Positions 1 to 64,000 are shown, counted from the stretch's first letter. The stretch: DNA of 64,000 bases from Salinibacterium sp. TMP30 (GCF_038397785.1 NZ_CP151642.1:682001-746000), one strand, 5' to 3'. The notes: generated from the letters alone by a model not told the origin. Translations and numbers: made by a program.

Positions 1-1
1 G

Positions 2-538
2 GCAGGTTTCTCGGGCGACGTACCGACCGCCGAGCTCTATTTGCGTTCAATCGCGGCGGCTGCGTTCGTGCCGATTATGCAGTACCACTCCGAATTCAAC
101 CACCACAAAAAGCCCTCCAACGACCGCACGCCGTGGAATATCGCTGAACGCACTGGGGAGCAGGCTGTGGTGCCGATCAGCCGCAAATTTGTCGAACTGC
201 GAGAACGCCTCGTTCCTTACCTCGCCGAGCAGTCGGCTGCGGCGATTGCGCGGGGTGGCTCGCTCATGCGGCCTTTGTTCTTTGACTTTGCCGATGATGA
301 GCGTGTGTGGGAGTTTCCCCTGCAGTGGATGCTGGGTGACGAGATCCTAGTAGCACCCGTACTGGAGCCGGGTGCCGATGAGTGGGCTACCTACCTCCCT
401 GCGGGGGACTGGGTCGATGCGTTCACGGGGGAGCACCAAAATGGCGGCCGAGTGATTCAACGCCTGACACCACTCGATGAGCTGCCGGTGTACGTGCGTT
501 CCCGCGCTTGGGACTCGCTGCGAGATATCTTCGCCTGA
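2..538 (+). CDS. Glycoside hydrolase family 31 alpha-glucosidase/alpha-xylosidase, C-terminal part (5' end outside window)
   Basis: The reading frame is open from base 2 to a TGA at 536-538, so the gene begins before the window. The 178 visible residues resemble the end of the GH31 (beta/alpha)8 barrel and the following beta-sandwich: a GFSGD segment at the very start, a YHSEFNHH stretch, WNIAERTG, then LMRPLFFDF and GDEILVAPVLEPGA, which are typical of the family distal to the catalytic acid. The enzyme would hydrolyse terminal alpha-linked glucose or xylose from oligosaccharides in the cytoplasm. The nucleophile region is not visible, so exact linkage specificity cannot be judged. A related carbohydrate cluster lies 12 kb to the right, but nothing here shows a functional connection. 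Confidence 0.9.
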   Translation, partial: AGFSGDVPTAELYLRSIAAAAFVPIMQYHSEFNHHKKPSNDRTPWNIAERTGEQAVVPISRKFVELRERLVPYLAEQSAAAIARGGSLMRPLFFDFADDERVWEFPLQWMLGDEILVAPVLEPGADEWATYLPAGDWVDAFTGEHQNGGRVIQRLTPLDELPVYVRSRAWDSLRDIFA

Positions 539-660
539 TACATCACCGCATGATCATTGTTGCTTCATTAGACTTTCCGTGACTTTACGAGGGCTCGCGT
601 CGCGGCAGCTGGTAGGTGCCGTGACATGCGCAGCAGGATCGGCTTGTGTGTAGCAGAACT

Positions 661-679
661 GTGTCCTGTCTCAGGACAC
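661..679. repeat. Perfect 8-bp palindrome, possible insertion-sequence end
   Basis: GTGTCCTG and CAGGACAC face each other across the 3-nt spacer TCT. The sequence resembles the terminal repeats of some IS3/IS481-type elements of actinobacteria as I remember them, but no transposase, second end or target duplication is visible. It lies just upstream of a degenerate gene, so it could be the scar of an element that removed that gene's 5' end. It could equally be a simple hairpin. Confidence 0.3.
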
Positions 680-692
680 GGGAAACCGTTGA

Positions 693-1040
693 GCCCCGAG
701 TGGGCGGGAGAGAGATGAGGGCGAGATCAACTCGACCATGTCAGCCTTCTTCTCGGCATTTGCTTCTCCTCATGAGAAAGCGGTCGACCTCACAGAACTG
801 CGCAGCCTATTCGTTCCGGACGCCATCATCCTCGCGATGGCAGATGGCGTCACCAAACAGTACGACCTCGAGAGCTTCATAGAACCACGTCAGGCGCACT
901 AGACGGCCGGTCTGCAGCTGGTTGGGGACGAAAGGGATGTCAACTCGTGCGCACGCCCGCTGGATGGCGCATCAGCGCAATTTTCTGGCAAGACGGTGCG
1001 GTGGATGAGGCTCGAAGGGTGATGTCGGCGGGGAGGGGCG
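693..1040 (+). pseudogene. Remnant of an NTF2/SnoaL-like (DUF4440-type) gene
   Basis: Two pieces in different frames look like parts of one SnoaL/DUF4440-like protein. The first (frame through the ATG at 738, reading FFSAFASPHEKAVDLTELRSL and ending FIEPRQAH at a TAG, 899-901) matches the N-terminal helices and the FIEPR motif. The second (from about 932) reads QLVRTPAGWRISAIFWQD, the usual C-terminal strand pair. The roughly 40-50 residues normally between them are missing and the frame changes, so an internal deletion has destroyed the gene. The first frame is closed by a stop at 690-692, so the original start is also lost. Right limit is approximate. The rest of 539-1087 shows no other gene. 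Confidence 0.6.
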
Positions 1041-1087
1041 GGCAACCACCCTCAGGGTCCCGCCGTCGTGCATAGTATTGTGACGCT

Positions 1088-2248
1088 ATGAGCGCTCTTC
1101 CCTTCACGACTTCCGTTTACGCCGCTCGTCTCGAGCGCGCAGCAGCCCTAGCCGCCGAGGCGGGTTTCGACGGCATCATTGTGGGCCCAGGACCCGATTT
1201 GCAGTATTTGGTCGGCGTCGAGGGAGACACGATTGAGCGGCTGACAGCCTTAGTGATCAAGCCCGGCATCACGCCGACCATCGTTGTGCCGCGTATGGAG
1301 CTCGCGAAAGTGCGCAGCACAGGTACTGACGAACTCGGACTCATCGTCGCCGACTGGGTCGACGGCCAAGACCCGTATGCCCTGATCGCCGGGACGCTGC
1401 CTGAGGCGACTCGTGTAGGAGTGTCTGATTCGCTCCCGGCCCTGCATGTCATCCCGATCGGACAGCGGCTCGCGGTGAATCTCGAGCTCGCGACCCCGGT
1501 CCTGCGCGAGGGGCGAATGATCAAGGAAACCGCAGAAATTTCAGAACTACGTCGCGCTGGAACAGCGATCGACGCTGTTCATCGGCGAGTGCCGGAGATG
1601 CTGCGTGCCGGTCGGACTGAACGTGAAGTGGCGGCCGATATCGCTAAGGCAATCGTCGCCGAGGGGCACCGCACGGTCGAGTTTGTCATTGTCGGGTCGG
1701 GCCCGAATGGCGCCGACCCGCACCATGAGGTTTCGGACCGCATGATCGAGGATGGCGACGTCGTAGTAGTCGACATCGGCGGCGCGGTCCCGAGCGGCTA
1801 CAACTCCGACAGCACACGAACCTACATTGTAGGAACTCCGGAGCCGTCGGTCGCTGAACGCATCGCCATACTCGTACAGGCACAACAGGCCGCCGTCGAG
1901 GCAGTGCGACCCGGCGTTACGGCTTCGGACGTTGACGCCGCCGCGCGACGAGTGCTCTCGCGGGCTGGCCTCGCCGAAGCCTTTCTGCACCGTACGGGTC
2001 ACGGAATCGGGGTTTCAGTGCACGAGGAGCCGTACATTACCCCTGGCAACGAACTTCTACTGCGCGAAGGGATGGCGTTCAGTATTGAACCGGGTATCTA
2101 CTTCCCCGGCGAGTGGGGCGCGCGCATTGAAGATATCGTCGTCGTGACAGCAGACGGATGCGAGCAACTGAACGTCACAGAACATGCGCTGACCGCGGTG
2201 GGTGCAGCTAGCGCACCCGACGAATCGCGAATGGACGCAAAAGTCTAG
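1088..2248 (+). CDS. M24 family metallopeptidase (Xaa-Pro aminopeptidase/dipeptidase-like)
   Basis: A 386-residue cytoplasmic metalloprotease-fold protein. Residues 1-140 form the creatinase-type N-terminal domain; residues about 150-365 form the pita-bread catalytic domain. All five metal ligands of the family can be placed: D229 (in VVVDIGG), D241 (in NSDSTRT), H305 (in HRTGHGIG), E334 (in SIEPGIY) and E348 (in RIEDIVVV), with the accessory His in VHEEP. It should remove an N-terminal residue before proline or split Xaa-Pro dipeptides using two Mn or Co ions. There is no signal peptide. A TATTGT or TAGTAT hexamer 6-9 nt before the ATG suggests a leaderless transcript. It stands alone, with no operon partner. 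Confidence 0.93.
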   Translation: MSALPFTTSVYAARLERAAALAAEAGFDGIIVGPGPDLQYLVGVEGDTIERLTALVIKPGITPTIVVPRMELAKVRSTGTDELGLIVADWVDGQDPYALIAGTLPEATRVGVSDSLPALHVIPIGQRLAVNLELATPVLREGRMIKETAEISELRRAGTAIDAVHRRVPEMLRAGRTEREVAADIAKAIVAEGHRTVEFVIVGSGPNGADPHHEVSDRMIEDGDVVVVDIGGAVPSGYNSDSTRTYIVGTPEPSVAERIAILVQAQQAAVEAVRPGVTASDVDAAARRVLSRAGLAEAFLHRTGHGIGVSVHEEPYITPGNELLLREGMAFSIEPGIYFPGEWGARIEDIVVVTADGCEQLNVTEHALTAVGAASAPDESRMDAKV

Positions 2249-2481
2249 GCGAGAGATCGCTAACCCAAGCAACCGTCTCCGCCGCTCGCACTCTCGTGCA
2301 CCCACGGTCGTCGCGCCGCTGCATTGGGTAGTCAGCACAGCAGTCTGATCAACCCAGTGACACAGTGAGATCAATCGTCATGGACCTGCGTGTAGCGGCT
2401 CCGGCCTCGCTCTCTTCCTAGATTCCTTCTGTGCCCAAAATTGATACCAAACCACTTCGCCCAGGGTGCCGAATCATCTAC

Positions 2482-2949
2482 ATGTCACTCACCAGAACAC
2501 TTTGGGCACCGAAAGCCACCCTCGCAGGTGCGCTCATCTTGCCGGCACTTCTTATCGCGCTCTCGGGATGCGCAGGTACTCAACCATCCCCTCCGATGCC
2601 GTCCGAGAGCAGCGGGATGGATCAGTCTGCGGAAGCCGCCGAAAACGTCGTTACGACCATCGGCCTGAAGTTCATGCCGAAAGACCTCACCGTCAAGGTG
2701 GGCACCACGGTTACTTGGCAAAACGGCGAGACAATCGGTCACACCGTGACGTCCGGAGCCTGGGGCGACGTGAATGAGTCAACCGGTCTTCGCGGCACAC
2801 AGACGCCCGACGGTCTCTTCGACCACGACCTAGCACCGAAGGGCCAAGAGGGCGACACCTTCACTTATACCTTCGACGAACCCGGCGAGTACCTCTACTA
2901 CTGCCAACCGCACTTGACCATGAACGCAACCGTCACGGTCGAACCGTAA
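2482..2949 (+). CDS. Cupredoxin-domain lipoprotein (plastocyanin/amicyanin-like)
   Basis: A 155-residue predicted lipoprotein: a basic N-terminus, a hydrophobic segment and the lipobox LSGC with Cys30, then a low-complexity linker and a cupredoxin domain from about residue 58. The four type-1 copper ligands are visible: His87 in GHTV and Cys141, His144 and Met147 in YCQPHLTM. It should bind one copper ion outside the membrane and carry single electrons or buffer copper. An in-frame GTG at 2431 would add 17 residues ahead of a normal signal peptide, so I prefer the ATG at 2482. The next gene, 48 nt downstream, is another lipoprotein, probably in the same transcript. The 233-nt space upstream (2249-2481) shows no gene. 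Confidence 0.88.
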   Translation: MSLTRTLWAPKATLAGALILPALLIALSGCAGTQPSPPMPSESSGMDQSAEAAENVVTTIGLKFMPKDLTVKVGTTVTWQNGETIGHTVTSGAWGDVNESTGLRGTQTPDGLFDHDLAPKGQEGDTFTYTFDEPGEYLYYCQPHLTMNATVTVEP

Positions 2950-2997
2950 GAACCCGCACGACACAACACAACACACCATCAACAAGGAGAAGAAACA

Positions 2998-3669
2998 ATG
3001 CGTAAAATCACAGCAATCACCGGTCTGGGCCTTGCCGCAGTACTCGCGCTTTCGGGCTGCTCAGCTGCAGCGGATGCGCCGGCACCCGCCGACGACACGA
3101 CCTCTTCGGCGGTAGTGGACACAGTAAACAGTGACGGATCCGCGTTGCGTGCAACGCTAACCGCCCTGCTCGCCGACCACGTCTACCTCGCCGGTGCAGC
3201 CATCGACCAGGCGCTCGCCGATGGTGGCGACCTCACGACGGAAGACGTCGCCGGGGCAGTCGAAACCCTCGACACCAACTCGGTTGAGATCGCAGCCCTA
3301 ATCGGCTCGGCTTACCCGGACGCTGAGCAGCCATTCCTCGATTCATGGCGCTCGCACATCCCGTTCTTCGTGAACTACGCGGTCGCGAAGGCAACCGACG
3401 ACCAGGCCGGCATCGACCAGGCAATGTCAGATCTGGGTGGCTACGCGGTGTCGTTCGGCCAGCTGATCAATTCGGTTGTTCCTGAGCTGCCAGCTGAGGC
3501 AGTGCAGGCGGAGCTCGAGATGCACGCCACGTCGCTGGTAGCAGCGATTGATGCGAACATCGCCGGTGACCCTGCCTACTTCGCACTGTTGAAGGAAGCC
3601 GCTGGCCACATGCCGATGACCGCACAGGCACTCGCTGGCGGCATCGCAGCCAACAAGGGCATCCAGTAA
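2998..3669 (+). CDS. Histidine-containing helical lipoprotein of unknown function, downstream of cupredoxin
   Basis: A 223-residue lipoprotein (lipobox LSGC, Cys21) with a strong AAGGAG ribosome site 8 nt before the ATG. The mature part is almost entirely helical and seems to contain two related units, each with spaced His residues: DHVYLAG, then SHIPFFV, and later EMHATSLV, then GHMPM. I recall similar uncharacterised proteins, sometimes mislabelled as copper amine oxidase, next to cupredoxin genes, so a periplasmic metal-binding or electron-transfer accessory role is plausible but inferred. It has no Cys beyond the lipidation site. A strong hairpin follows its stop codon, marking the end of the two-gene unit. 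Confidence 0.75.
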   Translation: MRKITAITGLGLAAVLALSGCSAAADAPAPADDTTSSAVVDTVNSDGSALRATLTALLADHVYLAGAAIDQALADGGDLTTEDVAGAVETLDTNSVEIAALIGSAYPDAEQPFLDSWRSHIPFFVNYAVAKATDDQAGIDQAMSDLGGYAVSFGQLINSVVPELPAEAVQAELEMHATSLVAAIDANIAGDPAYFALLKEAAGHMPMTAQALAGGIAANKGIQ

Positions 3670-3685
3670 AACCGATTCGCGAATG

Positions 3686-3722
3686 AGCCGGTGGGGAGTG
3701 AACGAATCGCTCCCCACCGGCT
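3686..3722 (+). terminator. Strong hairpin after the cupredoxin/lipoprotein genes
   Basis: AGCCGGTGGGGAG pairs perfectly (13 bp) with CTCCCCACCGGCT around an 11-nt loop. There is no long T tract, which is common for actinobacterial terminators. The next gene starts 40 nt further on in the same direction, so the hairpin may also act as a partial read-through attenuator. Confidence 0.75.
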
Positions 3723-3762
3723 TCAGCGTTTCCGGGAAGTTGTTGAGAGAAAGAGCAAGGAC

Positions 3763-4179
3763 ATGAAGATCTTCATTATTGCGACACGGATTTGGATCGC
3801 ACTCGCGCTGCTGGTTAATGCATACGTGCACTTTCTCCTCGCGACTCCATTCGATGCCATCGTCGGTTCACTCGTCAGTCAGGGCGACCTGTTCCGCATC
3901 CAAGGCGTCGTGAACATCCTCGCAGCCGTCCTGATCTTGGCGGTATATCGCTGGTGGACCGAGCTGGTTGCGGCAGTGATCGCGGCGGGCGGGCTCGCAC
4001 TGCTGGTGGCTTCGGTTTATGTGCCATTGGATCTGAGCGCAATCGGGTTCCCGGTGATCTACGAACCCGTGTGGTATCCCGACAAGGTAATAGCAGTTGT
4101 GGCACAGGGCCTCGCGCTAATTGGCGGGCTGGCGCTGGCGGTTGTGACTCGTCCTCGTGCAGCTCAGAAACAAACCTGA
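3763..4179 (+). CDS. Small integral membrane protein of unknown function
   Basis: 138 residues with about four hydrophobic helices (near residues 7-25, 40-60, 65-85 and 108-130) and a short basic C-terminal tail. The start is set by the AAGG-type ribosome site before ATG 3763; an upstream extension to 3691 would lie inside the terminator hairpin and is unlikely. I do not recognise a family beyond a general 4-TM bacterial membrane protein. It follows the cupredoxin and His-lipoprotein genes closely and could be their membrane partner, but this rests only on position. It converges with the APC permease gene. Confidence 0.7.
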   Translation: MKIFIIATRIWIALALLVNAYVHFLLATPFDAIVGSLVSQGDLFRIQGVVNILAAVLILAVYRWWTELVAAVIAAGGLALLVASVYVPLDLSAIGFPVIYEPVWYPDKVIAVVAQGLALIGGLALAVVTRPRAAQKQT

Positions 4180-4255
4180 ACTGGTCAATCTCGCAACGAC
4201 TGTGTCCGGGCGCCAACGACATCACGGTCTGCTCGGCGGACTTCAAACAGTGGCG

Positions 4256-5647
4256 TCAGGGGGCCAACGCATCGCGACCATCCCCATCCTGTTTGCGAAG
4301 GGATTCGATCGATCGGATGCCCTCTGGGCGGCCCGCGCGCACCCATAGCGCCCACAGTGTGGCTGCGATGAGTGCTGCCGCCGCGAGGCTCACGAGGGGC
4401 CAACCGCGGGCAAGATTGACGATAAGCGTGAACGCCACGATTGCCGCACCGACCACGTTGAGTACGAAACGTTTACGTTGACGGGCCAGCTGTGTGAACC
4501 GAGCCATCGCAAGCAAGCCGGAAAGGAAGCTCAAAAATACAGCGACTGCGTAGAACAACACGAGCCGCTGGTCGTCAGCGCCGGTGGCAGCGAGGACGAC
4601 CATCGAGAGGGCGGTGAACAGTACGAGACCCCAGTATGGGGTGTGGCGCCTATTCACACTGCCAAATGCCGCAGGCAGAATGCCCACGGCGTTCGTGCCC
4701 GAAGGATGCACCGCGAGCGCTTTCAGTAGCCCCGGGCCCGCCTGAAAAGAAGAACTTGCCGCGGCGAGCAGTAGCAGCGCGGTCATGAGCTGGAAGAGTC
4801 CAAACAGCGGGGCCGGGGCGACGTGCCGGGCGAAGTCGGCAATGAGAGTCGACCCCTCGTCGGGGATGCTGATGCCAAGCCGTGTCGCTTGCACCGCGAA
4901 GGTGAGCGTGAGTACGCTAACGATGCCGAGAGTGAGCCACAGTGTGAGTTGCCCGAACCAGCGGCGACCATCAGAATCGAGTCCGCCGAGCTGCGCAATC
5001 GCCGTCGAGGGAGCCTCGACACCAGTCGCGAGCGCCATCGCGACGGGGAACGCCAGTATGACGGCGACAGCGCCCGCAAGCGCGTTCGGGTCGGCAGCTG
5101 CTGAATCGTCGAGGACTGCCGAATCGAGTGGCGCGGCAACAACACTGAATAGGAGCACCGACGCTGCCACCGCGACGAAGCTCACCGTCATCAGCGCGAA
5201 CAGGATTCGCCCAAGATTTCCGAACAGGGACAACCCGCCAACAACGGCCACAAGCGCGAGGGCAATCAGCAAGCGCCACGGCGCAAGCACGGGAAAGTAG
5301 GCAATGACGGCCGATGCGGCTGCCGAGACGCTAATCGCGATGGTCAGTACGAAGTCGACCACGAGCGAGCCAACTGGCAGAAACGACCAGCCGTCGCCGA
5401 AGGCTTCACCGACGGCAGCCGATGCTCCACCGCCCTCCGGATAGCGGGCGATCAGGGCCCGGTAGTTCAGGACAACGAGCGCGATGATCGACACCACGAG
5501 CCCCATCGTCGCGACGAGCAGGTCGAGCCGACCATCCAGCGCCCGGAGCGCCGCTTCGACCGCGTAGGCGACCGAGGATACAGGGTCAGCCATGAGCGTG
5601 AACGCGAACGCAAGAAGCAGAACGACGCGAGAGCGTAGGAAGGGCAC
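4256..5647 (-). CDS. APC superfamily amino acid permease-like transporter
   Basis: A 463-residue protein with about 12 hydrophobic helices, starting with GTG at 5647. The first helix carries DPVSSVAYAVEA, similar to the GPxSSxAYA signature of APC transporters, and YPEGGGASA in the third segment fits the family's PxxGGxY-like region. It probably exchanges or takes up an amino acid or another organic ion across the cytoplasmic membrane; the substrate is not evident. The C-terminus is short and polar. It is monocistronic, convergent with the small membrane protein gene and divergent from the gene at 5852. Confidence 0.82.
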   Translation of the reverse strand: MPFLRSRVVLLLAFAFTLMADPVSSVAYAVEAALRALDGRLDLLVATMGLVVSIIALVVLNYRALIARYPEGGGASAAVGEAFGDGWSFLPVGSLVVDFVLTIAISVSAAASAVIAYFPVLAPWRLLIALALVAVVGGLSLFGNLGRILFALMTVSFVAVAASVLLFSVVAAPLDSAVLDDSAAADPNALAGAVAVILAFPVAMALATGVEAPSTAIAQLGGLDSDGRRWFGQLTLWLTLGIVSVLTLTFAVQATRLGISIPDEGSTLIADFARHVAPAPLFGLFQLMTALLLLAAASSSFQAGPGLLKALAVHPSGTNAVGILPAAFGSVNRRHTPYWGLVLFTALSMVVLAATGADDQRLVLFYAVAVFLSFLSGLLAMARFTQLARQRKRFVLNVVGAAIVAFTLIVNLARGWPLVSLAAAALIAATLWALWVRAGRPEGIRSIESLRKQDGDGRDALAP

Positions 5648-5838
5648 GCGGCGACCCTACTCCGGTAGCAACCTAGTCCGTCGCGCGCCGCGGCGTGACC
5701 GGGAGAAATTCGGGCGCTAGCGTCACGCGCGGGCTGAGGTACTGAGCACGCTCACCGGGGTCGAGACCACAGCCTACAACGGAGCTGGTTGGGACTAGGT
5801 CAGCGTTCGGGATGCCGGATCGACAGCTTTCGCTTAGG

Positions 5839-5844
5839 TATAGT
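5839..5844 (+). promoter_or_regulatory. Leaderless-type -10 hexamer TATAGT
   Basis: TATAGT stands 7 nt before the GTG at 5852, the spacing expected when transcription begins at the start codon itself. This supports GTG 5852 over the more upstream in-frame start. Confidence 0.55.
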
Positions 5845-5851
5845 CGAGAGG

Positions 5852-6232
5852 GTGAATGAAAAAGATCTGCTCGGCCTCTGGTCGGGAGCACGGTTGCACA
5901 TCGTGATGGCGCAATTTGCGCCAACCTTCCTGCTTACTGTTGTCATTACCGCGCTTGCTCTAGGCGGATTCGAGGGCAGCCCGGTTGCGGTGCGAATCGC
6001 GGCGGCGGGAATCCTGCTCGCCTCGGGAATTCTTGGCTCCATCGCTCAGTACACGGCCGCCAGCGAAGCGAAAGCCGTGGCGGTCGATCTGGCGCAGATC
6101 GAGAGTCCGTCCCGGCTCGTGCAGCAGATCATCCAGACCGCATGGTGGACGACGATCGTGAAGTTCGTCACCCCGGCGATCTTCACCGTGATCTTCCTAG
6201 CGATCCTCTGGGAACTGTTCATCGCAGGTTAG
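5852..6232 (+). CDS. Small three-helix membrane protein, unknown function
   Basis: 126 residues beginning VNEKDLLGLW. Hydrophobic helices lie near residues 20-42, 48-65 and 98-122, the last ending in a short LFIAG tail. No family was recognised. The GTG start is chosen from the leaderless -10 hexamer; the longer in-frame extension would add a polar segment with no membrane-protein character. It faces away from the APC permease and converges with the SDR gene, so it is probably transcribed alone. Confidence 0.65.
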   Translation: MNEKDLLGLWSGARLHIVMAQFAPTFLLTVVITALALGGFEGSPVAVRIAAAGILLASGILGSIAQYTAASEAKAVAVDLAQIESPSRLVQQIIQTAWWTTIVKFVTPAIFTVIFLAILWELFIAG

Positions 6233-6295
6233 GTGACCGCCAGGCAGCGATCTATGAGGAGCGCACCCGCATCTACTGGTGAGCTGCGCAGCAGA

Positions 6296-7006
6296 TCAGG
6301 CTGCCGGCTGCGGGGTGAAAGCCCCACTCGGTAGGTCCTTTTCACCGGCAACGATTGCGTCAACGATGCGGCGAGCCACGTCGGCGGGGTCGAAGCCGGT
6401 GGGCATAGTGGGCGCGGTGCCAGCGACCGGCCTAGTGGCGAGCCCCGTCTCGGTGTGGCCGGGTCGGGCATCAACGAGCCGAATGCCGTCGCGGCGCAAT
6501 TCGCGGCCAGCCGCCTGCCCGAACGCGGCGAGGGCTGCTTTGGACGCGGAGTAGGCCGCCATGTTCGCTGTGGGGGATTCACTGACGATGCCGCTCAGGG
6601 TAAGAAAGAATGGGTCGCGCTTCGCTGCCGCAGACTCGAGCAGGGCCGGGCGTGCTGCGCGTAGCAGGCGCATCGGGCCAAGCGCGTTTACGGCGAAAAG
6701 CTCATCCAGGGTCTCGTCGTCTGCGTCAGACGCTGGCCCAAAGGCTACTACTCCGGCCGCATTGACGACACCATCGAGCTGACCATGGGCACGGAGGGCG
6801 GTATTGACTAGTTCGACGTCGGAGCCGGAATCACGGAGGTCAGATTTAACGAACGTTCCCGGCACTGCGAGGGCGCGCACTTTTTCTTCTGAGCGCCCAT
6901 GGAGCGTCAGAATGGCGCCTTCAGCAGCCAAAATTCGAGCAATAGCGGAGCCAAGGCCGCCTGATGCACCAACGACAAGAATGGAGGATCCTGCAAGCGA
7001 AGTCAT
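6296..7006 (-). CDS. Short-chain dehydrogenase/reductase (SDR) family oxidoreductase
   Basis: 236 residues with the Rossmann nucleotide-binding motif VVGASGGLGSA at the N-terminus (TGxxxGxG class), NAAG in the fourth strand, and the catalytic Ser and YSASK pair (S in LTLSGIV, Tyr-x-x-x-Lys in AYSASKAAL). It should reduce or oxidise a carbonyl/alcohol with NAD(P)(H); the substrate cannot be told from sequence. ATG 7006 is preferred to the longer start at 7087 because MTSLAGSSILVVGAS is the normal SDR beginning and a TATCGT hexamer lies 6 nt upstream. It is divergent from the P-type ATPase gene with only 56 nt between the start codons. Confidence 0.9.
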   Translation of the reverse strand: MTSLAGSSILVVGASGGLGSAIARILAAEGAILTLHGRSEEKVRALAVPGTFVKSDLRDSGSDVELVNTALRAHGQLDGVVNAAGVVAFGPASDADDETLDELFAVNALGPMRLLRAARPALLESAAAKRDPFFLTLSGIVSESPTANMAAYSASKAALAAFGQAAGRELRRDGIRLVDARPGHTETGLATRPVAGTAPTMPTGFDPADVARRIVDAIVAGEKDLPSGAFTPQPAA

Positions 7007-7012
7007 ACGCAA

Positions 7013-7018
7013 ACGATA
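7013..7018 (-). promoter_or_regulatory. Leaderless-type -10 hexamer TATCGT for the SDR gene
   Basis: Read on the minus strand, TATCGT lies 6 nt before the ATG at 7006. Together with TAGCGT at 7051-7056 (6 nt before the ATPase ATG at 7063) it makes a compact divergent promoter pair. Confidence 0.5.
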
Positions 7019-7062
7019 CTGTTTTCGGCTGTGGAAAACCCCAGCCGCGGTAGCGTGGTGGC

Positions 7063-9729
7063 ATGACAACAGGCGAGCCGGAGACACCGTGGTATGCGCT
7101 CGCCCCCGAGGAGGCCTTCACACAGCTTGATTCGAGCTCGCAGGGGCTGACGACGGCCGAGGCCGACGCGCGCCGCGCTAGGGTTGGGCCGAACCAGCTG
7201 GAAGTGCGCAAGCCGACGCCCCCGTGGGTGGTGGCAGCGCGACAATTTCGGTCGCCACTTATCGCAATTCTGTTGGTTGCGGCGACAGTTGCACTGTTGC
7301 TGCAGGACTGGGTTGACGCCACGGCGATTCTCATCGTGCTCGTGCTGAACGCGTCGATTGGGTTCTGGGAAGAGACGCACGCCGAGCGCGAGATGCGTGC
7401 GCTTGCCTCGCTCACGGTGCCCGCTGCACGCGCTGTGCGTGACGGCCACATCATCCGGCTTCCCGCGGTCGACCTCGTGCCGGGCGATGTTGTCGCGCTC
7501 GAGAGTGGCGAGCAGGTGGCCGCCGACGTGCGCGTCATCGAGGCTCATGCCCTGCAGGTCGACGAGTCGATGCTGACCGGCGAGTCAGAGCAGGTGCACA
7601 AGACTTCCGCGCCCGTTTCCGAGCATGCCGCAATGGGCGACCGTCACGGGATGCTTTACAGTGGCACCTTTGTCACGTTCGGTCGCGGCCGCGGTGTTGT
7701 CGTGGCAACGGGCCGCTATACCGAGTTGGGGCGCATTAACGAGCTCGTACAGACCAGCTCGGAGCGCACGCCGCTGCAGCAGAGTATCCGCAGCCTCGAG
7801 CGCCGTATCGGAATTTTCGTGGCCGCTGTCGCTGTCGCTGTGGTCATCACCGGTCTGTTGCTGGGGGAAAACCTCGAAACAGTATTCCTGTCAGCGATCG
7901 CCATGGCCGTCGCGACGATTCCTGAAGCTTTGCCGGTAGTGATGACCGTCGCGCTGGCGATCGGTGTGCGTCGAATGGCAGCCCAGGGTGCGATTGTGCG
8001 CACGCTGCCCGCCGCCGAAACGTTGGGCTCGACAACCGTGATCGCGAGTGACAAAACGGGAACGCTCACCGAAAACCGGCTCACCGCCGAGCGCGTGTGG
8101 ATACCCGGCGGCGATGCAATCGACGTGTCGACCCTGCCTCACCAGCCGAGCGGCGTGCTGCGCGAGATCGTCATGGCCGGCGCCCTCGTCAACGAGGCGC
8201 ACCCGCACGGTGATAATGAGAGTGGCTTCATCGGTGACGCTGTCGACGTGGCGCTCGCCGTGCTTGCGCGCTCGCTCGGGGTGACGAGCGATGATGACGA
8301 CCTACCCGACCAAGTGGCCCGACTCCCGTACGAGCCGCAAAACCGCTACTCGCAGTCACTGCGCCGTGGCGGGCACGGCGACGATGCCGCGCTCATGCTC
8401 TATGTGAAGGGTGCGCCCGAACTGGTGCTATCGATGTGCAGCTCAGAAGCTGGGGGGAGTACCCTCGACGCTGCCGCGCGCCAGCGAGTGCAGGATGCAC
8501 ACGATCAACTGGCCGGCGACGGTTACCGGGTACTGGCAATCGCCTGCCGTACGGTGGCCGACAACGAGCTGTCAGGGCCGGAGCTGCCGCACCCCGCCGG
8601 CTTGCAGTTGCTCGGGCTCGTTGCGCTCACCGACCCGCCGCGTGCGGAGGCCCTCGAGTCGATTGCACTCTGTGTCGGAGCAGGGATGCGCGTCATTATG
8701 GTGACCGGCGACCACCCGTTGACCGCCACCACAATCGCGCGTCGGCTCGGCATCGCCGACTACGACAACGTGATTACGGGCGACGAACTCGACGACCTCG
8801 ACGACGCAGCGCTAGCCGAACGTGTCGCTCACGCCGGAGTGGTGGCGCGTGTCTCACCCTCAGACAAGCTGCGCGTCGTCCAGGCACTGCAGGCCAATGG
8901 CGACACGGTTGCTGTAACGGGCGACGGCGTGAACGACGCGCCCGCACTCAAGGCGGCCGCGATCGGCGTCGCGATGGGCGAATCGGGCACGGACGTGGCG
9001 CGCGAGGCCGCAGATGTCGTGCTCACCGATGACCGCTTCGCCACCGTTGTCGAGGCGGTGCGGCAGGGGCGCATTGTGTTCTCGGCGATCCGCAAAGCTA
9101 CCTTCTTCTTGCTGTCGACCGGATTTGGCATCATGCTCGCCGTCGCCATCAGCTTCTTTTTTGAGCAGCCGTTGCTCTTGATACCCGTGCAGGTGTTGTG
9201 GATTAACGTTGTTACGAGTGGCCTACAAGACGTTGCGCTCGCGTTTGAGCCTGCGGAGGGGGACGAGCTGCGGCGACCTCCGCGGGCCGCGCGCGAGGGC
9301 ATCCTGTCCCGCGAACTGTGGGTGCGCACCGTGATCTCGGCGAGTTGGATGGCGACCGTGCTGCTCATCACCTTCCAAATGGCGCTCGCCGCGGGCTATG
9401 AAATCGAGCACGTACGCACCATCACGATGACTGTGTTCGTGCTCATGAGTTTCTTCCAATCGGGCAGCGCGCGCACCGAGCGCCGCTCGCTCTTCACCAT
9501 CAGCCCATTCAGCAACCCGTTTCTCATCGCGACCGCCCTCGGCTCGCTCGGGTTGCAGTGGCTCGTGATGACCTGGCCGGTCAGCGCAGGCGTGCTGGGG
9601 CTTGTGCCGCTCACGCTCAGCGAGTGGGTGGGGTGTGCACTAGCCGCATCGACCCTGCTGGGGCTCATCGAGACGGAAAAATTTGTGCGACGCATGCTGG
9701 CTCGGCGCACGAGTGCGACTGCGGTCTAG
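7063..9729 (+). CDS. P2-like cation-transporting P-type ATPase, substrate uncertain
   Basis: 888 residues with every catalytic element of a P-type pump: N-terminal cation ATPase domain, TGES at 172-175, phosphorylated Asp330 in SDKTGTLTEN, KGAPE in the nucleotide domain, VTGDHPLTA and the hinge VTGDGVNDAPALK. About ten membrane helices are present and no heavy-metal-binding domain. M4 has IPEALP (Glu288). By alignment to SERCA, the positions of Asn768, Glu771 and Asp800 are Gly687, Ile690 and Ser719, while Asn715 and Thr718 are kept. So a simple Ca2+-ATPase label is doubtful. The gene overlaps the end of the arsA remnant by 4 nt on the opposite strand. Confidence 0.93.
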   Translation: MTTGEPETPWYALAPEEAFTQLDSSSQGLTTAEADARRARVGPNQLEVRKPTPPWVVAARQFRSPLIAILLVAATVALLLQDWVDATAILIVLVLNASIGFWEETHAEREMRALASLTVPAARAVRDGHIIRLPAVDLVPGDVVALESGEQVAADVRVIEAHALQVDESMLTGESEQVHKTSAPVSEHAAMGDRHGMLYSGTFVTFGRGRGVVVATGRYTELGRINELVQTSSERTPLQQSIRSLERRIGIFVAAVAVAVVITGLLLGENLETVFLSAIAMAVATIPEALPVVMTVALAIGVRRMAAQGAIVRTLPAAETLGSTTVIASDKTGTLTENRLTAERVWIPGGDAIDVSTLPHQPSGVLREIVMAGALVNEAHPHGDNESGFIGDAVDVALAVLARSLGVTSDDDDLPDQVARLPYEPQNRYSQSLRRGGHGDDAALMLYVKGAPELVLSMCSSEAGGSTLDAAARQRVQDAHDQLAGDGYRVLAIACRTVADNELSGPELPHPAGLQLLGLVALTDPPRAEALESIALCVGAGMRVIMVTGDHPLTATTIARRLGIADYDNVITGDELDDLDDAALAERVAHAGVVARVSPSDKLRVVQALQANGDTVAVTGDGVNDAPALKAAAIGVAMGESGTDVAREAADVVLTDDRFATVVEAVRQGRIVFSAIRKATFFLLSTGFGIMLAVAISFFFEQPLLLIPVQVLWINVVTSGLQDVALAFEPAEGDELRRPPRAAREGILSRELWVRTVISASWMATVLLITFQMALAAGYEIEHVRTITMTVFVLMSFFQSGSARTERRSLFTISPFSNPFLIATALGSLGLQWLVMTWPVSAGVLGLVPLTLSEWVGCALAASTLLGLIETEKFVRRMLARRTSATAV

Positions 9730-10396
9730 ACAGGCTGGTGAGCACGCTGCGTCAACCTGGAGAGCTTCACCTCACCGATCGGCTCTTCGGCGAGCAGCGG
9801 CACGAGCGCGATCCGTGGGCTGAGCGCACGCACGCCGGCGATCTGTTCGACTTCGTTCGCGGCCCGCTTGCGCAAAAACGGCGACACCGGGTGCGTGGCA
9901 GCGATCGAATTGTTGACTACCCAGCCCCATGGGTGAATGCCCGCACGTTCCAGGTCCTGCTGTAGCCCTTCGGCTTCGAGTACGGGGGTTGTTTCCGCCA
10001 GGGTGACGAGGATGACCTTCGTCTGCGCCGGATCCTGCAGGCGCATCAGCGGCGTAACGAACGTGAGGATGTCACCGATCTGGCGGGCGATCTCGCGATG
10101 GTAGGAGCCCGTGGCATCCAACAGCAGGAGGGTGTGCCCGGTGGGGGCGGTGTCGAAGATGATGTGGTCGTAGCGACCGTAGCTGGAAGTATCGGTGAGG
10201 AGGTTCGTGAACTCGTCGAAGGAGGCGATCTCGGTGGTACACGACCGATATTGGATGCGGGGTCGGTGCTTACCAGCAGAACTTGCTTGCCGCGGGCAGC
10301 GATCTCGAGCGCGGTCGCGCAGGCGACCGAGGTTTTGCCGACGCCTCCTTTACCGGTGAAGAAGAGGAATCTGGGCGGATCTTCGAGAAACTTCAC
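9726..10396 (-). pseudogene. arsA: arsA remnant (arsenite-stimulated ATPase), deleted and frameshifted
   Basis: The GTG at 10396, 7 nt after the arsD stop, opens a normal ArsA N-terminus: [22 protein letters not shown] with an intact P-loop, then STDPASNIG. Near 10235-10250 the frame shifts to one reading [39 protein letters not shown] and on to the C-terminal part of the second ATPase half. A complete two-domain ArsA is near 580 residues; only about 220 codons remain. The segment before DTAPTGHT resembles domain 1 and the segment after it resembles domain 2, suggesting recombination between the duplicated motifs. The product cannot be a working arsenite ATPase. Confidence 0.85.
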
Positions 10397-10403
10397 GGTC
10401 GAC

Positions 10404-10796
10404 TCAGCAACATCCAGTTCCACCGCAGCAGCCGCCGGCCGTCTTCTGGGTGAGCCCGAGGTCGAGACGCTCAGCGGATGTCGTGGCAGGGGTGCCGAGG
10501 CCGGCAAGGTCGTGCAGCGCCTCTTTAGTGGGATACGCGCCGGTGGCAACGGTGACTCCATCGACGACGGTCAGCGGCAGTCCCTTCGACCCGACGGTGT
10601 GCATGAATGCGCGCACCGTTTCATCGCCTGTGAACGCCGTGGGGTCGTTGGCCAGGTTATGGCGCGTGATGTCGGCGCCCAGTTCTTGAAGGCTGCGAAC
10701 GTCTGCAGTGACGGTCACGAGTGACTGGTCGACGTCGACACCGCACACTCCGGTGTCGCAGCAGAGGGCAGCTTCGTAAATATGGATCGTGGGCAT
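10404..10796 (-). CDS. arsD: ArsD arsenic metallochaperone/trans-acting repressor
   Basis: 130 residues beginning [19 protein letters not shown], with the Cys12-Cys13 pair and Cys18 that bind As(III) in ArsD, a thioredoxin-like fold, and the C-terminal cluster CCGGTGCC carrying two further Cys pairs. ArsD delivers arsenite or antimonite to ArsA and weakly represses the operon. It is intact here although its partner ArsA, directly downstream, is broken, and no arsB or ACR3 efflux gene is visible in the window, so its remaining value is unclear. It lies 17 nt after arsR in the same direction. Confidence 0.92.
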
Positions 10797-10813
10797 GAGG
10801 TTCTCTTTCTCGC

Positions 10814-11203
10814 TTAGGTGGAACAGGTTGGGAGGTCGAAGTTGGCGGGCGCGTCCACATGGATAGCGACGCCGAGGGCCCGGATCGCCTTGGATTCGAC
10901 CGCGTAGTGCACGTTCATGCCCCGGCGCTTCTTTGAGACAAGTCCGGCCTTCTCCAGCGTCTTTAGATGGTGGCTAACCGTCGGCTCCGAAAGCCCAACA
11001 GCTGGTGCTAGGTCGCAAGTGCAGGCTTCCTTGTTGGGCTGGTTGAGCATAAACGCGATGAGCCGAAGACGCGCAGGATCAGCCAGTGCCTTCAATCGCA
11101 CTGCGAGACGCACCGCATCATCTAGGGGAAAGTCCGGAGTTGATGACAGCGGCGCACAGCAGATCGGCGACACATCATCCAAGGCCGGGAGAGCTTTAGG
11201 CAT
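10814..11203 (-). CDS. arsR: ArsR/SmtB-family arsenic-responsive repressor
   Basis: 129 residues from ATG 11203 (a longer in-frame start at 11230 would overlap the promoter). The winged helix has LADPARLRLIAFML, then the As(III)-binding CTCDL motif and the recognition helix SEPTVSHHLKTLEKAGLV. Cys pairs occur also at the N-terminus (ICCAPL). It should repress its own operon until arsenite binds the cysteines. First gene of arsR-arsD-arsA'. The operator/promoter region at 11210-11240 contains an AT-rich partly palindromic stretch around a -35/-10 pair, consistent with autoregulation. Confidence 0.92.
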   Translation of the reverse strand: MPKALPALDDVSPICCAPLSSTPDFPLDDAVRLAVRLKALADPARLRLIAFMLNQPNKEACTCDLAPAVGLSEPTVSHHLKTLEKAGLVSKKRRGMNVHYAVESKAIRALGVAIHVDAPANFDLPTCST

Positions 11204-11209
11204 GGTCCC

Positions 11210-11241
11210 AGTATGGCACTTATTAGACATATATCAAATAG
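11210..11241 (-). promoter_or_regulatory. Promoter and probable ArsR operator
   Basis: On the minus strand a TTGATA -35 element, a 16-nt spacer and a CATACT -10 element precede the arsR ATG by 6 nt. The spacer and its left flank (ATTTGATATATGTCTAAT) are an AT-rich imperfect palindrome in an otherwise GC-rich region, as expected for an ArsR/SmtB site. Position and composition are seen; regulator binding is inferred. Confidence 0.55.
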
Positions 11242-11565
11242 TCAAGAAGGCGTTGTTAGCAAACCGTATGTCCGCTTCTGGTTGCCGTTCGACGGTTCCT
11301 GTCGTCGCCACTGCCCACTGGTCTGCCGACATATGTACCGCACCGACTCGACAGCGTGGAACTTGTTGAGGTTCGAAGGCTGCGCATCCTAAACGCGATT
11401 GCTAGTGGCGAACGCAGGTAAGCGCAGCAAGCCCATGCGGTTGTGAATCGGTCGCGGATCATGGTTCCTACTTTGGGCGAGTTCAAGAACCAGTAGCAGG
11501 ATGACCCAACTATGGTGTGACGCAGAGGAGCGTTGCGCTGCCGTCAGGGGAAAAGGTGACACATC
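11242..11565. other. Intergenic stretch without a recognisable gene
   Basis: About 320 nt between arsR and the DUF421 gene. Short open frames on both strands do not resemble any family I know, and no tRNA-like or strong hairpin structure is apparent. It must contain the DUF421 promoter. It may be a residue of a decayed gene given the neighbouring arsA decay. Confidence 0.4.
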
Positions 11566-12072
11566 ATGTGGTTCGATTCGTGGTCTGACCTCATCCGTAT
11601 CGCGCTTGCGGGAACAGCGGGATACGCCACTCTCATCATCGTCTTACGTATCTCGGGCAAACGCACCCTGTCACAGCTCAATATCTTTGACTTTGTCGTG
11701 ACGGTCGCGCTCGGCTCCATCTTGGCGACAGTCTTGTCGAACACGGATGTGTCATGGTCGGAGGGCGCCGCAGCGTTCGCACTTCTTGCTGTTCTTCAGT
11801 TCATTGTTGCGTGGGCTACATCTAGGTGGCCGCGTGCCCGAGGCGTGGTCACCTCCACCCCAGTGCTGCTGTTTAGCGACGGGACGGTCCGCCACCAGGC
11901 ACTAAGGCGCGCCCGTCTTACCGAGTCTGAAGTGCATCAGGTGATCCGGGAAAGCGGGGCGGGTGACCTAGCGGACATTCGAAGCGTCGTCTTGGAATCC
12001 AACGGGAAACTCAGCGTGATCTCTGCGAGTAAGTACGGGGACGGCTCAGCGCTCAAGGATGTGAAGAACTAG
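11566..12072 (+). CDS. DUF421 (YetF-type) membrane protein
   Basis: 168 residues: three N-terminal membrane helices (about residues 10-28, 40-58 and 65-83), the RISGKRTLSQLNIFDFVVTVALGSI motif region diagnostic of YetF/DUF421 proteins, then a cytoplasmic alpha/beta domain with LLFSDGTV and ARLTESEVHQVIRE. The biochemical role of the family is unsettled; B. subtilis relatives are membrane proteins linked to spore or envelope physiology. It has a GGGGAAAAGG ribosome site. It converges with the GH13 gene across 167 nt that shows nothing definite. Confidence 0.88.
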   Translation: MWFDSWSDLIRIALAGTAGYATLIIVLRISGKRTLSQLNIFDFVVTVALGSILATVLSNTDVSWSEGAAAFALLAVLQFIVAWATSRWPRARGVVTSTPVLLFSDGTVRHQALRRARLTESEVHQVIRESGAGDLADIRSVVLESNGKLSVISASKYGDGSALKDVKN

Positions 12073-12239
12073 GCGCCGACTCGAGCGCCGACACCGCCGG
12101 ATCTGTCGTGATCTCGGGATGAGTGCCGCTGAGCGTCGAGAAGAAGCAGAGCACCTTGGTTCGGATCTGATTTGTCGCCTGGTCTTCGCGAACTGAGCGC
12201 GGCAACCGGTACTAGAGATTTCCGATAAGGATGCTCGAA

Positions 12240-13925
12240 CTAACCGATATCGTCGTGTGGGCCGTGATTCACTCGCAGCACTCGGACCTCCCACGGCCGA
12301 AGAAGGCCCATGCTCTCGTCGTAATTTCCGAGGACCCACTCGCCGACGACATTGTGATCGACGTTGTCCCCGCTCAGGTTTGCTGCGACAGTGAGCGTAA
12401 CCCCATCCCAGAATCTTTCGTAGACAAAAAGTGAAGGATGAAGCGGCTCGAGAAGTCGAAAATTGCCGTGAACAACAACAGGATCAGCGTGGCGCAGCGC
12501 GATGAGGGAACGATAAAATTCATAGACCGATGACTCAACTCCCACCTGCGACTCTGCGTTCACCGACACCGTGTTGGGATTCATCGCGATCCATGGATCA
12601 CCCGTGGTAAAGCCTCCGGCGGAGCTCCACTGCATCGGCGTCCGAGCGTTGTCCCTGCCGATTCGCTGGATCGAGGCGATCGCCACGTCGGGAGGTGTTC
12701 CCGAAGCAACTGCTTCAGAGTAGTAGTTGAGTGATTCGATATCACGGACGTCGCCGATGTTCAGCCCGGCAACGTTGGTCATGCCGAGCTCTTCGCCCTG
12801 ATAGATGTACGGCGTTCCGCGTTGCAGATGCAGTACCGCGCCAAGCGCTTGTGCGGACTTTTCGCGATACTCGCCGTCGTCACCGAAACGGCTTACCGCC
12901 CGTGGCTGATCGTGGTTGTTCCAGTAGAGACTGTTCCAGCCAACCTCTCCGAGCCCGATTTGCCACTTCTCCATCGACGCTTTAAGTTCGACGAGGTCGA
13001 GCGGGCGTCCTTCCCACTTGCCGGTTGGCCCGTGGTCGAGACCGACGTGTTCGAACTGAAAAACCATGTTGACTTCACCGCGGGATGGATCGGTGAAACG
13101 TTGAGCCTGATCAACGGTGACTCCGGGCATCTCTCCGACAGTGAGATACGCCTGGGGCCGCCCGCTAAATACTGACTCGTGCATCTCTTGGAGGTACTCG
13201 TGAATATGTGGTCCGTAGCTAAAATGCGGGAAGCCGTCACCGAAGCGTGAACCGGGATGCGATACGCCATCAGGCAGGCCCGGTTCCTTGGAGATCAGAT
13301 TGATCACGTCCATGCGGAAACCGTCGACCCCACGGTCGAGCCACCAGCGCATCATCGAGTAGATCGCTTCGCGAACCTCTCGATTCTCCCAGTTGAGGTC
13401 TGGTTGCTTCTTCGAGAAGAGATGAAGGAAGTGCTGCTCGGTTTCCTCGTGCCATTGCCAAGCAGATCCAGAAAAGAACGACTCCCAGTTGTTCGGCTTG
13501 TCCCGCCATATGTACCAGTCGCGCTTCGGACTTTCGCGTGAGGATGAGCTATCTATAAACCATGAATGTTCGTCGGAGGTGTGATTGACGACGAGGTCCA
13601 TTACGAGCTTCATCCCGCGCGAATGGATGTCTGCGAGTAGATCGTCGAAATCTTGCATCGTGCCAAATACTGGGTCGATTGCCTGATAGTCACTGATGTC
13701 GTAGCCGTTGTCGTCGTGGGGTGACGAGTAGATCGGAGAGAGCCAGATGACGTCGACTCCGAGATCTTGGAGATAATCTAGGCGACTGCGGATTCCCGGG
13801 AGATCTCCGATCCCATCGCCGTTGCTATCGGCGAAACTCCTCGGGTACACCTGATAAACAACGGCACTGCGCCACCATTCGGCGTTAGGAACTAAAACAG
13901 TGTTCGTCTTCTCAACGATTGTCAT
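12240..13925 (-). CDS. GH13 alpha-glucosidase, predicted oligo-1,6-glucosidase type
   Basis: 561 residues of the GH13 oligo-1,6-glucosidase/alpha-glucosidase group: VYQVYPRSFADSNGDGIGDL at the N-terminus, nucleophile Asp206 in DGFRMDVIN, acid/base Glu265 in LTVGEMPG, and Asp339 in WNNHDQPR. The residue after the nucleophile is Val207; in characterised relatives Val there goes with alpha-1,6 activity and Ala/Thr with alpha-1,4 activity. It should release glucose from the non-reducing end of isomalto-oligosaccharides in the cytoplasm. ATG 13925 is used because it overlaps the upstream GH66 stop by 14 nt, showing translational coupling. Last gene of the five-gene sugar operon. Confidence 0.9.
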   Translation of the reverse strand: MTIVEKTNTVLVPNAEWWRSAVVYQVYPRSFADSNGDGIGDLPGIRSRLDYLQDLGVDVIWLSPIYSSPHDDNGYDISDYQAIDPVFGTMQDFDDLLADIHSRGMKLVMDLVVNHTSDEHSWFIDSSSSRESPKRDWYIWRDKPNNWESFFSGSAWQWHEETEQHFLHLFSKKQPDLNWENREVREAIYSMMRWWLDRGVDGFRMDVINLISKEPGLPDGVSHPGSRFGDGFPHFSYGPHIHEYLQEMHESVFSGRPQAYLTVGEMPGVTVDQAQRFTDPSRGEVNMVFQFEHVGLDHGPTGKWEGRPLDLVELKASMEKWQIGLGEVGWNSLYWNNHDQPRAVSRFGDDGEYREKSAQALGAVLHLQRGTPYIYQGEELGMTNVAGLNIGDVRDIESLNYYSEAVASGTPPDVAIASIQRIGRDNARTPMQWSSAGGFTTGDPWIAMNPNTVSVNAESQVGVESSVYEFYRSLIALRHADPVVVHGNFRLLEPLHPSLFVYERFWDGVTLTVAANLSGDNVDHNVVGEWVLGNYDESMGLLRPWEVRVLRVNHGPHDDIG

Positions 13926-15528
13926 TGTCTTCGCCCTGTCTGCTCGTGGGATCAATCAGCACGAGCTGCCATACGGCCAAGGGCGGGAGCACAGCGAAGG
14001 CGAATTCGCCGTCGACCGTAACCTCCACATCGATCAATCGTCCAAGTCCGTCTGGGTCGGCGACCTGCACTCGTGGCACGCAGCCGGGGATTCGACGGAT
14101 CTTTACTCGGCCAGCGCCGACGTCGGCGGTCGGATTGCGGGGCGCGTCCCATAGAGAGTCGACCTGGCCGACCAGATTGATGAGATGGATGATCCGGCGA
14201 CCATTGGATTCGGTGACTCGTCGCCAGATCTCGCCCGGCAGGCCAGTTTCGCCCACGATCGCGGACTCGAAAGTGACATCCGTGTCATCGTTGTATGCAC
14301 CCACGGTCGCACCGGTGACATCGACGATTGAGGTGTCGAGCAGCAGCTCATCGTGCTCGACGAGGAAGTCGTACCACCGTTTCAGGAGCTCTGCAGTTGA
14401 GGGTTCGACGGGGTGGTTGCGCACATAGTAGGGGTCAACGAGGATTCGGTCGGCCTCGCCGGCGAGCAGATGGGTGGCGCCGTGGGAGTAGAGGGCAGCC
14501 ATCGTCAGAGCGGTTGCTCGATCGGATTCCGCAGTTGGCGCGGAGTCATAGACGTGCTGATAGGCCGCGATGACAATCGGTTTTGATCCGGCCACCGTTC
14601 GTGCACGCGTGACCACTGACGCTAGAGAGCCCAGTGTTTCTTGGGGAGACCAGACTTCGATATAGACGGCGTCTTGCGGCGACGAGCCTGTGCTCCACGT
14701 CGGGAAGTCGTTGACGTTGTTGAATACGAGCGTGGCTTCGGGAAGTCCGCTCCGCACCGTATCGATCATCGTGGTGAATGATTGGGCCACGTCAACGATG
14801 TCACCATCAGGGCGTCGTGCCATTTTCGGGTAACCGTATTGGTCGAGGTGGAATCCGTCGAAGCCGACCGAATCGACAGCTGCGGTGAGGTCACCGACGA
14901 AGTGTTCCAGCCAGTCCGGTGCGGCTGGGTCGACGAGGAACAGGAAGTCTCCCAAACCGTAGGGTGCTTGCGCGCCATTCAGCAATGCTTGATGTTGCCA
15001 GGCCGGCCATTCATCCGGCCCTACCGCGTAGACGGCGGCGTACCCAAGGGCTTTCGCTCCTGCCTGCTGTACGACCTGGACTAGTTCTCGAACGGTTGCG
15101 AGCGAGATCGGCTGCGCGAGGGCATCCGTGTAGTTCTCGCCTCCGCCCATGAGCTCTGCGTGCCTGTATGCCCAGTCGTAGAACTGGACTCCGGTGAGGT
15201 GGAGTCGACGCACGGTATCAGAGACACCGGTCAGGTCTCGGTTCGGGGAGTAGTCCACGACGAAGCCGTAGCGAAGACGCGCTGCACTCTGCTCCGCCAC
15301 CTGTACAGCGGTCCGCACTGTGGACGTTCCGTCGCTGAGCTCGATTCCGTAGGACCCAATACCGAGTCCGGGGAGTGCGATTGTGGCTGACCCGTCGTAG
15401 TCGAGTTCCAGCACGGAATCCCCGAGGTACCAGACGCTCATTTTTCCTCGAGGCGCATCTCCTCTGATCTCGATCTCGACGAGCTCTCCCGGGGTAAAGG
15501 TTGACTTGGTGGGAAGGAGTTCGATCAT
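13912..15528 (-). CDS. GH66 family dextranase/cycloisomaltooligosaccharide glucanotransferase-like protein without signal peptide
   Basis: 538 residues. A beta-sandwich (about 1-80, PTKSTFTPGELVEIEI) precedes a TIM barrel with YDWAYRH, the probable nucleophile Asp229 in GFHLDQYG and the probable acid/base Glu291 in YIEVWSP, followed by a C-terminal beta domain; this is the GH66 order. GH66 enzymes cleave or cyclise alpha-1,6-glucan. Known members are secreted, but here the protein starts MIELLPTK with no signal, so it would act on sugars already imported. Start 15528 overlaps the permease stop by 4 nt (ATGA). The long upstream extension to 15639 would lie inside that permease and is rejected. 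Confidence 0.82.
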   Translation of the reverse strand: MIELLPTKSTFTPGELVEIEIRGDAPRGKMSVWYLGDSVLELDYDGSATIALPGLGIGSYGIELSDGTSTVRTAVQVAEQSAARLRYGFVVDYSPNRDLTGVSDTVRRLHLTGVQFYDWAYRHAELMGGGENYTDALAQPISLATVRELVQVVQQAGAKALGYAAVYAVGPDEWPAWQHQALLNGAQAPYGLGDFLFLVDPAAPDWLEHFVGDLTAAVDSVGFDGFHLDQYGYPKMARRPDGDIVDVAQSFTTMIDTVRSGLPEATLVFNNVNDFPTWSTGSSPQDAVYIEVWSPQETLGSLASVVTRARTVAGSKPIVIAAYQHVYDSAPTAESDRATALTMAALYSHGATHLLAGEADRILVDPYYVRNHPVEPSTAELLKRWYDFLVEHDELLLDTSIVDVTGATVGAYNDDTDVTFESAIVGETGLPGEIWRRVTESNGRRIIHLINLVGQVDSLWDAPRNPTADVGAGRVKIRRIPGCVPRVQVADPDGLGRLIDVEVTVDGEFAFAVLPPLAVWQLVLIDPTSRQGEDNDNR

Positions 15529-16367
15529 CCTTTTACTGCTCCTGATGTGAGGCCCTGCACGAAATAGCGTTGGAATACGAGGAAGACGATGATCACCGGC
15601 ACGATCGCGATCATTGATGCCGCGAATACGAGTCCCCACTGCACGGCGTTGTTCCCCTGACCGGCAAAGAGTTGTATCGCAATCGGTAATGTTCGATTCT
15701 CTGGTGAGTTAGTGAGGGTGAGCGCGATAGTGAACTCGTCCCAACACGCCAGGAAGGTGAAGATCGTCGCTGTAGCAAGGCCGGGTTTGGCTAGGGGTAG
15801 AGCGAGCTTCCAGTAGCGCAGCCAAGCGTTGGCTCCGTCGACCTGCATCGCTTGATCAAGTTCTGCCGGGATAGATTCGAAGAACCCCCGGAGGAGGAAC
15901 GTATTCAGGGCGAGAGAGCCGGCGACGTAAAACACGATCAACCCCACGAGCGAATCCAACAGGTGCAGATTCTTGGCAAGGATGAACTGCGGAATGATCA
16001 GCATGATCGCCGGGATCATCAACCCGAGTAGGAGAACCCGGAACAGAGTTTCTTTGAAACGAAACCGGAATCGCGCGAAGGCGTAGGCCATCATCGAGCT
16101 AACAAGCAGCGAAAGTGCGGTCGAAATGACCGCAACTATCAGCGAATTCATGAAGTATCTGACGAAGTCCGACGATTCGATTGCCTGCTCGTAGTTCGCC
16201 GTGGTTGCGGGGTCGGGGATGAACTGCGGTGGGTTGGTGAAGACGTATGTCTGCTCCTTGAACGAGGTCGAGAGCATGTAGATGAACGGGATGATCATGA
16301 TGATCGCCCCGACTGACAGTACGAGAATCCGGACCGCATTTCCGGCTGCGAAGCGTCGTGTTCTCAC
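15525..16367 (-). CDS. Carbohydrate ABC transporter permease, MalG-type
   Basis: 280 residues, six predicted membrane helices, GTG start with a GAGGAGG ribosome site. The EAA loop is seen as DQAMQVDGANAWLRYWKLALPLAKPG, the surface that contacts the ATPase. It forms the import channel with the MalF-type permease whose gene overlaps it by 4 nt. The operon contains no ATPase subunit, so a shared MsiK-like ATPase from elsewhere is probably used, as is usual in actinobacteria. The cargo is inferred to be an alpha-1,6-linked gluco-oligosaccharide from the neighbouring GH66 and GH13 genes. Confidence 0.92.
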   Translation of the reverse strand: MRTRRFAAGNAVRILVLSVGAIIMIIPFIYMLSTSFKEQTYVFTNPPQFIPDPATTANYEQAIESSDFVRYFMNSLIVAVISTALSLLVSSMMAYAFARFRFRFKETLFRVLLLGLMIPAIMLIIPQFILAKNLHLLDSLVGLIVFYVAGSLALNTFLLRGFFESIPAELDQAMQVDGANAWLRYWKLALPLAKPGLATATIFTFLACWDEFTIALTLTNSPENRTLPIAIQLFAGQGNNAVQWGLVFAASMIAIVPVIIVFLVFQRYFVQGLTSGAVKG

Positions 16368-17350
16368 AGCGCACCTCCTCCATTGCGATCGCGGAAGACC
16401 CTCATCTGAACGACGGAGAGAGCGAAGACAAGCACGGTCAGGATGACGGCGATTGCCGATCCGTATCCGAAGTCCAGGTTATTGAACGCCTGTTCGTACA
16501 TGTAGGTGAGGAGCACGTCGGTGCGCCCCGCTGGCCCGCCACCCGTTATCAGATACACGGATACGAAGACATTGAAGCCACCAATCACGAGCATGACAGT
16601 GACGAAGAGCAGCGCGGGCCAGATCGCGGGAACGGTGACGACCTTGAATCGTTGCCATCGGTTTGTGCCATCCATGGTCGCTGCTTCGACAAGCGTTTGG
16701 GGCACGCCTTGGAGGGCTGCGAGGAAGATCATCATCGACCAGCCGATACCTTTCCAGACGCCAAGGGCGCAGATTGCGATGAGGGCTGTCCACCGGTCGG
16801 CTAACCATGCAGTGTCACCGTTGGTGATCTGAAGCAGGTCGCCGAGCGCGAAGTTAATCAGTCCATCATCGGAGAAGAGAAATTTGAAGAGGAACGAGAC
16901 GACAACCCAACTGGTCACCACGGGCAGGTAGAAGAGCACGCGGAAAAGGGGCTGAGTTGGACTCTTCTTCTGAATAAGAAGCGCGATCGCGAGGCCAATG
17001 ATGATCTGCGGTGCCACGGTGAGCACCATGTAGACTCCGCTGTTGCTCAGAGCGAGCCAGAAATGATCGTCAGCGAATGCTTTCGCATAGTTGTCTAGTC
17101 CGAGGAATTCGCTGGCCGCAGACCCGACGATTTTCCAGTCGAAGAAACTCATCTGGAATGCCTGGACCGTGGGATAGAGCACGGTGACAGCAAAGAGGAT
17201 GAATCCGGGCGCGAGGAATAGGTAGGGCGTTGCAGCGAGGACTGCTCGGCCTTTAGAGCGCCGGCGCCGTTTTTTGGGTGGTGCTGGCGTGACGGAGAGG
17301 ACCTCCGCCACGCCAGCGCTCAGGCTTTCGCCTGTTGAGAGTACAGACAC
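16364..17350 (-). CDS. Carbohydrate ABC transporter permease, MalF-type
   Basis: 328 residues with a long polar N-terminus ending in a KKRRRRSKGR stretch, then six membrane helices and the EAA loop (LVEAATMDGTNRWQRFKVVTVPAIWP). Pairs with the MalG-type permease. GTG start at 17350, 4 nt after the binding-protein stop, so translation is probably coupled. Confidence 0.92.
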   Translation of the reverse strand: MSVLSTGESLSAGVAEVLSVTPAPPKKRRRRSKGRAVLAATPYLFLAPGFILFAVTVLYPTVQAFQMSFFDWKIVGSAASEFLGLDNYAKAFADDHFWLALSNSGVYMVLTVAPQIIIGLAIALLIQKKSPTQPLFRVLFYLPVVTSWVVVSFLFKFLFSDDGLINFALGDLLQITNGDTAWLADRWTALIAICALGVWKGIGWSMMIFLAALQGVPQTLVEAATMDGTNRWQRFKVVTVPAIWPALLFVTVMLVIGGFNVFVSVYLITGGGPAGRTDVLLTYMYEQAFNNLDFGYGSAIAVILTVLVFALSVVQMRVFRDRNGGGAL

Positions 17351-17354
17351 GAAG

Positions 17355-18632
17355 CTAATTTCCTGCCAAAATTGCGTCGATCTCCGCGGCGGCGCCAGTT
17401 AGCGCGTCCTTCACCGTTACAGATCCTTCAAAGGCGGGAACGAGTGCTTGGTTGAGGATGGTGTCAACCTCAGACCCCTGGGGGATTGCCACTCGCGCTC
17501 TGGCGGTTGCGAGCTGGTCCGTGAACAGAGCAAGGTACGGCAGTAACTCGACCTGCTTGTCACCCAGAGCCTTGATGACCGTCAGCTGTCCTGTCGGTAC
17601 AAGCGCCATCTGGAATTCTTCTGACTGAGTGAATTCGATGAACTTCATGGCTGCTTTTTTATGCTCGGACGTCGAGGTGAGAACGATGTCCTCGCCGCCG
17701 ACGACGCTGACCGACCCACCGTCTCCGGCGGGCATTGGCGCATAAATGGGGGTGAAGTCGGGGAACTGCTCGCTCCAGATACCGTTCATCCACGGTCCGT
17801 CGAGGATGTTTGCGTAGTTTCCTCCGGGAAGGCCTTCTGATGTCGACGTTGCGCCGGCGTTGCCGATGATGCCGTTAGAGATTTGGCCGTCTTTGTAAAG
17901 ATCCACGAGCATCTGCACTGCTGCCACTGACTTGTCGTTGTCGAGGTAGCCAGTCGACGTCGTGACCTTGTCGTCGGTGACAGCGCCGCCACCCGACCAG
18001 ATCCATGGCGAGATGTTCCATGCACCCAAGCCACCATCGGCGAACACTTGGACACCCGAATCAGTAAGTGCATCTGCTGCTGCGACGAACTCGTCGAAGG
18101 TTGCGGGTGGAGCGTCGAGTCCCTGTGCGTCGAGAGCTTCTTGGCTAGTGATGAGCACGCGGGTGTTGGTATCTAGCGGGAGCCCGTAGTACTTGCCGTC
18201 GTAGAGGTTGGTTGAAAGGACGCCGGGGAATGTTGCGTCAGCGAGTTCCTGGAAGTTGTCCATTTCGTCCGAGAGGGGTACGAGCACACCGAGGTCGGCG
18301 AACTTGGGAACCCATCCAAGATCGGCACGCACGAGGTCGGGCAATTCATCGCCTGCCGCGCTCGTGGTGAGCTTCTTGAGTAGGTCGTCATACGGTACGT
18401 CGACGTATTCGACCGTAATGCCCGGGTTCGCTTCTTCAAACGACGGGATCAGAGTGTCGTTGAGCACGTCTGCTTGTGCAGAGTTGCCGCCGTTGCCGTA
18501 CGCGCCCCAGAAAGTAATGGTCACGGGCTCGTCGGCAGTGCCTTCGGACTCGGGCGCTGACGAGCAACCCGCCATTACGAGGGCGATGGTCGCGGCGACA
18601 GCTGTCACCGCGATGACTTTGGAACGCTTCAT
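17355..18632 (-). CDS. Sugar ABC transporter substrate-binding lipoprotein
   Basis: 425 residues: lipobox MAGC with Cys23, then an extracellular solute-binding family 1 fold (ITFWGAYGNGG, VRADLGWVPKFADLGVLVPL, and a GGEDIVLTSTSEHKKAA hinge region). It captures the sugar outside the membrane and delivers it to the two permeases. ATG 18632 has an AGGAGA ribosome site. First gene of the operon, transcribed from the promoter at 18699-18727 and divergent from the ROK regulator. Confidence 0.93.
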   Translation of the reverse strand: MKRSKVIAVTAVAATIALVMAGCSSAPESEGTADEPVTITFWGAYGNGGNSAQADVLNDTLIPSFEEANPGITVEYVDVPYDDLLKKLTTSAAGDELPDLVRADLGWVPKFADLGVLVPLSDEMDNFQELADATFPGVLSTNLYDGKYYGLPLDTNTRVLITSQEALDAQGLDAPPATFDEFVAAADALTDSGVQVFADGGLGAWNISPWIWSGGGAVTDDKVTTSTGYLDNDKSVAAVQMLVDLYKDGQISNGIIGNAGATSTSEGLPGGNYANILDGPWMNGIWSEQFPDFTPIYAPMPAGDGGSVSVVGGEDIVLTSTSEHKKAAMKFIEFTQSEEFQMALVPTGQLTVIKALGDKQVELLPYLALFTDQLATARARVAIPQGSEVDTILNQALVPAFEGSVTVKDALTGAAAEIDAILAGN

Positions 18633-18698
18633 TGCAGTTCTCCTCATTGATGTTTACATTCTGACTCAGGGCAGAGCCGGGTATGTGCTTGCGAATTA

Positions 18699-18727
18699 GT
18701 TCTACGGCAAAAGTAATGCCGTGTCAA
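18699..18727 (-). promoter_or_regulatory. Sugar-operon promoter with inverted repeat in the -35/-10 spacer
   Basis: On the minus strand TTGACA (18722-18727) and TAGAAC (18699-18704) are separated by exactly 17 nt. The spacer holds the inverted repeat ACGGCA-N7-TGCCGT (18704-18722), which overlaps both hexamer edges. A protein bound there would block RNA polymerase. The divergent ROK-family gene is the natural candidate repressor. Confidence 0.65.
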
Positions 18728-18787
18728 TTGTTGTCATTTAACAAGTTTTGAGCCCTACTTACTTCCCTTGCAAAAGGAATAGGCGCT

Positions 18788-19966
18788 ATGGTGAGACGGT
18801 CCGCCGATAAAGAGAGGGTCTTCGTGACTATTGAGGATCAATCGTGGACCAGAGACGGCGGAGCGTCATTATCTGTCGCTCTTCAAGTGCTCATTAACGG
18901 CCCGATTTCTCGCAGCGATATTGCTCGCCGACTCGACATGTCCCCGGGTTCGCTAACCCGCCTGAGCACGCCGCTAATCGACGGTGGGCTCCTAGTCGAG
19001 GTCGGAGAACGCGCTGACGGACGCGCAGGCCGACCCTCGACCCTGCTTGACGTCGTTGCTCGGTCGCGAAATTTCATTGGGATGAAAATCACTTCGACAG
19101 AGGTCCTCGCAGTGGTGACAGACCTCAGGGCGAGCGTGCTTCACCAACGCTCAGCGAAGCTCACGTCGCGCGATCCCTCTGCGGTGATCGCGGTAATTGC
19201 TGATCTGGTCCAGACCCTTGCCGCCCGCGTGCCATCGGTGACCGCTATTGGCATCGGCTTGGGCGGCTTGGTAGGCGCCGACGGAATCGTCGAGAGTGCC
19301 CCATTCTTGGAATGGACCGACGTCTCCATCCGGGCCCTCGTCGAGGACGCAACCGGCTTTCCCACGGTCATTGACAACGACCTCGTAGCCTTCACCGAGT
19401 ACGAGCGCTGGTTTGGTGCAGGCAAAGGACTGCAGAACTTCGCCGTGCTCACCCTGGGCGCCGGCATCGGATACGGGGTCGTTATCCACAACGAAATCGT
19501 TACTAGTGTCGATTCTGGAATCGGATTGGTAGGCCACTGGCCGCTGGACCCGTTTGGTCCAGTCTGTCCCGCCGGGCACCGCGGTTGTGCGAAGAGTGTG
19601 CTTGAACAGGGCGCTATCGTTCGCAATGTTTCCGCCGTAATAGGCCGGGAAGTGACGTACGACCAAGCACTGGACCTTGCGGAGGCCGGAGAGCCGGCCG
19701 CACGGCGAATAATCGACGAGGCCGGAGCCGGGCTAGGAACACTGTTGGCTGCGATCGCGAACCTCACGATGCCGCAGCGGATCATCCTTGGTGGTGAGGG
19801 TGTTCGCCTTGTAGACGTTGCGTCGGCGGCGATCCAGGAAGGCATCAATGGCCACCGTGATGCGCGCGCATCCGCGATCGACCTCGTCGCCACGTCCGGC
19901 GACAACACTGAATGGTGTCGCGGTGCTGCCGTACTCGCGATCCAGAAATACGTCCTCGACAAGTAG
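18788..19966 (+). CDS. ROK-family transcriptional regulator of the sugar operon
   Basis: 392 residues: winged-helix N-terminus (ISRSDIARRLDMSPGSLTRLSTPL, about residues 35-65) and an ROK sugar-kinase-like domain with DNDLVAFTEYE, the LGAGIGYGVV phosphate-loop region and GHWPLDPFGPVC. The ROK zinc motif normally reads CxCGxxGCxE; here it is CPAGHRGCAKS, so the second Cys and the Glu are missing and zinc binding may be altered. It probably represses the divergent binding-protein operon and responds to the imported sugar. There is no separate kinase gene nearby. The 5' part between 18728 and 18787 should contain its promoter. Confidence 0.88.
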   Translation: MVRRSADKERVFVTIEDQSWTRDGGASLSVALQVLINGPISRSDIARRLDMSPGSLTRLSTPLIDGGLLVEVGERADGRAGRPSTLLDVVARSRNFIGMKITSTEVLAVVTDLRASVLHQRSAKLTSRDPSAVIAVIADLVQTLAARVPSVTAIGIGLGGLVGADGIVESAPFLEWTDVSIRALVEDATGFPTVIDNDLVAFTEYERWFGAGKGLQNFAVLTLGAGIGYGVVIHNEIVTSVDSGIGLVGHWPLDPFGPVCPAGHRGCAKSVLEQGAIVRNVSAVIGREVTYDQALDLAEAGEPAARRIIDEAGAGLGTLLAAIANLTMPQRIILGGEGVRLVDVASAAIQEGINGHRDARASAIDLVATSGDNTEWCRGAAVLAIQKYVLDK

Positions 19967-20008
19967 TCCAGTCAGCTCACCGTGATCAATGCACACGCGG
20001 GAGCCGCC

Positions 20009-21316
20009 CTATTCGTACCGAAGCGACTCCACAGGGTCAGCCCGAGCAGCGCGCGCGGCGGGCAGGGTGCCGGCGAGGAACGCGATGGCCATCACGACGA
20101 GGATGATCACGGCGACCGAGATCGGGTCAAAAGCGATTAGCGTGAGGCCCGGTAGGTCGGCGAGGATTGCGCCGGAGAGCAACGAACTGATCGCAGTGCC
20201 CACGATCATCCCGATTCCGACACCGATCGCGCTGCCCAAGAAGCCAATGAAGACAGCTTCGAGGCTGAAGAGTCCGAAAACTTTGCCGCTGCCCATGCCC
20301 ATCGCTTTCATGAGGCCAATCTCGCGGGTGCGTTCCTGCACAGACATGAACAGGGTGTTCACGATTCCGAAGCTGGCAGCCAACAGGGCAATAATCGCGA
20401 ACGCATTCAACACCAGCACGATTGCATCAATGATGGTCTTGAACGTGCCCAATTGGTCGGCGACAGTCGTGCCAGTGAAGCCTGCATCTGTGAGCCGCTC
20501 CTTGAGGGAAGTGACCTCGGCATCGGTCGCCGCCGGATCGAAGCGGATGCTCGCCTGGGCGTAACGTTCCTGCTGATCAGCGGGGATTCCAATGTTCTGG
20601 GTCTGATACAGCTCATCGGTCAGCGCAGAGTTCACGACAAGTCCGCCAGCACCGGGAGCAGCAATGCTCTCCTCGGCAACGCCCACGATGGTGGCGTCGA
20701 TAAAGTGTTGCGTGCGCTCAGCATCCGTGATCGCAATCGTGAGGGTTTCCCCCACGGCGGCAGCTGAGTCAGCGAACCCGAGCGACTCCACATAGGTGAC
20801 AGGCACATTCAGTTCGAGGGCATCCGAATCTGCGGCAGGCACTGCCCCAGCAGCAAGCTGCACGGTTTGGCCGGCAACGAGTCCGCCGACACTTGTCAGA
20901 TACTGCGTGCCATCGCCATACTGAATCCAGTCCGGGGAAATCGACTTTGTCGCCTCAACATCGAGCACACCCGCGATGGTGGCGAGAGCATCCAAATCAT
21001 CGGGAGTGAGGGCCACGACAGTGGAACCGGGACGGCTGAAGCCTCCGCTGACCACCGCATCAGGGTCGTATTCGGCCGGCCCAGAGGCATCACCAAAACC
21101 GGCATTAGCGTCCTGGGTCACCGAAACCGTCATCACATCTTCCGCACCGATGGAGGTGACCGTGTCATCGATGTACCGATTGATGCCCGTACCGAGGCCG
21201 TTGGTTATGGTGAGAGTGAACGCACCAACGAAGATCGCGAGAATCGTCAGAATGGTGCGGGTCTTCGAGCGGAAGGTGTTCGACGCGGCCGAGCCGATCA
21301 GGTCGAGAAGGTTCAT
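20009..21316 (-). CDS. FtsX/MacB-type ABC transporter permease
   Basis: 435 residues: one N-terminal membrane helix (ILTILAIFVGAFTLTI), a large extracytoplasmic MacB-like domain (about residues 45-290) and three C-terminal helices with QERTREIGLMKAMG, the coupling helix typical of FtsX-family permeases. Such permeases act mechanically on envelope substrates rather than as channels for small solutes. ATG 21316 overlaps the ATPase stop by 4 nt. No binding partner (MacA-like) gene is adjacent. Substrate unknown; peptide or lipid-related export is possible. Confidence 0.9.
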   Translation of the reverse strand: MNLLDLIGSAASNTFRSKTRTILTILAIFVGAFTLTITNGLGTGINRYIDDTVTSIGAEDVMTVSVTQDANAGFGDASGPAEYDPDAVVSGGFSRPGSTVVALTPDDLDALATIAGVLDVEATKSISPDWIQYGDGTQYLTSVGGLVAGQTVQLAAGAVPAADSDALELNVPVTYVESLGFADSAAAVGETLTIAITDAERTQHFIDATIVGVAEESIAAPGAGGLVVNSALTDELYQTQNIGIPADQQERYAQASIRFDPAATDAEVTSLKERLTDAGFTGTTVADQLGTFKTIIDAIVLVLNAFAIIALLAASFGIVNTLFMSVQERTREIGLMKAMGMGSGKVFGLFSLEAVFIGFLGSAIGVGIGMIVGTAISSLLSGAILADLPGLTLIAFDPISVAVIILVVMAIAFLAGTLPAARAARADPVESLRYE

Positions 21317-22011
21317 GCGGCTACCTCCGTGGTGTCGTTCACGAGCAGGCCGTCGCGAATGTAGAGGCGTCGATCGCATCGTGCCGCCAGCTCCTCGTCG
21401 TGAGTGACCACGATCAAAGTGATGCCGTTATCACGGTTGAGATCGAACAGGATGTCTTCGACGACTGCGCCGGTGGCGGTGTCGAGATTTCCCGTGGGCT
21501 CATCAGCGAAAATGATGCGTGGGTTATTGACCAGCGCGCGAGCGATCACGGAACGCTGCTTTTGACCACCAGACAGGTTAAGAGCCTTGCTCGACGCTTT
21601 GTCGGCCATTTCGAGTTCCTCAAGAGCGACAAGGGCTCGCTGCTTGCGCTCGCTGCGCCGAATGCCCGCGATTTTCATCGGCAACATCACGTTTTCGAGA
21701 ACGGATGCGTTTGCAGTGAGGAAGAACTGCTGAAATACGAACCCGAAAGTCTTGTTGCGCGCGCGGTTGAGGCTTTTTCCCTTCAGTGAGCTTGTGTCCA
21801 CACCTTCAAGCTCAACGCTTCCTGATGTTGGGGCATCAAGCAGCGCGAGAACGTGCATCAGGGTTGATTTGCCCGACCCACTCTTGCCGATGATGGCGAT
21901 GCTTTCGCCCTCAAAAATGTCGAAAGACACCCCTTTGAGTGCATCGAATCGGTTCGGGCCTCGGCCGTAAGACTTGTGTACATCCGTGACGCGGATGATC
22001 GGGGTATCCAT
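21313..22011 (-). CDS. ABC transporter ATP-binding protein, MacB/LolD type
   Basis: 232 residues with Walker A GKSGSGKST, the signature LSGGQKQ, Walker B IIFADEPTGNLD and the H-loop VTHDEE. It energises the downstream FtsX-type permease. ATG 22011 (MDTPIIRV) is the normal family start; the extension to 22047 runs into the promoter palindrome region. First gene of a two-gene operon. Confidence 0.94.
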   Translation of the reverse strand: MDTPIIRVTDVHKSYGRGPNRFDALKGVSFDIFEGESIAIIGKSGSGKSTLMHVLALLDAPTSGSVELEGVDTSSLKGKSLNRARNKTFGFVFQQFFLTANASVLENVMLPMKIAGIRRSERKQRALVALEELEMADKASSKALNLSGGQKQRSVIARALVNNPRIIFADEPTGNLDTATGAVVEDILFDLNRDNGITLIVVTHDEELAARCDRRLYIRDGLLVNDTTEVAA

Positions 22012-22070
22012 AGCTCTCAGTCTCACGAGTTTGTGGGGAGAAAGCATCAGCCGTGGGGAGGTATTTGCCT

Positions 22071-22095
22071 ACGCCGAACGGTGTATCTTCGGCGT
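22071..22095. promoter_or_regulatory. Perfect 8-bp inverted repeat upstream of the ABC operon
   Basis: ACGCCGAA and TTCGGCGT are separated by 9 nt. On the minus strand the spacer contains GATACA, a possible -10 element, about 60 nt before the ATPase start. The arrangement fits an operator of a dimeric repressor, but no regulator gene is adjacent and it could also be an RNA hairpin in a leader. Confidence 0.5.
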
Positions 22096-22141
22096 CCGTA
22101 AAGTTTCCTTCGTCGTCGCCAGCGGGCGATTAGTTCGTTAC

Positions 22142-22438
22142 CTACAACTTGAGCTTCGCCTTACGCTTCTGCTCGGCAGCACGCTCGAGCCGTTCAACGC
22201 GCAATACGTCTACGAGCAGTGCCGCGATAGGCACGACGGACGCGATGCCAAGCCATTCCTGCGTTGCGCCGGTGCTGACATAGATCACGTTGAAGACCAC
22301 AGCCCAGACGAGTCCGCCGACGAGCCAAACCATCCGCCACCATGGTGTCGTGAGCTGACGGATGCGAGTGCGAGCCGCCGAAGGCTGCTCCGGTGGGGTT
22401 GTTGACTCGGTCGCATGTGCGGGCGTGGTTTCGTCCAT
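22142..22438 (-). CDS. Small two-helix membrane protein
   Basis: 98 residues: an acidic/polar N-terminus, membrane helices near residues 35-55 and 62-80, and a strongly basic tail (EQKRKAKLKL). The family is not recognised with certainty; similar 2-TM proteins are common in Microbacteriaceae. It sits between the ABC operon and amtB and is divergent from the latter. Confidence 0.65.
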   Translation of the reverse strand: MDETTPAHATESTTPPEQPSAARTRIRQLTTPWWRMVWLVGGLVWAVVFNVIYVSTGATQEWLGIASVVPIAALLVDVLRVERLERAAEQKRKAKLKL

Positions 22439-22523
22439 GCGTCAACTCTACGGGCTCCAGAAATCTGATTCGCTGGATACAGCTGGCTGCCGGAAACCAA
22501 CCCGTAACACCCACGGCACACGT

Positions 22524-22561
22524 TTAACGTGCTCGAAACATAACTGGCGAGCTTACGAAAC
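22524..22561 (+). promoter_or_regulatory. GlnR-like binding box upstream of amtB
   Basis: TTAAC-N6-GAAAC-N6-GGCGA-N6-GAAAC matches the actinobacterial GlnR arrangement GTnAC-N6-GAAAC repeated with 6-nt gaps: both GAAAC half-boxes are perfect and correctly spaced 22 nt apart, the first GTnAC is 4 of 5, the second is poor. It lies about 115 nt before the amtB ATG, suggesting nitrogen control. Confidence 0.6.
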
Positions 22562-22675
22562 GCTAAGACGGAATGCTTTGTGGTGCGGGTCGGTGGGAGT
22601 GGAATAACCCGGCACTCACTGAAATCCGCCACAGAGTTACGTGTGCACTAGGCGCACAAAGCGAAAGAGGTTGAG

Positions 22676-23893
22676 ATGGATACAGTGGTATGGGTACTCA
22701 TTAGCACTGCATTAGTGCTGCTTATGACCCCCGGTTTGGCTTTCTTTTACGGTGGACTCGTAAAAGAGAAGTCCGTAGTCAGCATGATGATGATGAGCTT
22801 CGGAGCGCTCGGCCTTGTTGCTGTTCTCTGGATTCTTATCGGCGCGAACATGAGCTCGATCGATGGGTCGATCTGGTCATTCTCGGGCAACCCGTTCAGC
22901 AACTTCGGTCAAGAGGGCGTCGCAGGCGTTGACCTCTTGAGCGTTGCTTTCGGTGGAACCTTCGCCATCATCACCACCGCACTCATCTCGGGTGCCATCG
23001 CCGATCGTGCACGCTTCGGACCGTGGATGATCTACACCGGTGTCTGGGCAACGCTCGTCTACTTCCCTGTCGCCGCGTGGGTTTGGGGCGGTGGCTGGAT
23101 CCAGAACCTCGGCGACACCCTCGGCGGTCTTCCTGCAGTAATTGACTTCGCTGGTGGTACCGCAGTTCACATCAATGCCGGTGCTGCTGCTCTCGGTCTC
23201 GCCCTAGTTCTCGGCAAGCGAGTTGGCTTCAACAAGGGCATTGCGCAGCCTCATAACGTTCCCCTCGTTCTCATTGGTGCAGCTCTGCTCTGGTTTGGCT
23301 GGTTCGGATTCAACGCTGGTGCTGCTGGTACGCCTGATGAAGCTGGACTCATCGTCTTCAACACTCTCGCTGCCCCTGCCGCCGCAATCCTGGGTTGGAT
23401 CGTTGTTGAGAAGCTTCGCACCGGTAAGGCCACCGCAGTGGGCGCCGTTTCGGGTGTTGTTGCTGGTCTTGTCGCCATCACCCCGGCATGTGCAAACCTC
23501 ACGCCCGGCTGGGCATTAGTACTCGGTGCTGTAGCGGGTGCTGTTTGTGCTCTCGCTATCGAGCTCAAGTTCAACCTGGGCTTCGATGACTCGCTCGACG
23601 TTGTTGGACTCCACCTTGTTGCCGGCATCATCGGAACGATCTACCTCGGCTTCTTCGCAACCGACACCGGGCTCTTCGTTGGTGGGGATGCAGGCCAGCT
23701 CGTCGTTCAGACCATCAGCGTTCTCGCCGTCGCAATCTTCTCCTTCGCGATGTCGTGGTTGATCGGAACTGCCATTCAGAAGACCATTGGATTCCGCGTG
23801 ACTTCTGAAGAAGAAATCGCTGGCATCGATCTCGCCGTCCACGGCGAGTCGGGCTACGCAATGCAGGCACGGGGAACCGTACCGGCTGAGTAG
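22676..23893 (+). CDS. amtB: Ammonium transporter Amt
   Basis: 405 residues with about 11 membrane helices. Family marks are FYGGLVKEKSV near the N-terminus, the gate region, and the pore twin histidines in VHINAGAAALGLALV and GLHLVAGIIG. It conducts ammonium/ammonia into the cell when nitrogen is scarce. The ATG follows an AAAGAGG ribosome site. No glnK or glnD follows, unlike the common amtB-glnK arrangement, so any PII partner is elsewhere. A hairpin terminator lies directly downstream, so the gene is monocistronic. Confidence 0.96.
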   Translation: MDTVVWVLISTALVLLMTPGLAFFYGGLVKEKSVVSMMMMSFGALGLVAVLWILIGANMSSIDGSIWSFSGNPFSNFGQEGVAGVDLLSVAFGGTFAIITTALISGAIADRARFGPWMIYTGVWATLVYFPVAAWVWGGGWIQNLGDTLGGLPAVIDFAGGTAVHINAGAAALGLALVLGKRVGFNKGIAQPHNVPLVLIGAALLWFGWFGFNAGAAGTPDEAGLIVFNTLAAPAAAILGWIVVEKLRTGKATAVGAVSGVVAGLVAITPACANLTPGWALVLGAVAGAVCALAIELKFNLGFDDSLDVVGLHLVAGIIGTIYLGFFATDTGLFVGGDAGQLVVQTISVLAVAIFSFAMSWLIGTAIQKTIGFRVTSEEEIAGIDLAVHGESGYAMQARGTVPAE

Positions 23894-23908
23894 AGCCCAC
23901 AACCTCGG

Positions 23909-23946
23909 GAGGGGCACGACTGTTATCGCGGTCGTGGCCCTCTTTT
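23909..23946 (+). terminator. Rho-independent terminator of amtB
   Basis: GAGGGGCACGAC pairs with GTCGTGGCCCTC (11 of 12) around a 10-nt loop and is followed by TCTTTT. It may also stop pdxH transcription arriving from the other side. Confidence 0.8.
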
Positions 23947-23955
23947 GGTGTGAGG

Positions 23956-24597
23956 TTACGGCTGCAGCCGCATCCGCTCCCAGCTGCCCGACGCAGCACG
24001 GGTGAAGCGCACCCGGTCGTGCAGTCGTGAGCTGCGGCCCTGCCAAAACTCGATGGTGTGTGGCTCAACAACGAAGCCGCCCCAGTCATCCGGACGCGGC
24101 ACGTCACTGCCCTCAAACTCTTTCTCGAGCTCCGTTACGCGCTGTTCAAGCAGCGCTCGGGATGTGATGGGTTGCGATTGTTCGCTGGCGTGCGCCGCGA
24201 TTTGGCTGCCTCGCGGTCGCGTCGCAAAGTATTCGTCTGAGACGGCTGCGGGCACGGGCCGAGCAACTCCCTGCACGAGCACTTGCCGGTGGATTGCATA
24301 CCAGGGGAACACCAACGCAGCGGCAGGGTTTGCCAGCAGTTCCCGGCCTTTGATGGAGCTGTAGTTGGTGAAGAACTCGAGGCCGGCGTCGTCTATTGCG
24401 CGCAACAGCACGGTGCGGCTGCTGGGGGAGCCGTCGGCATCCACGGTCGACAGAACCATCGCATTGGGCTCATACACGTTCGAATCGGTGGCGTTTGTCA
24501 GCCACATCCGAAACTGTTCGAGAGGATCGTCGAGCACGTCGGCGTCATTGAGCGGCAACTGGCCGTAGTCGGTGTGTTGGCTCAGCGGATCTGACAC
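23956..24597 (-). CDS. pdxH: Pyridoxamine 5'-phosphate oxidase
   Basis: 213 residues. It has SSRTVLLRAIDDAGLEFFTNY, LVQGVARPVP, and the C-terminal FWQGRSSRLHDR that closes FMN/PLP binding in PdxH. It oxidises pyridoxamine or pyridoxine 5'-phosphate to pyridoxal 5'-phosphate with FMN in the cytoplasm. GTG 24597 is chosen because it follows a GAAAGGAC ribosome site by a few bases and gives the normal PdxH length; the 44-residue extension upstream has no family resemblance. It lies 44 nt after nhaA. Confidence 0.93.
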   Translation of the reverse strand: MSDPLSQHTDYGQLPLNDADVLDDPLEQFRMWLTNATDSNVYEPNAMVLSTVDADGSPSSRTVLLRAIDDAGLEFFTNYSSIKGRELLANPAAALVFPWYAIHRQVLVQGVARPVPAAVSDEYFATRPRGSQIAAHASEQSQPITSRALLEQRVTELEKEFEGSDVPRPDDWGGFVVEPHTIEFWQGRSSRLHDRVRFTRAASGSWERMRLQP

Positions 24598-24641
24598 GGA
24601 ATGTCCTTTCGAGAGGGTGGAGCAGCCTGCGAGTGCACCAG

Positions 24642-25904
24642 CTAGTCGGCACCGTCGATTAGCGCTCTGTTCTTGTCGGGGATGCCGTCTTCGTTCATGT
24701 CGCGCTTGCGGGCGAGACGTGAATCCCAACGCAGGCTGATTGCCGCAAATATTGCCGCCAGTGCGGTGCCGATGAGGATGGCGAGTTTGGCTCCTGTGGT
24801 GTGCACGCTGTCGGGGAATGAGAGCTCTGAGATGAGCAGCGAAACCGTGAATCCGATACCGGTAAGGAAACCAATGGGGAGAAGGTCACGAAGCCCAATT
24901 GAGTCTGCTAACCGGAATTTGGTGACTTTGGTGATGAGGGCGGTCGTGCCGAGCACTCCGATTATCTTTCCTACCACCAAGCCGATAACGATTGCTGGCA
25001 CAACGGGCTGAACCAGAACCGAGCCGATGCTGTCTTCGCCGCCCAGCGAGACGCCTGCTGCGAAGAATGCGAAAACAGGAAGGGCTATGCCGGAGGAGGT
25101 GGGGCGCACTGCATCGTCGAAGACGTGGGTGCGAACTTCTTTTTCGCCGTGAACGATTTTGGCCGGAACGGTGAATCCGAGCAGAACGCCCGCAATTGTC
25201 GCGTGCACTCCCGAGTCGTGCATGAATGCCCAGGCGACGAGCGCCAACGGAATCAATAGCCACCAGTAGGGCTTGCGTGAGCGAACCACAAGACCGAACA
25301 GGGCAATCGCGACAAGTGAGAAGAGAAGGGACAGAAGGTCGATGCTGTCGGTATAGAACAGCGCGATGATGATGATCGCCAGGAGGTCGTCAACGACGGC
25401 CATGGTGAGCAGGAAGGTGCGTAGTGCGCGCGGCAGTCCGCGACCGAAGATCGCGAGCACTGCGAGAGCGAAGGCGATGTCGGTTGCCACCGGAATTGCC
25501 CACCCCTGCAGCGCGGAAGGGTCGCCCATTGTGAGCACGATGATCACGAAGAGCAGCGCAGGGAAGATCATCCCGCCGATTGCAGCGAAAACGGGGACGG
25601 CGGCTTCGCGTGGTTTGCGCAGGCTGCCCGCAATGAGTTCGTGCTTGAGCTCAACACCGACAACGAAGAAGAAGATCGCCAGTAAGCCGTCAGCAGCCCA
25701 CTTGGCCAAGGAAAGATCGAGGTTGAGCGCAGCAGGACCTATGACCGTCTCGGTGAGCGCTGCGTAGCCTTCGCGCCATGGCGAGTTTGCCCAGATAAGA
25801 GCGAGCGCGGCGGCAACCATGAGCAGGATGCCGCTGGTGGTCTCCATGGTGACCCACCGGCGAAGTCGCGTACGGGGGCTCAATTTCTTTGTGGATGTTG
25901 TCAC
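24642..25904 (-). CDS. nhaA: Na+/H+ antiporter NhaA
   Basis: About 420 residues, 11-12 membrane helices. The two essential aspartates lie in LTMAVVDDLLAIIIIAL and the C-terminal signature is LPIGFLTGIGFTVSLLI. It exchanges one Na+ for two H+, important in alkaline or saline conditions. The longest frame starts at 25997, but GTG 25904 (VTTSTKKLSPRTR) gives the standard cytoplasmic N-terminus; the start is moderately uncertain. Confidence 0.94.
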   Translation of the reverse strand: MTTSTKKLSPRTRLRRWVTMETTSGILLMVAAALALIWANSPWREGYAALTETVIGPAALNLDLSLAKWAADGLLAIFFFVVGVELKHELIAGSLRKPREAAVPVFAAIGGMIFPALLFVIIVLTMGDPSALQGWAIPVATDIAFALAVLAIFGRGLPRALRTFLLTMAVVDDLLAIIIIALFYTDSIDLLSLLFSLVAIALFGLVVRSRKPYWWLLIPLALVAWAFMHDSGVHATIAGVLLGFTVPAKIVHGEKEVRTHVFDDAVRPTSSGIALPVFAFFAAGVSLGGEDSIGSVLVQPVVPAIVIGLVVGKIIGVLGTTALITKVTKFRLADSIGLRDLLPIGFLTGIGFTVSLLISELSFPDSVHTTGAKLAILIGTALAAIFAAISLRWDSRLARKRDMNEDGIPDKNRALIDGAD

Positions 25905-26143
25905 TGAATTCCAGACGTTGAGGTTCGTCAGCGGGGTCGCCGACGCAATCGCCGACCAGACTTCCCGGCACTCCACAAAGAATTCTACCGCGTGCACAGC
26001 TGGGGAACGCGCGAATACGCACCCTGACTGCGCGCTCCACTGCGCATGGGAGTTGTCTCACAATCGGCGCTCACGGTTGATGCGCGGCGCCCAGTAAGGA
26101 ATCGTGGGTTGTTCATTCCGCTGAATCTGGAAGGACGAACACT

Positions 26144-26461
26144 ATGCTCACACTCACCGAAACAGCCACCACAGTCGTCAAAACGATTGTTGACCAAGAT
26201 CCCAATACCGAAGCTTCGGGTCTCCGCATTAATGGGGAGCCTGGCGCCCCCAACCTCACGGTTGCCGTTGTTGCTGAACCTGAGGCGGGAGACTCCATCG
26301 TTGAGGCTGAAGGCGCACGCGTATTTCTGGAAGAGAACGCCGCCATCGCACTCAGCGACAAGACTCTTGACGCACAGGTCGGCGAAGATGGCGCAGTGAA
26401 TTTCGCCATTGTCGACAACGGCAGCGCTAGCGACAACGGCAGCGCTAGCGACAACGCCTAG
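26144..26461 (+). CDS. HesB/IscA-like protein lacking cysteines
   Basis: 105 residues with the HesB-type fold (MLTLTETATTVVKTIV, GLRINGEPG, VFLEENAAIALSDKTLDAQV) but no Cys at all, so it cannot carry a Fe-S cluster through the usual three cysteines. Such cysteine-less members are frequent in actinobacteria and have unknown function. The C-terminus is formed by an 18-bp tandem repeat giving DNGSASDNGSASDN. An AAGGACGA ribosome site precedes the ATG. Stands alone. Confidence 0.82.
   Translation: MLTLTETATTVVKTIVDQDPNTEASGLRINGEPGAPNLTVAVVAEPEAGDSIVEAEGARVFLEENAAIALSDKTLDAQVGEDGAVNFAIVDNGSASDNGSASDNA
26413..26456 (+). repeat. 18-bp tandem repeat inside the HesB-like gene
   Basis: Two identical copies of an 18-bp unit beginning CGACAACGGC plus 8 nt of a third lie at the 3' end of the gene. 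The unit is a multiple of three, so copy-number change keeps the frame and only lengthens the tail. Confidence 0.9.
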
Positions 26462-26523
26462 TCAGGCACAAGGGCAGTAACTAGATCTAGGTTCGTTGGC
26501 GCACGGTCGACGGAATCCTGAGA

Positions 26524-27822
26524 CTAGTAGCGGGCGAGAGCGTCAGCATCTCGAGCATGAGTAACCGACCGGCGGATGGCGTCTAACGCCTCCACGGGGT
26601 CTGTCTCAGCTTCAGCGATCATGAGCTGGCGCTCCGCCTCCGCTAGTCGAGTGCGAGCACTCGCACTTGCACCACCCCGGCCGATCAGTTCTCTCACAGC
26701 GCTGATCTGGCTCCGGGCCGCGATAAGAGTTCCCCGGTAGGCCGCGCGGGCGTGTTCGAACCGCTGTTGCTGGTTACGCGCCGTCGCAAGGGCTGCATCC
26801 AAATCAGCGCCGGCATCGCCGAGCGCTATCAGTTGTGTAAACGGATCGATCGTGGCGCCGGGATCGACGGCGGTCTCAGTAAGAGCCTTCTCTACGGCAG
26901 CAATCGCCGCAACGATGGCGGCTCCTGTGTCGGGATCGGGCGCACGTTCCAGCGCCAGCCGCGCTTCACGCAGGTCACCCGCACTCGTGTCGCGCATCCG
27001 GCCCACCGCAAGTTCGGCATCTGCGAGCTCTGCCAGAGCGCGTTCGGATGCCGCGAGTTGCTGGTCTGCCCGGTGCAGTTCAGTAGCAGCAGCATGCAAC
27101 CGGTCTGCCACGGCGTTCACTCCGGTCGAACTGATCTCGGGGGAGGCGACATCCAGTTCCTGCTCGGCACGGTCAAGAAACGCCTCGCCGTGGGTCACGT
27201 ACCGCGCTGCTGGTGCGAGCACCACCTCACCGAAACGGTGGGCAGCGTCAGCGCATTCCTGCTGAGAGTGTAAAAGTCGATCACGCAGGGCACATAGCTG
27301 CTCCCGCAACGCGCGTACTGTCTGCGCTGCATCCACTTCGGTGCGGCGCCGTTCAGCAAAAGCCGCGTCGAAACGGTCAAGATTCGCCAGAGCCTTCTCG
27401 CAAATGGCAATCATTTGCCGGGAGTTGCGGCGACGCAACTGTTCAGCATCACTCGCGGCGGTGTCCCGCTGCTGGCCTAAACGAAACGCTTCGGTCAGCT
27501 GAAGCTTCGCGTCAGTGAGAGCGCTGTCGAAATCACGGGCGCTCGCGGCCCCGAATTGGGCCACGGCAAAACCGACTTCGTTGTGGGCATCGCGCACCCG
27601 GTCATCCAAACTCACCAGCAGCGCAGCGGCCTGGGAATCGAGAGAGGCCTGAGAGGTCGCGCCACGACGACCACGATCACCTCCGCGACGAAACAGCACA
27701 ACGAACGCCCCGGCTCCCAGCAGCAGCACAAGCACGATGAGGGCGACGACCGCAACTATGGTGCCGCGCGCAAGTTCGGCGGCATCGGTGGCGGCCAACA
27801 GGGGGAGGGCGTAGGGCACCAT
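26524..27822 (-). CDS. Membrane-anchored coiled-coil protein resembling the C-terminal part of TPM-domain proteins
   Basis: 432 residues: one membrane helix at about 20-42 (GTIVAVVALIVLVLLLGAGAFVVL) followed by RRGGDRGRR and a long Ala/Glu/Arg-rich helical region to the end, likely coiled coil inside the cytoplasm. In related actinobacteria I recall such a region after an extracellular TPM (YgcG-like) domain; here only about 18 residues precede the membrane helix, so that domain is absent. Function unknown. A TAGAAT hexamer 7 nt before ATG 27822 points to a leaderless transcript, divergent from the helicase-like gene. Confidence 0.7.
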   Translation of the reverse strand: MVPYALPLLAATDAAELARGTIVAVVALIVLVLLLGAGAFVVLFRRGGDRGRRGATSQASLDSQAAALLVSLDDRVRDAHNEVGFAVAQFGAASARDFDSALTDAKLQLTEAFRLGQQRDTAASDAEQLRRRNSRQMIAICEKALANLDRFDAAFAERRRTEVDAAQTVRALREQLCALRDRLLHSQQECADAAHRFGEVVLAPAARYVTHGEAFLDRAEQELDVASPEISSTGVNAVADRLHAAATELHRADQQLAASERALAELADAELAVGRMRDTSAGDLREARLALERAPDPDTGAAIVAAIAAVEKALTETAVDPGATIDPFTQLIALGDAGADLDAALATARNQQQRFEHARAAYRGTLIAARSQISAVRELIGRGGASASARTRLAEAERQLMIAEAETDPVEALDAIRRSVTHARDADALARY

Positions 27823-27843
27823 GACTCGTATTCTACGGCGGTG

Positions 27844-27918
27844 AACCGCAAGAACTGGGGGTGCTGCCGGCGACTGAGTCTCGCGAAACTCGTGGTTGTT
27901 GCACCATTTCTTGCGGTT
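27844..27918. promoter_or_regulatory. Mirror-image 11-bp elements between divergent leaderless genes
   Basis: AACCGCAAGAA at 27844-27854 and its perfect complement TTCTTGCGGTT at 27908-27918 stand 22 nt and 20 nt before the two start codons (27822 minus, 27938 plus). Each is followed, reading toward its gene, by three bases and CGC, and then by a -10-like hexamer (TAGAAT; TAAGGT) 6-7 nt before the start codon. This looks like one regulatory element used for both promoters. Confidence 0.6.
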
Positions 27919-27937
27919 AGACGCTTAAGGTGGCGGT

Positions 27938-30900
27938 GTGTGGCGTGCAGATAAAGTTTCAGATGACTTCTCGGTCGATCCAGATTCGGTTGACGAGAAT
28001 GTCGACGACGCCGAAAACGAGCACTCCCATCCCCACATTCAGGTAACAGCGCCTCATACGCTGAGTTTTGGTGAGCCGAACATCATGGCCGGAAACGTTG
28101 CAGAGCCCACGTGGACGCTCTGGCGTTCGCAATTGTCAGAGCTGGGCGGACAGTCGCCACTCTTACACTTCGTCGATTCGCCTCGCACACGCGTTGAGCT
28201 CTCTACGACGCATCCGGGCGGTTTGGCCCAGTTCATCACCGGTAAGCGCACACTGCTGTCGAGTTTGATCCGCGACGATGTTGCTTTGCGCTCGGCCAAG
28301 GTCGCGGCCGGCGCTGTCGCAGCGAAGGGTCTTGAACTCTCGACGGCTCGCGGAATCGATTCCGTGCACTTGGGCATTGGCATTGCGCGCTGGAACCACG
28401 ACGGCGTTGAGTACTGTGCCCCAGTGTTGCTGCGGCCCCTCGCCATCCGTCGGCACGGTCGTGACTTTGAGCTGAAGTTGCGCGGCGCCGCCTACCTCAA
28501 CCCAGAATTTGCTCGTGCACTCGATGAGCAGTTCCATTTGCGCCTCGACGCCGAATCGTTTGTCGCGCTCACGGATGCCGATGGCACCTTCAAGCCGAAC
28601 CCGGTCATTGATCGCCTGCGCGGTCTCACCTCGCACCTCACGAATTTCGCGGTCAGCCCACGCCTCGTGGTGTCGTCCTTCGCCGATGTTGCGCCCGGTC
28701 TTGCTGACGATGCCGCCGAATTACAGCATCCGATCCTCGATGCACTAGCAGGCAACACTGCGGCAGCGTGGACCATCAAGGAGGGTTACGCTCCTGTGCC
28801 CGCGCTGTCGGCTGATGAGCGCTCGCCGCAGACCGATAACCTGCTGCTCGATGCCGATGCTGAGCAAGAGAATGTGATCGCCCAGATCGAAGCCGGCAAC
28901 TCGTTGGTCGTTCGAACGCTCCCCGGCACTGGTGGCACCCAAACAATCGTCAACGCCGTTGGTGCACTCGTGGCGCGGAATAAGCGGGTGCTTGTCGTAA
29001 CCCCGCGTCGTGCATCGCTGCACTCGATCGCTGATCGCTTTGGCGACATCGGGTTACCGGGCCTTGCTGTGGCACCGCGCACGTTGCGTCGCGACATCAT
29101 CCGGTCCATTTCCCGCAGCGAAAAAGCGGCACGGCCGCAAATCGAAGACGTGGATGATGCACTGCTGCGCCTGCGCAAGATCATGCTCGACTACCGCGGG
29201 TCGATGGCTGTCGCCGATGATGTGCTCGGTGTCTCGGTTCTCGATTGCGTATCGGAGCTCAGCCGATTGGCGCTGCTGCCCAACCCGCCATCGACGACCG
29301 CACGACTCTCGCGCGAAGCCGTAGAGAAGCTTGCCGCGGATCGCACCTCCGCTACCGGTGTGATCATTGCCGCCGCCAAGCTGGGCGAGTTCAAGTATGG
29401 CCCTGGAGATTCGCCATGGTACGGAGCCCAGTTCGCTAACGGTGGCGAGGCGCTCAAAGCTCACGAGGTTGCCAAGCGTGCCAACACGCAGCTGTCTGAA
29501 CTCTTAAGTGTCGCCAACCGTCTGGTGTCGAACACCCGCATGCGGCCATTCCAGAGCATTGAAGAGTTGGGCGTCTATTTGCGCCTCCTCGTTGATCTTC
29601 GGGAAACACTCGACCGTTTCGTGCCCACCGTTTTTGATCGCGCAATTACCGAACTTATTGCTGCGACAGCTCCGCGTCGCGACTTTCCCGACATGACCGC
29701 TGCCAACCGCCGCCGCCTCAAGAAGCTTGCTCTCGAATATGTGCGGCCCGGTGTGCGCGTGAACGACATGCACGCGGCCCTCATGCGCATTCAGAAGCAG
29801 CGCGTGCTGTGGCACCGTTTCGTTGCCGAAGGTGCAAGCCCCGCTGTTCCCGTCGGCATTGGTGAAGTTCAACGTTCGTACCAGCAGGTCTCAGAAGACC
29901 TTGCCGCCCTCGACATCCCGCTCGGCATTGCAGATTCTCACCTCACCCTGTCAAGTTTGCCCATCCCGTTCCTGATCGAAAAGGTCGAGGCGCTCGCCGC
30001 CGAGTCAGATGTGCTCAACAATCTGCAAGAGCGAACGGCGCTCATGGGCAGTCTGCGTGAGCTCAAACTCAACCCCCTGATCGATGATCTGGCCAAGCGT
30101 CACGTGCCCGAAGACCAGGTCGCCGCGGAGCTTGAACTCTCGTGGTGGAAATCAGCACTCGACTCCATGCTCGAAATGGATCGTGCACTTCTCAACGCCA
30201 ACACGTCGGTGGTTGATCGTCTTGAAGCCGACTTCCGCCTTGTCGATGAAGCTCACGCCTCGGCAAACGCGAAGCAACTCTCCTGGCAGATCGCCGAAAA
30301 CTGGAAAATCGGGCTCGTCGACTGGCCCGACGAAGCAGGTGCTCTCAAACGAGCGCTGGGCAAAGAGCGGCTCACGTCATTTGACGTTCAAACGTCAGCA
30401 CCGCACCTTTCTCGCACCATTGCACCCGTTTGGTTGGCCTCGCCCTACGAGATCGACTCAGTCGTTGACACAATGCCGTTCGACACGGTGTTCCTCGTTG
30501 ATGCCGGCGCGATGACCGTGGCCGAAGCGGCGGGAGCAATCCGCCGCTCGAAGCAGGTTGTCGTTGTTGGCGACCCCGTTATCCAGTCGCCAACCCCGTT
30601 TGAGATCGCGGTGCGCGACGCGACAGCTGATGCACCACCACCCATTGATGATGAGGTGCGCGAGGCTCTAGTCGAAGATTCAGCGTTCGCTCGCTTGAGT
30701 GGCCTGCTGCCGACTCTGACGTTGACCCGCAGCTACCGGCCCGGTGGCGAAGAGCTCGCCGAACTCGTTAACCGCCGCTTTTATGGCGGCCAAATCGAGT
30801 CCCTGCCCTGGGCGGGAAGCTTCCTCGGGCACGGCAGTCTCGCCGTCAGCTACGTTGCCGACGGTGTCGGAATGCCTGATCCCGACTCTGGCGCGGTCGA

Positions 30901-31735
30901 AAGCCCCGACGCCGAGGTCTCGCGCGTTGTTGAACTTGTTCTCGACCACGCCACCAAGCGGCCACAAGAGTCGCTCATGGTCATCACGGCAAGTCCGCTG
31001 CACTCGGTTCGGGTCATGCAGTCAGTGTTGGATGCTGTCAGCCGCCGTCGCCCCGAACTGCTCGATGTCATCATCGGCGATCGTGCTGAACCGTTTACGG
31101 TTACCACGATTGATCAGGCTGTGGCCCAAAGTCGCGACCGGGTAATTTTCTCTATCGGATACGGCCGCACACCACACGGTCGCGTGCTCTCAGACTTCGG
31201 TTCGCTTGGTGAGCCCGGGGGAGAACGGCTTCTCGCTGTCGCAATGACGCGTGCTCGTCGTTCGCTCGAAATCGTCACGTCGTTCCGTTCTGAAGACCTC
31301 GACGACGGTCGCATGAAGCACGGTGCGGTCGCCCTCGCTGAAGTGCTCGACGAAGTGGATGCGCGCTACGCCGAAATTCCTGTGCCTGACGACAGCGAGC
31401 CCATGCTGGTTGATCTTGCGCGCCGTCTCGAAAAGCGCGGACTGCGCGTTGCTCTCGGGCATCGCGGCAAACTGGGGCTTGTCGCCTCGCGTGGCGGTCG
31501 TTGCGGAACCGTCGAAACCGACGCCATGGTGCACGAGTCAAGCTTGCGTGAGTCGCTTCGACTGCGCCCCGAGCTGCTGCGTCGACTCGGCTGGCACTAC
31601 CTCCGCGTGCACGCCTTCGAACTCTTCAGTGATCCCGATCAGGTGGCTGACAAAGTGGCCCGGATGCTCGGAGCGGAGCCTGCTCCCACGACCGAGCCCA
31701 TTGGGATCATCCCCGCCACACGTCCCGAGCAGTAA
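27938..31735 (+). CDS. Large SF1 helicase-like protein with degenerate ATPase motifs and C-terminal endonuclease-like domain
   Basis: 1265 residues. Acidic N-terminus; DUF4011-like domain about 55-250; SF1 helicase-like core after 300; C-terminal region resembling the PD-(D/E)XK-type REase_MTES_1575 domain (TVETDAMVHESS, RRLGWHYLRVHAFELF). Core motifs are recognisable but altered: motif I is LPGTGGTQT with Gly333 for the catalytic Lys; motif II is VFLVDAG instead of a DExx box; VVGDPVIQSP (III), TLTRSYR (IV), VTTIDQAVAQSRDRV (V) and VAMTRARR (VI) remain. ATP-driven unwinding is therefore doubtful. Starts with GTG, apparently leaderless. A small gene follows after 3 nt. The family seems conserved in related genera from memory, so this need not be a decaying gene. 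Confidence 0.8.
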   Translation: MWRADKVSDDFSVDPDSVDENVDDAENEHSHPHIQVTAPHTLSFGEPNIMAGNVAEPTWTLWRSQLSELGGQSPLLHFVDSPRTRVELSTTHPGGLAQFITGKRTLLSSLIRDDVALRSAKVAAGAVAAKGLELSTARGIDSVHLGIGIARWNHDGVEYCAPVLLRPLAIRRHGRDFELKLRGAAYLNPEFARALDEQFHLRLDAESFVALTDADGTFKPNPVIDRLRGLTSHLTNFAVSPRLVVSSFADVAPGLADDAAELQHPILDALAGNTAAAWTIKEGYAPVPALSADERSPQTDNLLLDADAEQENVIAQIEAGNSLVVRTLPGTGGTQTIVNAVGALVARNKRVLVVTPRRASLHSIADRFGDIGLPGLAVAPRTLRRDIIRSISRSEKAARPQIEDVDDALLRLRKIMLDYRGSMAVADDVLGVSVLDCVSELSRLALLPNPPSTTARLSREAVEKLAADRTSATGVIIAAAKLGEFKYGPGDSPWYGAQFANGGEALKAHEVAKRANTQLSELLSVANRLVSNTRMRPFQSIEELGVYLRLLVDLRETLDRFVPTVFDRAITELIAATAPRRDFPDMTAANRRRLKKLALEYVRPGVRVNDMHAALMRIQKQRVLWHRFVAEGASPAVPVGIGEVQRSYQQVSEDLAALDIPLGIADSHLTLSSLPIPFLIEKVEALAAESDVLNNLQERTALMGSLRELKLNPLIDDLAKRHVPEDQVAAELELSWWKSALDSMLEMDRALLNANTSVVDRLEADFRLVDEAHASANAKQLSWQIAENWKIGLVDWPDEAGALKRALGKERLTSFDVQTSAPHLSRTIAPVWLASPYEIDSVVDTMPFDTVFLVDAGAMTVAEAAGAIRRSKQVVVVGDPVIQSPTPFEIAVRDATADAPPPIDDEVREALVEDSAFARLSGLLPTLTLTRSYRPGGEELAELVNRRFYGGQIESLPWAGSFLGHGSLAVSYVADGVGMPDPDSGAVESPDAEVSRVVELVLDHATKRPQESLMVITASPLHSVRVMQSVLDAVSRRRPELLDVIIGDRAEPFTVTTIDQAVAQSRDRVIFSIGYGRTPHGRVLSDFGSLGEPGGERLLAVAMTRARRSLEIVTSFRSEDLDDGRMKHGAVALAEVLDEVDARYAEIPVPDDSEPMLVDLARRLEKRGLRVALGHRGKLGLVASRGGRCGTVETDAMVHESSLRESLRLRPELLRRLGWHYLRVHAFELFSDPDQVADKVARMLGAEPAPTTEPIGIIPATRPEQ

Positions 31736-31738
31736 CTC

Positions 31739-31966
31739 GTGGGAGGCACTGACAACTCGCGGTCGAGCGAGCAGCACGGCGAGTCCAAGAAACATGACTC
31801 GCGGGAGTCCGGGCGCGAGCACACCGCCAAGGTCACCAAGCGCCGCCGTGTGACAACCGCACCACCCACCGGTTCCGACCCGCACCCGACTGGTGAGCCC
31901 GAGCGGCATCCTGCTAACGAGAACGATGAACGGCTTAGGGGCGACAAACCTCCACATTGGGGTTAG
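31739..31966 (+). CDS. Small hydrophilic protein ending in PPHWG, downstream of the helicase-like gene
   Basis: 75 residues, very polar and charged, probably disordered, with the ending NENDERLRGDKPPHWG. I remember short actinobacterial proteins that end in RLxxDKPPHW, which supports a real gene. GTG start lies 3 nt after the helicase-like stop, so the two are probably co-translated. Function unknown; it may bind the large protein or DNA through basic KRRR residues. Confidence 0.65.
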   Translation: MGGTDNSRSSEQHGESKKHDSRESGREHTAKVTKRRRVTTAPPTGSDPHPTGEPERHPANENDERLRGDKPPHWG

Positions 31967-32034
31967 CGCCGCAGCCGCCCGACGATAAGTTCGTACGCTA
32001 AACGAGCCAGTCGTTAGGGGCGAGATGTTGGCTG

Positions 32035-32445
32035 TTAGCTATTCTGCTTCGCGAGCAGATCGCGAATCTGAAGGAGAAGCTCTGCCTCGGTGGGGCCTGC
32101 TTCGGGCTCGACAACTTTCGGTTTGCGTGCGTTGGCTCGCTTGTTGGCAAAGTTCATGGGTGCGACGATCGCAAAGTACACAACAACGGCGACGAGCAGA
32201 AACTGGATGATGGCAGCGAGCAACGCGCCAAAAGCGAGCACTGCGGGTTCGCCGGTGGCAGTGGGAATTTCTACCGCGAATGCTTCCGAAAGAGTCTCAG
32301 CGTTAAACATCGCTCCGATGAGGGGGTTGAAGACGCTGGCGACAATCGCGTTGACGACCGCGGTAAACGCGGCTCCGATGACGACCGCAACCGCAAGGTC
32401 GATGACGTTGCCACGCAAAATGAAAGTCTTGAATCCGCTTAACAT
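32035..32445 (-). CDS. mscL: Large-conductance mechanosensitive channel MscL
   Basis: 136 residues: N-terminal amphipathic helix and TM1 (MLSGFKTFILRGNVIDLAVAVVIGAAFTAVV), periplasmic loop, TM2 and a charged C-terminal helix ending LLLQIRDLLAKQ. It opens under membrane tension to release solutes during hypo-osmotic shock. Ribosome site AGGAGC upstream. It is near the FmdB-type gene in the same direction, with a 31-nt gap. Confidence 0.95.
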   Translation of the reverse strand: MLSGFKTFILRGNVIDLAVAVVIGAAFTAVVNAIVASVFNPLIGAMFNAETLSEAFAVEIPTATGEPAVLAFGALLAAIIQFLLVAVVVYFAIVAPMNFANKRANARKPKVVEPEAGPTEAELLLQIRDLLAKQNS

Positions 32446-32476
32446 TTCGTGCTCCTATTTATGGAGGATTCGTCAA

Positions 32477-32869
32477 CTATGACGCCTTTGCCGCCGATGG
32501 AGAAGAGGCTGACGACGAAGAAGACGAAGTCGATCCAGAGGAAGAACCTGACGACCCCGACGAGTTCGAAGACCCGGAGGTTGAAGAAGCCGAGGAAGAT
32601 GAATCCGACGACTTACTCGATGACGACTTACCCGATGACGCTTCTGACGACGAACCAGACGAACTCGAACCGGAGTCGCTGGAACCCTTCGTGGCGCGCG
32701 AATCGTTGCGGTAGAAGCCGGAGCCGTTAAAAGTGACACCGATCGCCGAAAACACTTTGCGAAGCTTGCCCTCGCAGGCGGGGCAGACCGTCAATGAATG
32801 ATCGGTGAACGATTGTTGAATATCGAAGGCGTTGTCGCATTCGGTGCAGCGGTAGGAATAGGTAGGCAC
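32477..32869 (-). CDS. FmdB-family zinc-ribbon protein with long Ser-rich tail
   Basis: 130 residues. Residues 1-42 are the FmdB zinc ribbon (MPTYSYRCTECDNAF and CPACEGKLRKVF, four Cys ligands), a putative regulatory domain. Residues about 60-130 are almost only Ser, Gly, Lys and Ala, unusually long and repetitive compared with the usual short Ser tail. The composition is coded by biased TCG/AGT/GGT-like codons on the minus strand, a region prone to slippage. It may be followed by mscL in the same transcript; the cyclo-ligase gene precedes by 7 nt. Confidence 0.88.
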   Translation of the reverse strand: MPTYSYRCTECDNAFDIQQSFTDHSLTVCPACEGKLRKVFSAIGVTFNGSGFYRNDSRATKGSSDSGSSSSGSSSEASSGKSSSSKSSDSSSSASSTSGSSNSSGSSGSSSGSTSSSSSSASSPSAAKAS

Positions 32870-32876
32870 TAGATCC

Positions 32877-33467
32877 TTAGTTGTGCTCGGTAATGGTCAC
32901 AATTCCCGAGGGGGTGACTATGCCATTAACAGGTTGGTCATGAAGTTCGGTGGGTACGGCATCCACATATTCGTTGTCGAAGATCACGGCGTAGACGGGA
33001 GGTTTCGTCTCCATGGAGCCGAGAGTCTTGTCGAAGTAGCCACGACCCCAGCCCATGCGCATGCCGGTGCGATCCACGGATGCCGCGGGCACAATGATCA
33101 GGTCGACGTCGTTGATAGCAATCGGGCCCAGTACTTCGCTGGTCGGCGCCGGCATTCCAATGAGGTCTTCGTCTTCATCTTCGCCGTCGTAGGGCGCCCA
33201 GTCGAGCAGCCCATCAGCGCGAGAGATGGGCAGCAGCACGGTGATGTCGTGTTCGCATGCCCAGCGAAGGAAGCCGCGAGTTTGTGGTTCGTCTGTGGCG
33301 GAGAGGTAGGCCGCTACCGAAGTGGAACCGAAGCGGGAAGCGAGTTCGATAAGGTTCGCGGTCACACCCGCTTCAGACTCTTCCCGCTCTTTGGCGGTGC
33401 AGATGCGGCGGCGTTCGCGTAATTCGGCCCGGAGTGCACGTTTATCGTGACTGACGTCGTCGGTCAT
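32877..33467 (-). CDS. 5-formyltetrahydrofolate cyclo-ligase
   Basis: 196 residues with the family motif RMGWGRGYFDKTL (substrate and phosphate binding) and an N-terminal KRALRAELRERRR helix. It converts 5-formyl-THF to 5,10-methenyl-THF with ATP, returning folate to one-carbon metabolism. TAGAAT lies 6 nt before ATG 33467, a leaderless promoter almost back to back with that of galU. Confidence 0.93.
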   Translation of the reverse strand: MTDDVSHDKRALRAELRERRRICTAKEREESEAGVTANLIELASRFGSTSVAAYLSATDEPQTRGFLRWACEHDITVLLPISRADGLLDWAPYDGEDEDEDLIGMPAPTSEVLGPIAINDVDLIIVPAASVDRTGMRMGWGRGYFDKTLGSMETKPPVYAVIFDNEYVDAVPTELHDQPVNGIVTPSGIVTITEHN

Positions 33468-33473
33468 GTATGC

Positions 33474-33499
33474 ATTCTACGAGACTGTCCCGGTAGCCT
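33474..33499. promoter_or_regulatory. Divergent leaderless promoter pair
   Basis: TAGAAT on the minus strand (33474-33479) serves the cyclo-ligase gene and TAGCCT on the plus strand (33494-33499) serves galU; each is 6 nt from its ATG. Only 38 nt separate the two start codons. Confidence 0.6.
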
Positions 33500-33505
33500 G
33501 TACCC

Positions 33506-34396
33506 ATGGCATCGAAGATTACTAAAGCGGTCATTCCTGCGGCCGGTCTGGGCACCCGATTTTTGCCAGCAACGAAGGCAATGCCCAAAGAGATGTTGCC
33601 CGTTGTTGATAAGCCAGCAATTCAGTATGTCGTTGAGGAAGCAGTCGCTGCTGGACTCACTGATGTGCTGATGGTGACGGGCCGCAACAAGAATGCGCTC
33701 GAGAATCATTTCGACCGTATGACTGAACTTGAGGCGACTTTGGAGTTGAAGGGCGACATCGACCGTCTGTCCAAGGTTGAGTTCTCGAATGACCTCGCCG
33801 ATATGCACTATGTGCGCCAGGGTGACCCTCGCGGTCTCGGTCACGCCGTGTTGCGCGCGCGGATGCACGTGGGCGATCAGCCTTTCGCCGTGTTGCTCGG
33901 TGACGACCTCATCGATGCCCGAGATGTTTTGCTTTCGCGCATGCTCGAGGAGCAGACGGCACGCAATGCGACCGTTATCGCGCTCATGGAGGTCGATCCG
34001 GCCCTGAGTCACCTGTACGGAATCGCTACCGTTGAGCCGACTGATGATGACGACGTTGTGCGCATTACGGGTCTGGTGGAGAAGCCGGCCCAGGGCACCG
34101 CGCCTTCTAACCTTGCCATCATCGGTCGCTATGTGCTCCGCCCCGAAATTTTCGAGATCCTTGAGCGCACCGATCCAGGCAAGGGCGGCGAAATCCAGTT
34201 GACGGATGCCCTGCTCGAGATGGCCAAAAACAATGTTGCCGGCGGCGTCTACGGTGTTGTATTCCGCGGCCGCCGCTATGACACGGGTGACCGTCTCGAC
34301 TACATCAAGGCGATCGTGCAGCTCGCCGTTGAGCGAGAAGACTTGGGCCCCGAACTGCGCCCCTGGCTCAAGCAGTTCAGCTCAACGCTGGAATAG
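33506..34396 (+). CDS. galU: UTP-glucose-1-phosphate uridylyltransferase
   Basis: 296 residues: nucleotide-binding PAAGLGTRFLPATKAMPKEMLPVVDKPAIQYVVEEA, a GalU hallmark, VLLGDDLID, and GLVEKP. It makes UDP-glucose from UTP and glucose-1-phosphate in the cytoplasm. UDP-glucose feeds the UDP-glucose dehydrogenase at 52090 and wall polymer glycosyltransferases. The acetyltransferase gene follows after 3 nt. Confidence 0.95.
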   Translation: MASKITKAVIPAAGLGTRFLPATKAMPKEMLPVVDKPAIQYVVEEAVAAGLTDVLMVTGRNKNALENHFDRMTELEATLELKGDIDRLSKVEFSNDLADMHYVRQGDPRGLGHAVLRARMHVGDQPFAVLLGDDLIDARDVLLSRMLEEQTARNATVIALMEVDPALSHLYGIATVEPTDDDDVVRITGLVEKPAQGTAPSNLAIIGRYVLRPEIFEILERTDPGKGGEIQLTDALLEMAKNNVAGGVYGVVFRGRRYDTGDRLDYIKAIVQLAVEREDLGPELRPWLKQFSSTLE

Positions 34397-34399
34397 CGG

Positions 34400-35059
34400 A
34401 TGGCGTATGGCATTCCGACGCTCAGCGACGGAGACATAACTATTCGCCCCATTAGGGTGCGAGACGCTCGTGCGTTAGAGAAAGAACTCCGGGATAACCG
34501 GGGGTGGCTTCGCCAGTGGGAGGCCACGAGCCCCGTTGGGCCGGTCAGCTTTGACGTGAAGTCGAGCATCCGGGGACTGTTGCAGCAATCACGCTCCGGC
34601 GCAGGGTTACCGTTTGTTGTCGAGCGCGAGGGTGATGTTGCCGGTCAGCTGAATGTTTCGTCGATTACCTACGGTTCGCTTGCGTCGGCGACGATTGGCT
34701 ATTGGGTTTCTGAGCGTTTTGCGGGCAAAGGACTTACCCCCACGGCGGTGGGTTTGGCTACCGACTACTGCTTTTTTCACCTCGGGTTGCACCGCATGGA
34801 GATCTGTATCCGTCCCGAGAATGCGCCAAGCTTGCGTGTCGTTGAGAAGCTCGGTTTTCGCTATGAGGGGTTGAGGCGTCGCTTCATCCACATTGATGGT
34901 GATTGGCGTGATCACTTCTGTTTTGGGCTTACCGTTGAAGAGGTTCCTCAGGGTGTGTTGCGTCGCTGGCAAGCGGGCAAGGCCCCCGAAGCCGATGCCA
35001 ACATTCCGGCGGTGGATCGCGCCCGTGCAGCCAACCCGCTGATCCCTCCGCGCCGCTGA
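34400..35059 (+). CDS. GNAT family acetyltransferase, RimJ-like
   Basis: 219 residues of the RimJ/RimL group: ITIRPIRVRDARALEKEL at the N-terminus, acetyl-CoA-binding region IGYWVSERFAGKGLTPTAVGLAT, and HRMEICIRPENAPSLRVVEKLGFR. It should acetylate an N-terminus, perhaps of a ribosomal protein. Co-transcribed with galU (3-nt gap). The C-terminal 40 residues after the GNAT fold are polar and variable. Confidence 0.9.
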   Translation: MAYGIPTLSDGDITIRPIRVRDARALEKELRDNRGWLRQWEATSPVGPVSFDVKSSIRGLLQQSRSGAGLPFVVEREGDVAGQLNVSSITYGSLASATIGYWVSERFAGKGLTPTAVGLATDYCFFHLGLHRMEICIRPENAPSLRVVEKLGFRYEGLRRRFIHIDGDWRDHFCFGLTVEEVPQGVLRRWQAGKAPEADANIPAVDRARAANPLIPPRR

Positions 35060-35084
35060 CGGCAGCCGTTCGCTTCTTCGGTTC

Positions 35085-35120
35085 GCGACAAGTGTTGCGA
35101 CAAGGGTTGCGACATCCGTT
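35085..35120 (+). repeat. Three tandem 12-bp imperfect repeats
   Basis: GCGACAAGTGTT, GCGACAAGGGTT and GCGACATCCGTT follow one another in the 151-nt gap between the acetyltransferase gene and the next. One unit is about one helical turn. No gene is seen in the gap. Confidence 0.7.
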
Positions 35121-35210
35121 GGGGCGCAATCGGGGCAATTCTCAGGATCTTTTGATTTCACTGCCGCGTGCCGACAGCGCGTCGTGCGTGGATGCTCGTA
35201 CCGTATAGCC

Positions 35211-36149
35211 ATGGAATTCACCAGCATCGGCGGCGGCGTGATGATCGCGCTCGCGGCAGGGCTCTGGCTGGTGTATCTGGTTCCTAACTGGTTCAAGAAC
35301 CGCGAATACTTAGCAACCGAACGTAATGCGGTTCGACTGCAGCAGACGATTCGTGTTCTTGCGCAGACCGCAGAGATGCCCGAAGAGATCCGCGCTGAGG
35401 CGGTTGCCCGCAGGGCCGCTGAGCTGGCTAAGGCTCGAGCATTGCAAGGCCCCGTTGCGGTCGGTCGGGCCGTTGCGGTGCCAACTCGCGAACAGGCACT
35501 CGCACTCTCGGCTCGACGGCTTCGCCGCACTCGTGCATTGACCGCGCTCGTTCTTCTTGCCAGCGTCGTCGTCGTTGGCGTGCAGCTTTCGCTCGTTGTT
35601 ACCGCTGGTGCGGCGATCGTTTCGGGAACCTGGTTGGTGCTCGCTACCGCGACCATCGCGGGGATCAGCGCAAGCGCGATGCTCTCCCGTCTCGCGGAAC
35701 GCTCACGTGCTCGAAATGTCAAAAGCGCACCCGCTGTGCGCACAGCCGCGCCGCGCCGCCGCGTTGTGCTCTCCTCGGATGCGCCCGTCGAAGACGTCAC
35801 TGCCAAGGTCAGTTGGACCCCCGTGCCCGTGCCCAAACCCATGTATCTGACGCGCAGTAACGCACCAGAAGCTGCTGTTGCTGCCGCACGTCATGCCGCC
35901 GAGATCGATAGCGAGCTGCGTCAGGCAGCGGAATCTGCCGAACAGGCTCTGCGAGCAAACACCGTTGCAATGGCCGCAGCAACGCGTGAGGCGGAGTTAG
36001 CGCGCGAAGCCAAGTGGTCACCAGCGAAGCCCATCGCGGTGCCCGCCGCTGCCGCCCCCAACCGTTTCGCCGGCATGGGCATCGTCGACGTTCAGGGTGG
36101 CACTCCCGACTTGGATGCCGCTCTCGCGCGTCGTCGTCGCGCTAGCTAG
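35211..36149 (+). CDS. Membrane protein of unknown function with three helices
   Basis: 312 residues: membrane helix at about 8-24 (MIALAAGLWLVYLVPNW), polar basic region, two more helices near 105-150, and a long Ala/Glu-rich C-terminal part. Typical of an actinobacterial protein usually annotated as hypothetical or large exoprotein near galU/rimJ genes. The ATG at 35211 follows TACCGT by 6 nt (leaderless type); the upstream extension to 35184 is less likely. Confidence 0.75.
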   Translation: MEFTSIGGGVMIALAAGLWLVYLVPNWFKNREYLATERNAVRLQQTIRVLAQTAEMPEEIRAEAVARRAAELAKARALQGPVAVGRAVAVPTREQALALSARRLRRTRALTALVLLASVVVVGVQLSLVVTAGAAIVSGTWLVLATATIAGISASAMLSRLAERSRARNVKSAPAVRTAAPRRRVVLSSDAPVEDVTAKVSWTPVPVPKPMYLTRSNAPEAAVAAARHAAEIDSELRQAAESAEQALRANTVAMAAATREAELAREAKWSPAKPIAVPAAAAPNRFAGMGIVDVQGGTPDLDAALARRRRAS

Positions 36150-36225
36150 CGCTTACGAGTGATGGGGGGAGACGACGTCTCGTTCCTGTTGAGCATGAAA
36201 GTTCGGATCAGTCTCGTGCGCGCAC

Positions 36226-36276
36226 AGCGATGGGGCGTACGAGTTGGTGGTGAGTCCAAGCCGACGCCCCATCGCT
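36226..36276. terminator. Bidirectional hairpin terminator
   Basis: AGCGATGGGGCGT and ACGCCCCATCGCT form a perfect 13-bp stem around a 25-nt loop between convergent genes (membrane protein at left, actP-like gene at right). Confidence 0.75.
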
Positions 36277-36279
36277 GTT

Positions 36280-37911
36280 CTAGTGTTCGGTTGCAGTCTC
36301 CGCGCCGTGCCCGGTGAGCGAGCGCACATCCATCTCGGCTGCGAGTTCAGGATCCTCCTGCCGCTGAGAGGTGACCGTCCCGAGCCAGCCGAGTGCGAAC
36401 CCGAGCGGAATGGAGACAATGCCGGGGTTCTTCAGGGGGAAAATCGCGAAGTTGATATCCGCCCCCAACATCGACGTTGGCGTGCCGCTCATCACTGGCG
36501 AGAAGACGATGAGCAGAACCGCTGCAGCCAGACCACCGACCATGCTCCAGACGGCGCCTCGGGTGTTAAACCGCTTCCAGTACAGGGAGTAAAGAATCGT
36601 GGGCAGGTTCGCGCTTGCCGCAACGGCGAATGCGAGTGCCACAAGGAAGGCGATGTTTTGGCCTTGAACACCGATGCCTCCCAATACTGCAAGCACACCG
36701 ATCACCACGACGGTGCGTCGAGCGATCTTGACCTCAGCGTCGGGGTCTCCCTTACCCTTTTTGATTACGTTCGAGTAAATGTCGTGGGCGAAGGATGCCG
36801 CCGCCGTGATCGTGAGCCCGGCAACGACCGCGAGGATCGTAGCGAAAGCGATCGCCGAGACGAACCCCAGGAGCAATGGACCGCCGAGCTCAAGTGCCAG
36901 CAAAGGAGCCGCAGAGTTCACGCCGCCCGGTGCATTTTGGATGGTGTCGGAACCCACTAGGGCGGCAGCACCGTAGCCGAGCACGAGCGTGAGCAGGTAG
37001 AAGCCACCGATGAGCCAGATCGCCCACACCACAGAACGTCGTGCCTCTTTTGCCGTTGGCACCGTATAGAAGCGCATCAAGACGTGAGGCAAACCAGCGG
37101 TACCGAGCACGAGTGCAATCGATAGTGAGATGAAGTCGAGCGGATTGGAGCCGTACTGGAGCCCGGGTGCAAGGATCGCCTCAGCAGGCGTAGCCACGGA
37201 ATTGTCCACGGCACTCTGCATCACACGTGAGAGATCGAATCCATTGAGAATGAGCACCCAGATGGTCATCGCGATCGCGGCCCCGACTAGCAGGAACGCT
37301 TTCACAATCTGCACCCAGGTGGTGCCCTTCATGCCGCCGATCAGCACATACAGAATCATGAGACCGCCGACGACCGCAACCACAACTGATTGACCGAGCT
37401 TGTCGTTGATACCGAGGAGCAGCGAGACCAGGCCACCGGCTCCGGCCATCTGCGCAAGCAGATAGAAGAAGCAGACTGCGAGCGTTGTTGCCGCGGCCGC
37501 CATCCTGACCGGGCGCTGCTTCAGACGGAATGACAAAACATCCGCCATCGTGAACTTGCCGGTGTTGCGCATCAACTCTGCAACCAGGAGCAGGGCGACG
37601 AGCCAAGCGACGAGGAAGCCGATGGAGTACAAGAATCCGTCATACCCGTTGATCGCAATTGCTCCAACGATCCCGAGGAAGGATGCTGCCGACAGGTAGT
37701 CACCGGTGATCGCGAACCCGTTTTGTGGGCCCGTGAACGAGCGACCTCCGGCGTAGTAGTCCGCAGCCGTCGCGTTGTTGCGGCTGGCACGGATCACGAT
37801 GAACAGCGTGATTGCTACAAATGCGAGGAAGATGGAAATGTTGAGAACCGGATTGCTCTGGGACTCCGCGTCTGCGGCGGCGGCAAGTGTGCTCAGGCTG
37901 AGGGCGATCAT
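36280..37911 (-). CDS. actP: Cation/acetate symporter ActP-like (sodium:solute symporter family)
   Basis: 543 residues, about 13 membrane helices of the SSS family. N-terminal signal-like helix, then YYAGGRSFTGPQNGFAITGDYLSAASFLG, the acetate-permease hallmark, and GYGAAALVG. It imports acetate and related short acids with Na+ or H+. It overlaps the DUF485 gene by 4 nt, the same pair as yjcH-actP of E. coli. The gene is probably regulated with the CoA synthetase and the RamA-like regulator upstream. Confidence 0.93.
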   Translation of the reverse strand: MIALSLSTLAAAADAESQSNPVLNISIFLAFVAITLFIVIRASRNNATAADYYAGGRSFTGPQNGFAITGDYLSAASFLGIVGAIAINGYDGFLYSIGFLVAWLVALLLVAELMRNTGKFTMADVLSFRLKQRPVRMAAAATTLAVCFFYLLAQMAGAGGLVSLLLGINDKLGQSVVVAVVGGLMILYVLIGGMKGTTWVQIVKAFLLVGAAIAMTIWVLILNGFDLSRVMQSAVDNSVATPAEAILAPGLQYGSNPLDFISLSIALVLGTAGLPHVLMRFYTVPTAKEARRSVVWAIWLIGGFYLLTLVLGYGAAALVGSDTIQNAPGGVNSAAPLLALELGGPLLLGFVSAIAFATILAVVAGLTITAAASFAHDIYSNVIKKGKGDPDAEVKIARRTVVVIGVLAVLGGIGVQGQNIAFLVALAFAVAASANLPTILYSLYWKRFNTRGAVWSMVGGLAAAVLLIVFSPVMSGTPTSMLGADINFAIFPLKNPGIVSIPLGFALGWLGTVTSQRQEDPELAAEMDVRSLTGHGAETATEH

Positions 37912-38300
37912 GCGACGGACTCCTTCGATTCAAGATCTGCTCTGATCTGAGCGGCAAGAGGATCCAGTCTGCGGTTGGCAAACGATACATAGGTCATCGT
38001 GATAACGAAAGTACTCACGAACTGGCCAAAGCCGAGTAGTAGCCCGACATTGATAACCCCGAAGACAGGGGTTGCCATGAAGTCATGCGCATAGGCGGCC
38101 AGAATCACGTAGCCGAAATACCACAACAGGAACGTGATGGTGAGGGGGAAAACGAACGATCTGTGCCGCCGTTTGAGCTCCACAAATGCGGGGTCTTTTT
38201 CTTCTTCGCGGTAGTCGAGCCTGGCAGTCGCTCGTGGCGCTCTTTCAGGATTGGCGGGTGGGGTGGTTGTATCCCTGGTAGGGGAGTTTTCATCAGACAT
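37908..38300 (-). CDS. DUF485 (YjcH-type) membrane protein
   Basis: 130 residues: a Pro/Thr-rich N-terminus, the motif DPAFVELKRRHRSFVFPLTI, and two membrane helices (about 52-72 and 85-108). DUF485 proteins accompany acetate symporters and are thought to assist them. An AGGAGG ribosome site precedes the ATG at 38300. Confidence 0.92.
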   Translation of the reverse strand: MSDENSPTRDTTTPPANPERAPRATARLDYREEEKDPAFVELKRRHRSFVFPLTITFLLWYFGYVILAAYAHDFMATPVFGVINVGLLLGFGQFVSTFVITMTYVSFANRRLDPLAAQIRADLESKESVA

Positions 38301-38352
38301 CTGGGGCCTCCTTGCCTCAAGAAATTGATGGATGGGTTGGATCGTTTGAAAA

Positions 38353-40359
38353 TTAGCGAACGGGGGTGCGGCCCGCGGCGACAAATAGCGGATCAAGTAC
38401 CGTGACGTCTTCGATTGTCGGGGGAATACGAACTTCCTCACCGTCGAAGATCTGTCGAATGGTTTTGCGAAGGATCTTTCCGGAGCGCGTCTTCGGTAGC
38501 CTCTCGACAACCATCACGTCGCGGAATGCGGCCACCGGGCCAATGACCTCGCGCACGAGCGCCACAAGCTCTATCGCGAGATCGCTTTCTGGCCGTGTGT
38601 GACCGTGTTTCATCGTGATGAAACCGGCCGCTCGTTGACCCTTCAGCTCGTCGTACAGACCGAGAACGGCGCACTCTGCGACATCCGGGTGCTGGGAGAG
38701 AACTTCCTCAAGTGATCCTGTCGAGAGGCGGTGCCCGGCCACGTTGATGACATCGTCGGTGCGCCCCATCACGAAAAGGTAGCCGTCGTCATCGAAATAG
38801 CCGGCGTCACCCGTCGCGTAGTATCCCGGGAATTCTTCGAGGTACGAGCTCACGAATCGCTCGGTGCTGCCCCACAGCCCAGTGAGAGCACCGGGAGGAA
38901 GTGGCAACTGAATTGCGATGTTTCCCTCGGTGCCTGGCTTCGTGACGTCATTGCCCTCGCGGTCGAGAATGCGAGGGAGGAAGCCGGGCATCGGCACGCC
39001 GGTCGATCCCGCTTTTGAGGGGAGTTGCTGCACACCACGAGGGTTCGCGCAGATCGGCCATCCGGTCTCTGTCTGCCACCAGTGATCGATGATGGGAACA
39101 TGGATGCCGTTGTTGGCCCAGTGCCACGTCTCGGTGTCGAGACGCTCGCCCGCGAGGTACACGGCTTGCAAACTGGAGGTATCGTATTTGCCGAGTTCGT
39201 CGAGCGTGGGATCCTCTCGGCGGATAGCGCGCAGCGCTGTTGGTGCGGTGTAGAGCACGTCGATCTTGTAGTCCTGAATGAGCCGCCAGAACGTGCCAGC
39301 ATCGGGGGTGCCGACAGGCTTACCTTCGTACAAAACGGTCGCTGCGCCGGCAATTAACGGACCATAGACAATGAAGGAATGGCCAACAACCCAGCCAACA
39401 TCCGAAGCGGTAAAGATTGTGTGTTGGTTGTCGATTCCGTAGATGTGGCTCATGGCCCACTGGAGAGCTACTGCGTAGCCTCCGGTATCGCGGACCACAC
39501 CTTTGGGGCTGCCCGTGGTGCCTGAGGTGTAGAGAATGTAGAGCGGATCTTGGGCGTGCATCTCAACAGCATCGGCCGGTATTGCGGCAGCCTCGAGTTC
39601 GTCCCAATCACGCCACGCCACATCGACAGTCCCTCCGCTAGTGGCACCGTTGGCGTATTCGGTGATATCGCCGTCGAGCTGAGGGCGGTCTTTGACCACA
39701 ACGTGTCGAACGCTGCCGGTACTCAGACGGATTGCTTGGTGCACGATCGGGAGGTACTCCACTGCACGGGATGGCTCGAGACCGCCGGTTGCGGTGACGA
39801 TCACTGAGGGCGTGGCGTCGTTGATCCGCACAGCCAATTCGTTCGCTGCAAAGCCGCCGAACACGACAGAGTGAATGGCCCCGATTCGAGCGCAGGCGAG
39901 CATGGCCACAACCGCTTCAGGGATCATGGGCAGGTAGATCAAGACACGGTCTCCCACACCAACGCCCAGTTCGTGTAGGGCTCCGGCGAAATTGCGCACG
40001 CGTTCGAGGAGTTGTGCGTAGCTCAATACACCCTGTTCTCCAGTCATAGCTGAATCGGAGATGAGCGCTGGTTGGTCTCCTCGTCCGGCGGCCACATGGC
40101 GGTCGAGAGCGTTGACGCTCATGTTGAGCGTTCCGTCGGCAAACCAGGCGCCGTGATCGGTTCCGGGTTTGGTTGCCTGCGTCGGAGTGGCACGAGTTGG
40201 TGGGGTGAACCAGTCGATGCGTTCTGCTTGCTGCAGCCAGAATTCGTCGGGAGCGTCGGTCGCGTGGGCTTGAATTGCGGCGAATGAACCGCTCTGCTGT
40301 GGTGCGCGAGCTGCAGGTTGTAGCGAAGGTACTGGCTCCAACGAAGGGGCATTTGACAT
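38353..40359 (-). CDS. Propionyl-CoA/acetyl-CoA synthetase (AMP-forming)
   Basis: 668 residues of the ANL family: YTSGTTGSPKGVVRD (ATP-binding), VGWVVGHSFIVYGPL, YEGKPVGTPDAGTFW, the TGDAGYFDDDGYLF hinge and the acetylation-site motif LPKTRSGKILRK. The GKPVGTPDAG and IDVLYTAPTALRAIRRED stretches are closer to PrpE than to AcsA, so propionate may be the better substrate. An AGGAGA ribosome site precedes ATG 40359. It is 52 nt upstream of the DUF485 gene in the same direction. Confidence 0.9.
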   Translation of the reverse strand: MSNAPSLEPVPSLQPAARAPQQSGSFAAIQAHATDAPDEFWLQQAERIDWFTPPTRATPTQATKPGTDHGAWFADGTLNMSVNALDRHVAAGRGDQPALISDSAMTGEQGVLSYAQLLERVRNFAGALHELGVGVGDRVLIYLPMIPEAVVAMLACARIGAIHSVVFGGFAANELAVRINDATPSVIVTATGGLEPSRAVEYLPIVHQAIRLSTGSVRHVVVKDRPQLDGDITEYANGATSGGTVDVAWRDWDELEAAAIPADAVEMHAQDPLYILYTSGTTGSPKGVVRDTGGYAVALQWAMSHIYGIDNQHTIFTASDVGWVVGHSFIVYGPLIAGAATVLYEGKPVGTPDAGTFWRLIQDYKIDVLYTAPTALRAIRREDPTLDELGKYDTSSLQAVYLAGERLDTETWHWANNGIHVPIIDHWWQTETGWPICANPRGVQQLPSKAGSTGVPMPGFLPRILDREGNDVTKPGTEGNIAIQLPLPPGALTGLWGSTERFVSSYLEEFPGYYATGDAGYFDDDGYLFVMGRTDDVINVAGHRLSTGSLEEVLSQHPDVAECAVLGLYDELKGQRAAGFITMKHGHTRPESDLAIELVALVREVIGPVAAFRDVMVVERLPKTRSGKILRKTIRQIFDGEEVRIPPTIEDVTVLDPLFVAAGRTPVR

Positions 40360-40400
40360 CAATTTCTCCTGTGAAATGTTTGATGTGGAGTTTCTCTTGT

Positions 40401-40461
40401 GGGGAGACAATCCCGTGCTAATCTCAGGCTACGTAGGGGCGTAAGGCACGTAATACCCCCG
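40401..40461. promoter_or_regulatory. G/C-run sites resembling RamA-binding motifs
   Basis: Between the divergent synthetase and regulator genes AGGGGC (40435-40440) and ACCCCCG (40455-40461) fit the RamA consensus of Corynebacterium glutamicum, runs of 4-6 G or C flanked by set bases. They are about 20 nt, two helical turns, apart. Another run is at 40401-40404. Confidence 0.5.
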
Positions 40462-40478
40462 AAAGTTGGGAATCCGCA

Positions 40479-41336
40479 ATGACGCAGATAGCTGAACTGA
40501 GTGACGTCGATTTGATCCAGAAAGCCACTCAAGAGGTCGCAGCCAGCACTGGATTTAGCTTGTCGTTTGGTGGCCTCATCTCGGGAACCGAGCTGACCAT
40601 TAATGCCTTCAGCGGCGCTCGAACCGGCCGACTCGACGGATTGCAAGTGCGAAAAGAGCGAGGGCTCGGCGGGCTGGCAATGGCCCAGAGGGCCCCCAGA
40701 TTTACGCACGATTACGAGCACTCTCCGCAAATCACTCACGACTATGACGCACCAGTTCTCGGTGAAGGAGTTGTGTCGCTTCTGGCCATTCCGATTGTCG
40801 CGTCGGGAACGTTGCGAGGGTTGATCTATGCAGGTTCTCACTCACTTCTCATGCCAGACACGGTCGCCGCTCGCCCTGCTGTCGCAATCGCAGACGCACT
40901 GGGCAGAGAGCTTGCTATCCGGGATGAGGTGACACGTCGATTGGTGGCCCTACAGTCACGACAGGGCGGAAGGTTGTCGCCGACGGCTGAGGAGCACCTG
41001 CGGGAACAATTTGCGCAGATCCGCCAGCTCGCTGCCGATGTCTCTGATCGCGACGTCCGACTGAAGCTTCGAAGCATTGGGCGGGGCCTTGCCGACGTTT
41101 TAGGAGTGGAGGCAAAGGATACTCAGCCGAACGAGGCGCCCGTCTTGCTATCTCCGCGAGAGATTGACGTGCTCTCGTACGTCGCCCTCGGCTACAGCAA
41201 CGCTCGTACAGCGGCGCTGCTCTACCTCACCGAGCAAACCGTCAAGGGATATCTCAGCAGCGCAATGAAGAAACTTGACGCGTCTTCGCGCTACGCAGCG
41301 GTAGCAATCGCACGTAAACAGGGGCACCTGCCCTAG
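40479..41336 (+). CDS. RamA-like LuxR-family regulator of acetate metabolism
   Basis: 285 residues: a GAF-like N-terminal domain (about 8-150) with VVSLLAIPIVASGTLRGLIYAG, and a C-terminal LuxR-type HTH (LSPREIDVLSYVALGYSNARTAALLYLTEQTVKGYLSSAMKKL). Length, domain order and position beside acetate/propionate genes match RamA, the master regulator of acetate genes in corynebacteria. It likely activates the divergent synthetase-DUF485-actP operon and controls itself. Confidence 0.85.
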   Translation: MTQIAELSDVDLIQKATQEVAASTGFSLSFGGLISGTELTINAFSGARTGRLDGLQVRKERGLGGLAMAQRAPRFTHDYEHSPQITHDYDAPVLGEGVVSLLAIPIVASGTLRGLIYAGSHSLLMPDTVAARPAVAIADALGRELAIRDEVTRRLVALQSRQGGRLSPTAEEHLREQFAQIRQLAADVSDRDVRLKLRSIGRGLADVLGVEAKDTQPNEAPVLLSPREIDVLSYVALGYSNARTAALLYLTEQTVKGYLSSAMKKLDASSRYAAVAIARKQGHLP

Positions 41337-41413
41337 CGAAAGCGGAGTGCATCGAGCGACATCGGCACGTTCCGTTCAGCGAACACTCGGTGATATCGTT
41401 GGTTCAGCAGTAC

Positions 41414-41489
41414 GGGCCCTTGGCGCAGTTGGTAGCGCGCCTCGTTCGCATCGAGGAGGTCAGGAGTTCAAATCTCCTAGGGTCCACCA
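41414..41489 (+). tRNA. tRNA-Ala (CGC anticodon)
   Basis: Acceptor arm GGGCCCT pairs with AGGGTCC (one G-U pair), D-arm GGCGCAGTTGGTAGCGC, anticodon stem CCTCG/CGAGG with the loop TTCGCAT (anticodon CGC, reading GCG) and T-arm AGGAGTTCAAATCTCCT. The 3' CCA is encoded at 41487-41489. Confidence 0.95.
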
Positions 41490-41504
41490 CTAGTTAGTAA
41501 GCGC

Positions 41505-43259
41505 TTAGTCGGCGATGTTCATGAGCAGATGACCTGACGCAACCGTCAAACCAACGCTTGCGTTCACTGACGCGACAACGCCGTCTTTGTGAGCCACGAG
41601 CGGTTGCTCCATCTTCATTGCCTCAAGTACGAGGATGAGGTCGCCCTTGACGACCTTGTCGCCCTCAGCCACAGCGAGCTTCACGATGGTTGCCTGCATC
41701 GGGGCCTTCACTGAGTCACCGGTGACGGTGTTAACTGCAGAGGTGGCGCGGCGCTTGGGTGCGGCAGAAAGAGTAGCTCCCGTTGACGTGCTGGGGACCA
41801 GCCTTGACGGCAGGTTGACCTGCACGCGCTTGCCGGCAACCTCTACGACAACGTTGTGGCGGGCAGCAGCAACAGTGGGTTCGCCGAGCGACCCTGTCCA
41901 CGGCTCGATGTCGTTGTCGAACTCGGTCTCGATCCAGCGGGTGTAAATCGTGAACGGGTTGCTCGTGAAGGCAGGATCGCGAACGATCTTGCGGTGGAAC
42001 GGCAACACGGTGGGCAGGCCAGCAACCTCAAACTCGTCAAGGGCTCGACGCGAACGTTCGAGCGCATCCTCACGACTCGAACCTGTGACGATGAGCTTGG
42101 CCAGCAGCGAATCGAAAGCACCACTGATTTCGTCCCCCGTCGTGACACCGCTGTCTACACGGACGCCGGGACCGCCTGGCATACGCAGCACATGCACAGG
42201 GCCGGGTGATGGCATGAAGTTGAGTCCGGCATCCTCACCATTGATACGGAACTCGAAAGAGTGACCGCGCGGTACGGGGTCGTCGTAGTCGAGCACACCG
42301 CCCTCGGCAATACGGAACTGCTCACGAACCAGGTCGATACCCGTGACCTCTTCAGAGACAGGGTGTTCAACTTGAAGGCGCGTGTTTACCTCAAGGAACG
42401 AAATGGTGCCGTCTTTGGCAACCAAGAACTCGCAGGTGCCGGCACCGAGGTACCCCACCTCGCGCAGGATGGCCTTCGACGACTCATAGAGCGCCGTGTT
42501 CTGCTCATCGCTCAAGAACGGCGCAGGGGCCTCCTCGACAAGCTTCTGGTGGCGACGCTGTAGCGAGCAGTCGCGGGTAGAGATAACGACAACATTGCCG
42601 TGAGCATCCGCAAGGCACTGGGTTTCGACGTGGCGAGGCTGGTCGAGGTACTTCTCAACGAAGCACTCACCGCGACCGAACGCGGCAACCGCTTCACGCG
42701 TAGCGGAATCGAACAGTTCAGGAATTTCTTCGCGAGTGCGCGCAACCTTCAAGCCACGACCACCACCGCCGAACGCTGCCTTAATAGCGACGGGAAGACC
42801 ATGAATGTCAACAAACTCGAGAACCTCAGCAGCACCAGAGACCGGGTTCAGGGTTCCGGGAGCCAGTGGGGCACCCACCTTTTCTGCGATGTGGCGCGCG
42901 GAAACCTTGTCGCCCAACTTTTCTATCGCCTCAGGCGATGGGCCGATCCAGATAATGCCAGCATCAATGACAGCGCGAGCGAATTCTGCGTTCTCGGCCA
43001 AAAAGCCATAGCCGGGGTGGATCGCATCAGCACCAGAGCGGCGAGCGATCGACAGGATCTTGTCGATTACGAGATACGTTTCGGCGCTCGTTGCACCGTC
43101 AAGTGCGTAGGCCTCATCGGCGAGCTTGACGTGACGAGCATCCCGATCCTGGTCTGCATACACCGCAACTGATGCGATGCCGCTGTCTTTAGCCGCGCGG
43201 ATAACGCGAACAGCGATCTCTCCGCGGTTGGCGATGAGTACCTTCGTAATTCGAGCCAT
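41505..43259 (-). CDS. Acyl-CoA carboxylase alpha subunit (biotin carboxylase + biotin carrier protein)
   Basis: 584 residues. The N-terminal 450 are biotin carboxylase: [19 protein letters not shown], the ATP-grasp loop [11 protein letters not shown] and [15 protein letters not shown] with the catalytic region. The C-terminal 75 residues are the carrier domain with the biotin Lys in [11 protein letters not shown]. It is the AccA3/AccBC type of actinobacteria, which serves several beta subunits and makes malonyl- and methylmalonyl-CoA. Beta and epsilon subunits are at 48736-50567 and the biotin ligase at 50681. The tRNA-Ala gene ends 15 nt before its stop codon. Confidence 0.96.
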
Positions 43260-43337
43260 AGTTACCTAGCTTAAGGGGGTAGAGGCCGAAGCCTTGAGGT
43301 ATTGCACACAAAAATAGGGGGCAAGCACTGTGGATGC

Positions 43338-43982
43338 CTACAGACCGGGGCGCTCCATGTTCCAGAGGTCAGTCCACTCGGCATCGAATTCGCGCAACAG
43401 TTGGCGAAGCAGTGAGACAGAAAGCCCCACAACCGCATGAGGGTCGCCCTCGATTTTCGTGATGAATGCGGCACCCAAACTGTCGATCGTGAATGCACCA
43501 GCAACTTTCAATGGTTCACCCGTCGCGACGTAGGCGTCGATCTCGGCATCACTGATGTTGGGAGCAAACGTGACAATCGCACTAGAGACCGCACCGGTTG
43601 CGCCGCGAACTTCGCCACCACGGTGGTCGATCAGCCAATGCCCGGAATGCAACACGCCAGTGCGTCCGCGCTGCGCCAACCACCGCTGTTTAGCGATCTC
43701 CGGTTCGTGCGGCTTTCCAAACAACTCACCGCCCAATTCGAACGCAGAATCGCCGCCGAGGATAAACCCGTCAATTGGCTCGCCACTGATACGCGAATCG
43801 GTCACTGCCTCAGCTTTGGCTCGGGCCAGCAACTCAACCAGTGAGGGCCCATCCAGAGGCCCAGGGGCTGCCGCCGCGACTGCTTCTTCATCGACGCCGG
43901 AGGCCACAAGCACAGGGTCGACACCGGCCGCCCGCAACGTTGCAAGCCGTGCGGGAGAGGTGGAAGCAAGATAAAGGCGCAC
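43338..43982 (-). CDS. maf: Maf-family nucleotide pyrophosphatase
   Basis: 214 residues beginning VRLYLASTSPARLATLRAAGV, the Maf signature, with ILGGDSAFELGGELFGKP in the middle and GAFTIDSLGAAFITKIEGDPHAVVGLS at the end. It hydrolyses non-canonical or selected nucleoside triphosphates to monophosphates. Starts 20 nt from the divergent methyltransferase gene. In related genomes maf lies between acyl-CoA carboxylase genes, as here. Confidence 0.93.
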   Translation of the reverse strand: MRLYLASTSPARLATLRAAGVDPVLVASGVDEEAVAAAAPGPLDGPSLVELLARAKAEAVTDSRISGEPIDGFILGGDSAFELGGELFGKPHEPEIAKQRWLAQRGRTGVLHSGHWLIDHRGGEVRGATGAVSSAIVTFAPNISDAEIDAYVATGEPLKVAGAFTIDSLGAAFITKIEGDPHAVVGLSVSLLRQLLREFDAEWTDLWNMERPGL

Positions 43983-44002
43983 AAGGCTCCTATGCTCAAG
44001 GG

Positions 44003-45235
44003 ATGGGTGAATGGCTTGGCACAATGATCGAAGTAGACGTTACCAACATTGCGCACGGGGGTGTCAGCGTTGCACGTCACGACGGTCGTGTCGTATTTGT
44101 TTCTGATGCGATCCCCGGTGAACGGGTGCTTGTTCGTATAACCGACGACAAGAAGAAGTCGTTTTGGCGTGCAGAAACAGTGAAGGTGCTCACCGCGAGT
44201 GAGCACCGCCGAGACCACGTGTGGTCGGCGGCAAGCGTTGACCACGATCCCGACAATCGCGCCGGTGGCGCCGAGTTTGGCCATATCGAGCTCAGTCACC
44301 AGCGCACGCTCAAGGCTCAAATCTTGCGCGAATCACTCGAGCGCATGGCACACGTCACTCACGCACCAATCGTCGAAATCGTGCCGGGTGACGATGAACG
44401 AAATGGACTCGGATGGCGCACACGCGTTAGCCTCCACGTTGACGAACACGGCAATGTTGGCCCGTTCGCGGCTCGCTCCCATCGGGTGATCTCGGTCGCC
44501 GACCTTCCCTTGGCAACCTCCGAACTCTCCGCAGGAGCCCCCCTCAGCGAAAACTTTGACGGCTTCGAGCGCGTAGACGTGCTCAACCCCAGCAGTGGCG
44601 GAGTGCGCCTCATTATGGGCAAGCAGAAGCCTCAAGTCATCACCGAGCTGGTGGGGGAGCGCGAATTCTCGCTGCTCGACTCCGGCTTCTGGCAAGTGCA
44701 CCATGGCGCCGCCGAAATGCTGACCGCGGCTGTGCAAGACGCAATAGATCCCGAATTGTTCGACCCCGCAGCATCCAACCTGGATCTCTATGGTGGCGTC
44801 GGTCTGTTCGCAGCGGCGGTGGGCGACAAGTTTGGCCCCGCAACCAAGATCACGACGGTCGAATCCGAGTCGTCCGCTACCGATCACGCCGCCAAGAACC
44901 TCTCGGAATGGTTGGGTGCACACGCCGAAACGGGTCGCGTAGATCGGTGGCTTCGCCAGCTGGTTAACCACGCCACAGCGACCGAGCGTGCTCGCCTCGA
45001 ACGCGCCACGATTGTTCTTGACCCGCCTCGGTCAGGCGCAGGCCGCGAAGTAGTCGAGTTGGTAGCGGCGGCGAAACCTGCCCAAGTGGTCTATGTGGCA
45101 TGTGACCCCGTGGCGTTCGCTCGGGATGTCGCATTCTTCGGCGAACAGGGCTACAAACTCAACAAAGTGCGGGCATTTGATCTCTTTCCGCACACTCATC
45201 ACGTCGAAGCTGTCGGAACATTCACCCGCAACTGA
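44003..45235 (+). CDS. TRAM-domain class I RNA methyltransferase (TrmA/RlmD family) without Fe-S cysteines
   Basis: 410 residues: N-terminal TRAM domain (IEVDVTNIAHGGVSVARHDGRVVFV), SAM-binding DLYGGVGLFAAAVG, VLDPPRSGAG, and the nucleophile region VYVACDPVAFARD with the catalytic Cys. It should form 5-methyluridine in rRNA or tRNA. Family members often have a CxxxxxCGGC cluster; the corresponding stretch reads AGGAEFGHIEL and lacks it. ATG 44003 is supported by TATGCT 6 nt upstream; 44024 is an alternative. Confidence 0.9.
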   Translation: MGEWLGTMIEVDVTNIAHGGVSVARHDGRVVFVSDAIPGERVLVRITDDKKKSFWRAETVKVLTASEHRRDHVWSAASVDHDPDNRAGGAEFGHIELSHQRTLKAQILRESLERMAHVTHAPIVEIVPGDDERNGLGWRTRVSLHVDEHGNVGPFAARSHRVISVADLPLATSELSAGAPLSENFDGFERVDVLNPSSGGVRLIMGKQKPQVITELVGEREFSLLDSGFWQVHHGAAEMLTAAVQDAIDPELFDPAASNLDLYGGVGLFAAAVGDKFGPATKITTVESESSATDHAAKNLSEWLGAHAETGRVDRWLRQLVNHATATERARLERATIVLDPPRSGAGREVVELVAAAKPAQVVYVACDPVAFARDVAFFGEQGYKLNKVRAFDLFPHTHHVEAVGTFTRN

Positions 45236-45316
45236 GCGCGCGTGTTAGCCCCCATTGCGGCATGATTTCGATGCAACGCCACTACGATGGGGTACAGAAA
45301 CTCAGGAGGACGCCAC

Positions 45317-46027
45317 ATGGCCCAGACAGAATCATCCGGGACCGCAGCGCCCAATGAAAGCCCGCAGAGCAAAATTGCGGTTGCCGTAGTTGACGACCAT
45401 GAATCGGTTCGGCTTGGGCTCAAGGCTGCCTTCATCGACGAAGGCTACGACTTCGTTCTTGCCGCAGCGACCGTCAAAGAACTGGTTGAGGGTCTCAACG
45501 GCCGCGAGGTGGACGTAGTCGTGCTTGACCTCTCGCTGGGCGACGGATCAACCGTCACTGACAATGTCAAAAACGTTCAAGCCACAGGCTCAGCGGTGCT
45601 CGTGCACAGCATCGCTGACCGCGTTGCTAGCGTTCGTGAAGCCTTGGCAGCAGGAGCCGCTGGAGTGATCCCCAAGTCGTCTGCCACCAAAACCGTGCTT
45701 GCAGCGGCAGCAACCGTCGCGCGCGGCGAGGTTCTCAACAACCTCGAATGGGCTACGGCGATCGATGCCGACCGCGACTTCTCAAAGGCGCAGCTCGGCC
45801 GTCGCGAACGAGAAATCCTTCACCTTTATGCCTCGGGACTGCCGCTCAAGCTTGCGGCACAGCAGCTGGGCATTGGCTATTCGACGGCACGTGAATATCT
45901 TGACCGTATCCGGGTGAAGTATGTCGAAGTTGGTCGCCCAGCTCCGACCAAGGTCGATCTGTTGCGCCGCGCAGTCGAAGACGGAATCCTTCCGGGCTTG
46001 GACTCCGAAGGCGGCGATGGCCACTAG
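45317..46027 (+). CDS. LuxR/NarL-type two-component response regulator
   Basis: 236 residues: receiver domain with Asp26-Asp27, phospho-acceptor Asp71 (VVVLDLSLG), and Lys120 (GVIPKSS), and a C-terminal HTH (LGRREREILHLYASGLPLKLAAQQLGIGYSTAREYLDRI). The AGGAGG ribosome site before ATG 45317 fixes the start. First gene of a three-gene operon with overlapping stops and starts; its probable partner kinase is encoded next. Confidence 0.93.
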   Translation: MAQTESSGTAAPNESPQSKIAVAVVDDHESVRLGLKAAFIDEGYDFVLAAATVKELVEGLNGREVDVVVLDLSLGDGSTVTDNVKNVQATGSAVLVHSIADRVASVREALAAGAAGVIPKSSATKTVLAAAATVARGEVLNNLEWATAIDADRDFSKAQLGRREREILHLYASGLPLKLAAQQLGIGYSTAREYLDRIRVKYVEVGRPAPTKVDLLRRAVEDGILPGLDSEGGDGH

Positions 46028-47288
46028 CGGCGTGACGGCGCGCCAAGCGCCATCGGCAAAGCAGCCCAGAAACCCGATCAGCCTCAAACAGGTTGAGCGG
46101 GTAATTTCGCGTTCGGTTGCCATCATTGGTGTTGTTTTTGGTGCGCAGACCATACCGTGGCTGTTGGGACAGATGGACGAAGCGCAGCCGTGGTGGCTGT
46201 GGGCTTTTGTTCCTGCCCTCTTTGGGTTGTTGATCGTGGCCGTTGTGGCCTCGTTCGCTAATCGTGCGGTGCGGCCGGTCCAAGGCACCTTTGCGGTCGT
46301 CTATCTCTTGGCGTTGCTGAGCTGGCCCTTTACGGTGCTCCCCGGCGTCGAAGTGTTCAGCGGAATCCACTGGCTCAACTACCTGATTACGGTCGGCACC
46401 GCGATGGCGACGATTGCGTTCGGTCGGGTGCTCGCCACTACCTATCTCTTCGTTGCACCGCTCATCTACCTCGTCGTGCGCATCCTGCCCGTCGGGGGCG
46501 GTGCGCCGTGGCAGTTGGCCGTCTTGGAGTCCGTCTATGCGCTCATACTGGGTAGCGCCATCATGATTATCGTGACGATGCTGCGACAGGCTGCATCAAA
46601 CGTCGACAATGCGCAAACGACGGCATTGCTGCGCTATGGCAACGCCGTTCGACAGCATGCGACCGAAGTGGAGCGAGTTCAGGTCGACTCGATCGTGCAC
46701 GATAGTGTGCTCACCACGCTCATCTCAGCGGCGCGCGCCCACACGCCAGAGGCGGAACGCCTCGGTGCGGTGATGGCAGGGAACGCCATCGGTCACTTGA
46801 CAGAAGCGGCAGCAACCTCGCCGGATGACATTTCTATCGTGCAGGCTACCGACCTTGCCCAGCGCGTAGTGACTTCGGCAGAGTTGCTCGCCTCGGACTT
46901 CACATTCTCCGTTCGGAGCGTTGGAGCGCGGTCGCTTCCGGCAGTGGCGGCTGAAGCTGTGCACTCTGCGGCTGTTCAAGCGATGGTCAATAGTCTCCAA
47001 CACGCGGGCGGGGCGGATGTTGAGCGCAGCGTTGACGTGCGGGGATTAGAGGGCAATGGAATCGAAGTTCTCGTAGCCGACACCGGCCGAGGCTTCGATA
47101 TGGACCGCGTGCCGCAAGAGCGATTGGGCGTGCGGGTATCCATCGTGGAGCGAGTAGCAAATGCTGGCGGTCGCACGTCGATCGCTTCAGGTCCGGGCTC
47201 AGGTACGCAGGTGTGCATTCAGTGGCCCTACGGCGATGGCGTCGACGATGTGCTCGGCGATGACGATATCGAAGAAGGTGTTCTGTGA
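46017..47288 (+). CDS. Sensor histidine kinase with membrane domain
   Basis: 423 residues. About five or six membrane helices (residues 28-190), then a DHp-like helix with probable phospho-His228 in VDSIVHDSVLTTL and a HATPase domain: N box VQAMVNSLQHAGG, G1 ADTGRGFDMDRV and G2 GPGSGTQVCIQW. It resembles DesK/NarX-group HisKA_3 kinases. ATG 46017 overlaps the response regulator gene by 11 nt. There is no extracytoplasmic sensor domain, so it probably senses within the membrane. Confidence 0.85.
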   Translation: MATSGVTARQAPSAKQPRNPISLKQVERVISRSVAIIGVVFGAQTIPWLLGQMDEAQPWWLWAFVPALFGLLIVAVVASFANRAVRPVQGTFAVVYLLALLSWPFTVLPGVEVFSGIHWLNYLITVGTAMATIAFGRVLATTYLFVAPLIYLVVRILPVGGGAPWQLAVLESVYALILGSAIMIIVTMLRQAASNVDNAQTTALLRYGNAVRQHATEVERVQVDSIVHDSVLTTLISAARAHTPEAERLGAVMAGNAIGHLTEAAATSPDDISIVQATDLAQRVVTSAELLASDFTFSVRSVGARSLPAVAAEAVHSAAVQAMVNSLQHAGGADVERSVDVRGLEGNGIEVLVADTGRGFDMDRVPQERLGVRVSIVERVANAGGRTSIASGPGSGTQVCIQWPYGDGVDDVLGDDDIEEGVL

Positions 47289-48334
47289 ACATCGGAGTAC
47301 CGCGGTATCTCATTGTCGGAATGGCGGCGCTGTTCTCGGCGTACCACATCCTGTTGGCTCTTTACACGATTGATATCCCTGAGCGACCGGGTCCGATCTT
47401 CATCGCGATGGCGCTGTACGGTGTGGCCACAATCGTCAGCTTGCTTCCATTTGGCACGGCCCGGATGCCCATCTGGATGGCGACCTTTAATTTCGCGATC
47501 GTCGTCGCCATCACGCTTCTGGTCGCCAACGAACTCGACTTTGCGCGTGAAGGTGGCACAGGCTACGCGACCTGGTATGTCGCTGCGAGTGGAACACTTC
47601 TCACGATTACGTCTACTCGAGGTCGTCATACTTTCGCGTGGTTGGGTATTGGATTTCTCGTTGCCCACACCTTCAGCCTCGGTCCCGTCGGCCCGGCAGG
47701 ACTCTTCAGCCTAGGCATCGTTGGCAGTGCGTCGTGGGTGGCGGTATCGCACGTTCTCAGCAGTGGCCTCGCCAAGGCATCCAAGGACGCTCAGCGCTTT
47801 GTTCTGGCCGAGCAGGAAGCCACCGATTGGCAGGCAGCGCAAGATGCTCACGTGCATGAGCGGCAGTTCCGGCTCGAACAGACCGGATCGATGGCCCTGA
47901 CTATGCTTGAGCGGATCAAACAGACCAATGGCAATCTTTCCGAAGAGGAACGCCGCGAGTGTCTCAACCTTGAGGGCGCCATCCGCGATGAAATCCGAGG
48001 TCGCAAGCTGCTCAACGATGCCGTGCGCGAACAAGTGATGATTGCGCGGCGTCGCGGTGCGACAGTGACACTGCTCGATGAAGGGGGAATTGATGACCTC
48101 TCTGATGCTGACCTCGATCGAGTGCTCAATCGGTTGGCCCTCGCCATTCAGTCCACCAGCGCAGACAAGGTCATCGCGCGCACCGTTCCTGAGGGTTCGG
48201 ATGTCGCAATAACGGTCGTCGGTTTGCACAGCGCTGGCGATGGCGAATCGAGCGCACTCGGCCAAGATTCCCTTGAAGATGATGTCGTCGACATCTGGCT
48301 AGAGATCCCTCGTGTCGACGCTGTCCACGTCTAA
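47285..48334 (+). CDS. Membrane protein with kinase-like but degenerate cytoplasmic domain
   Basis: 349 residues: about five membrane helices (residues 5-160), a helical linker, then a region with LEGAIRDEIRGRKLLNDAV and VREQVMIARRRGATVTLLDEGG, which looks like a relic or divergent form of a histidine kinase dimerisation/ATPase module. I see no phospho-His motif and no G boxes. It overlaps the kinase gene by 4 nt, so it is made with it. It may be a co-sensor or kinase regulator. Confidence 0.75.
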   Translation: MNIGVPRYLIVGMAALFSAYHILLALYTIDIPERPGPIFIAMALYGVATIVSLLPFGTARMPIWMATFNFAIVVAITLLVANELDFAREGGTGYATWYVAASGTLLTITSTRGRHTFAWLGIGFLVAHTFSLGPVGPAGLFSLGIVGSASWVAVSHVLSSGLAKASKDAQRFVLAEQEATDWQAAQDAHVHERQFRLEQTGSMALTMLERIKQTNGNLSEEERRECLNLEGAIRDEIRGRKLLNDAVREQVMIARRRGATVTLLDEGGIDDLSDADLDRVLNRLALAIQSTSADKVIARTVPEGSDVAITVVGLHSAGDGESSALGQDSLEDDVVDIWLEIPRVDAVHV

Positions 48335-48391
48335 ATTGCTTGTCGCATCATACGGCTGACGCACTGCATGGGGACAAAATTACCCTTAACG

Positions 48392-48438
48392 GCGGAAGAG
48401 CCGGAGTGGCTATAAGAAGCACTTCTCCGACTCTTCGC
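48392..48438 (+). terminator. Hairpin 1 after signalling operon
   Basis: GCGGAAGAGCCGGAG pairs with CTCCGACTCTTCGC with one bulge and one mismatch around an 18-nt loop. Probably part of the terminator of the three-gene operon ending at 48334. Confidence 0.55.
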
Positions 48439-48445
48439 TAGAACC

Positions 48446-48482
48446 CGGGTCAGGACGATAACCCGAATACCGTCCTGACCCG
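48446..48482. terminator. Hairpin 2, perfect 11-bp stem
   Basis: CGGGTCAGGAC and GTCCTGACCCG pair perfectly around a 15-nt loop. Works on either strand. Confidence 0.65.
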
Positions 48483-48485
48483 CCC

Positions 48486-48526
48486 CCAAAGAATTGGCCC
48501 GCTTACCCTAGTCGGCCAATCTTTGG
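48486..48526. terminator. Hairpin 3
   Basis: CCAAAGAATTGGCC and GGCCAATCTTTGG pair with one bulged A around a 14-nt loop. On the minus strand it may stop transcripts from the carboxylase operon. Confidence 0.6.
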
Positions 48527-48735
48527 CGGTGTAACTCCTGTGGAGAGACACCTAGCACTTAATATTCTGCATCAAGAAAGTGAGGAGCATAGTCGGTTCT
48601 TTGGGGGACTCTCGGGGGACAATTTTCTCGGAATGGTGCGGAAATCACTGTATTTCTGTGGATTTCAACGAATTCCGTGCCCTCCAATTGGGGTACGGCT
48701 GACGAATGGTGGCTCTCCTAGTGAACAGAAATACT

Positions 48736-48972
48736 TTAGTGCCGGGAGCTTGCGTTCCACGCGCCAGGCCCAGGATGCAGTGGCGTGCGAATGGGGCGCT
48801 GACTGCGAGCCCACGCAGATGCCGGCGCCGATTCATCCAGTCCCGCTAGCTCGGCAGACTCTGCGAGAGCAACTCGCACCACTGCGGTGACCGCAGCGAT
48901 CTCCTCCGGGGTAACGTTCGTCGAGACGATCCGAATGTCGGGAACGTCCTCGTTAGCGTCTGCACCCATCAC
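48736..48972 (-). CDS. Acyl-CoA carboxylase epsilon subunit
   Basis: 78 residues with [19 protein letters not shown] at the N-terminal half and [21 protein letters not shown] near the C-terminus, the two conserved parts of actinobacterial AccE/PccE. It stabilises the alpha-beta carboxylase complex. It overlaps the beta-subunit gene by 4 nt. The ending WNASSRH is short after GPGAW. Easy to miss because of its size. Confidence 0.9.
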
Positions 48973-50567
48973 AGCGGGATGTTTCCGTGCTTCTTGGGAG
49001 GCATGCTCGCTCGCTTTGTGCGCAGCGCACGCAGCGCCTTCACTACCTGCACGCGAGTTGCCGCTGGCTCGATAACGCCATCAAGCTCCCCACGCTCAGC
49101 AGCAAGGAACGGGCTAGCAACGTTGTAGGTGTACTCGTTGGCCAGTCGGGTGCGCACTGCTGCGACATCCTCACCGGCAGCTTCTGCAGCCTTGATTTCG
49201 CCGCGGTACAAAATGTTGACAGCACCTTGGCCACCCATGACGGCAATCTCTGCGGTCGGCCACGCATAGTTGAGGTCTGCCCCCAACTGCTTGGAGCCCA
49301 TCACGATGTACGCCCCGCCATACGCCTTACGCGTGATGACGGTAACGAGCGGCACAGTTGCTTCGGCATACGCGTACAGCAGCTTCGCGCCACGGCGAAT
49401 CACGCCGGTCCACTCCTGATCGGTGCCGGGTAGGTAGCCGGGAACATCCACGAGAGTCAGAATCGGGATGCTGAACGCGTCACAGAATCGCACAAACCGG
49501 GCGGCCTTTTCACCAGCTTCAATGTTGAGGGTTCCGGCCATTGCCTGCGGTTGGTTCGCGATGATGCCCACCGAGCGGCCCTCGACTCGACCAAAACCGA
49601 CAACAATATTGGGGGCGAACAGTGGCTGCGTCTCGAGAAAGTCGCCGTTGTCGACGATGTGCTCGATGATCGTCTTCACGTCATAGGGCTGGTTGGGGCT
49701 GTCCGGGATGATCGTGTTGAGTTTGCGATCCTCATCGGTGATTTCCAGCTCAACTTCACTTTCGTAGAGAGGAGGATCGGAGAGGTTGTTGTCTGGCAAG
49801 AAGCCGACGAGAGTGCGGGCGTAGTCGAGGGCATCCTCTTCGTCGCTGGCAAGGTAGTGAGCAACACCCGAAACCTTGTTGTGGGTGAGTGCGCCACCCA
49901 GTTCTTCCATGCCGACGTCTTCACCAGTGACGGTCTTGATGACGTCGGGGCCAGTAACGAACATCTGGCTGGTCTTGTCAACCATGATCACGAAGTCTGT
50001 GAGGGCGGGGGAGTACACGGCCCCACCGGCGGCCGGGCCCATGATGATTGAGATCTGCGGGATCACGCCTGAAGCCTGAGTGTTGCGGCGGAAGATTTCG
50101 CCGTACTTGCCAAGAGCAACAACGCCCTCTTGAATGCGGGCTCCACCGGAGTCGAGCATGCCGATTATCGGAACGCCGGTCTTCATCGCGTGGTCCATGA
50201 CCTTAATGATCTTTTCGCCGGCCACCTCGCCCAGTGAGCCACCGAAGATCGTGAAGTCTTGAGCGTATACAGCAACCTGACGGCCGTGGATCGTGCCAAC
50301 TCCGGTGACGACAGCGTCACCATAGGGGCGCTTCTTTTCCATGCCGAACGCGTGGGTGCGGTGGCGAACGAACTCATCGAGCTCAACGAACGAACCGTGA
50401 TCGAGTAACTGCTCGATGCGCTCGCGGGCCGTCATCTTGCCCTTAGCGTGCTGTTTTTCGATTGCCGCATCACCGCTAGCAGTCACGGCTTCGTGATAGC
50501 GGATCTTGAGATCGGCGATCCGGCCGGCGGTCGTGAACATGTCTGGGGTCGAGTTGTCTTCGGTCAC
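48969..50567 (-). CDS. Acyl-CoA carboxylase beta subunit (propionyl/acetyl-CoA carboxyltransferase)
   Basis: 532 residues of the AccD5/PccB type: [19 protein letters not shown], oxyanion loops GGARIQEG and [16 protein letters not shown], and [16 protein letters not shown]. It transfers carboxyl from biotin on the alpha subunit to acetyl- or propionyl-CoA. GTG start at 50567 with TAAAGT 6 nt before it, a leaderless promoter. Divergent from birA. Confidence 0.96.
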
Positions 50568-50573
50568 TGTGTC

Positions 50574-50579
50574 ACTTTA
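50574..50579 (-). promoter_or_regulatory. Leaderless-type -10 hexamer TAAAGT of the carboxylase beta gene
   Basis: On the minus strand TAAAGT is 6 nt before the GTG at 50567. Confidence 0.5.
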
Positions 50580-50680
50580 CCCACCCATGCGCCGCTTGTG
50601 TGGTTGGCGGAACCCACAAGTTTGAGGCCGGTTTCATTGAGGAAACACTAAAGTCACTGAGCTGCCTTTACGCTGAAGCG

Positions 50681-51457
50681 ATGCACTTTCCCTTGAGTTC
50701 CGCCGTCTTGCCGTTGCTTGAGCACCTCGATGAGGTCGGCTCGACCAACCAGGAGCTTTCGGCGCGGGCGGCGCGCGGCGAAACAGAGCACCTCTCGGCG
50801 CTGGTGACGACACATCAGTCGGCGGGGCGTGGCCGACTGGGAAGGGAGTGGATTGCGCCTCCGGGGAAGACCTTTGCCGTGTCGGTGCTGCTGGCGCCCG
50901 CTGAGGCTTCCCTCGAATCATTGGCCTGGATGCCGCTCATCGGCGGGCTGGCGATGGCTCGGGCCGTGCACGGTCTGGTCAACGATCGCAACGTTGCCCT
51001 CAAGTGGCCCAATGACGTGCAGATCGAGGGCTTGAAGGTTTCTGGTCTGCTCTCTGAACTTGTGGCGGGCGGTTCGGCGGTAATCGTCGGTGCCGGGTTG
51101 AACCTCACGATTGAGCGCGATGAGTTGCCAACATCCGTCTCAACGTCGTTGCTGCTAGAAGGTGCCGAGCCGAGCGTCGACCTCGCGCTCAGCCGCTATC
51201 TGACAGAACTTACCGGGCTGTACGTGCAGTACCTCGCTGGCGGGTTCGATGCAGTTCACAGTGGAATCGCGGATGCCGTGCGTGCTGAATGCGCAACGAT
51301 TGGCCGTCGGGTGAGAGTGGAGCTTCCTGGCGGGGCACGAATTTTTGGTACCGCTGAAACCATCGACGACCAGGGTCAATTGGTGGTGAAGGATGATGCG
51401 AACGGCAGTCTGCAGCACGTCGCGGCAGGGGACGTCACCCACCTGCGGTATGAATGA
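50681..51457 (+). CDS. birA: Biotin-[acetyl-CoA-carboxylase] ligase
   Basis: 258 residues: GSTNQELSARAA, the biotinyl-AMP loop GRGRLGREWIAPPGKTFAVSVLL, LKWPNDVQIEG and a C-terminal SH3-like domain. It lacks the DNA-binding N-terminal domain of E. coli BirA. It attaches biotin to the carrier domain of the alpha subunit at 41505. ATG 50681 is supported by TACGCT 6 nt upstream. Confidence 0.94.
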   Translation: MHFPLSSAVLPLLEHLDEVGSTNQELSARAARGETEHLSALVTTHQSAGRGRLGREWIAPPGKTFAVSVLLAPAEASLESLAWMPLIGGLAMARAVHGLVNDRNVALKWPNDVQIEGLKVSGLLSELVAGGSAVIVGAGLNLTIERDELPTSVSTSLLLEGAEPSVDLALSRYLTELTGLYVQYLAGGFDAVHSGIADAVRAECATIGRRVRVELPGGARIFGTAETIDDQGQLVVKDDANGSLQHVAAGDVTHLRYE

Positions 51458-51460
51458 GCT

Positions 51461-52003
51461 ATGCCAAATGAGCCAGTAAGCGTTCAGCGTGAGGCGATTG
51501 TCGCCCGTGTTCGTTCGCACGCGCGGGCGCTGATCTTTCCCGGCATCGTTCTTGTCGCCACGGCGGGCGCGCTTGGCTATTTCTTTGGCAGTTTTGCCGA
51601 AGACTGGCAGAACCTTGCGCTGCTTACCGCGGGCCTCCTGCTCATCGTCGTTGCGTGGTTCTTGCCATTCTTTGGGTGGCTCTCCAGAAACTACACAATC
51701 ACCACACGACGAGTAGTGCTCTCGAGCGGCGTATTTGTTCGTGTCAGGCAAGAGTTGCTGCATAGCCGCGGCTACGACGTCACTGTGCGGCAAAACTGGG
51801 TGCAGCGGATGTTCGGCAGCGGCGATCTACTCATTAACGCCGGCCATGACTATCCGGTCGTCTTGCGCGACATCCCTTCCGTCTTGATCACTCAGGCGGC
51901 TCTGCACGACCTCATGGAGAACAACCAGAACCTTGTCTCGATGAGGCGGCAACGGGACGAATCACAGGCCTCAGACGAGACCACCGTCTGGGGTACTCGC
52001 TAG
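51461..52003 (+). CDS. Bacterial PH-domain (bPH2/YdbS-type) membrane protein
   Basis: 180 residues: two membrane helices (about residues 22-42 and 47-68) followed by a bPH2 domain (YTITTRRVVLSSGVFVRVRQELLHSRGYDVTVRQNWVQRMFGSGDLLI). Family role is not well defined; linked to membrane stress in other bacteria. It starts 3 nt after birA, so probably the same transcript. Confidence 0.88.
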   Translation: MPNEPVSVQREAIVARVRSHARALIFPGIVLVATAGALGYFFGSFAEDWQNLALLTAGLLLIVVAWFLPFFGWLSRNYTITTRRVVLSSGVFVRVRQELLHSRGYDVTVRQNWVQRMFGSGDLLINAGHDYPVVLRDIPSVLITQAALHDLMENNQNLVSMRRQRDESQASDETTVWGTR

Positions 52004-52076
52004 GTTGCTCCGGCTCGGCGATCGTTTTTGCGCTGTTTGCGTGCCGACACGCTACGTTCTATCAACCCTGATCAGA

Positions 52077-52082
52077 TAGGGT
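52077..52082 (+). promoter_or_regulatory. Leaderless-type -10 hexamer TAGGGT
   Basis: It stands 7 nt before the GTG at 52090 and supports that start over GTG 52081, which would overlap the hexamer. Confidence 0.5.
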
Positions 52083-52089
52083 GCGCAGC

Positions 52090-53391
52090 GTGAAGATCTC
52101 AGTTGTTGGATGCGGCTACCTCGGTGCTGTTCATGCGTCCTCTCTCGCAAAACTTGGCCACGACGTAATCGGAATCGATATCGACCAGGCAAAAGTTGAC
52201 CTGTTGGCCTCGGCTCACGCCCCGTTCTATGAGCCGGGTCTGCCCGAACTGCTGAGTGAAACCCTTTCCTCGGGCAGGCTCGCCTTCAGTACCGATATGA
52301 GTCTCGCTCGGGGGGCCACTGTTCACTTCATCGCGGTCGGCACGCCTCAGCAAGACGACTCAAACGCGGTGGATCTCACGGCAGTTGAGTCGGCCTTTGA
52401 CGGGATTGTTGCCCACCTGTCGCCTGGCGATGTCGTTGTCGGAAAGTCAACTGTGCCGGTCGGAACCGCTCAGCGCCTTGCGGAGCGCATCGAAGCGGTC
52501 GGCGCACACTTGGCCTGGAATCCAGAGTTTCTGCGCGAGGGCTATGCCGTGAAAGACACGATTAGCCCAGATCGCCTTGTGTATGGAGTGCGCCCGGGAG
52601 ACGACCACTCGGTCGCAGTGCTCGATGAGGTGTATGCCTCTGTGCTCGCCCAAGACATTCCTCGTGTCATCACGGATTTCGCAACATCGGAACTCGTCAA
52701 GGTCGCCGCTAACGCGTTCTTGGCCACCAAAATCTCGTTCATCAATGCGATGGCAGAGGTTGCTGAGGTTACCGGGGCAGATGTGACCCAGCTTGCGGAT
52801 GCCATTGGTTACGACCAAAGAATCGGTCGCCGCTTTTTGAATGCCGGCCTCGGCTTCGGTGGGGGCTGCCTACCGAAGGACATCCGAGGATTTATGGCGC
52901 GCGCCTCGGAGTTGGGTGCTGGCGATGCGCTCAACTTCTTGGGAGAGGTCGATGCAATTAACCTTCGTCGGCGTGAGCGCATGGTCGACCTGTGTCGGGA
53001 AGTGCTTGGCGGAACTATCGAAGGCGCCAAAATAGCGGTGCTCGGGCTTGCCTTCAAGCCAGATTCTGATGACGTGCGTGATTCTCCGGCACTTGATGTC
53101 GCAGCACGTCTCGCTGAGCTGGGTGGCCGCGTGCGTGCAACAGATCCGCAAGCAATTGATACGTCACGCCGACTGCATCCTGATCTCGACTATGTTGCAA
53201 CCGCCGCGGAAGCAGCCCGCGATGCCGATATCGTGCTGGTGCTCACCGAGTGGCGCGAGTACCGCGAGATTGACCCTGCCGAGCTCGGTTCAGTCGTTGC
53301 GGTGCGCGCGATCCTCGACGGTCGCAACTGTCTGAACCCGGTGCAGTGGCGCGATGCCGGCTGGACGTTTCGCGCGCTCGGTCGCCCCTAG
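52090..53391 (+). CDS. UDP-glucose 6-dehydrogenase
   Basis: 433 residues: NAD-binding VVGCGYLGAVHA, the WNPEFLREGYAV motif, and catalytic Cys in LGFGGGCLPKDIRGF. It oxidises UDP-glucose to UDP-glucuronate with two NAD+. UDP-glucuronate would serve the wall glycopolymer locus on the right. Its last 102 nt overlap the convergent GtrA gene. Confidence 0.94.
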   Translation: MKISVVGCGYLGAVHASSLAKLGHDVIGIDIDQAKVDLLASAHAPFYEPGLPELLSETLSSGRLAFSTDMSLARGATVHFIAVGTPQQDDSNAVDLTAVESAFDGIVAHLSPGDVVVGKSTVPVGTAQRLAERIEAVGAHLAWNPEFLREGYAVKDTISPDRLVYGVRPGDDHSVAVLDEVYASVLAQDIPRVITDFATSELVKVAANAFLATKISFINAMAEVAEVTGADVTQLADAIGYDQRIGRRFLNAGLGFGGGCLPKDIRGFMARASELGAGDALNFLGEVDAINLRRRERMVDLCREVLGGTIEGAKIAVLGLAFKPDSDDVRDSPALDVAARLAELGGRVRATDPQAIDTSRRLHPDLDYVATAAEAARDADIVLVLTEWREYREIDPAELGSVVAVRAILDGRNCLNPVQWRDAGWTFRALGRP

Positions 53392-53838
53392 CGCCACGTC
53401 GGCGGCGAGCAGGCCACGACCCGGCCGAAAGACCCACCAGCGGTAGAGGGCGAAGCGGAACACAGCGCCGAGTGCGAGACCGATAACGTTGGTGGCGATG
53501 TTGTCGGCGAGCAGCGATGTGTAGCCCAGCACGTAGTGCGACACCCACAGGCACAGTACGCCGATTCCCATCCCGGCAACGCTGACGACGGCGAATTCTA
53601 GGCCTTCCCGGGCCGCTCCGATGCGACCGGCGGTAGCAAAAGTCCAGCGCCGGTTGCCGACCCAGTTGGCACCGATGGCCAGGGTGGTCGAGATCACTTT
53701 TGCGACCATCGGTCCTTCGTGAAGAACGTCGGGTGAGAGGATTGTGATCCGCAACAGATTGAATACTGCGACATCGATCACGAGCCCGCCGAGCCCAACT
53801 ACGCCGAAACGTAAGAATTGGCCGAGCAGCTTTCGCAT
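53290..53838 (-). CDS. GtrA-family membrane protein
   Basis: 182 residues with four membrane helices: FLRFGVVGLGGLVIDVAVFNLL, ANWVGNRRWTF (the RxWTF mark), and FALYRWWVF near the end, which is standard. GtrA proteins help move polyprenol-linked sugars for surface polysaccharide decoration. The C-terminal 35 residues beyond the family overlap the dehydrogenase gene by 102 nt, an unusually long convergent overlap. Confidence 0.9.
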   Translation of the reverse strand: MRKLLGQFLRFGVVGLGGLVIDVAVFNLLRITILSPDVLHEGPMVAKVISTTLAIGANWVGNRRWTFATAGRIGAAREGLEFAVVSVAGMGIGVLCLWVSHYVLGYTSLLADNIATNVIGLALGAVFRFALYRWWVFRPGRGLLAADVALGATERAKRPAGIAPLHRVQTVATVEDRAHRND

Positions 53839-53941
53839 GTGATCTCCACAGTAGACAAGAATGGGGCAGGGCGGTTGGAAGTCTAACGCGCCAAGCTAGG
53901 CCCGAAGCTGGGCATCATCTTAGACAGTGTAGGAGTCACTA

Positions 53942-55060
53942 GTGCCACCGATCGTGGGCGTAATTGGCGGGGGCCAGCTGGCCAGAATGATGATCCCGCG
54001 CGCAATCGAGCTCGGGATTGAGCTGCGCGTCCTCGCGGAGGGTGAGGGAATGTCGGCTCAGTTGGCGGCGACAGCCGTCGGCGACTACACGGATGCCGAC
54101 ACCGTTCTCGCTTTTGCCCGCGACGTTGACGTCATTACTTTCGACCACGAGCACGTGCCTCAGGATGTGCTGACTCAGCTCGTCGATGCTGGTGTTGCCG
54201 TGCATCCGGGGCCTGCGCCGTTAGCGGTCGCGCAAGACAAGATTCTGATGCGACACGAGCTGAGCCGGCTCGGTTTGCCGGTTCCGGTGTGGGCGAGTGT
54301 TGCGACGTCGGGGGAACTTGATGAGTTTTTGGTCGCCAATGGTGGTCGTGTCGTCGTGAAGACGCCTCGCGGTGGCTATGACGGCAAGGGCGTGCGCATC
54401 GTCTCCGATTCGAGCGAGGTCGCTGACTGGTTTGATGCGGGCGCACCGCTGCTGGCCGAAGAACTGGTGTCGTTCACTCGTGAGCTCGCGCAATTGGCAG
54501 CCCGCAGCCCGCGCGGCGAGATCGCGCTGTGGCCCGTGGTCGAGTCGGTTCAAAAAGATGGGGTGTGCGCTGAAGTTATCGCGCCCGCGCCGTCGATCAC
54601 CGACTCACTCACCGAAGCCGCCGCCACCATCGCTCGCGCCGTTGCTGACGAGCTGGGAGTCACCGGCGTCCTCGCTGTGGAACTTTTCGAAACCACCGAT
54701 GGACGCCTCCTCATCAACGAACTCGCGATGCGCCCCCACAACAGTGGGCACTGGACAATGGATGGCGCGGTCACGAGCCAATTCGAACAACACTTGCGTG
54801 CCGTGCTCGACCTCCCTCTGGGGGCGACCGATGCCCGCTCGCCGTGGACGGTCATGATCAACGTTCTCGGGGGACCAGCATCCGGAACCATCGCCGACCG
54901 TTATCCCGCCGCATTCGCCAACCAGCCGACGGCGAAGTTTCACGAATACGGCAAAGCACCACGCCCCGGCCGCAAGGTCGGCCACGTGAATGTGAGCGGC
55001 GATGACCTCGATGACGTCATGTACCGCGCGCGTGCCGCAGCAACGATTCTCACGGATTGA
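53942..55060 (+). CDS. purK: N5-carboxyaminoimidazole ribonucleotide synthase
   Basis: 372 residues: [20 protein letters not shown] at the N-terminus, an ATP-grasp fold with [17 protein letters not shown], and [14 protein letters not shown]. It makes N5-CAIR from AIR, bicarbonate and ATP in purine synthesis. GTG start. Coupled to purE. Confidence 0.95.
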
Positions 55061-55068
55061 CACCTAGC

Positions 55069-55572
55069 ATGGGTTCCGTGACTCAACCGCAAGTAGCCGT
55101 CGTAATGGGATCAGACTCTGACTGGAACGTGATGGTCGACGCATCAGCGGCGCTCAAAGATTTTGGTATTGCGCACGAAGTGAGCGTGGTGTCTGCGCAT
55201 CGCAGTGCCGAGAAGATGATCGCGTTCGGCAAAGAGGCGGCTGGCCGCGGCATCCGAGTCATCATTGCGGGTGCTGGCGGCGCCGCTCACCTTCCCGGAA
55301 TGCTGGCATCGGTCACAACGCTTCCCGTTATTGGTGTGCCGGTTCCCCTTGCGCGCCTCGACGGCATGGATTCGCTGCTGTCAATCGTGCAGATGCCTGC
55401 GGGTATCCCTGTTGCGACGGTGTCGATCGGGGGAGCGCGCAACGCCGGAATTTTGGCTGCCCGGATTCTTGGATCTGGCGACGCCGAGTTGACCCAAAAA
55501 CTTGCCGACTATGCGGCGCAGCTTGAGGCTCTCGTTGACGATAAAAACGCCGCACTGAACGCGAGCCTGTGA
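55069..55572 (+). CDS. purE: N5-carboxyaminoimidazole ribonucleotide mutase
   Basis: 167 residues: [21 protein letters not shown] with the catalytic His, and [13 protein letters not shown]-type loop. It converts N5-CAIR to CAIR. ATG 55069 gives the usual N-terminus; a TTG at 55057 and a GTG at 55078 are alternatives. Confidence 0.94.
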
Positions 55573-56927
55573 GCACAGCGAGTTCCCTCCGCCAGCCGGC
55601 CGATCGGTCGCCGGAGACGATGACAAAACGCGCATGGTGGCTGTTGGGCCTCAACGTGCTCATTCCCGGCTCCGCTCAACTTCTTGCGGGAAACCGCAAG
55701 CTCGGTCGTTTCGGTGTCGTCGCAAGCTTCCTGTTCGTGCTGATCGTCGTCATCAGCGTGCTGCTTTCCTTTGCCGCGCCAATGGTGCTGCTCACGATCG
55801 GCAGCAGCACGCTGGGGCTCTGGGCAATTGCCCTCATCTTGGCTTTCTATGCCGTTCTGTGGCTCATTCTGACCCTCAACGCCTGGCACCTCGCGAATCT
55901 GGGGCGTGCCACTCCCACGGGACGTACCTTCGTCGCCGCGTTTAGTGCCATCGTGCTCCTCGCCGTAGCGGGCACCGCAGGGTATGGCGCCTACGTCGCG
56001 ACCACCGCCAATTCTTTCCTCAGCGATGTCTTTATCGCCGCCCCCACTAAGGAACCCATCGACGGTCGCTACAACATCTTGCTGCTCGGCGGGGATGCCG
56101 GAGCCGATCGTGAAGGGTTGCGCCCCGACAGCATCACTGTTGCCAGCATCGATGCGGAGACAGGGGAGGCCGTGCTCATTGGCTTGCCGCGCAACATGGA
56201 ACTCGCCCCATTCGTTGCAGGCTCACCGCTGGCCGATAAGTATCCGGATGGCTATGGGGCCTACGGTTGTGACGTTGACGTGTGCCTCCTCAACTCGATT
56301 TACACCGAAGTGGAGCTCAATACTCCGGATCTCTACCCCGATGCGGCCGCCAACGGCAGCTCGCCGGGCATCGAAGCGATGCGCGACGCGGTTGAGGGTA
56401 TAACCGGGCTCGGCATCCAGTACTACGCTCTCATCGATATGCAGGGCTTCTCTGACCTGATCGACTCCTTGGGCGGTGTCACAATCAACGTTGCGGAGCC
56501 GGTGCCGATCCATGCGGATGCCGAATTTACGATCGTCGCTGAATGGATCCCCGCTGGGGTTCAGGTCATGGACGGATACCACGCTCTCTGGTACGCGCGT
56601 TCGCGGCACGACACTACTGACTATGACCGCATGGGGCGCCAGCGCCAACTGCAGCAGGCGGTCATCGAGCAGTTCACGCCAGCCAACGTGCTCACGAAAG
56701 TTCAGGCGATTGCCGCAGCCAGCTCCAAGGTCGTCAAGACCGACATCCCCCAGGGGAGCCTGCCGTATTTCGTGAATCTCGCATCGAAGACACGGGCTCT
56801 GCCGATCGGCTCGCTTGAGCTGGTCCCCGCGAACGACATCGTGCCCGAGTTCCCCGACTTCGAGTACATTCGTGAGCTCGTCGCCGCAGCCACAGCACCC
56901 ACTCTTGTCGACGAAGGTGCCGAATAG
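55569..56927 (+). CDS. LytR-CpsA-Psr (LCP) family wall-polymer ligase with extra membrane domain
   Basis: 452 residues. The N-terminus (about 1-160) has several membrane helices and a TM2-like [15 protein letters not shown] motif, unlike the single helix of most LCP proteins. The LCP catalytic domain follows: [24 protein letters not shown] with the conserved Arg-x-Asp-Ser, and [24 protein letters not shown] with the Arg pair. It transfers polyprenyl-phosphate-linked glycopolymers to peptidoglycan outside the membrane. Overlaps purE by 4 nt. Fits the rhamnose and glycosyltransferase genes next to it. Confidence 0.92.
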
Positions 56928-56940
56928 TTAGTGGCTGGCC

Positions 56941-58071
56941 CTAAAGGTCAGCGTGGAGTTGCCACACCTTTTCGGCAGACATGCGCCAGTTGAAGGCGCG
57001 GGCGCGATCTTGACCGGCGTAGAACATGCGCTCGGCTAGCGAAGCGTCGTTCAGCACGCGACTGATTCCTTCGGCCAGTGCTTCACCGTAACCTTCGGCT
57101 GGCTCGCGCTCCACAACAACGCCGGCATCTGCTGCAAGCTCAAGCAGCGCCGGGGCGTCGGAGTGCACCACGGGAATGCCGAACGACAGTGCTTCAAGTA
57201 CGGGCATCCCGAATCCAACCTCGAGGTTCGGATAGACGAACGCTGCAGCATGGTCGAATGCTACCGACAGGTCTTCGTTGCTGAGAGTGCCGAGGCAGCG
57301 AACGCGTTCGGGGCTGAGTCCCTCGGCCGCGACGACGGCGGCAACGCTTTCGTCTTCGGGTTCTGGCCCTACCAGCACTAGGATGACGTCGTCATCGAGG
57401 TCGCGCAATGCGTGGATGAGGTGGTCGTTTCCGCGGTGCGGTTCGAGCCCGCCGATGGCGAGCAGGAAGCGCTCGGGCAGGTCAAGCTCGACTGCTCGTT
57501 CCTCGACATTGTCGGGGACGCGCAAGCTCGTGCTTGCTGCCCCGCTGATGACGCGAACACGGTCGCCAAAGCTGGCGATTGACTCGAGCTGTTGGGCGAC
57601 GGTGTGGCTGGGAACGACTATGGCGTCCGCATACTTTTCTGCGCGCTTGAGCATTGCGCGGCTCCAGCCTGCTCGGCGGGTGCCGAGGGACTCTGGCCGC
57701 GTCCACGCGACCGTGTCGTGCACGGTGACGACGATCTGATCTCCACGATTGAGACGGTCATGGCGGCGCAGCGGGGCGAGCAAGCTCGTTGCATGCAGCA
57801 TTCCGCTACCGGGAACCTTCGTGAAACCGTGTTGCCACGAAGCACGGAGTTCGCGGCGGCTGAGGGCGCTCTTGTGGAGCTTCGCGAGGTTTGGCAAACG
57901 TTCGGCGATGAGTGCGTACTCCGCCTCAGTCGATGCCGACACGAACGCTTCAACGAAACAGTTGCTTGGCGCACTAGCAATGAGTCCTCGCGTCAACTCT
58001 TCTGAGTATCGGGCGACGCTGCCGTGAGTTGGCGAGAGCATCTCGTCGATGATGACGCGGAGAGTGGTCAT
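56941..58071 (-). CDS. Glycosyltransferase family 4 (GT-B fold)
   Basis: 376 residues: N-terminal acceptor half, VVTVHDTVAW, and donor half with LLAIGGLEPHRGNDHLI and the family EAxxxGxPVV motif as LEALSFGIPVVHSDAPALLELA. It transfers an activated sugar, possibly rhamnose, to a polymer on the inner membrane face. Overlaps rmlD by 4 nt; last gene of the minus-strand rml operon. Confidence 0.9.
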   Translation of the reverse strand: MTTLRVIIDEMLSPTHGSVARYSEELTRGLIASAPSNCFVEAFVSASTEAEYALIAERLPNLAKLHKSALSRRELRASWQHGFTKVPGSGMLHATSLLAPLRRHDRLNRGDQIVVTVHDTVAWTRPESLGTRRAGWSRAMLKRAEKYADAIVVPSHTVAQQLESIASFGDRVRVISGAASTSLRVPDNVEERAVELDLPERFLLAIGGLEPHRGNDHLIHALRDLDDDVILVLVGPEPEDESVAAVVAAEGLSPERVRCLGTLSNEDLSVAFDHAAAFVYPNLEVGFGMPVLEALSFGIPVVHSDAPALLELAADAGVVVEREPAEGYGEALAEGISRVLNDASLAERMFYAGQDRARAFNWRMSAEKVWQLHADL

Positions 58072-58922
58072 TCTGCAGTCAATGCTCCTGAATCATAGGC
58101 GTCGTGAAGTGCCTGCTTCCAATCACGCATTGGTTCAATCCCCGCATCGAGCCACGCTTGGTGGCCAAGCACAGAGAAGCTCGGTCGTGGCGCAGGCCGT
58201 TGAAAGGCTGAACTGTCGGTCGGCTTGACCCTATCAGGATCAAGTCCGGCACAAACGAACACTGCCTGCGCTAGGTCGAACCATGTGGCTTGGCCGCCGT
58301 TGGTGCCGTGGAATATTCCGGCGGGGGTGCCAGCATCGACTAGTGCGATAAGTTGCCGGGCCAGATCGCCTGTCCAGGTGGGTTGGCCGCGCTGGTCATT
58401 CACCACGTCGAGCGTTTCGCGATCTGCAGCGAGCCTCAGCATCGTGCGGGGAAAGCTCGAACCGTGCTGGCCGTACAACCACGCTGTGCGCACAATCGCC
58501 GTGCGGCCAGGGTTGTGCTCAAGAGCCAACAATTCGCCGGCAGCTTTTGTGCGGCCATACGCGGACACCGGATGCCGAGGAGCGTCCTCCGCGTAGGGTT
58601 CTGTGGCCGTGCCGTCAAACACGTAGTCGGTAGAGAGTTGCACGAGTCGTGACCCGTGCGTCGCCGCGGCGAGGGCGAGATTGTGGGGACCAACCGCGTT
58701 GATGAGGTGAGCGGCCTCTTCGTCGCTTTCGGCGTCATCCACTCGCGTGTATGCCGAGGTGTTGATGATGACGTCGTAGCCGCTGAGCACGTCGAGTGCA
58801 GCCTCGCGGTCGGTGACGTCGAGTTCGTTGCGCGTCAGTGCGGTAGCGTCGCGGCCGCTGAGCGCACGCATGAGGTCGGTACCGAGCATTCCGCCGGCAC
58901 CGACAACCGCAATTCGGGTCAC
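58068..58922 (-). CDS. rmlD: dTDP-4-dehydrorhamnose reductase
   Basis: 284 residues: VVGAGGMLGTDLM Rossmann start, STDYVFDG, and YGRTKAAGELLAL with the Tyr-x-x-x-Lys pair. It reduces dTDP-4-keto-L-rhamnose to dTDP-L-rhamnose with NADPH. GTG 58922 overlaps the rmlB stop by 4 nt; the extension to 58976 is rejected. Confidence 0.94.
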   Translation of the reverse strand: MTRIAVVGAGGMLGTDLMRALSGRDATALTRNELDVTDREAALDVLSGYDVIINTSAYTRVDDAESDEEAAHLINAVGPHNLALAAATHGSRLVQLSTDYVFDGTATEPYAEDAPRHPVSAYGRTKAAGELLALEHNPGRTAIVRTAWLYGQHGSSFPRTMLRLAADRETLDVVNDQRGQPTWTGDLARQLIALVDAGTPAGIFHGTNGGQATWFDLAQAVFVCAGLDPDRVKPTDSSAFQRPAPRPSFSVLGHQAWLDAGIEPMRDWKQALHDAYDSGALTAE

Positions 58923-59902
58923 AGCACGGCCTTGTCCTTGAGCGGTTCCCACCATTGACGGTTGTCGCGGTACCACTGAACGACTTCGGCAAGTCCGGTG
59001 TCGAACGGCACTTGGGGTGCGTAGCCGAGCTCGGCACTGATCTTGGAAATGTCGACGCTGTAGCGTAGGTCGTGACCAAGTCGGTCGGGAACGCGGTCAA
59101 CAGACGACCAGTCGGTGCCGGTGTGATCGAGAAGCATTTGGGTGAGCTCTTTGTTGGTGAGCTCAGTGCCGCCACCAATGTTGTAGATCTCGCCAGCGCG
59201 ACCACCGGTGACGACGAGTGCGATGCCTCGGCAGTGGTCGTCAACGTGCAGCCAGTCCCGCACGTTGTTTCCCTCGCCGTACAGCGGAACGTGCTTGCCG
59301 TCGATCAGATTCGTGACGAACAGCGGGATCAGCTTTTCGGGGAAGTGGTATGGCCCGTAGTTGTTTGAGCACCGCGTGATTGACAGGTTAAGGCCGTGCG
59401 TGCGGAAGTAGCTGCGGGCAAGCAGGTCACTGCCAGCTTTCGAGGCCGAATAGGGAGAGTTGGGTTCGAGCGGCTGCAGTTCATCCCACGAGCCCTCGTC
59501 GATCGAGCCGTATACCTCGTCAGTGGAGACGTGAACGAAGCGCGGGGTCTTTGCGCGCAGAGCGGCGTCAAGTAGACGTTGGGTGCCGAGCACGTTGGTC
59601 TCGACGAATGCGCTGGCATCGCGCACCGAACGGTCGACGTGCGACTCGGCAGCGAAGTGCACAATGGTGTCGATGTCGACAAGCAGTTTGTCGAGCAGGA
59701 CAGCATCGCGGATGTCGCCCTCAACGAAGGTGTATCGGGGGGAGTCGGCAACGGGAGCCAGATTTTCCAGATTACCCGAGTAGGTCAGCGCATCAAGTAT
59801 GACAACATCTGCTCCGGCTAAACCGGGGTAGGCGTCTTCGAGGGTGCGTCGAACGAAGTTGGAGCCGATGAATCCGGCGCCGCCGGTCACGAGAAGCTTC
59901 AT
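58919..59902 (-). CDS. rmlB: dTDP-glucose 4,6-dehydratase
   Basis: 327 residues: VTGGAGFIGSNFVR, HFAAESHVDRSV, STDEVYGS with catalytic residues, and YSASKAGSDLLARSY. Second step of dTDP-L-rhamnose synthesis. It overlaps the epimerase gene by 4 nt. Confidence 0.96.
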   Translation of the reverse strand: MKLLVTGGAGFIGSNFVRRTLEDAYPGLAGADVVILDALTYSGNLENLAPVADSPRYTFVEGDIRDAVLLDKLLVDIDTIVHFAAESHVDRSVRDASAFVETNVLGTQRLLDAALRAKTPRFVHVSTDEVYGSIDEGSWDELQPLEPNSPYSASKAGSDLLARSYFRTHGLNLSITRCSNNYGPYHFPEKLIPLFVTNLIDGKHVPLYGEGNNVRDWLHVDDHCRGIALVVTGGRAGEIYNIGGGTELTNKELTQMLLDHTGTDWSSVDRVPDRLGHDLRYSVDISKISAELGYAPQVPFDTGLAEVVQWYRDNRQWWEPLKDKAVL

Positions 59903-60906
59903 GAGGGGTTCCTGTCGGTGTGGGGCGTTGCGGCCGAAGCCGACGCGCTGCTGGCGGGAAACTCCGAGGCCAGTGTGCGTTTGAGAGCCTCGTTTAAACT
60001 GTACGTGGCGGTGTAGCCGGAGTCACGAAGACGGTCGGTGTTCACCGTAGTGTCGGCAGCAAACTTGCGGATGCGCACGGCACTGATCGGAAACGTCCGT
60101 CGGGTGATTTTAGCCGCAGCATCAAAAACGTGGCCCGCAGCTATCCCCAGCCCCAGCGGTAGACGCACGTTGCTCGCCGCGTGCACATTCATTTCGTCGC
60201 GCAGAATCGAGATGAGATCTTTCGTTGAGAGGTCGGGCTTGTCGGCGAAGTTGCGGATCTCGATTCCGACGGGGGCATCAAGTCGGCTCGCAATGTAGCC
60301 AACAATGTTGCCCACATACGCCATCGACTTTTTATTCTCGCCCTTGCCGACCATGATGAAACGGCCAGAAGAAACCTGCTTGGCTAGGTTGTACACATTG
60401 CCGCGATTGCCTTCGCCGAACACGACTGAGGGACGCACGATCGCGAGTGACCGTGCAGCATCCGCGTCGGCCCACGCGGTGAAAACACCTTCGGCGGCGA
60501 GCTTCGAGCGGCCATACTCGTTAAAGGGTTCGGGCACCGAGTCTTCGGCGGCGTTGTTTTTGTCAAGTCCGTACAGCGCGACAGTGCTGGTGAACACGAT
60601 GCGCTGGATGCCGTTGGCTTCGGCTGCCGCAACGATGGCGTGGGCGCCTCCAACGTTGACCTCGGTGTACAGGCTGAGGGGAGAAACGTCATCGCGGTGC
60701 TCGGCGGCGAGGTTGATGATTGCGTCGTGGCCGGCGCTGGCGGCAGTGAGTTCTTCAGCAGACCGCACATCCCCGGTCACGGTCTGATCAGGAAAGCGCG
60801 GCGAGAGCTGACGGTCAAAGTTGGTGAATTGGTGTCCTTGCTCGTTCAGAGTTTCGAGCAGTCGAGTGCCGATAAAGCCACTGCCGCCGACGACGAGAAT
60901 CTTCAT
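59899..60906 (-). CDS. NAD-dependent sugar epimerase/dehydratase
   Basis: 335 residues: VVGGSGFIGTRLLE, INLAAEHRDDVS, TSTVALYG and YGRSKLAAEGVF (Tyr-x-x-x-Lys). Extended SDR acting on a nucleotide sugar. ATG 60906 is chosen; the upstream extension to 61152 is inside the next gene. Exact sugar not known; a 4-epimerase or reductase for another glycopolymer sugar is possible. Confidence 0.88.
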   Translation of the reverse strand: MKILVVGGSGFIGTRLLETLNEQGHQFTNFDRQLSPRFPDQTVTGDVRSAEELTAASAGHDAIINLAAEHRDDVSPLSLYTEVNVGGAHAIVAAAEANGIQRIVFTSTVALYGLDKNNAAEDSVPEPFNEYGRSKLAAEGVFTAWADADAARSLAIVRPSVVFGEGNRGNVYNLAKQVSSGRFIMVGKGENKKSMAYVGNIVGYIASRLDAPVGIEIRNFADKPDLSTKDLISILRDEMNVHAASNVRLPLGLGIAAGHVFDAAAKITRRTFPISAVRIRKFAADTTVNTDRLRDSGYTATYSLNEALKRTLASEFPASSASASAATPHTDRNPS

Positions 60907-60915
60907 AGAGTTGCC

Positions 60916-60948
60916 TTGTCCATTCACGACAGATTGTCCGTTCACCAC
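60916..60948 (-). repeat. 15-bp direct repeat before the epimerase gene
   Basis: TTGTCCATTCACGAC (60916-60930) and TTGTCCGTTCACCAC (60934-60948) match at 13 of 15 positions, 18 nt apart, in the 35-nt gap between epimerase and glycosyltransferase and covering the latter's stop codon. Confidence 0.6.
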
Positions 60949-61880
60949 ACACCAGCGCCAATCAATAGCGCAATTATCCATTGATCTCTTGGGCGTCGCC
61001 TGAGTTGTGTCGCGCGACGAGCCAGGGCACATCGGGCACGCAGGTTTCGTCGTTCGACGAGGTCTTGCATCCGGAGAAGTTCTGGTCGATGTTCCTCGTC
61101 GGCAACGCTGAGGGCTACACGGGTTAGCAGGCGTGCTTGACCCCGATGCCACTGTTCGCGAACCAGCGACAGTCGTGAAATTGCGGAACGAGCACCAACA
61201 TTGGCGCCCATAACGTTGGCGTCATGCTGGCGGTACTCGACGGTAGGTACGCCGTCGATGTGCCACGTCCAGCCGTGTGCCCGCGCCAACACATACAGCA
61301 ACCAGTCGTGGTACTGCGGTGGCTTCGTTGTGTCGGGAGAGTTGAGGTAGTCCCGTGCGAGGGCAACGAGTCGATTCGACATGAGGAACGTTGAGCCTGG
61401 GCCGGGGCTCTCCAGTAAGTAATCGAAGCGGCGCTGCGGAAAGTCTTTCTTGACGAGGCTCTGCTCGCCGTCGGGAGTGAACGACATCACATTTGAGGAG
61501 ACACCGTCAACCCCGAGCGCGGCACTCAATCGCACATGAGACGCAAGTTTGGTGGGAACCCAGATGTCATCCTGATCGCAAAACGCATAAAACTCGCGGT
61601 CAGCCGGAACCAGCTGAATGAGGCGGTAAAAGTTTGCCGCCGCACTGCCCGAAGCGCCATCGCTCGGAATGACAGTCAGCCGTGATTCGGCGGTGGCACG
61701 TTCGGCAAGCCACTCGGCGGTGCCATCTGTCGAGGCATCGTCGCGTGCGAACACCTCAACTTCTACACCGGACTGCGCCAGCACACTATCGAGCTGTTCG
61801 GGAAGCCAGCGGCGGCCGTTATGGGTTGCCAGTAGCACTGCGACGCGGGGGAGCACCCCGGAGGTGGAATCGGCAGGCAT
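60942..61880 (-). CDS. Glycosyltransferase family 2 (rhamnosyltransferase-like)
   Basis: 312 residues of the GT-A fold: VLLATHNGRRWLPEQLDSVLAQ, FARDDASTDGT, AFCDQDDIWVPTKL (DxD-type metal site), and VEYRQHDANVMGANVG. The pattern DQDDIW with YRQH is common in rhamnosyltransferases of wall polymers. First gene of the minus operon that contains rmlB and rmlD. Divergent from a paralogue at 61947. Confidence 0.9.
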   Translation of the reverse strand: MPADSTSGVLPRVAVLLATHNGRRWLPEQLDSVLAQSGVEVEVFARDDASTDGTAEWLAERATAESRLTVIPSDGASGSAAANFYRLIQLVPADREFYAFCDQDDIWVPTKLASHVRLSAALGVDGVSSNVMSFTPDGEQSLVKKDFPQRRFDYLLESPGPGSTFLMSNRLVALARDYLNSPDTTKPPQYHDWLLYVLARAHGWTWHIDGVPTVEYRQHDANVMGANVGARSAISRLSLVREQWHRGQARLLTRVALSVADEEHRPELLRMQDLVERRNLRARCALARRATQLRRRPRDQWIIALLIGAGVW

Positions 61881-61946
61881 AACTCAACAATGATAGTTGG
61901 CTTGGCGTTGCGCAATGCTGCACCCTCGCCGCCGTAGTCTGGAGCA

Positions 61947-62939
61947 ATGAGCGCGCCCCAGTCGACCCCCAGCATCTCGGTGGCCCTGTGCACGCACAAT
62001 GGCGCCGCTTACATCGACGACCAACTCGTCAGCATTCTCGAGCAGGTGCCAGCGCCGCAGCAGCTTGTGGTGTCGGATGATGCCTCCAGCGATGACACGA
62101 TCGCCCGCGTTCGAGAGGTCGCGGCCCGCTATCCCTCCGTTGAACTCACCGTGTTCGAAAATATTCCGCCGCTGGGTGTGACCAAGAATTTTGAACAAGC
62201 GATTCGTGCGTGCACCGGCGAGCTCATCGCGTTGAGCGATCAGGATGATGTGTGGCATGTGGGGAGGCTTGAGCTGTTCGCGGCCGAGTTTACTGCGCGG
62301 CCAGAGGTTTCGCTCATCCACAGTGATGCTCGGCTCGTCGACGCGCACGGGCAGCCACTGGGTCACACGCTTGCCGAGGCACTCGGGGTGAGCGCAGCCG
62401 AGGTGGCGAGCATCCACGCCGGTGACGCGTTTTCAGTGCTGCTGCGACGCAATCTGGTGACCGGTGCCTGCACTGTGTTTCGCCGATCGCTCGTGGAGTA
62501 TGCGGCACCGTTCCCCGCAGGGTGGGTGCATGACGAATGGTTGGGAGTGATTGCGGCCGCGGTCGCTTCAACCGATTTCATTGATCACCCCACGATTGAC
62601 TACCGTCAGCACGGCGCCAACCAAATCGGGGCGACCAAGTTGAGTGTGGCGGGCAAGTTCCGTCGCATGGTTGAACCGCGGCGGGCCCGCAATGCTCGGC
62701 TCGAGGCCAACATGAGCGTGCTTCTCGACCGACTCCAGCGGCTAGGCGCCCGAGTGAGCGACGAAAAAGTGCAGCGCACACTCGCGAAGCTCGATCATGA
62801 ACGCATGCGTAGTTCGCTGCCCGAGGGTCATCTTCGCCGCATTCCCGCAGTAACGCGAGCGTTTCTGGCGGGCAACTATCGGCGGTATAGCCGTGGCCCG
62901 CTCGACGCTGTGCGCGACGTCGTGCAGCCCGTCGACTGA
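61947..62939 (+). CDS. Glycosyltransferase family 2 (rhamnosyltransferase-like), paralogue of the divergent gene
   Basis: 330 residues: ALCTHNGAAYIDDQLVSILEQ, VSDDASSDDT, ALSDQDDVWH, and DYRQHGANQIGA, the same motif set as the gene at 60942-61880, so the pair arose by duplication or share a donor. ATG with TAGTCT 6 nt upstream. Followed by rmlC after 31 nt. Confidence 0.92.
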   Translation: MSAPQSTPSISVALCTHNGAAYIDDQLVSILEQVPAPQQLVVSDDASSDDTIARVREVAARYPSVELTVFENIPPLGVTKNFEQAIRACTGELIALSDQDDVWHVGRLELFAAEFTARPEVSLIHSDARLVDAHGQPLGHTLAEALGVSAAEVASIHAGDAFSVLLRRNLVTGACTVFRRSLVEYAAPFPAGWVHDEWLGVIAAAVASTDFIDHPTIDYRQHGANQIGATKLSVAGKFRRMVEPRRARNARLEANMSVLLDRLQRLGARVSDEKVQRTLAKLDHERMRSSLPEGHLRRIPAVTRAFLAGNYRRYSRGPLDAVRDVVQPVD

Positions 62940-62970
62940 CTTCCACGACTCGCCGGGTAGGATTCCGGGT

Positions 62971-63582
62971 GTGCAGATACGTGAACTCTCGGTGCCCGAT
63001 TCCTACGAAATCACCCCTAAACAATTCGCTGATGACCGCGGCGTTTTCTTGGAGTGGTACCGCTTCGACAAGCTCGAAGAGGTTATCGGTCACCCCCTTG
63101 ACCTTCGGCAGGCCAACACGTCGGTCTCGCAGCGCGGCGTAGTGCGGGGCATCCACTATGCGGATGTTCCTCCCGGGCAGGGCAAATATGTCACTGTTAC
63201 GCACGGTGCCGGCATCGACTTCGTGGTCGACATCCGAGAGGGCTCACCGACGTTTGGTCAGTGGGACTCGGTCATTCTCGACACCGTTGACCGTCGTGCC
63301 GTGTACGTTGCCGAGGGTCTTGGTCATGCTTTCATCGCGCTCACCGACGATGCCACACTCACCTACCTAGTGAGCGACATCTACAAGCCTGGCGCGGAAC
63401 ACGACATCAACGTTCTCGATCCTGAGATTGGTCTCGAATTTCCCCCGGAACTCGGCGACCTCGTGCTCTCACCCAAAGACAAAGAAGCGCCCACTCTTGC
63501 CCAACGGCTAGCCGACGGCTCACTGCCGTCGTACGCTGCCGTAAAGAAGCACTACGAGGCGAACCGAAAGGAACGCAACTAA
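62971..63582 (+). CDS. rmlC: dTDP-4-dehydrorhamnose 3,5-epimerase
   Basis: 203 residues: [15 protein letters not shown], the catalytic His-containing [12 protein letters not shown], and [26 protein letters not shown]. Third step of dTDP-L-rhamnose synthesis. GTG 62971 follows TAGGAT by 7 nt. Stop codon overlaps the rmlA start. Confidence 0.95.
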
Positions 63583-64000
63583 TGCGCGGAATCATTTTGG
63601 CCGGCGGCAGCGGAACACGCCTGTGGCCCATTACCAAGGGCATCTCGAAGCAGCTCATGCCCATCTACGACAAGCCGATGGTCTACTACCCTTTGTCGAC
63701 TCTGATGAGTGCGGGCATCCGCGAGATTCTGATTATTACGACACCGGATGACCAACCGCAGTTTCAGCGCTTGCTGGGCGATGGCAGCGAACTGGGCATC
63801 GAGCTGAGCTATGCCGTGCAGCCCTCACCGGATGGTCTCGCGCAGGCGTTCATCATCGGCGAGGAGTTCATCGGCGACGAGAAGGTGGCGCTCGTGCTCG
63901 GTGACAACATCTTCCACGGCGTTGGGCTGGGCTCTAATCTGCGCAAGCATAACGATGTTGATGGTGCGCTGATCTTTGCCTACCACGTGCGTAACCCGCG
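63582..64000 (+). CDS. rmlA: Glucose-1-phosphate thymidylyltransferase (3' end outside window)
   Basis: The first 139 codons are seen; no stop before the edge. [41 protein letters not shown] and [10 protein letters not shown] are RmlA marks. It makes dTDP-glucose from dTTP and glucose-1-phosphate, first step of the rhamnose pathway. Its ATG uses the last base of the rmlC stop. Confidence 0.96.

What the first reader, a model, noticed from the sequence alone, without database searches (positions are those of the whole stretch)
27938..31966. Helicase-like protein with a lost Walker Lys and DExx box but retained later motifs, fused to an endonuclease-like end
The protein keeps motifs III-VI of an SF1 helicase, but the Walker A Lys is Gly333 (LPGTGGTQT) and motif II reads LVDAG. 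The reading frame is intact over 3.8 kb. From memory, relatives in sister genera share this pattern, so it looks like a selected loss of ATPase action in a DUF4011/REase_MTES_1575-type architecture, with a PPHWG microprotein 3 nt downstream. It may have become a DNA-binding scaffold or a nuclease platform, perhaps in phage conflict.
Basis: partly seen in the sequence, partly recalled or inferred. Interest (0 to 1): 0.7.

Follow-up and report, generated by a model that had tools for sequence, protein, structure and literature searches.

The report
Core actinobacterial pseudo-helicase with companion microprotein
This is a large helicase-and-nuclease-shaped protein that has lost the residues both enzymes need, yet it sits at one fixed chromosomal place in nearly every sampled species of a whole bacterial order, beside (and often fused to) a tiny conserved protein, so it is probably an undescribed housekeeping scaffold and not a broken gene or a phage-defence gene.

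Summary
ORF 27938-31735 (+; 1265 aa) has Gly333 in place of the Walker A Lys, VDAG in place of DEAS in motif II, and an uninterrupted frame. No family relative regains these residues: 0 of 135 Microbacteriaceae loci. The gene is core: 298/300 family genomes and 292/297 order genomes, including a 0.93 Mb genome. dN/dS within the genus is about 0.03-0.05. In many families it shares one locus, next to mscL.

Fully intact K+DE homologues survive only in families f5, f18 and f45. No half-intact state was seen, and the tree needs at least three changes, so motor loss was probably repeated. The protein folds as a Upf1/IGHMBP2-type SF1B helicase (pLDDT 93; Z about 21) and is a shortened relative of the ProA/Hhe DUF4011 proteins. 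Its nuclease-like end has also lost the first metal-binding Asp, so "nuclease platform" and "phage conflict" are not supported.

The 75-aa PPHWG ORF is real. Its tail family occurs once per genome across the class, even without the helicase, often near mscL, and is fused to the helicase C terminus in seven sampled families.

Best reading: an ATPase-dead, nuclease-dead scaffold or clamp working with its PPHW tail (RecC-like in logic). The function is inferred.

The parts
27938..31735 (+). Pseudo-helicase / pseudo-nuclease CDS, GTG start, 1265 aa (P0001); single copy in its genome
28850..28867 (+). Q motif region D305-A-D-A-E-Q310, kept (Q310 in the most conserved 4% of positions)
28919..28945 (+). 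Degenerate Walker A LPGTGGTQT (328-336); Lys replaced by Gly333
30494..30508 (+). Degenerate motif II LVDAG (853-857), aligned to FDEAS of intact homologues
31247..31258 (+). Motif VI TRAR (1104-1107), kept
31403..31672 (+). PD-(D/E)XK-like (REase_MTES_1575-type) C-terminal domain, residues 1156-1245; first Asp replaced by Gly1180 (nt 31475-31477), E1193-x-D1195 kept (nt 31514-31522)
31739..31966 (+). 75-aa microprotein, variable basic N-terminal part and conserved tail NDERLRGDKPPHWG; same family is fused to the helicase C terminus in other lineages
32035..32445 (-). mscL, convergent neighbour and shared syntenic anchor of the locus and of the tail gene (context, not part of the machine)
   Evidence: name from sequence resemblance

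Best explanation
The gene encodes a core, catalytically dead SF1B (Upf1/IGHMBP2-like) helicase with a dead PD-(D/E)XK-like end, descended from a motor-competent DUF4011/ProA/Hhe-type helicase-nuclease that took up a fixed chromosomal locus beside mscL. Shown: loss of the Walker A Lys, of both motif II acidic residues and of one nuclease Asp; strong constraint on the rest; order-wide presence; a shared locus with intact homologues; repeated fusion to the PPHW tail. Inferred: it no longer translocates or cuts, and works as a nucleic-acid-binding scaffold or clamp that uses the PPHW tail (as a separate 75-aa protein here, as its own C terminus elsewhere) to dock to a partner complex. In Microbacteriaceae the rest of the nucleotide pocket (Q motif, P-loop backbone, Tyr-Arg, motif VI Arg) is among the most conserved parts, so there it may still bind nucleotide without hydrolysing it.
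For: K at Walker A in 0/135 and DE in 0/135 Microbacteriaceae loci; only 12 of the loci sampled inside and outside the family keep both, none keeps one alone. 298/300 family and 292/297 order genomes carry it. dN/dS 0.03-0.05 over all domains, including the nuclease-like one. Kept at 1.1-1.7 Mb and 0.93 Mb (L233). mscL lies by both intact (L150, L170, L171, L224) and degenerate copies. Fold: pLDDT 93.3, Z 20.9 to Upf1, 20.8 to IGHMBP2, 20.3 to Dna2. Tail fused in 25 sampled loci of families f1, f6, f10, f14, f16, f18, f19, with at least 9 changes of the fused state forced by well-supported branches.
Against: No binding, partner or phenotype is known. Nucleic-acid binding is inferred from fold only. 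The fused tail is not confidently placed in the model (pLDDT 49-62), so its docking site, and whether it binds the helicase or a third party, is open. In families f3, f4, f9, f10 and f20 the P-loop itself has decayed, so a nucleotide-binding role cannot be common to all. Adjacency alone makes gene fusion easier, so fusion is weaker proof of joint function than usual. One reduced genome (L233) has the helicase but no tail was found next to it.
Confidence: 0.55

Rival explanations
1. Anti-phage defence: a ProA/Hhe-like effector or decoy that senses phage nucleic acid without hydrolysing ATP.
For: The closest named families are anti-phage proteins ProA and Hhe (NCBIfam E 1e-82 and 2e-36; PADLOC PDC-S37 and Hhe).
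Against: Scores are far below the equivalog cut-offs (278 of 1500 bits; 125 of 2000). The gene is near-universal, single copy, at one locus and slowly evolving, unlike patchy defence genes; full-length accessory relatives of about 2000 aa occur as separate genes in some genomes. A DUF4011 gene can be core without being a tested defence gene, as in P. aeruginosa, where one flanks a defence hotspot (PMC10250203).
Confidence: 0.12
2. RNA- or transcription-linked factor: a helicase-like protein that binds RNA polymerase, ribosomes or mRNA (Upf1/SETX- or HelD-like logic) without ATP turnover.
For: Best fold matches are RNA helicases Upf1, IGHMBP2, SETX and Sen1; mycobacterial HelD bound to RNA polymerase is among the weaker matches. 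The C-terminal PPHW tail would suit docking to a large complex.
Against: Upf1-like SF1B proteins include DNA enzymes such as Dna2 (Z 20.3), so the fold does not choose RNA over DNA. No neighbouring gene points to transcription or translation.
Confidence: 0.2
3. Subunit of a DNA-break machine, a RecC- or AddB-like partner that scans DNA for an active helicase-nuclease.
For: RecC is the known precedent for an inactivated nuclease-like domain that guides DNA (PMC1185551). All 14 genomes checked also carry two or more PDDEXK_1 proteins, mostly in adjacent pairs of about 900-1600-aa frames, AdnAB/AddAB-like.
Against: No genetic linkage to those genes was seen; they form a pair by themselves. The gene is Upf1-like (SF1B), not UvrD-like (SF1A), and is absent from most other actinomycete orders sampled.
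Confidence: 0.2
4. Still an ATPase by a non-canonical route, or an ATP-binding switch in which the pocket is rebuilt.
For: In Microbacteriaceae D305-A-D-x-x-Q310, P329-G-x-G332, T334-Q335, G878-D879, Y933-R934 and R1107 are among the most conserved positions while position 333 is at the 63rd percentile.
Against: Lys, Asp and Glu are all replaced together, and the pocket decays further in other families.
Confidence: 0.15

Closest known systems
Anti-phage protein ProA (NF058533) / PADLOC PDC-S37 and Hhe (NF042953)
   Same: Same order of parts over the C-terminal half (helicase core part 2 and MTES_1575-like end); intact homologues L149, L169, L221 score 800-867 bits to ProA.
   Different: About 1,250 aa instead of about 1,800-1,900; scores 278 and 125 bits against cut-offs of 1500 and 2000; active sites lost; core gene at a fixed locus.
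Upf1 / IGHMBP2 / Dna2 (SF1B helicases)
   Same: Fold: Z 20-21 over about 500 residues.
   Different: Walker A Lys and DE box absent; long helical insert in the middle; degenerate nuclease-like end; low identity (about 15%).
RecC of RecBCD
   Same: Logic: helicase-like and nuclease-like domains without the catalytic residues (PMC1185551; helicase part from general knowledge).
   Different: RecC is SF1A-like and encoded with its active partner; no partner is known here. Analogy only.
PPHW-tail microproteins of actinomycetes
   Same: P0002 shares the D/N-D-x-R-L-x-x-x-[KR]-PPH[WHY] end and the position by mscL.
   Different: No Pfam or NCBIfam model exists for the three sequences scanned or for P0002; the N-terminal part differs between lineages and the WGE part is missing in this genus.

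Membership tests
Active SF1 helicase | Walker A Lys (GK[ST]) | tested here: not met
   Gly333; 0 of 135 family loci have Lys
Active SF1 helicase | Walker B DE in motif II | tested here: not met
   V854-D855 in place of D-E; 0 of 135 family loci
Active SF1 helicase | Arginines of motifs IV and VI | tested here: met
   R934 and R1107, within the most conserved 3-8%
SF1B (Upf1-like) fold | Two RecA-like domains with Upf1-type insertions | tested here: met
   AlphaFold pLDDT 93.3; Z 20.9 to Upf1, rmsd 4.8 over 527 residues
PD-(D/E)XK nuclease (MTES_1575 type) | First metal-binding Asp | tested here: not met
   G/A/P at 1180 in most family members, D in 2 of 135; D in intact homologues
PD-(D/E)XK nuclease (MTES_1575 type) | E-x-[D/K] pair | tested here: met
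   E1193-T-D1195; D invariant in the family
ProA (NF058533) | Equivalog cut-off 1500 bits | tested here: not met
   278 bits
Hhe (NF042953) | Equivalog cut-off 2000 bits | tested here: not met
   125 bits
Phage-defence gene | Patchy, mobile occurrence | tested here: not met
   298/300 family and 292/297 order genomes; shared mscL locus
Phage-defence gene | Protects from phage | not testable with these tools
   needs plaque assays
RecC-like scanning subunit | Complex with an active helicase-nuclease | not testable with these tools
   PDDEXK_1 gene pairs are present in the genomes; no interaction data

The most novel reading that the evidence does not exclude
A housekeeping machine of the order Actinomycetales (GTDB sense) built on an ancient class-wide PPHW microprotein: a phage-defence-type helicase-nuclease was captured next to the microprotein gene, became indispensable, and then lost its motor and its blade several times independently, so that the order now depends on a helicase-shaped ATP-independent scaffold.
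Probability: 0.35. Interest if true: 0.85.

Novelty: new variant of a known kind. Interest (0 to 1): 0.64.

Why it matters
A 1,250-residue helicase-shaped protein that is near-universal in a large bacterial order but lacks the residues for ATP hydrolysis in almost every lineage is unusual: motors normally either keep working or disappear. Intact and dead homologues at the same locus give a natural series for asking what a helicase fold does without ATP. The PPHW microprotein, single copy across much of the class and without a Pfam or NCBIfam model, offers a handle: its repeated fusion predicts a joint function that pull-downs can test. The family also shows a defence-type architecture turned into a core gene.

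Tried and rejected
Pseudogene or sequencing artefact: rejected (open frame throughout the genus, dN/dS 0.03-0.05). Accessory defence gene: rejected as the main reading. Active nuclease with dead helicase: rejected for this family, though it remains possible in f6, which keeps D..ExD. My first reading that the Walker B Asp was kept and only the Glu lost (early notes) was corrected after the gapless comparison with DEAS. The microprotein as a mere split-off piece of the helicase: revised, since the tail family also exists in genomes with no helicase match. Docking of the tail from a natural fusion (L109): the model leaves the tail at pLDDT 49-62, inconclusive. PDB search by single sequence gave only chance matches. 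Paper searches for PPHWG and for pseudohelicase with Actinobacteria returned nothing, and DUF4011 only three papers; subscription journals and preprints are not held.

Full report
Observation. The ORF 27938-31735 (+) is open over 1265 codons from a GTG start. Walker A reads LPGTGGTQT with Gly333 in place of Lys. Motif II reads LVDAG. Compared without gaps with intact homologues (FDVVVFDEASQ against FDTVFLVDAGA), the Walker B Asp is Val854 and the catalytic Glu is Asp855. Motifs III, IV and VI are kept; motif V only in part. The 75-aa ORF starts three bases after the stop codon and ends PPHWG.

Where it comes from. The window lies in a complete 2.69 Mb genome; the closest named records are Salinibacterium sp. 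PAMC 21357 and marine actinobacterium PHSC20C1, 96 and 95% identical. The gene is single copy there. Family numbers such as f6 and f18 are the unnamed labels of the genome search.

It is a core gene. A protein search found it in 298 of 300 Microbacteriaceae genomes and all 85 genera, and in 292 of 297 genomes of the order, 94 of 95 genera and about 20 families. Three of the five misses are draft genomes under 90% complete. Genomes of 0.8-1.7 Mb keep it; one of 927,303 bp (L233), which by its size I take from memory to be Tropheryma whipplei, has an open copy of about 1,172 aa. In the rest of the class it is absent from most sampled families; full-length matches came from families f38, f25 and f45. 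Within the genus dN/dS is 0.03-0.05 overall and about as low in the first RecA-like domain and in the nuclease-like end. This is not a decaying gene.

The losses are systematic. In 135 family loci position 333 is never Lys (Gly, Ala, Tyr, Ser, Val and others) and motif II is never DE. Across 20 further families (f2-f20, f25, f38, f45) the canonical K plus DE set survives in only 12 loci, all in f5, f18 and f45; no locus has K without DE or DE without K. The two features were therefore lost together in every lineage sampled. On the protein tree the Lys label needs at least three changes, two of them forced by well-supported branches, and degenerate f18 copies lie among intact ones, so the motor was probably lost more than once. 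mscL lies beside intact copies (L150, L170, L171, L224) as well as degenerate ones, which argues for orthology in those families; mscL was not found beside L221 (f45).

The nuclease-like end is dead too in this family. Intact homologues have IDLAV...AVExDG. The window protein has KLGLVAS...TVETDA: the first Asp is replaced (G, A or P at position 1180 in most family loci, D in 2 of 135), while E-x-D is kept. Families f3, f4, f9, f10 and f20 have also lost the Glu; f6 keeps all three.

What it is related to. Pfam matches are all below their cut-offs (AAA_12, MTES_1575, AAA_11, DUF4011). NCBIfam gives ProA at 278 bits and Hhe at 125 bits, far below the equivalog cut-offs, while intact homologues score 800-867 bits to ProA and up to 911 bits to PADLOC PDC-S37. 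The AlphaFold model of residues 52-1250 is confident (pLDDT 93.3, pTM 0.83). Its best matches are Upf1 (Z 20.9), IGHMBP2 (20.8) and Dna2 (20.3), and a profile of the family finds the same proteins by sequence. So it is an SF1B, Upf1-like protein, a short and inactivated sister of the ProA/Hhe group.

The microprotein. A downstream ORF ending in PPH[WYF] follows the gene in most loci (107 of 135 in the family, some of the rest being cut by the contig end). In 25 sampled loci, from families f1, f6, f10, f14, f16, f18 and f19, the same tail is the C terminus of the helicase itself. The fused state needs ten changes on the tree, nine of them forced by well-supported branches. A profile of 34 tail positions finds one copy per genome in 135 of 247 genomes of the class (one genome has two), including many families with no helicase match. 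In several of these the tail gene lies beside mscL and near FmdB and SAF-domain genes, the neighbourhood also seen in the window. The simplest history is that the tail gene is the older resident and the helicase settled upstream of it. Three class-wide tail sequences and P0002 match no Pfam or NCBIfam model.

How it may work. Shown: catalytic residues lost, everything else constrained, fold retained, tail linked and repeatedly fused. Inferred: the protein binds nucleic acid as a scaffold or clamp, and the tail docks it to a partner. RecC is the precedent for an inactivated nuclease-like domain that guides DNA (PMC1185551). In Microbacteriaceae the Q motif, the P-loop apart from the Lys position, Tyr933-Arg934 and Arg1107 are among the most conserved positions, while position 333 is at the 63rd percentile and 854 at the 49th, so nucleotide binding without hydrolysis is possible there. 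It cannot be the common function, because other families have lost the P-loop itself. A fold of a natural fusion left the tail at low confidence (pLDDT 49-62), so the docking site is unknown. All 14 genomes checked also carry PDDEXK_1 proteins of AdnAB/AddAB type, so this protein is unlikely to replace the break-repair enzyme.

Verdict. A real and unusual feature: a new variant of a known kind (an inactivated, core member of the DUF4011/ProA/Hhe helicase-nuclease group) with an unnamed class-wide microprotein partner. Confidence is about 0.9 that canonical ATPase action is lost and about 0.55 in the scaffold model.

Noticed in passing
31739-31966 and class-wide, e.g. L237, L255, L269: A family of 45-75-aa microproteins ending in PPH[WH], one per genome in 135 of 247 Actinomycetes genomes, without a Pfam or NCBIfam model and often convergent with mscL.
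   Followed up: partly
L105-L114 (Microbacteriaceae genomes of about 1.1-1.7 Mb): In this small-genome clade the PPHW tail is fused to the pseudo-helicase in all ten copies, giving proteins of about 1,200 aa.
   Followed up: partly
L218, about 8980-9700: In family f38 a CBS-domain-like ORF (9072-9530) lies between the helicase gene and the tail ORF.
   Followed up: no
L233 (927,303-bp genome): The pseudo-helicase is retained in this strongly reduced genome, but no PPHW tail was found in the 12 kb around it.
   Followed up: no
G000:C1:1948078-1952051: Two adjacent long frames with PDDEXK_1 matches, probably the AdnAB/AddAB-type break-repair enzyme of this genome.
   Followed up: no
32877-36149: Downstream cluster resembling 5-formyltetrahydrofolate cyclo-ligase, galU, a RimJ-type acetyltransferase and a SepX/GlpR-like membrane protein; names from sequence resemblance only.
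   Followed up: no
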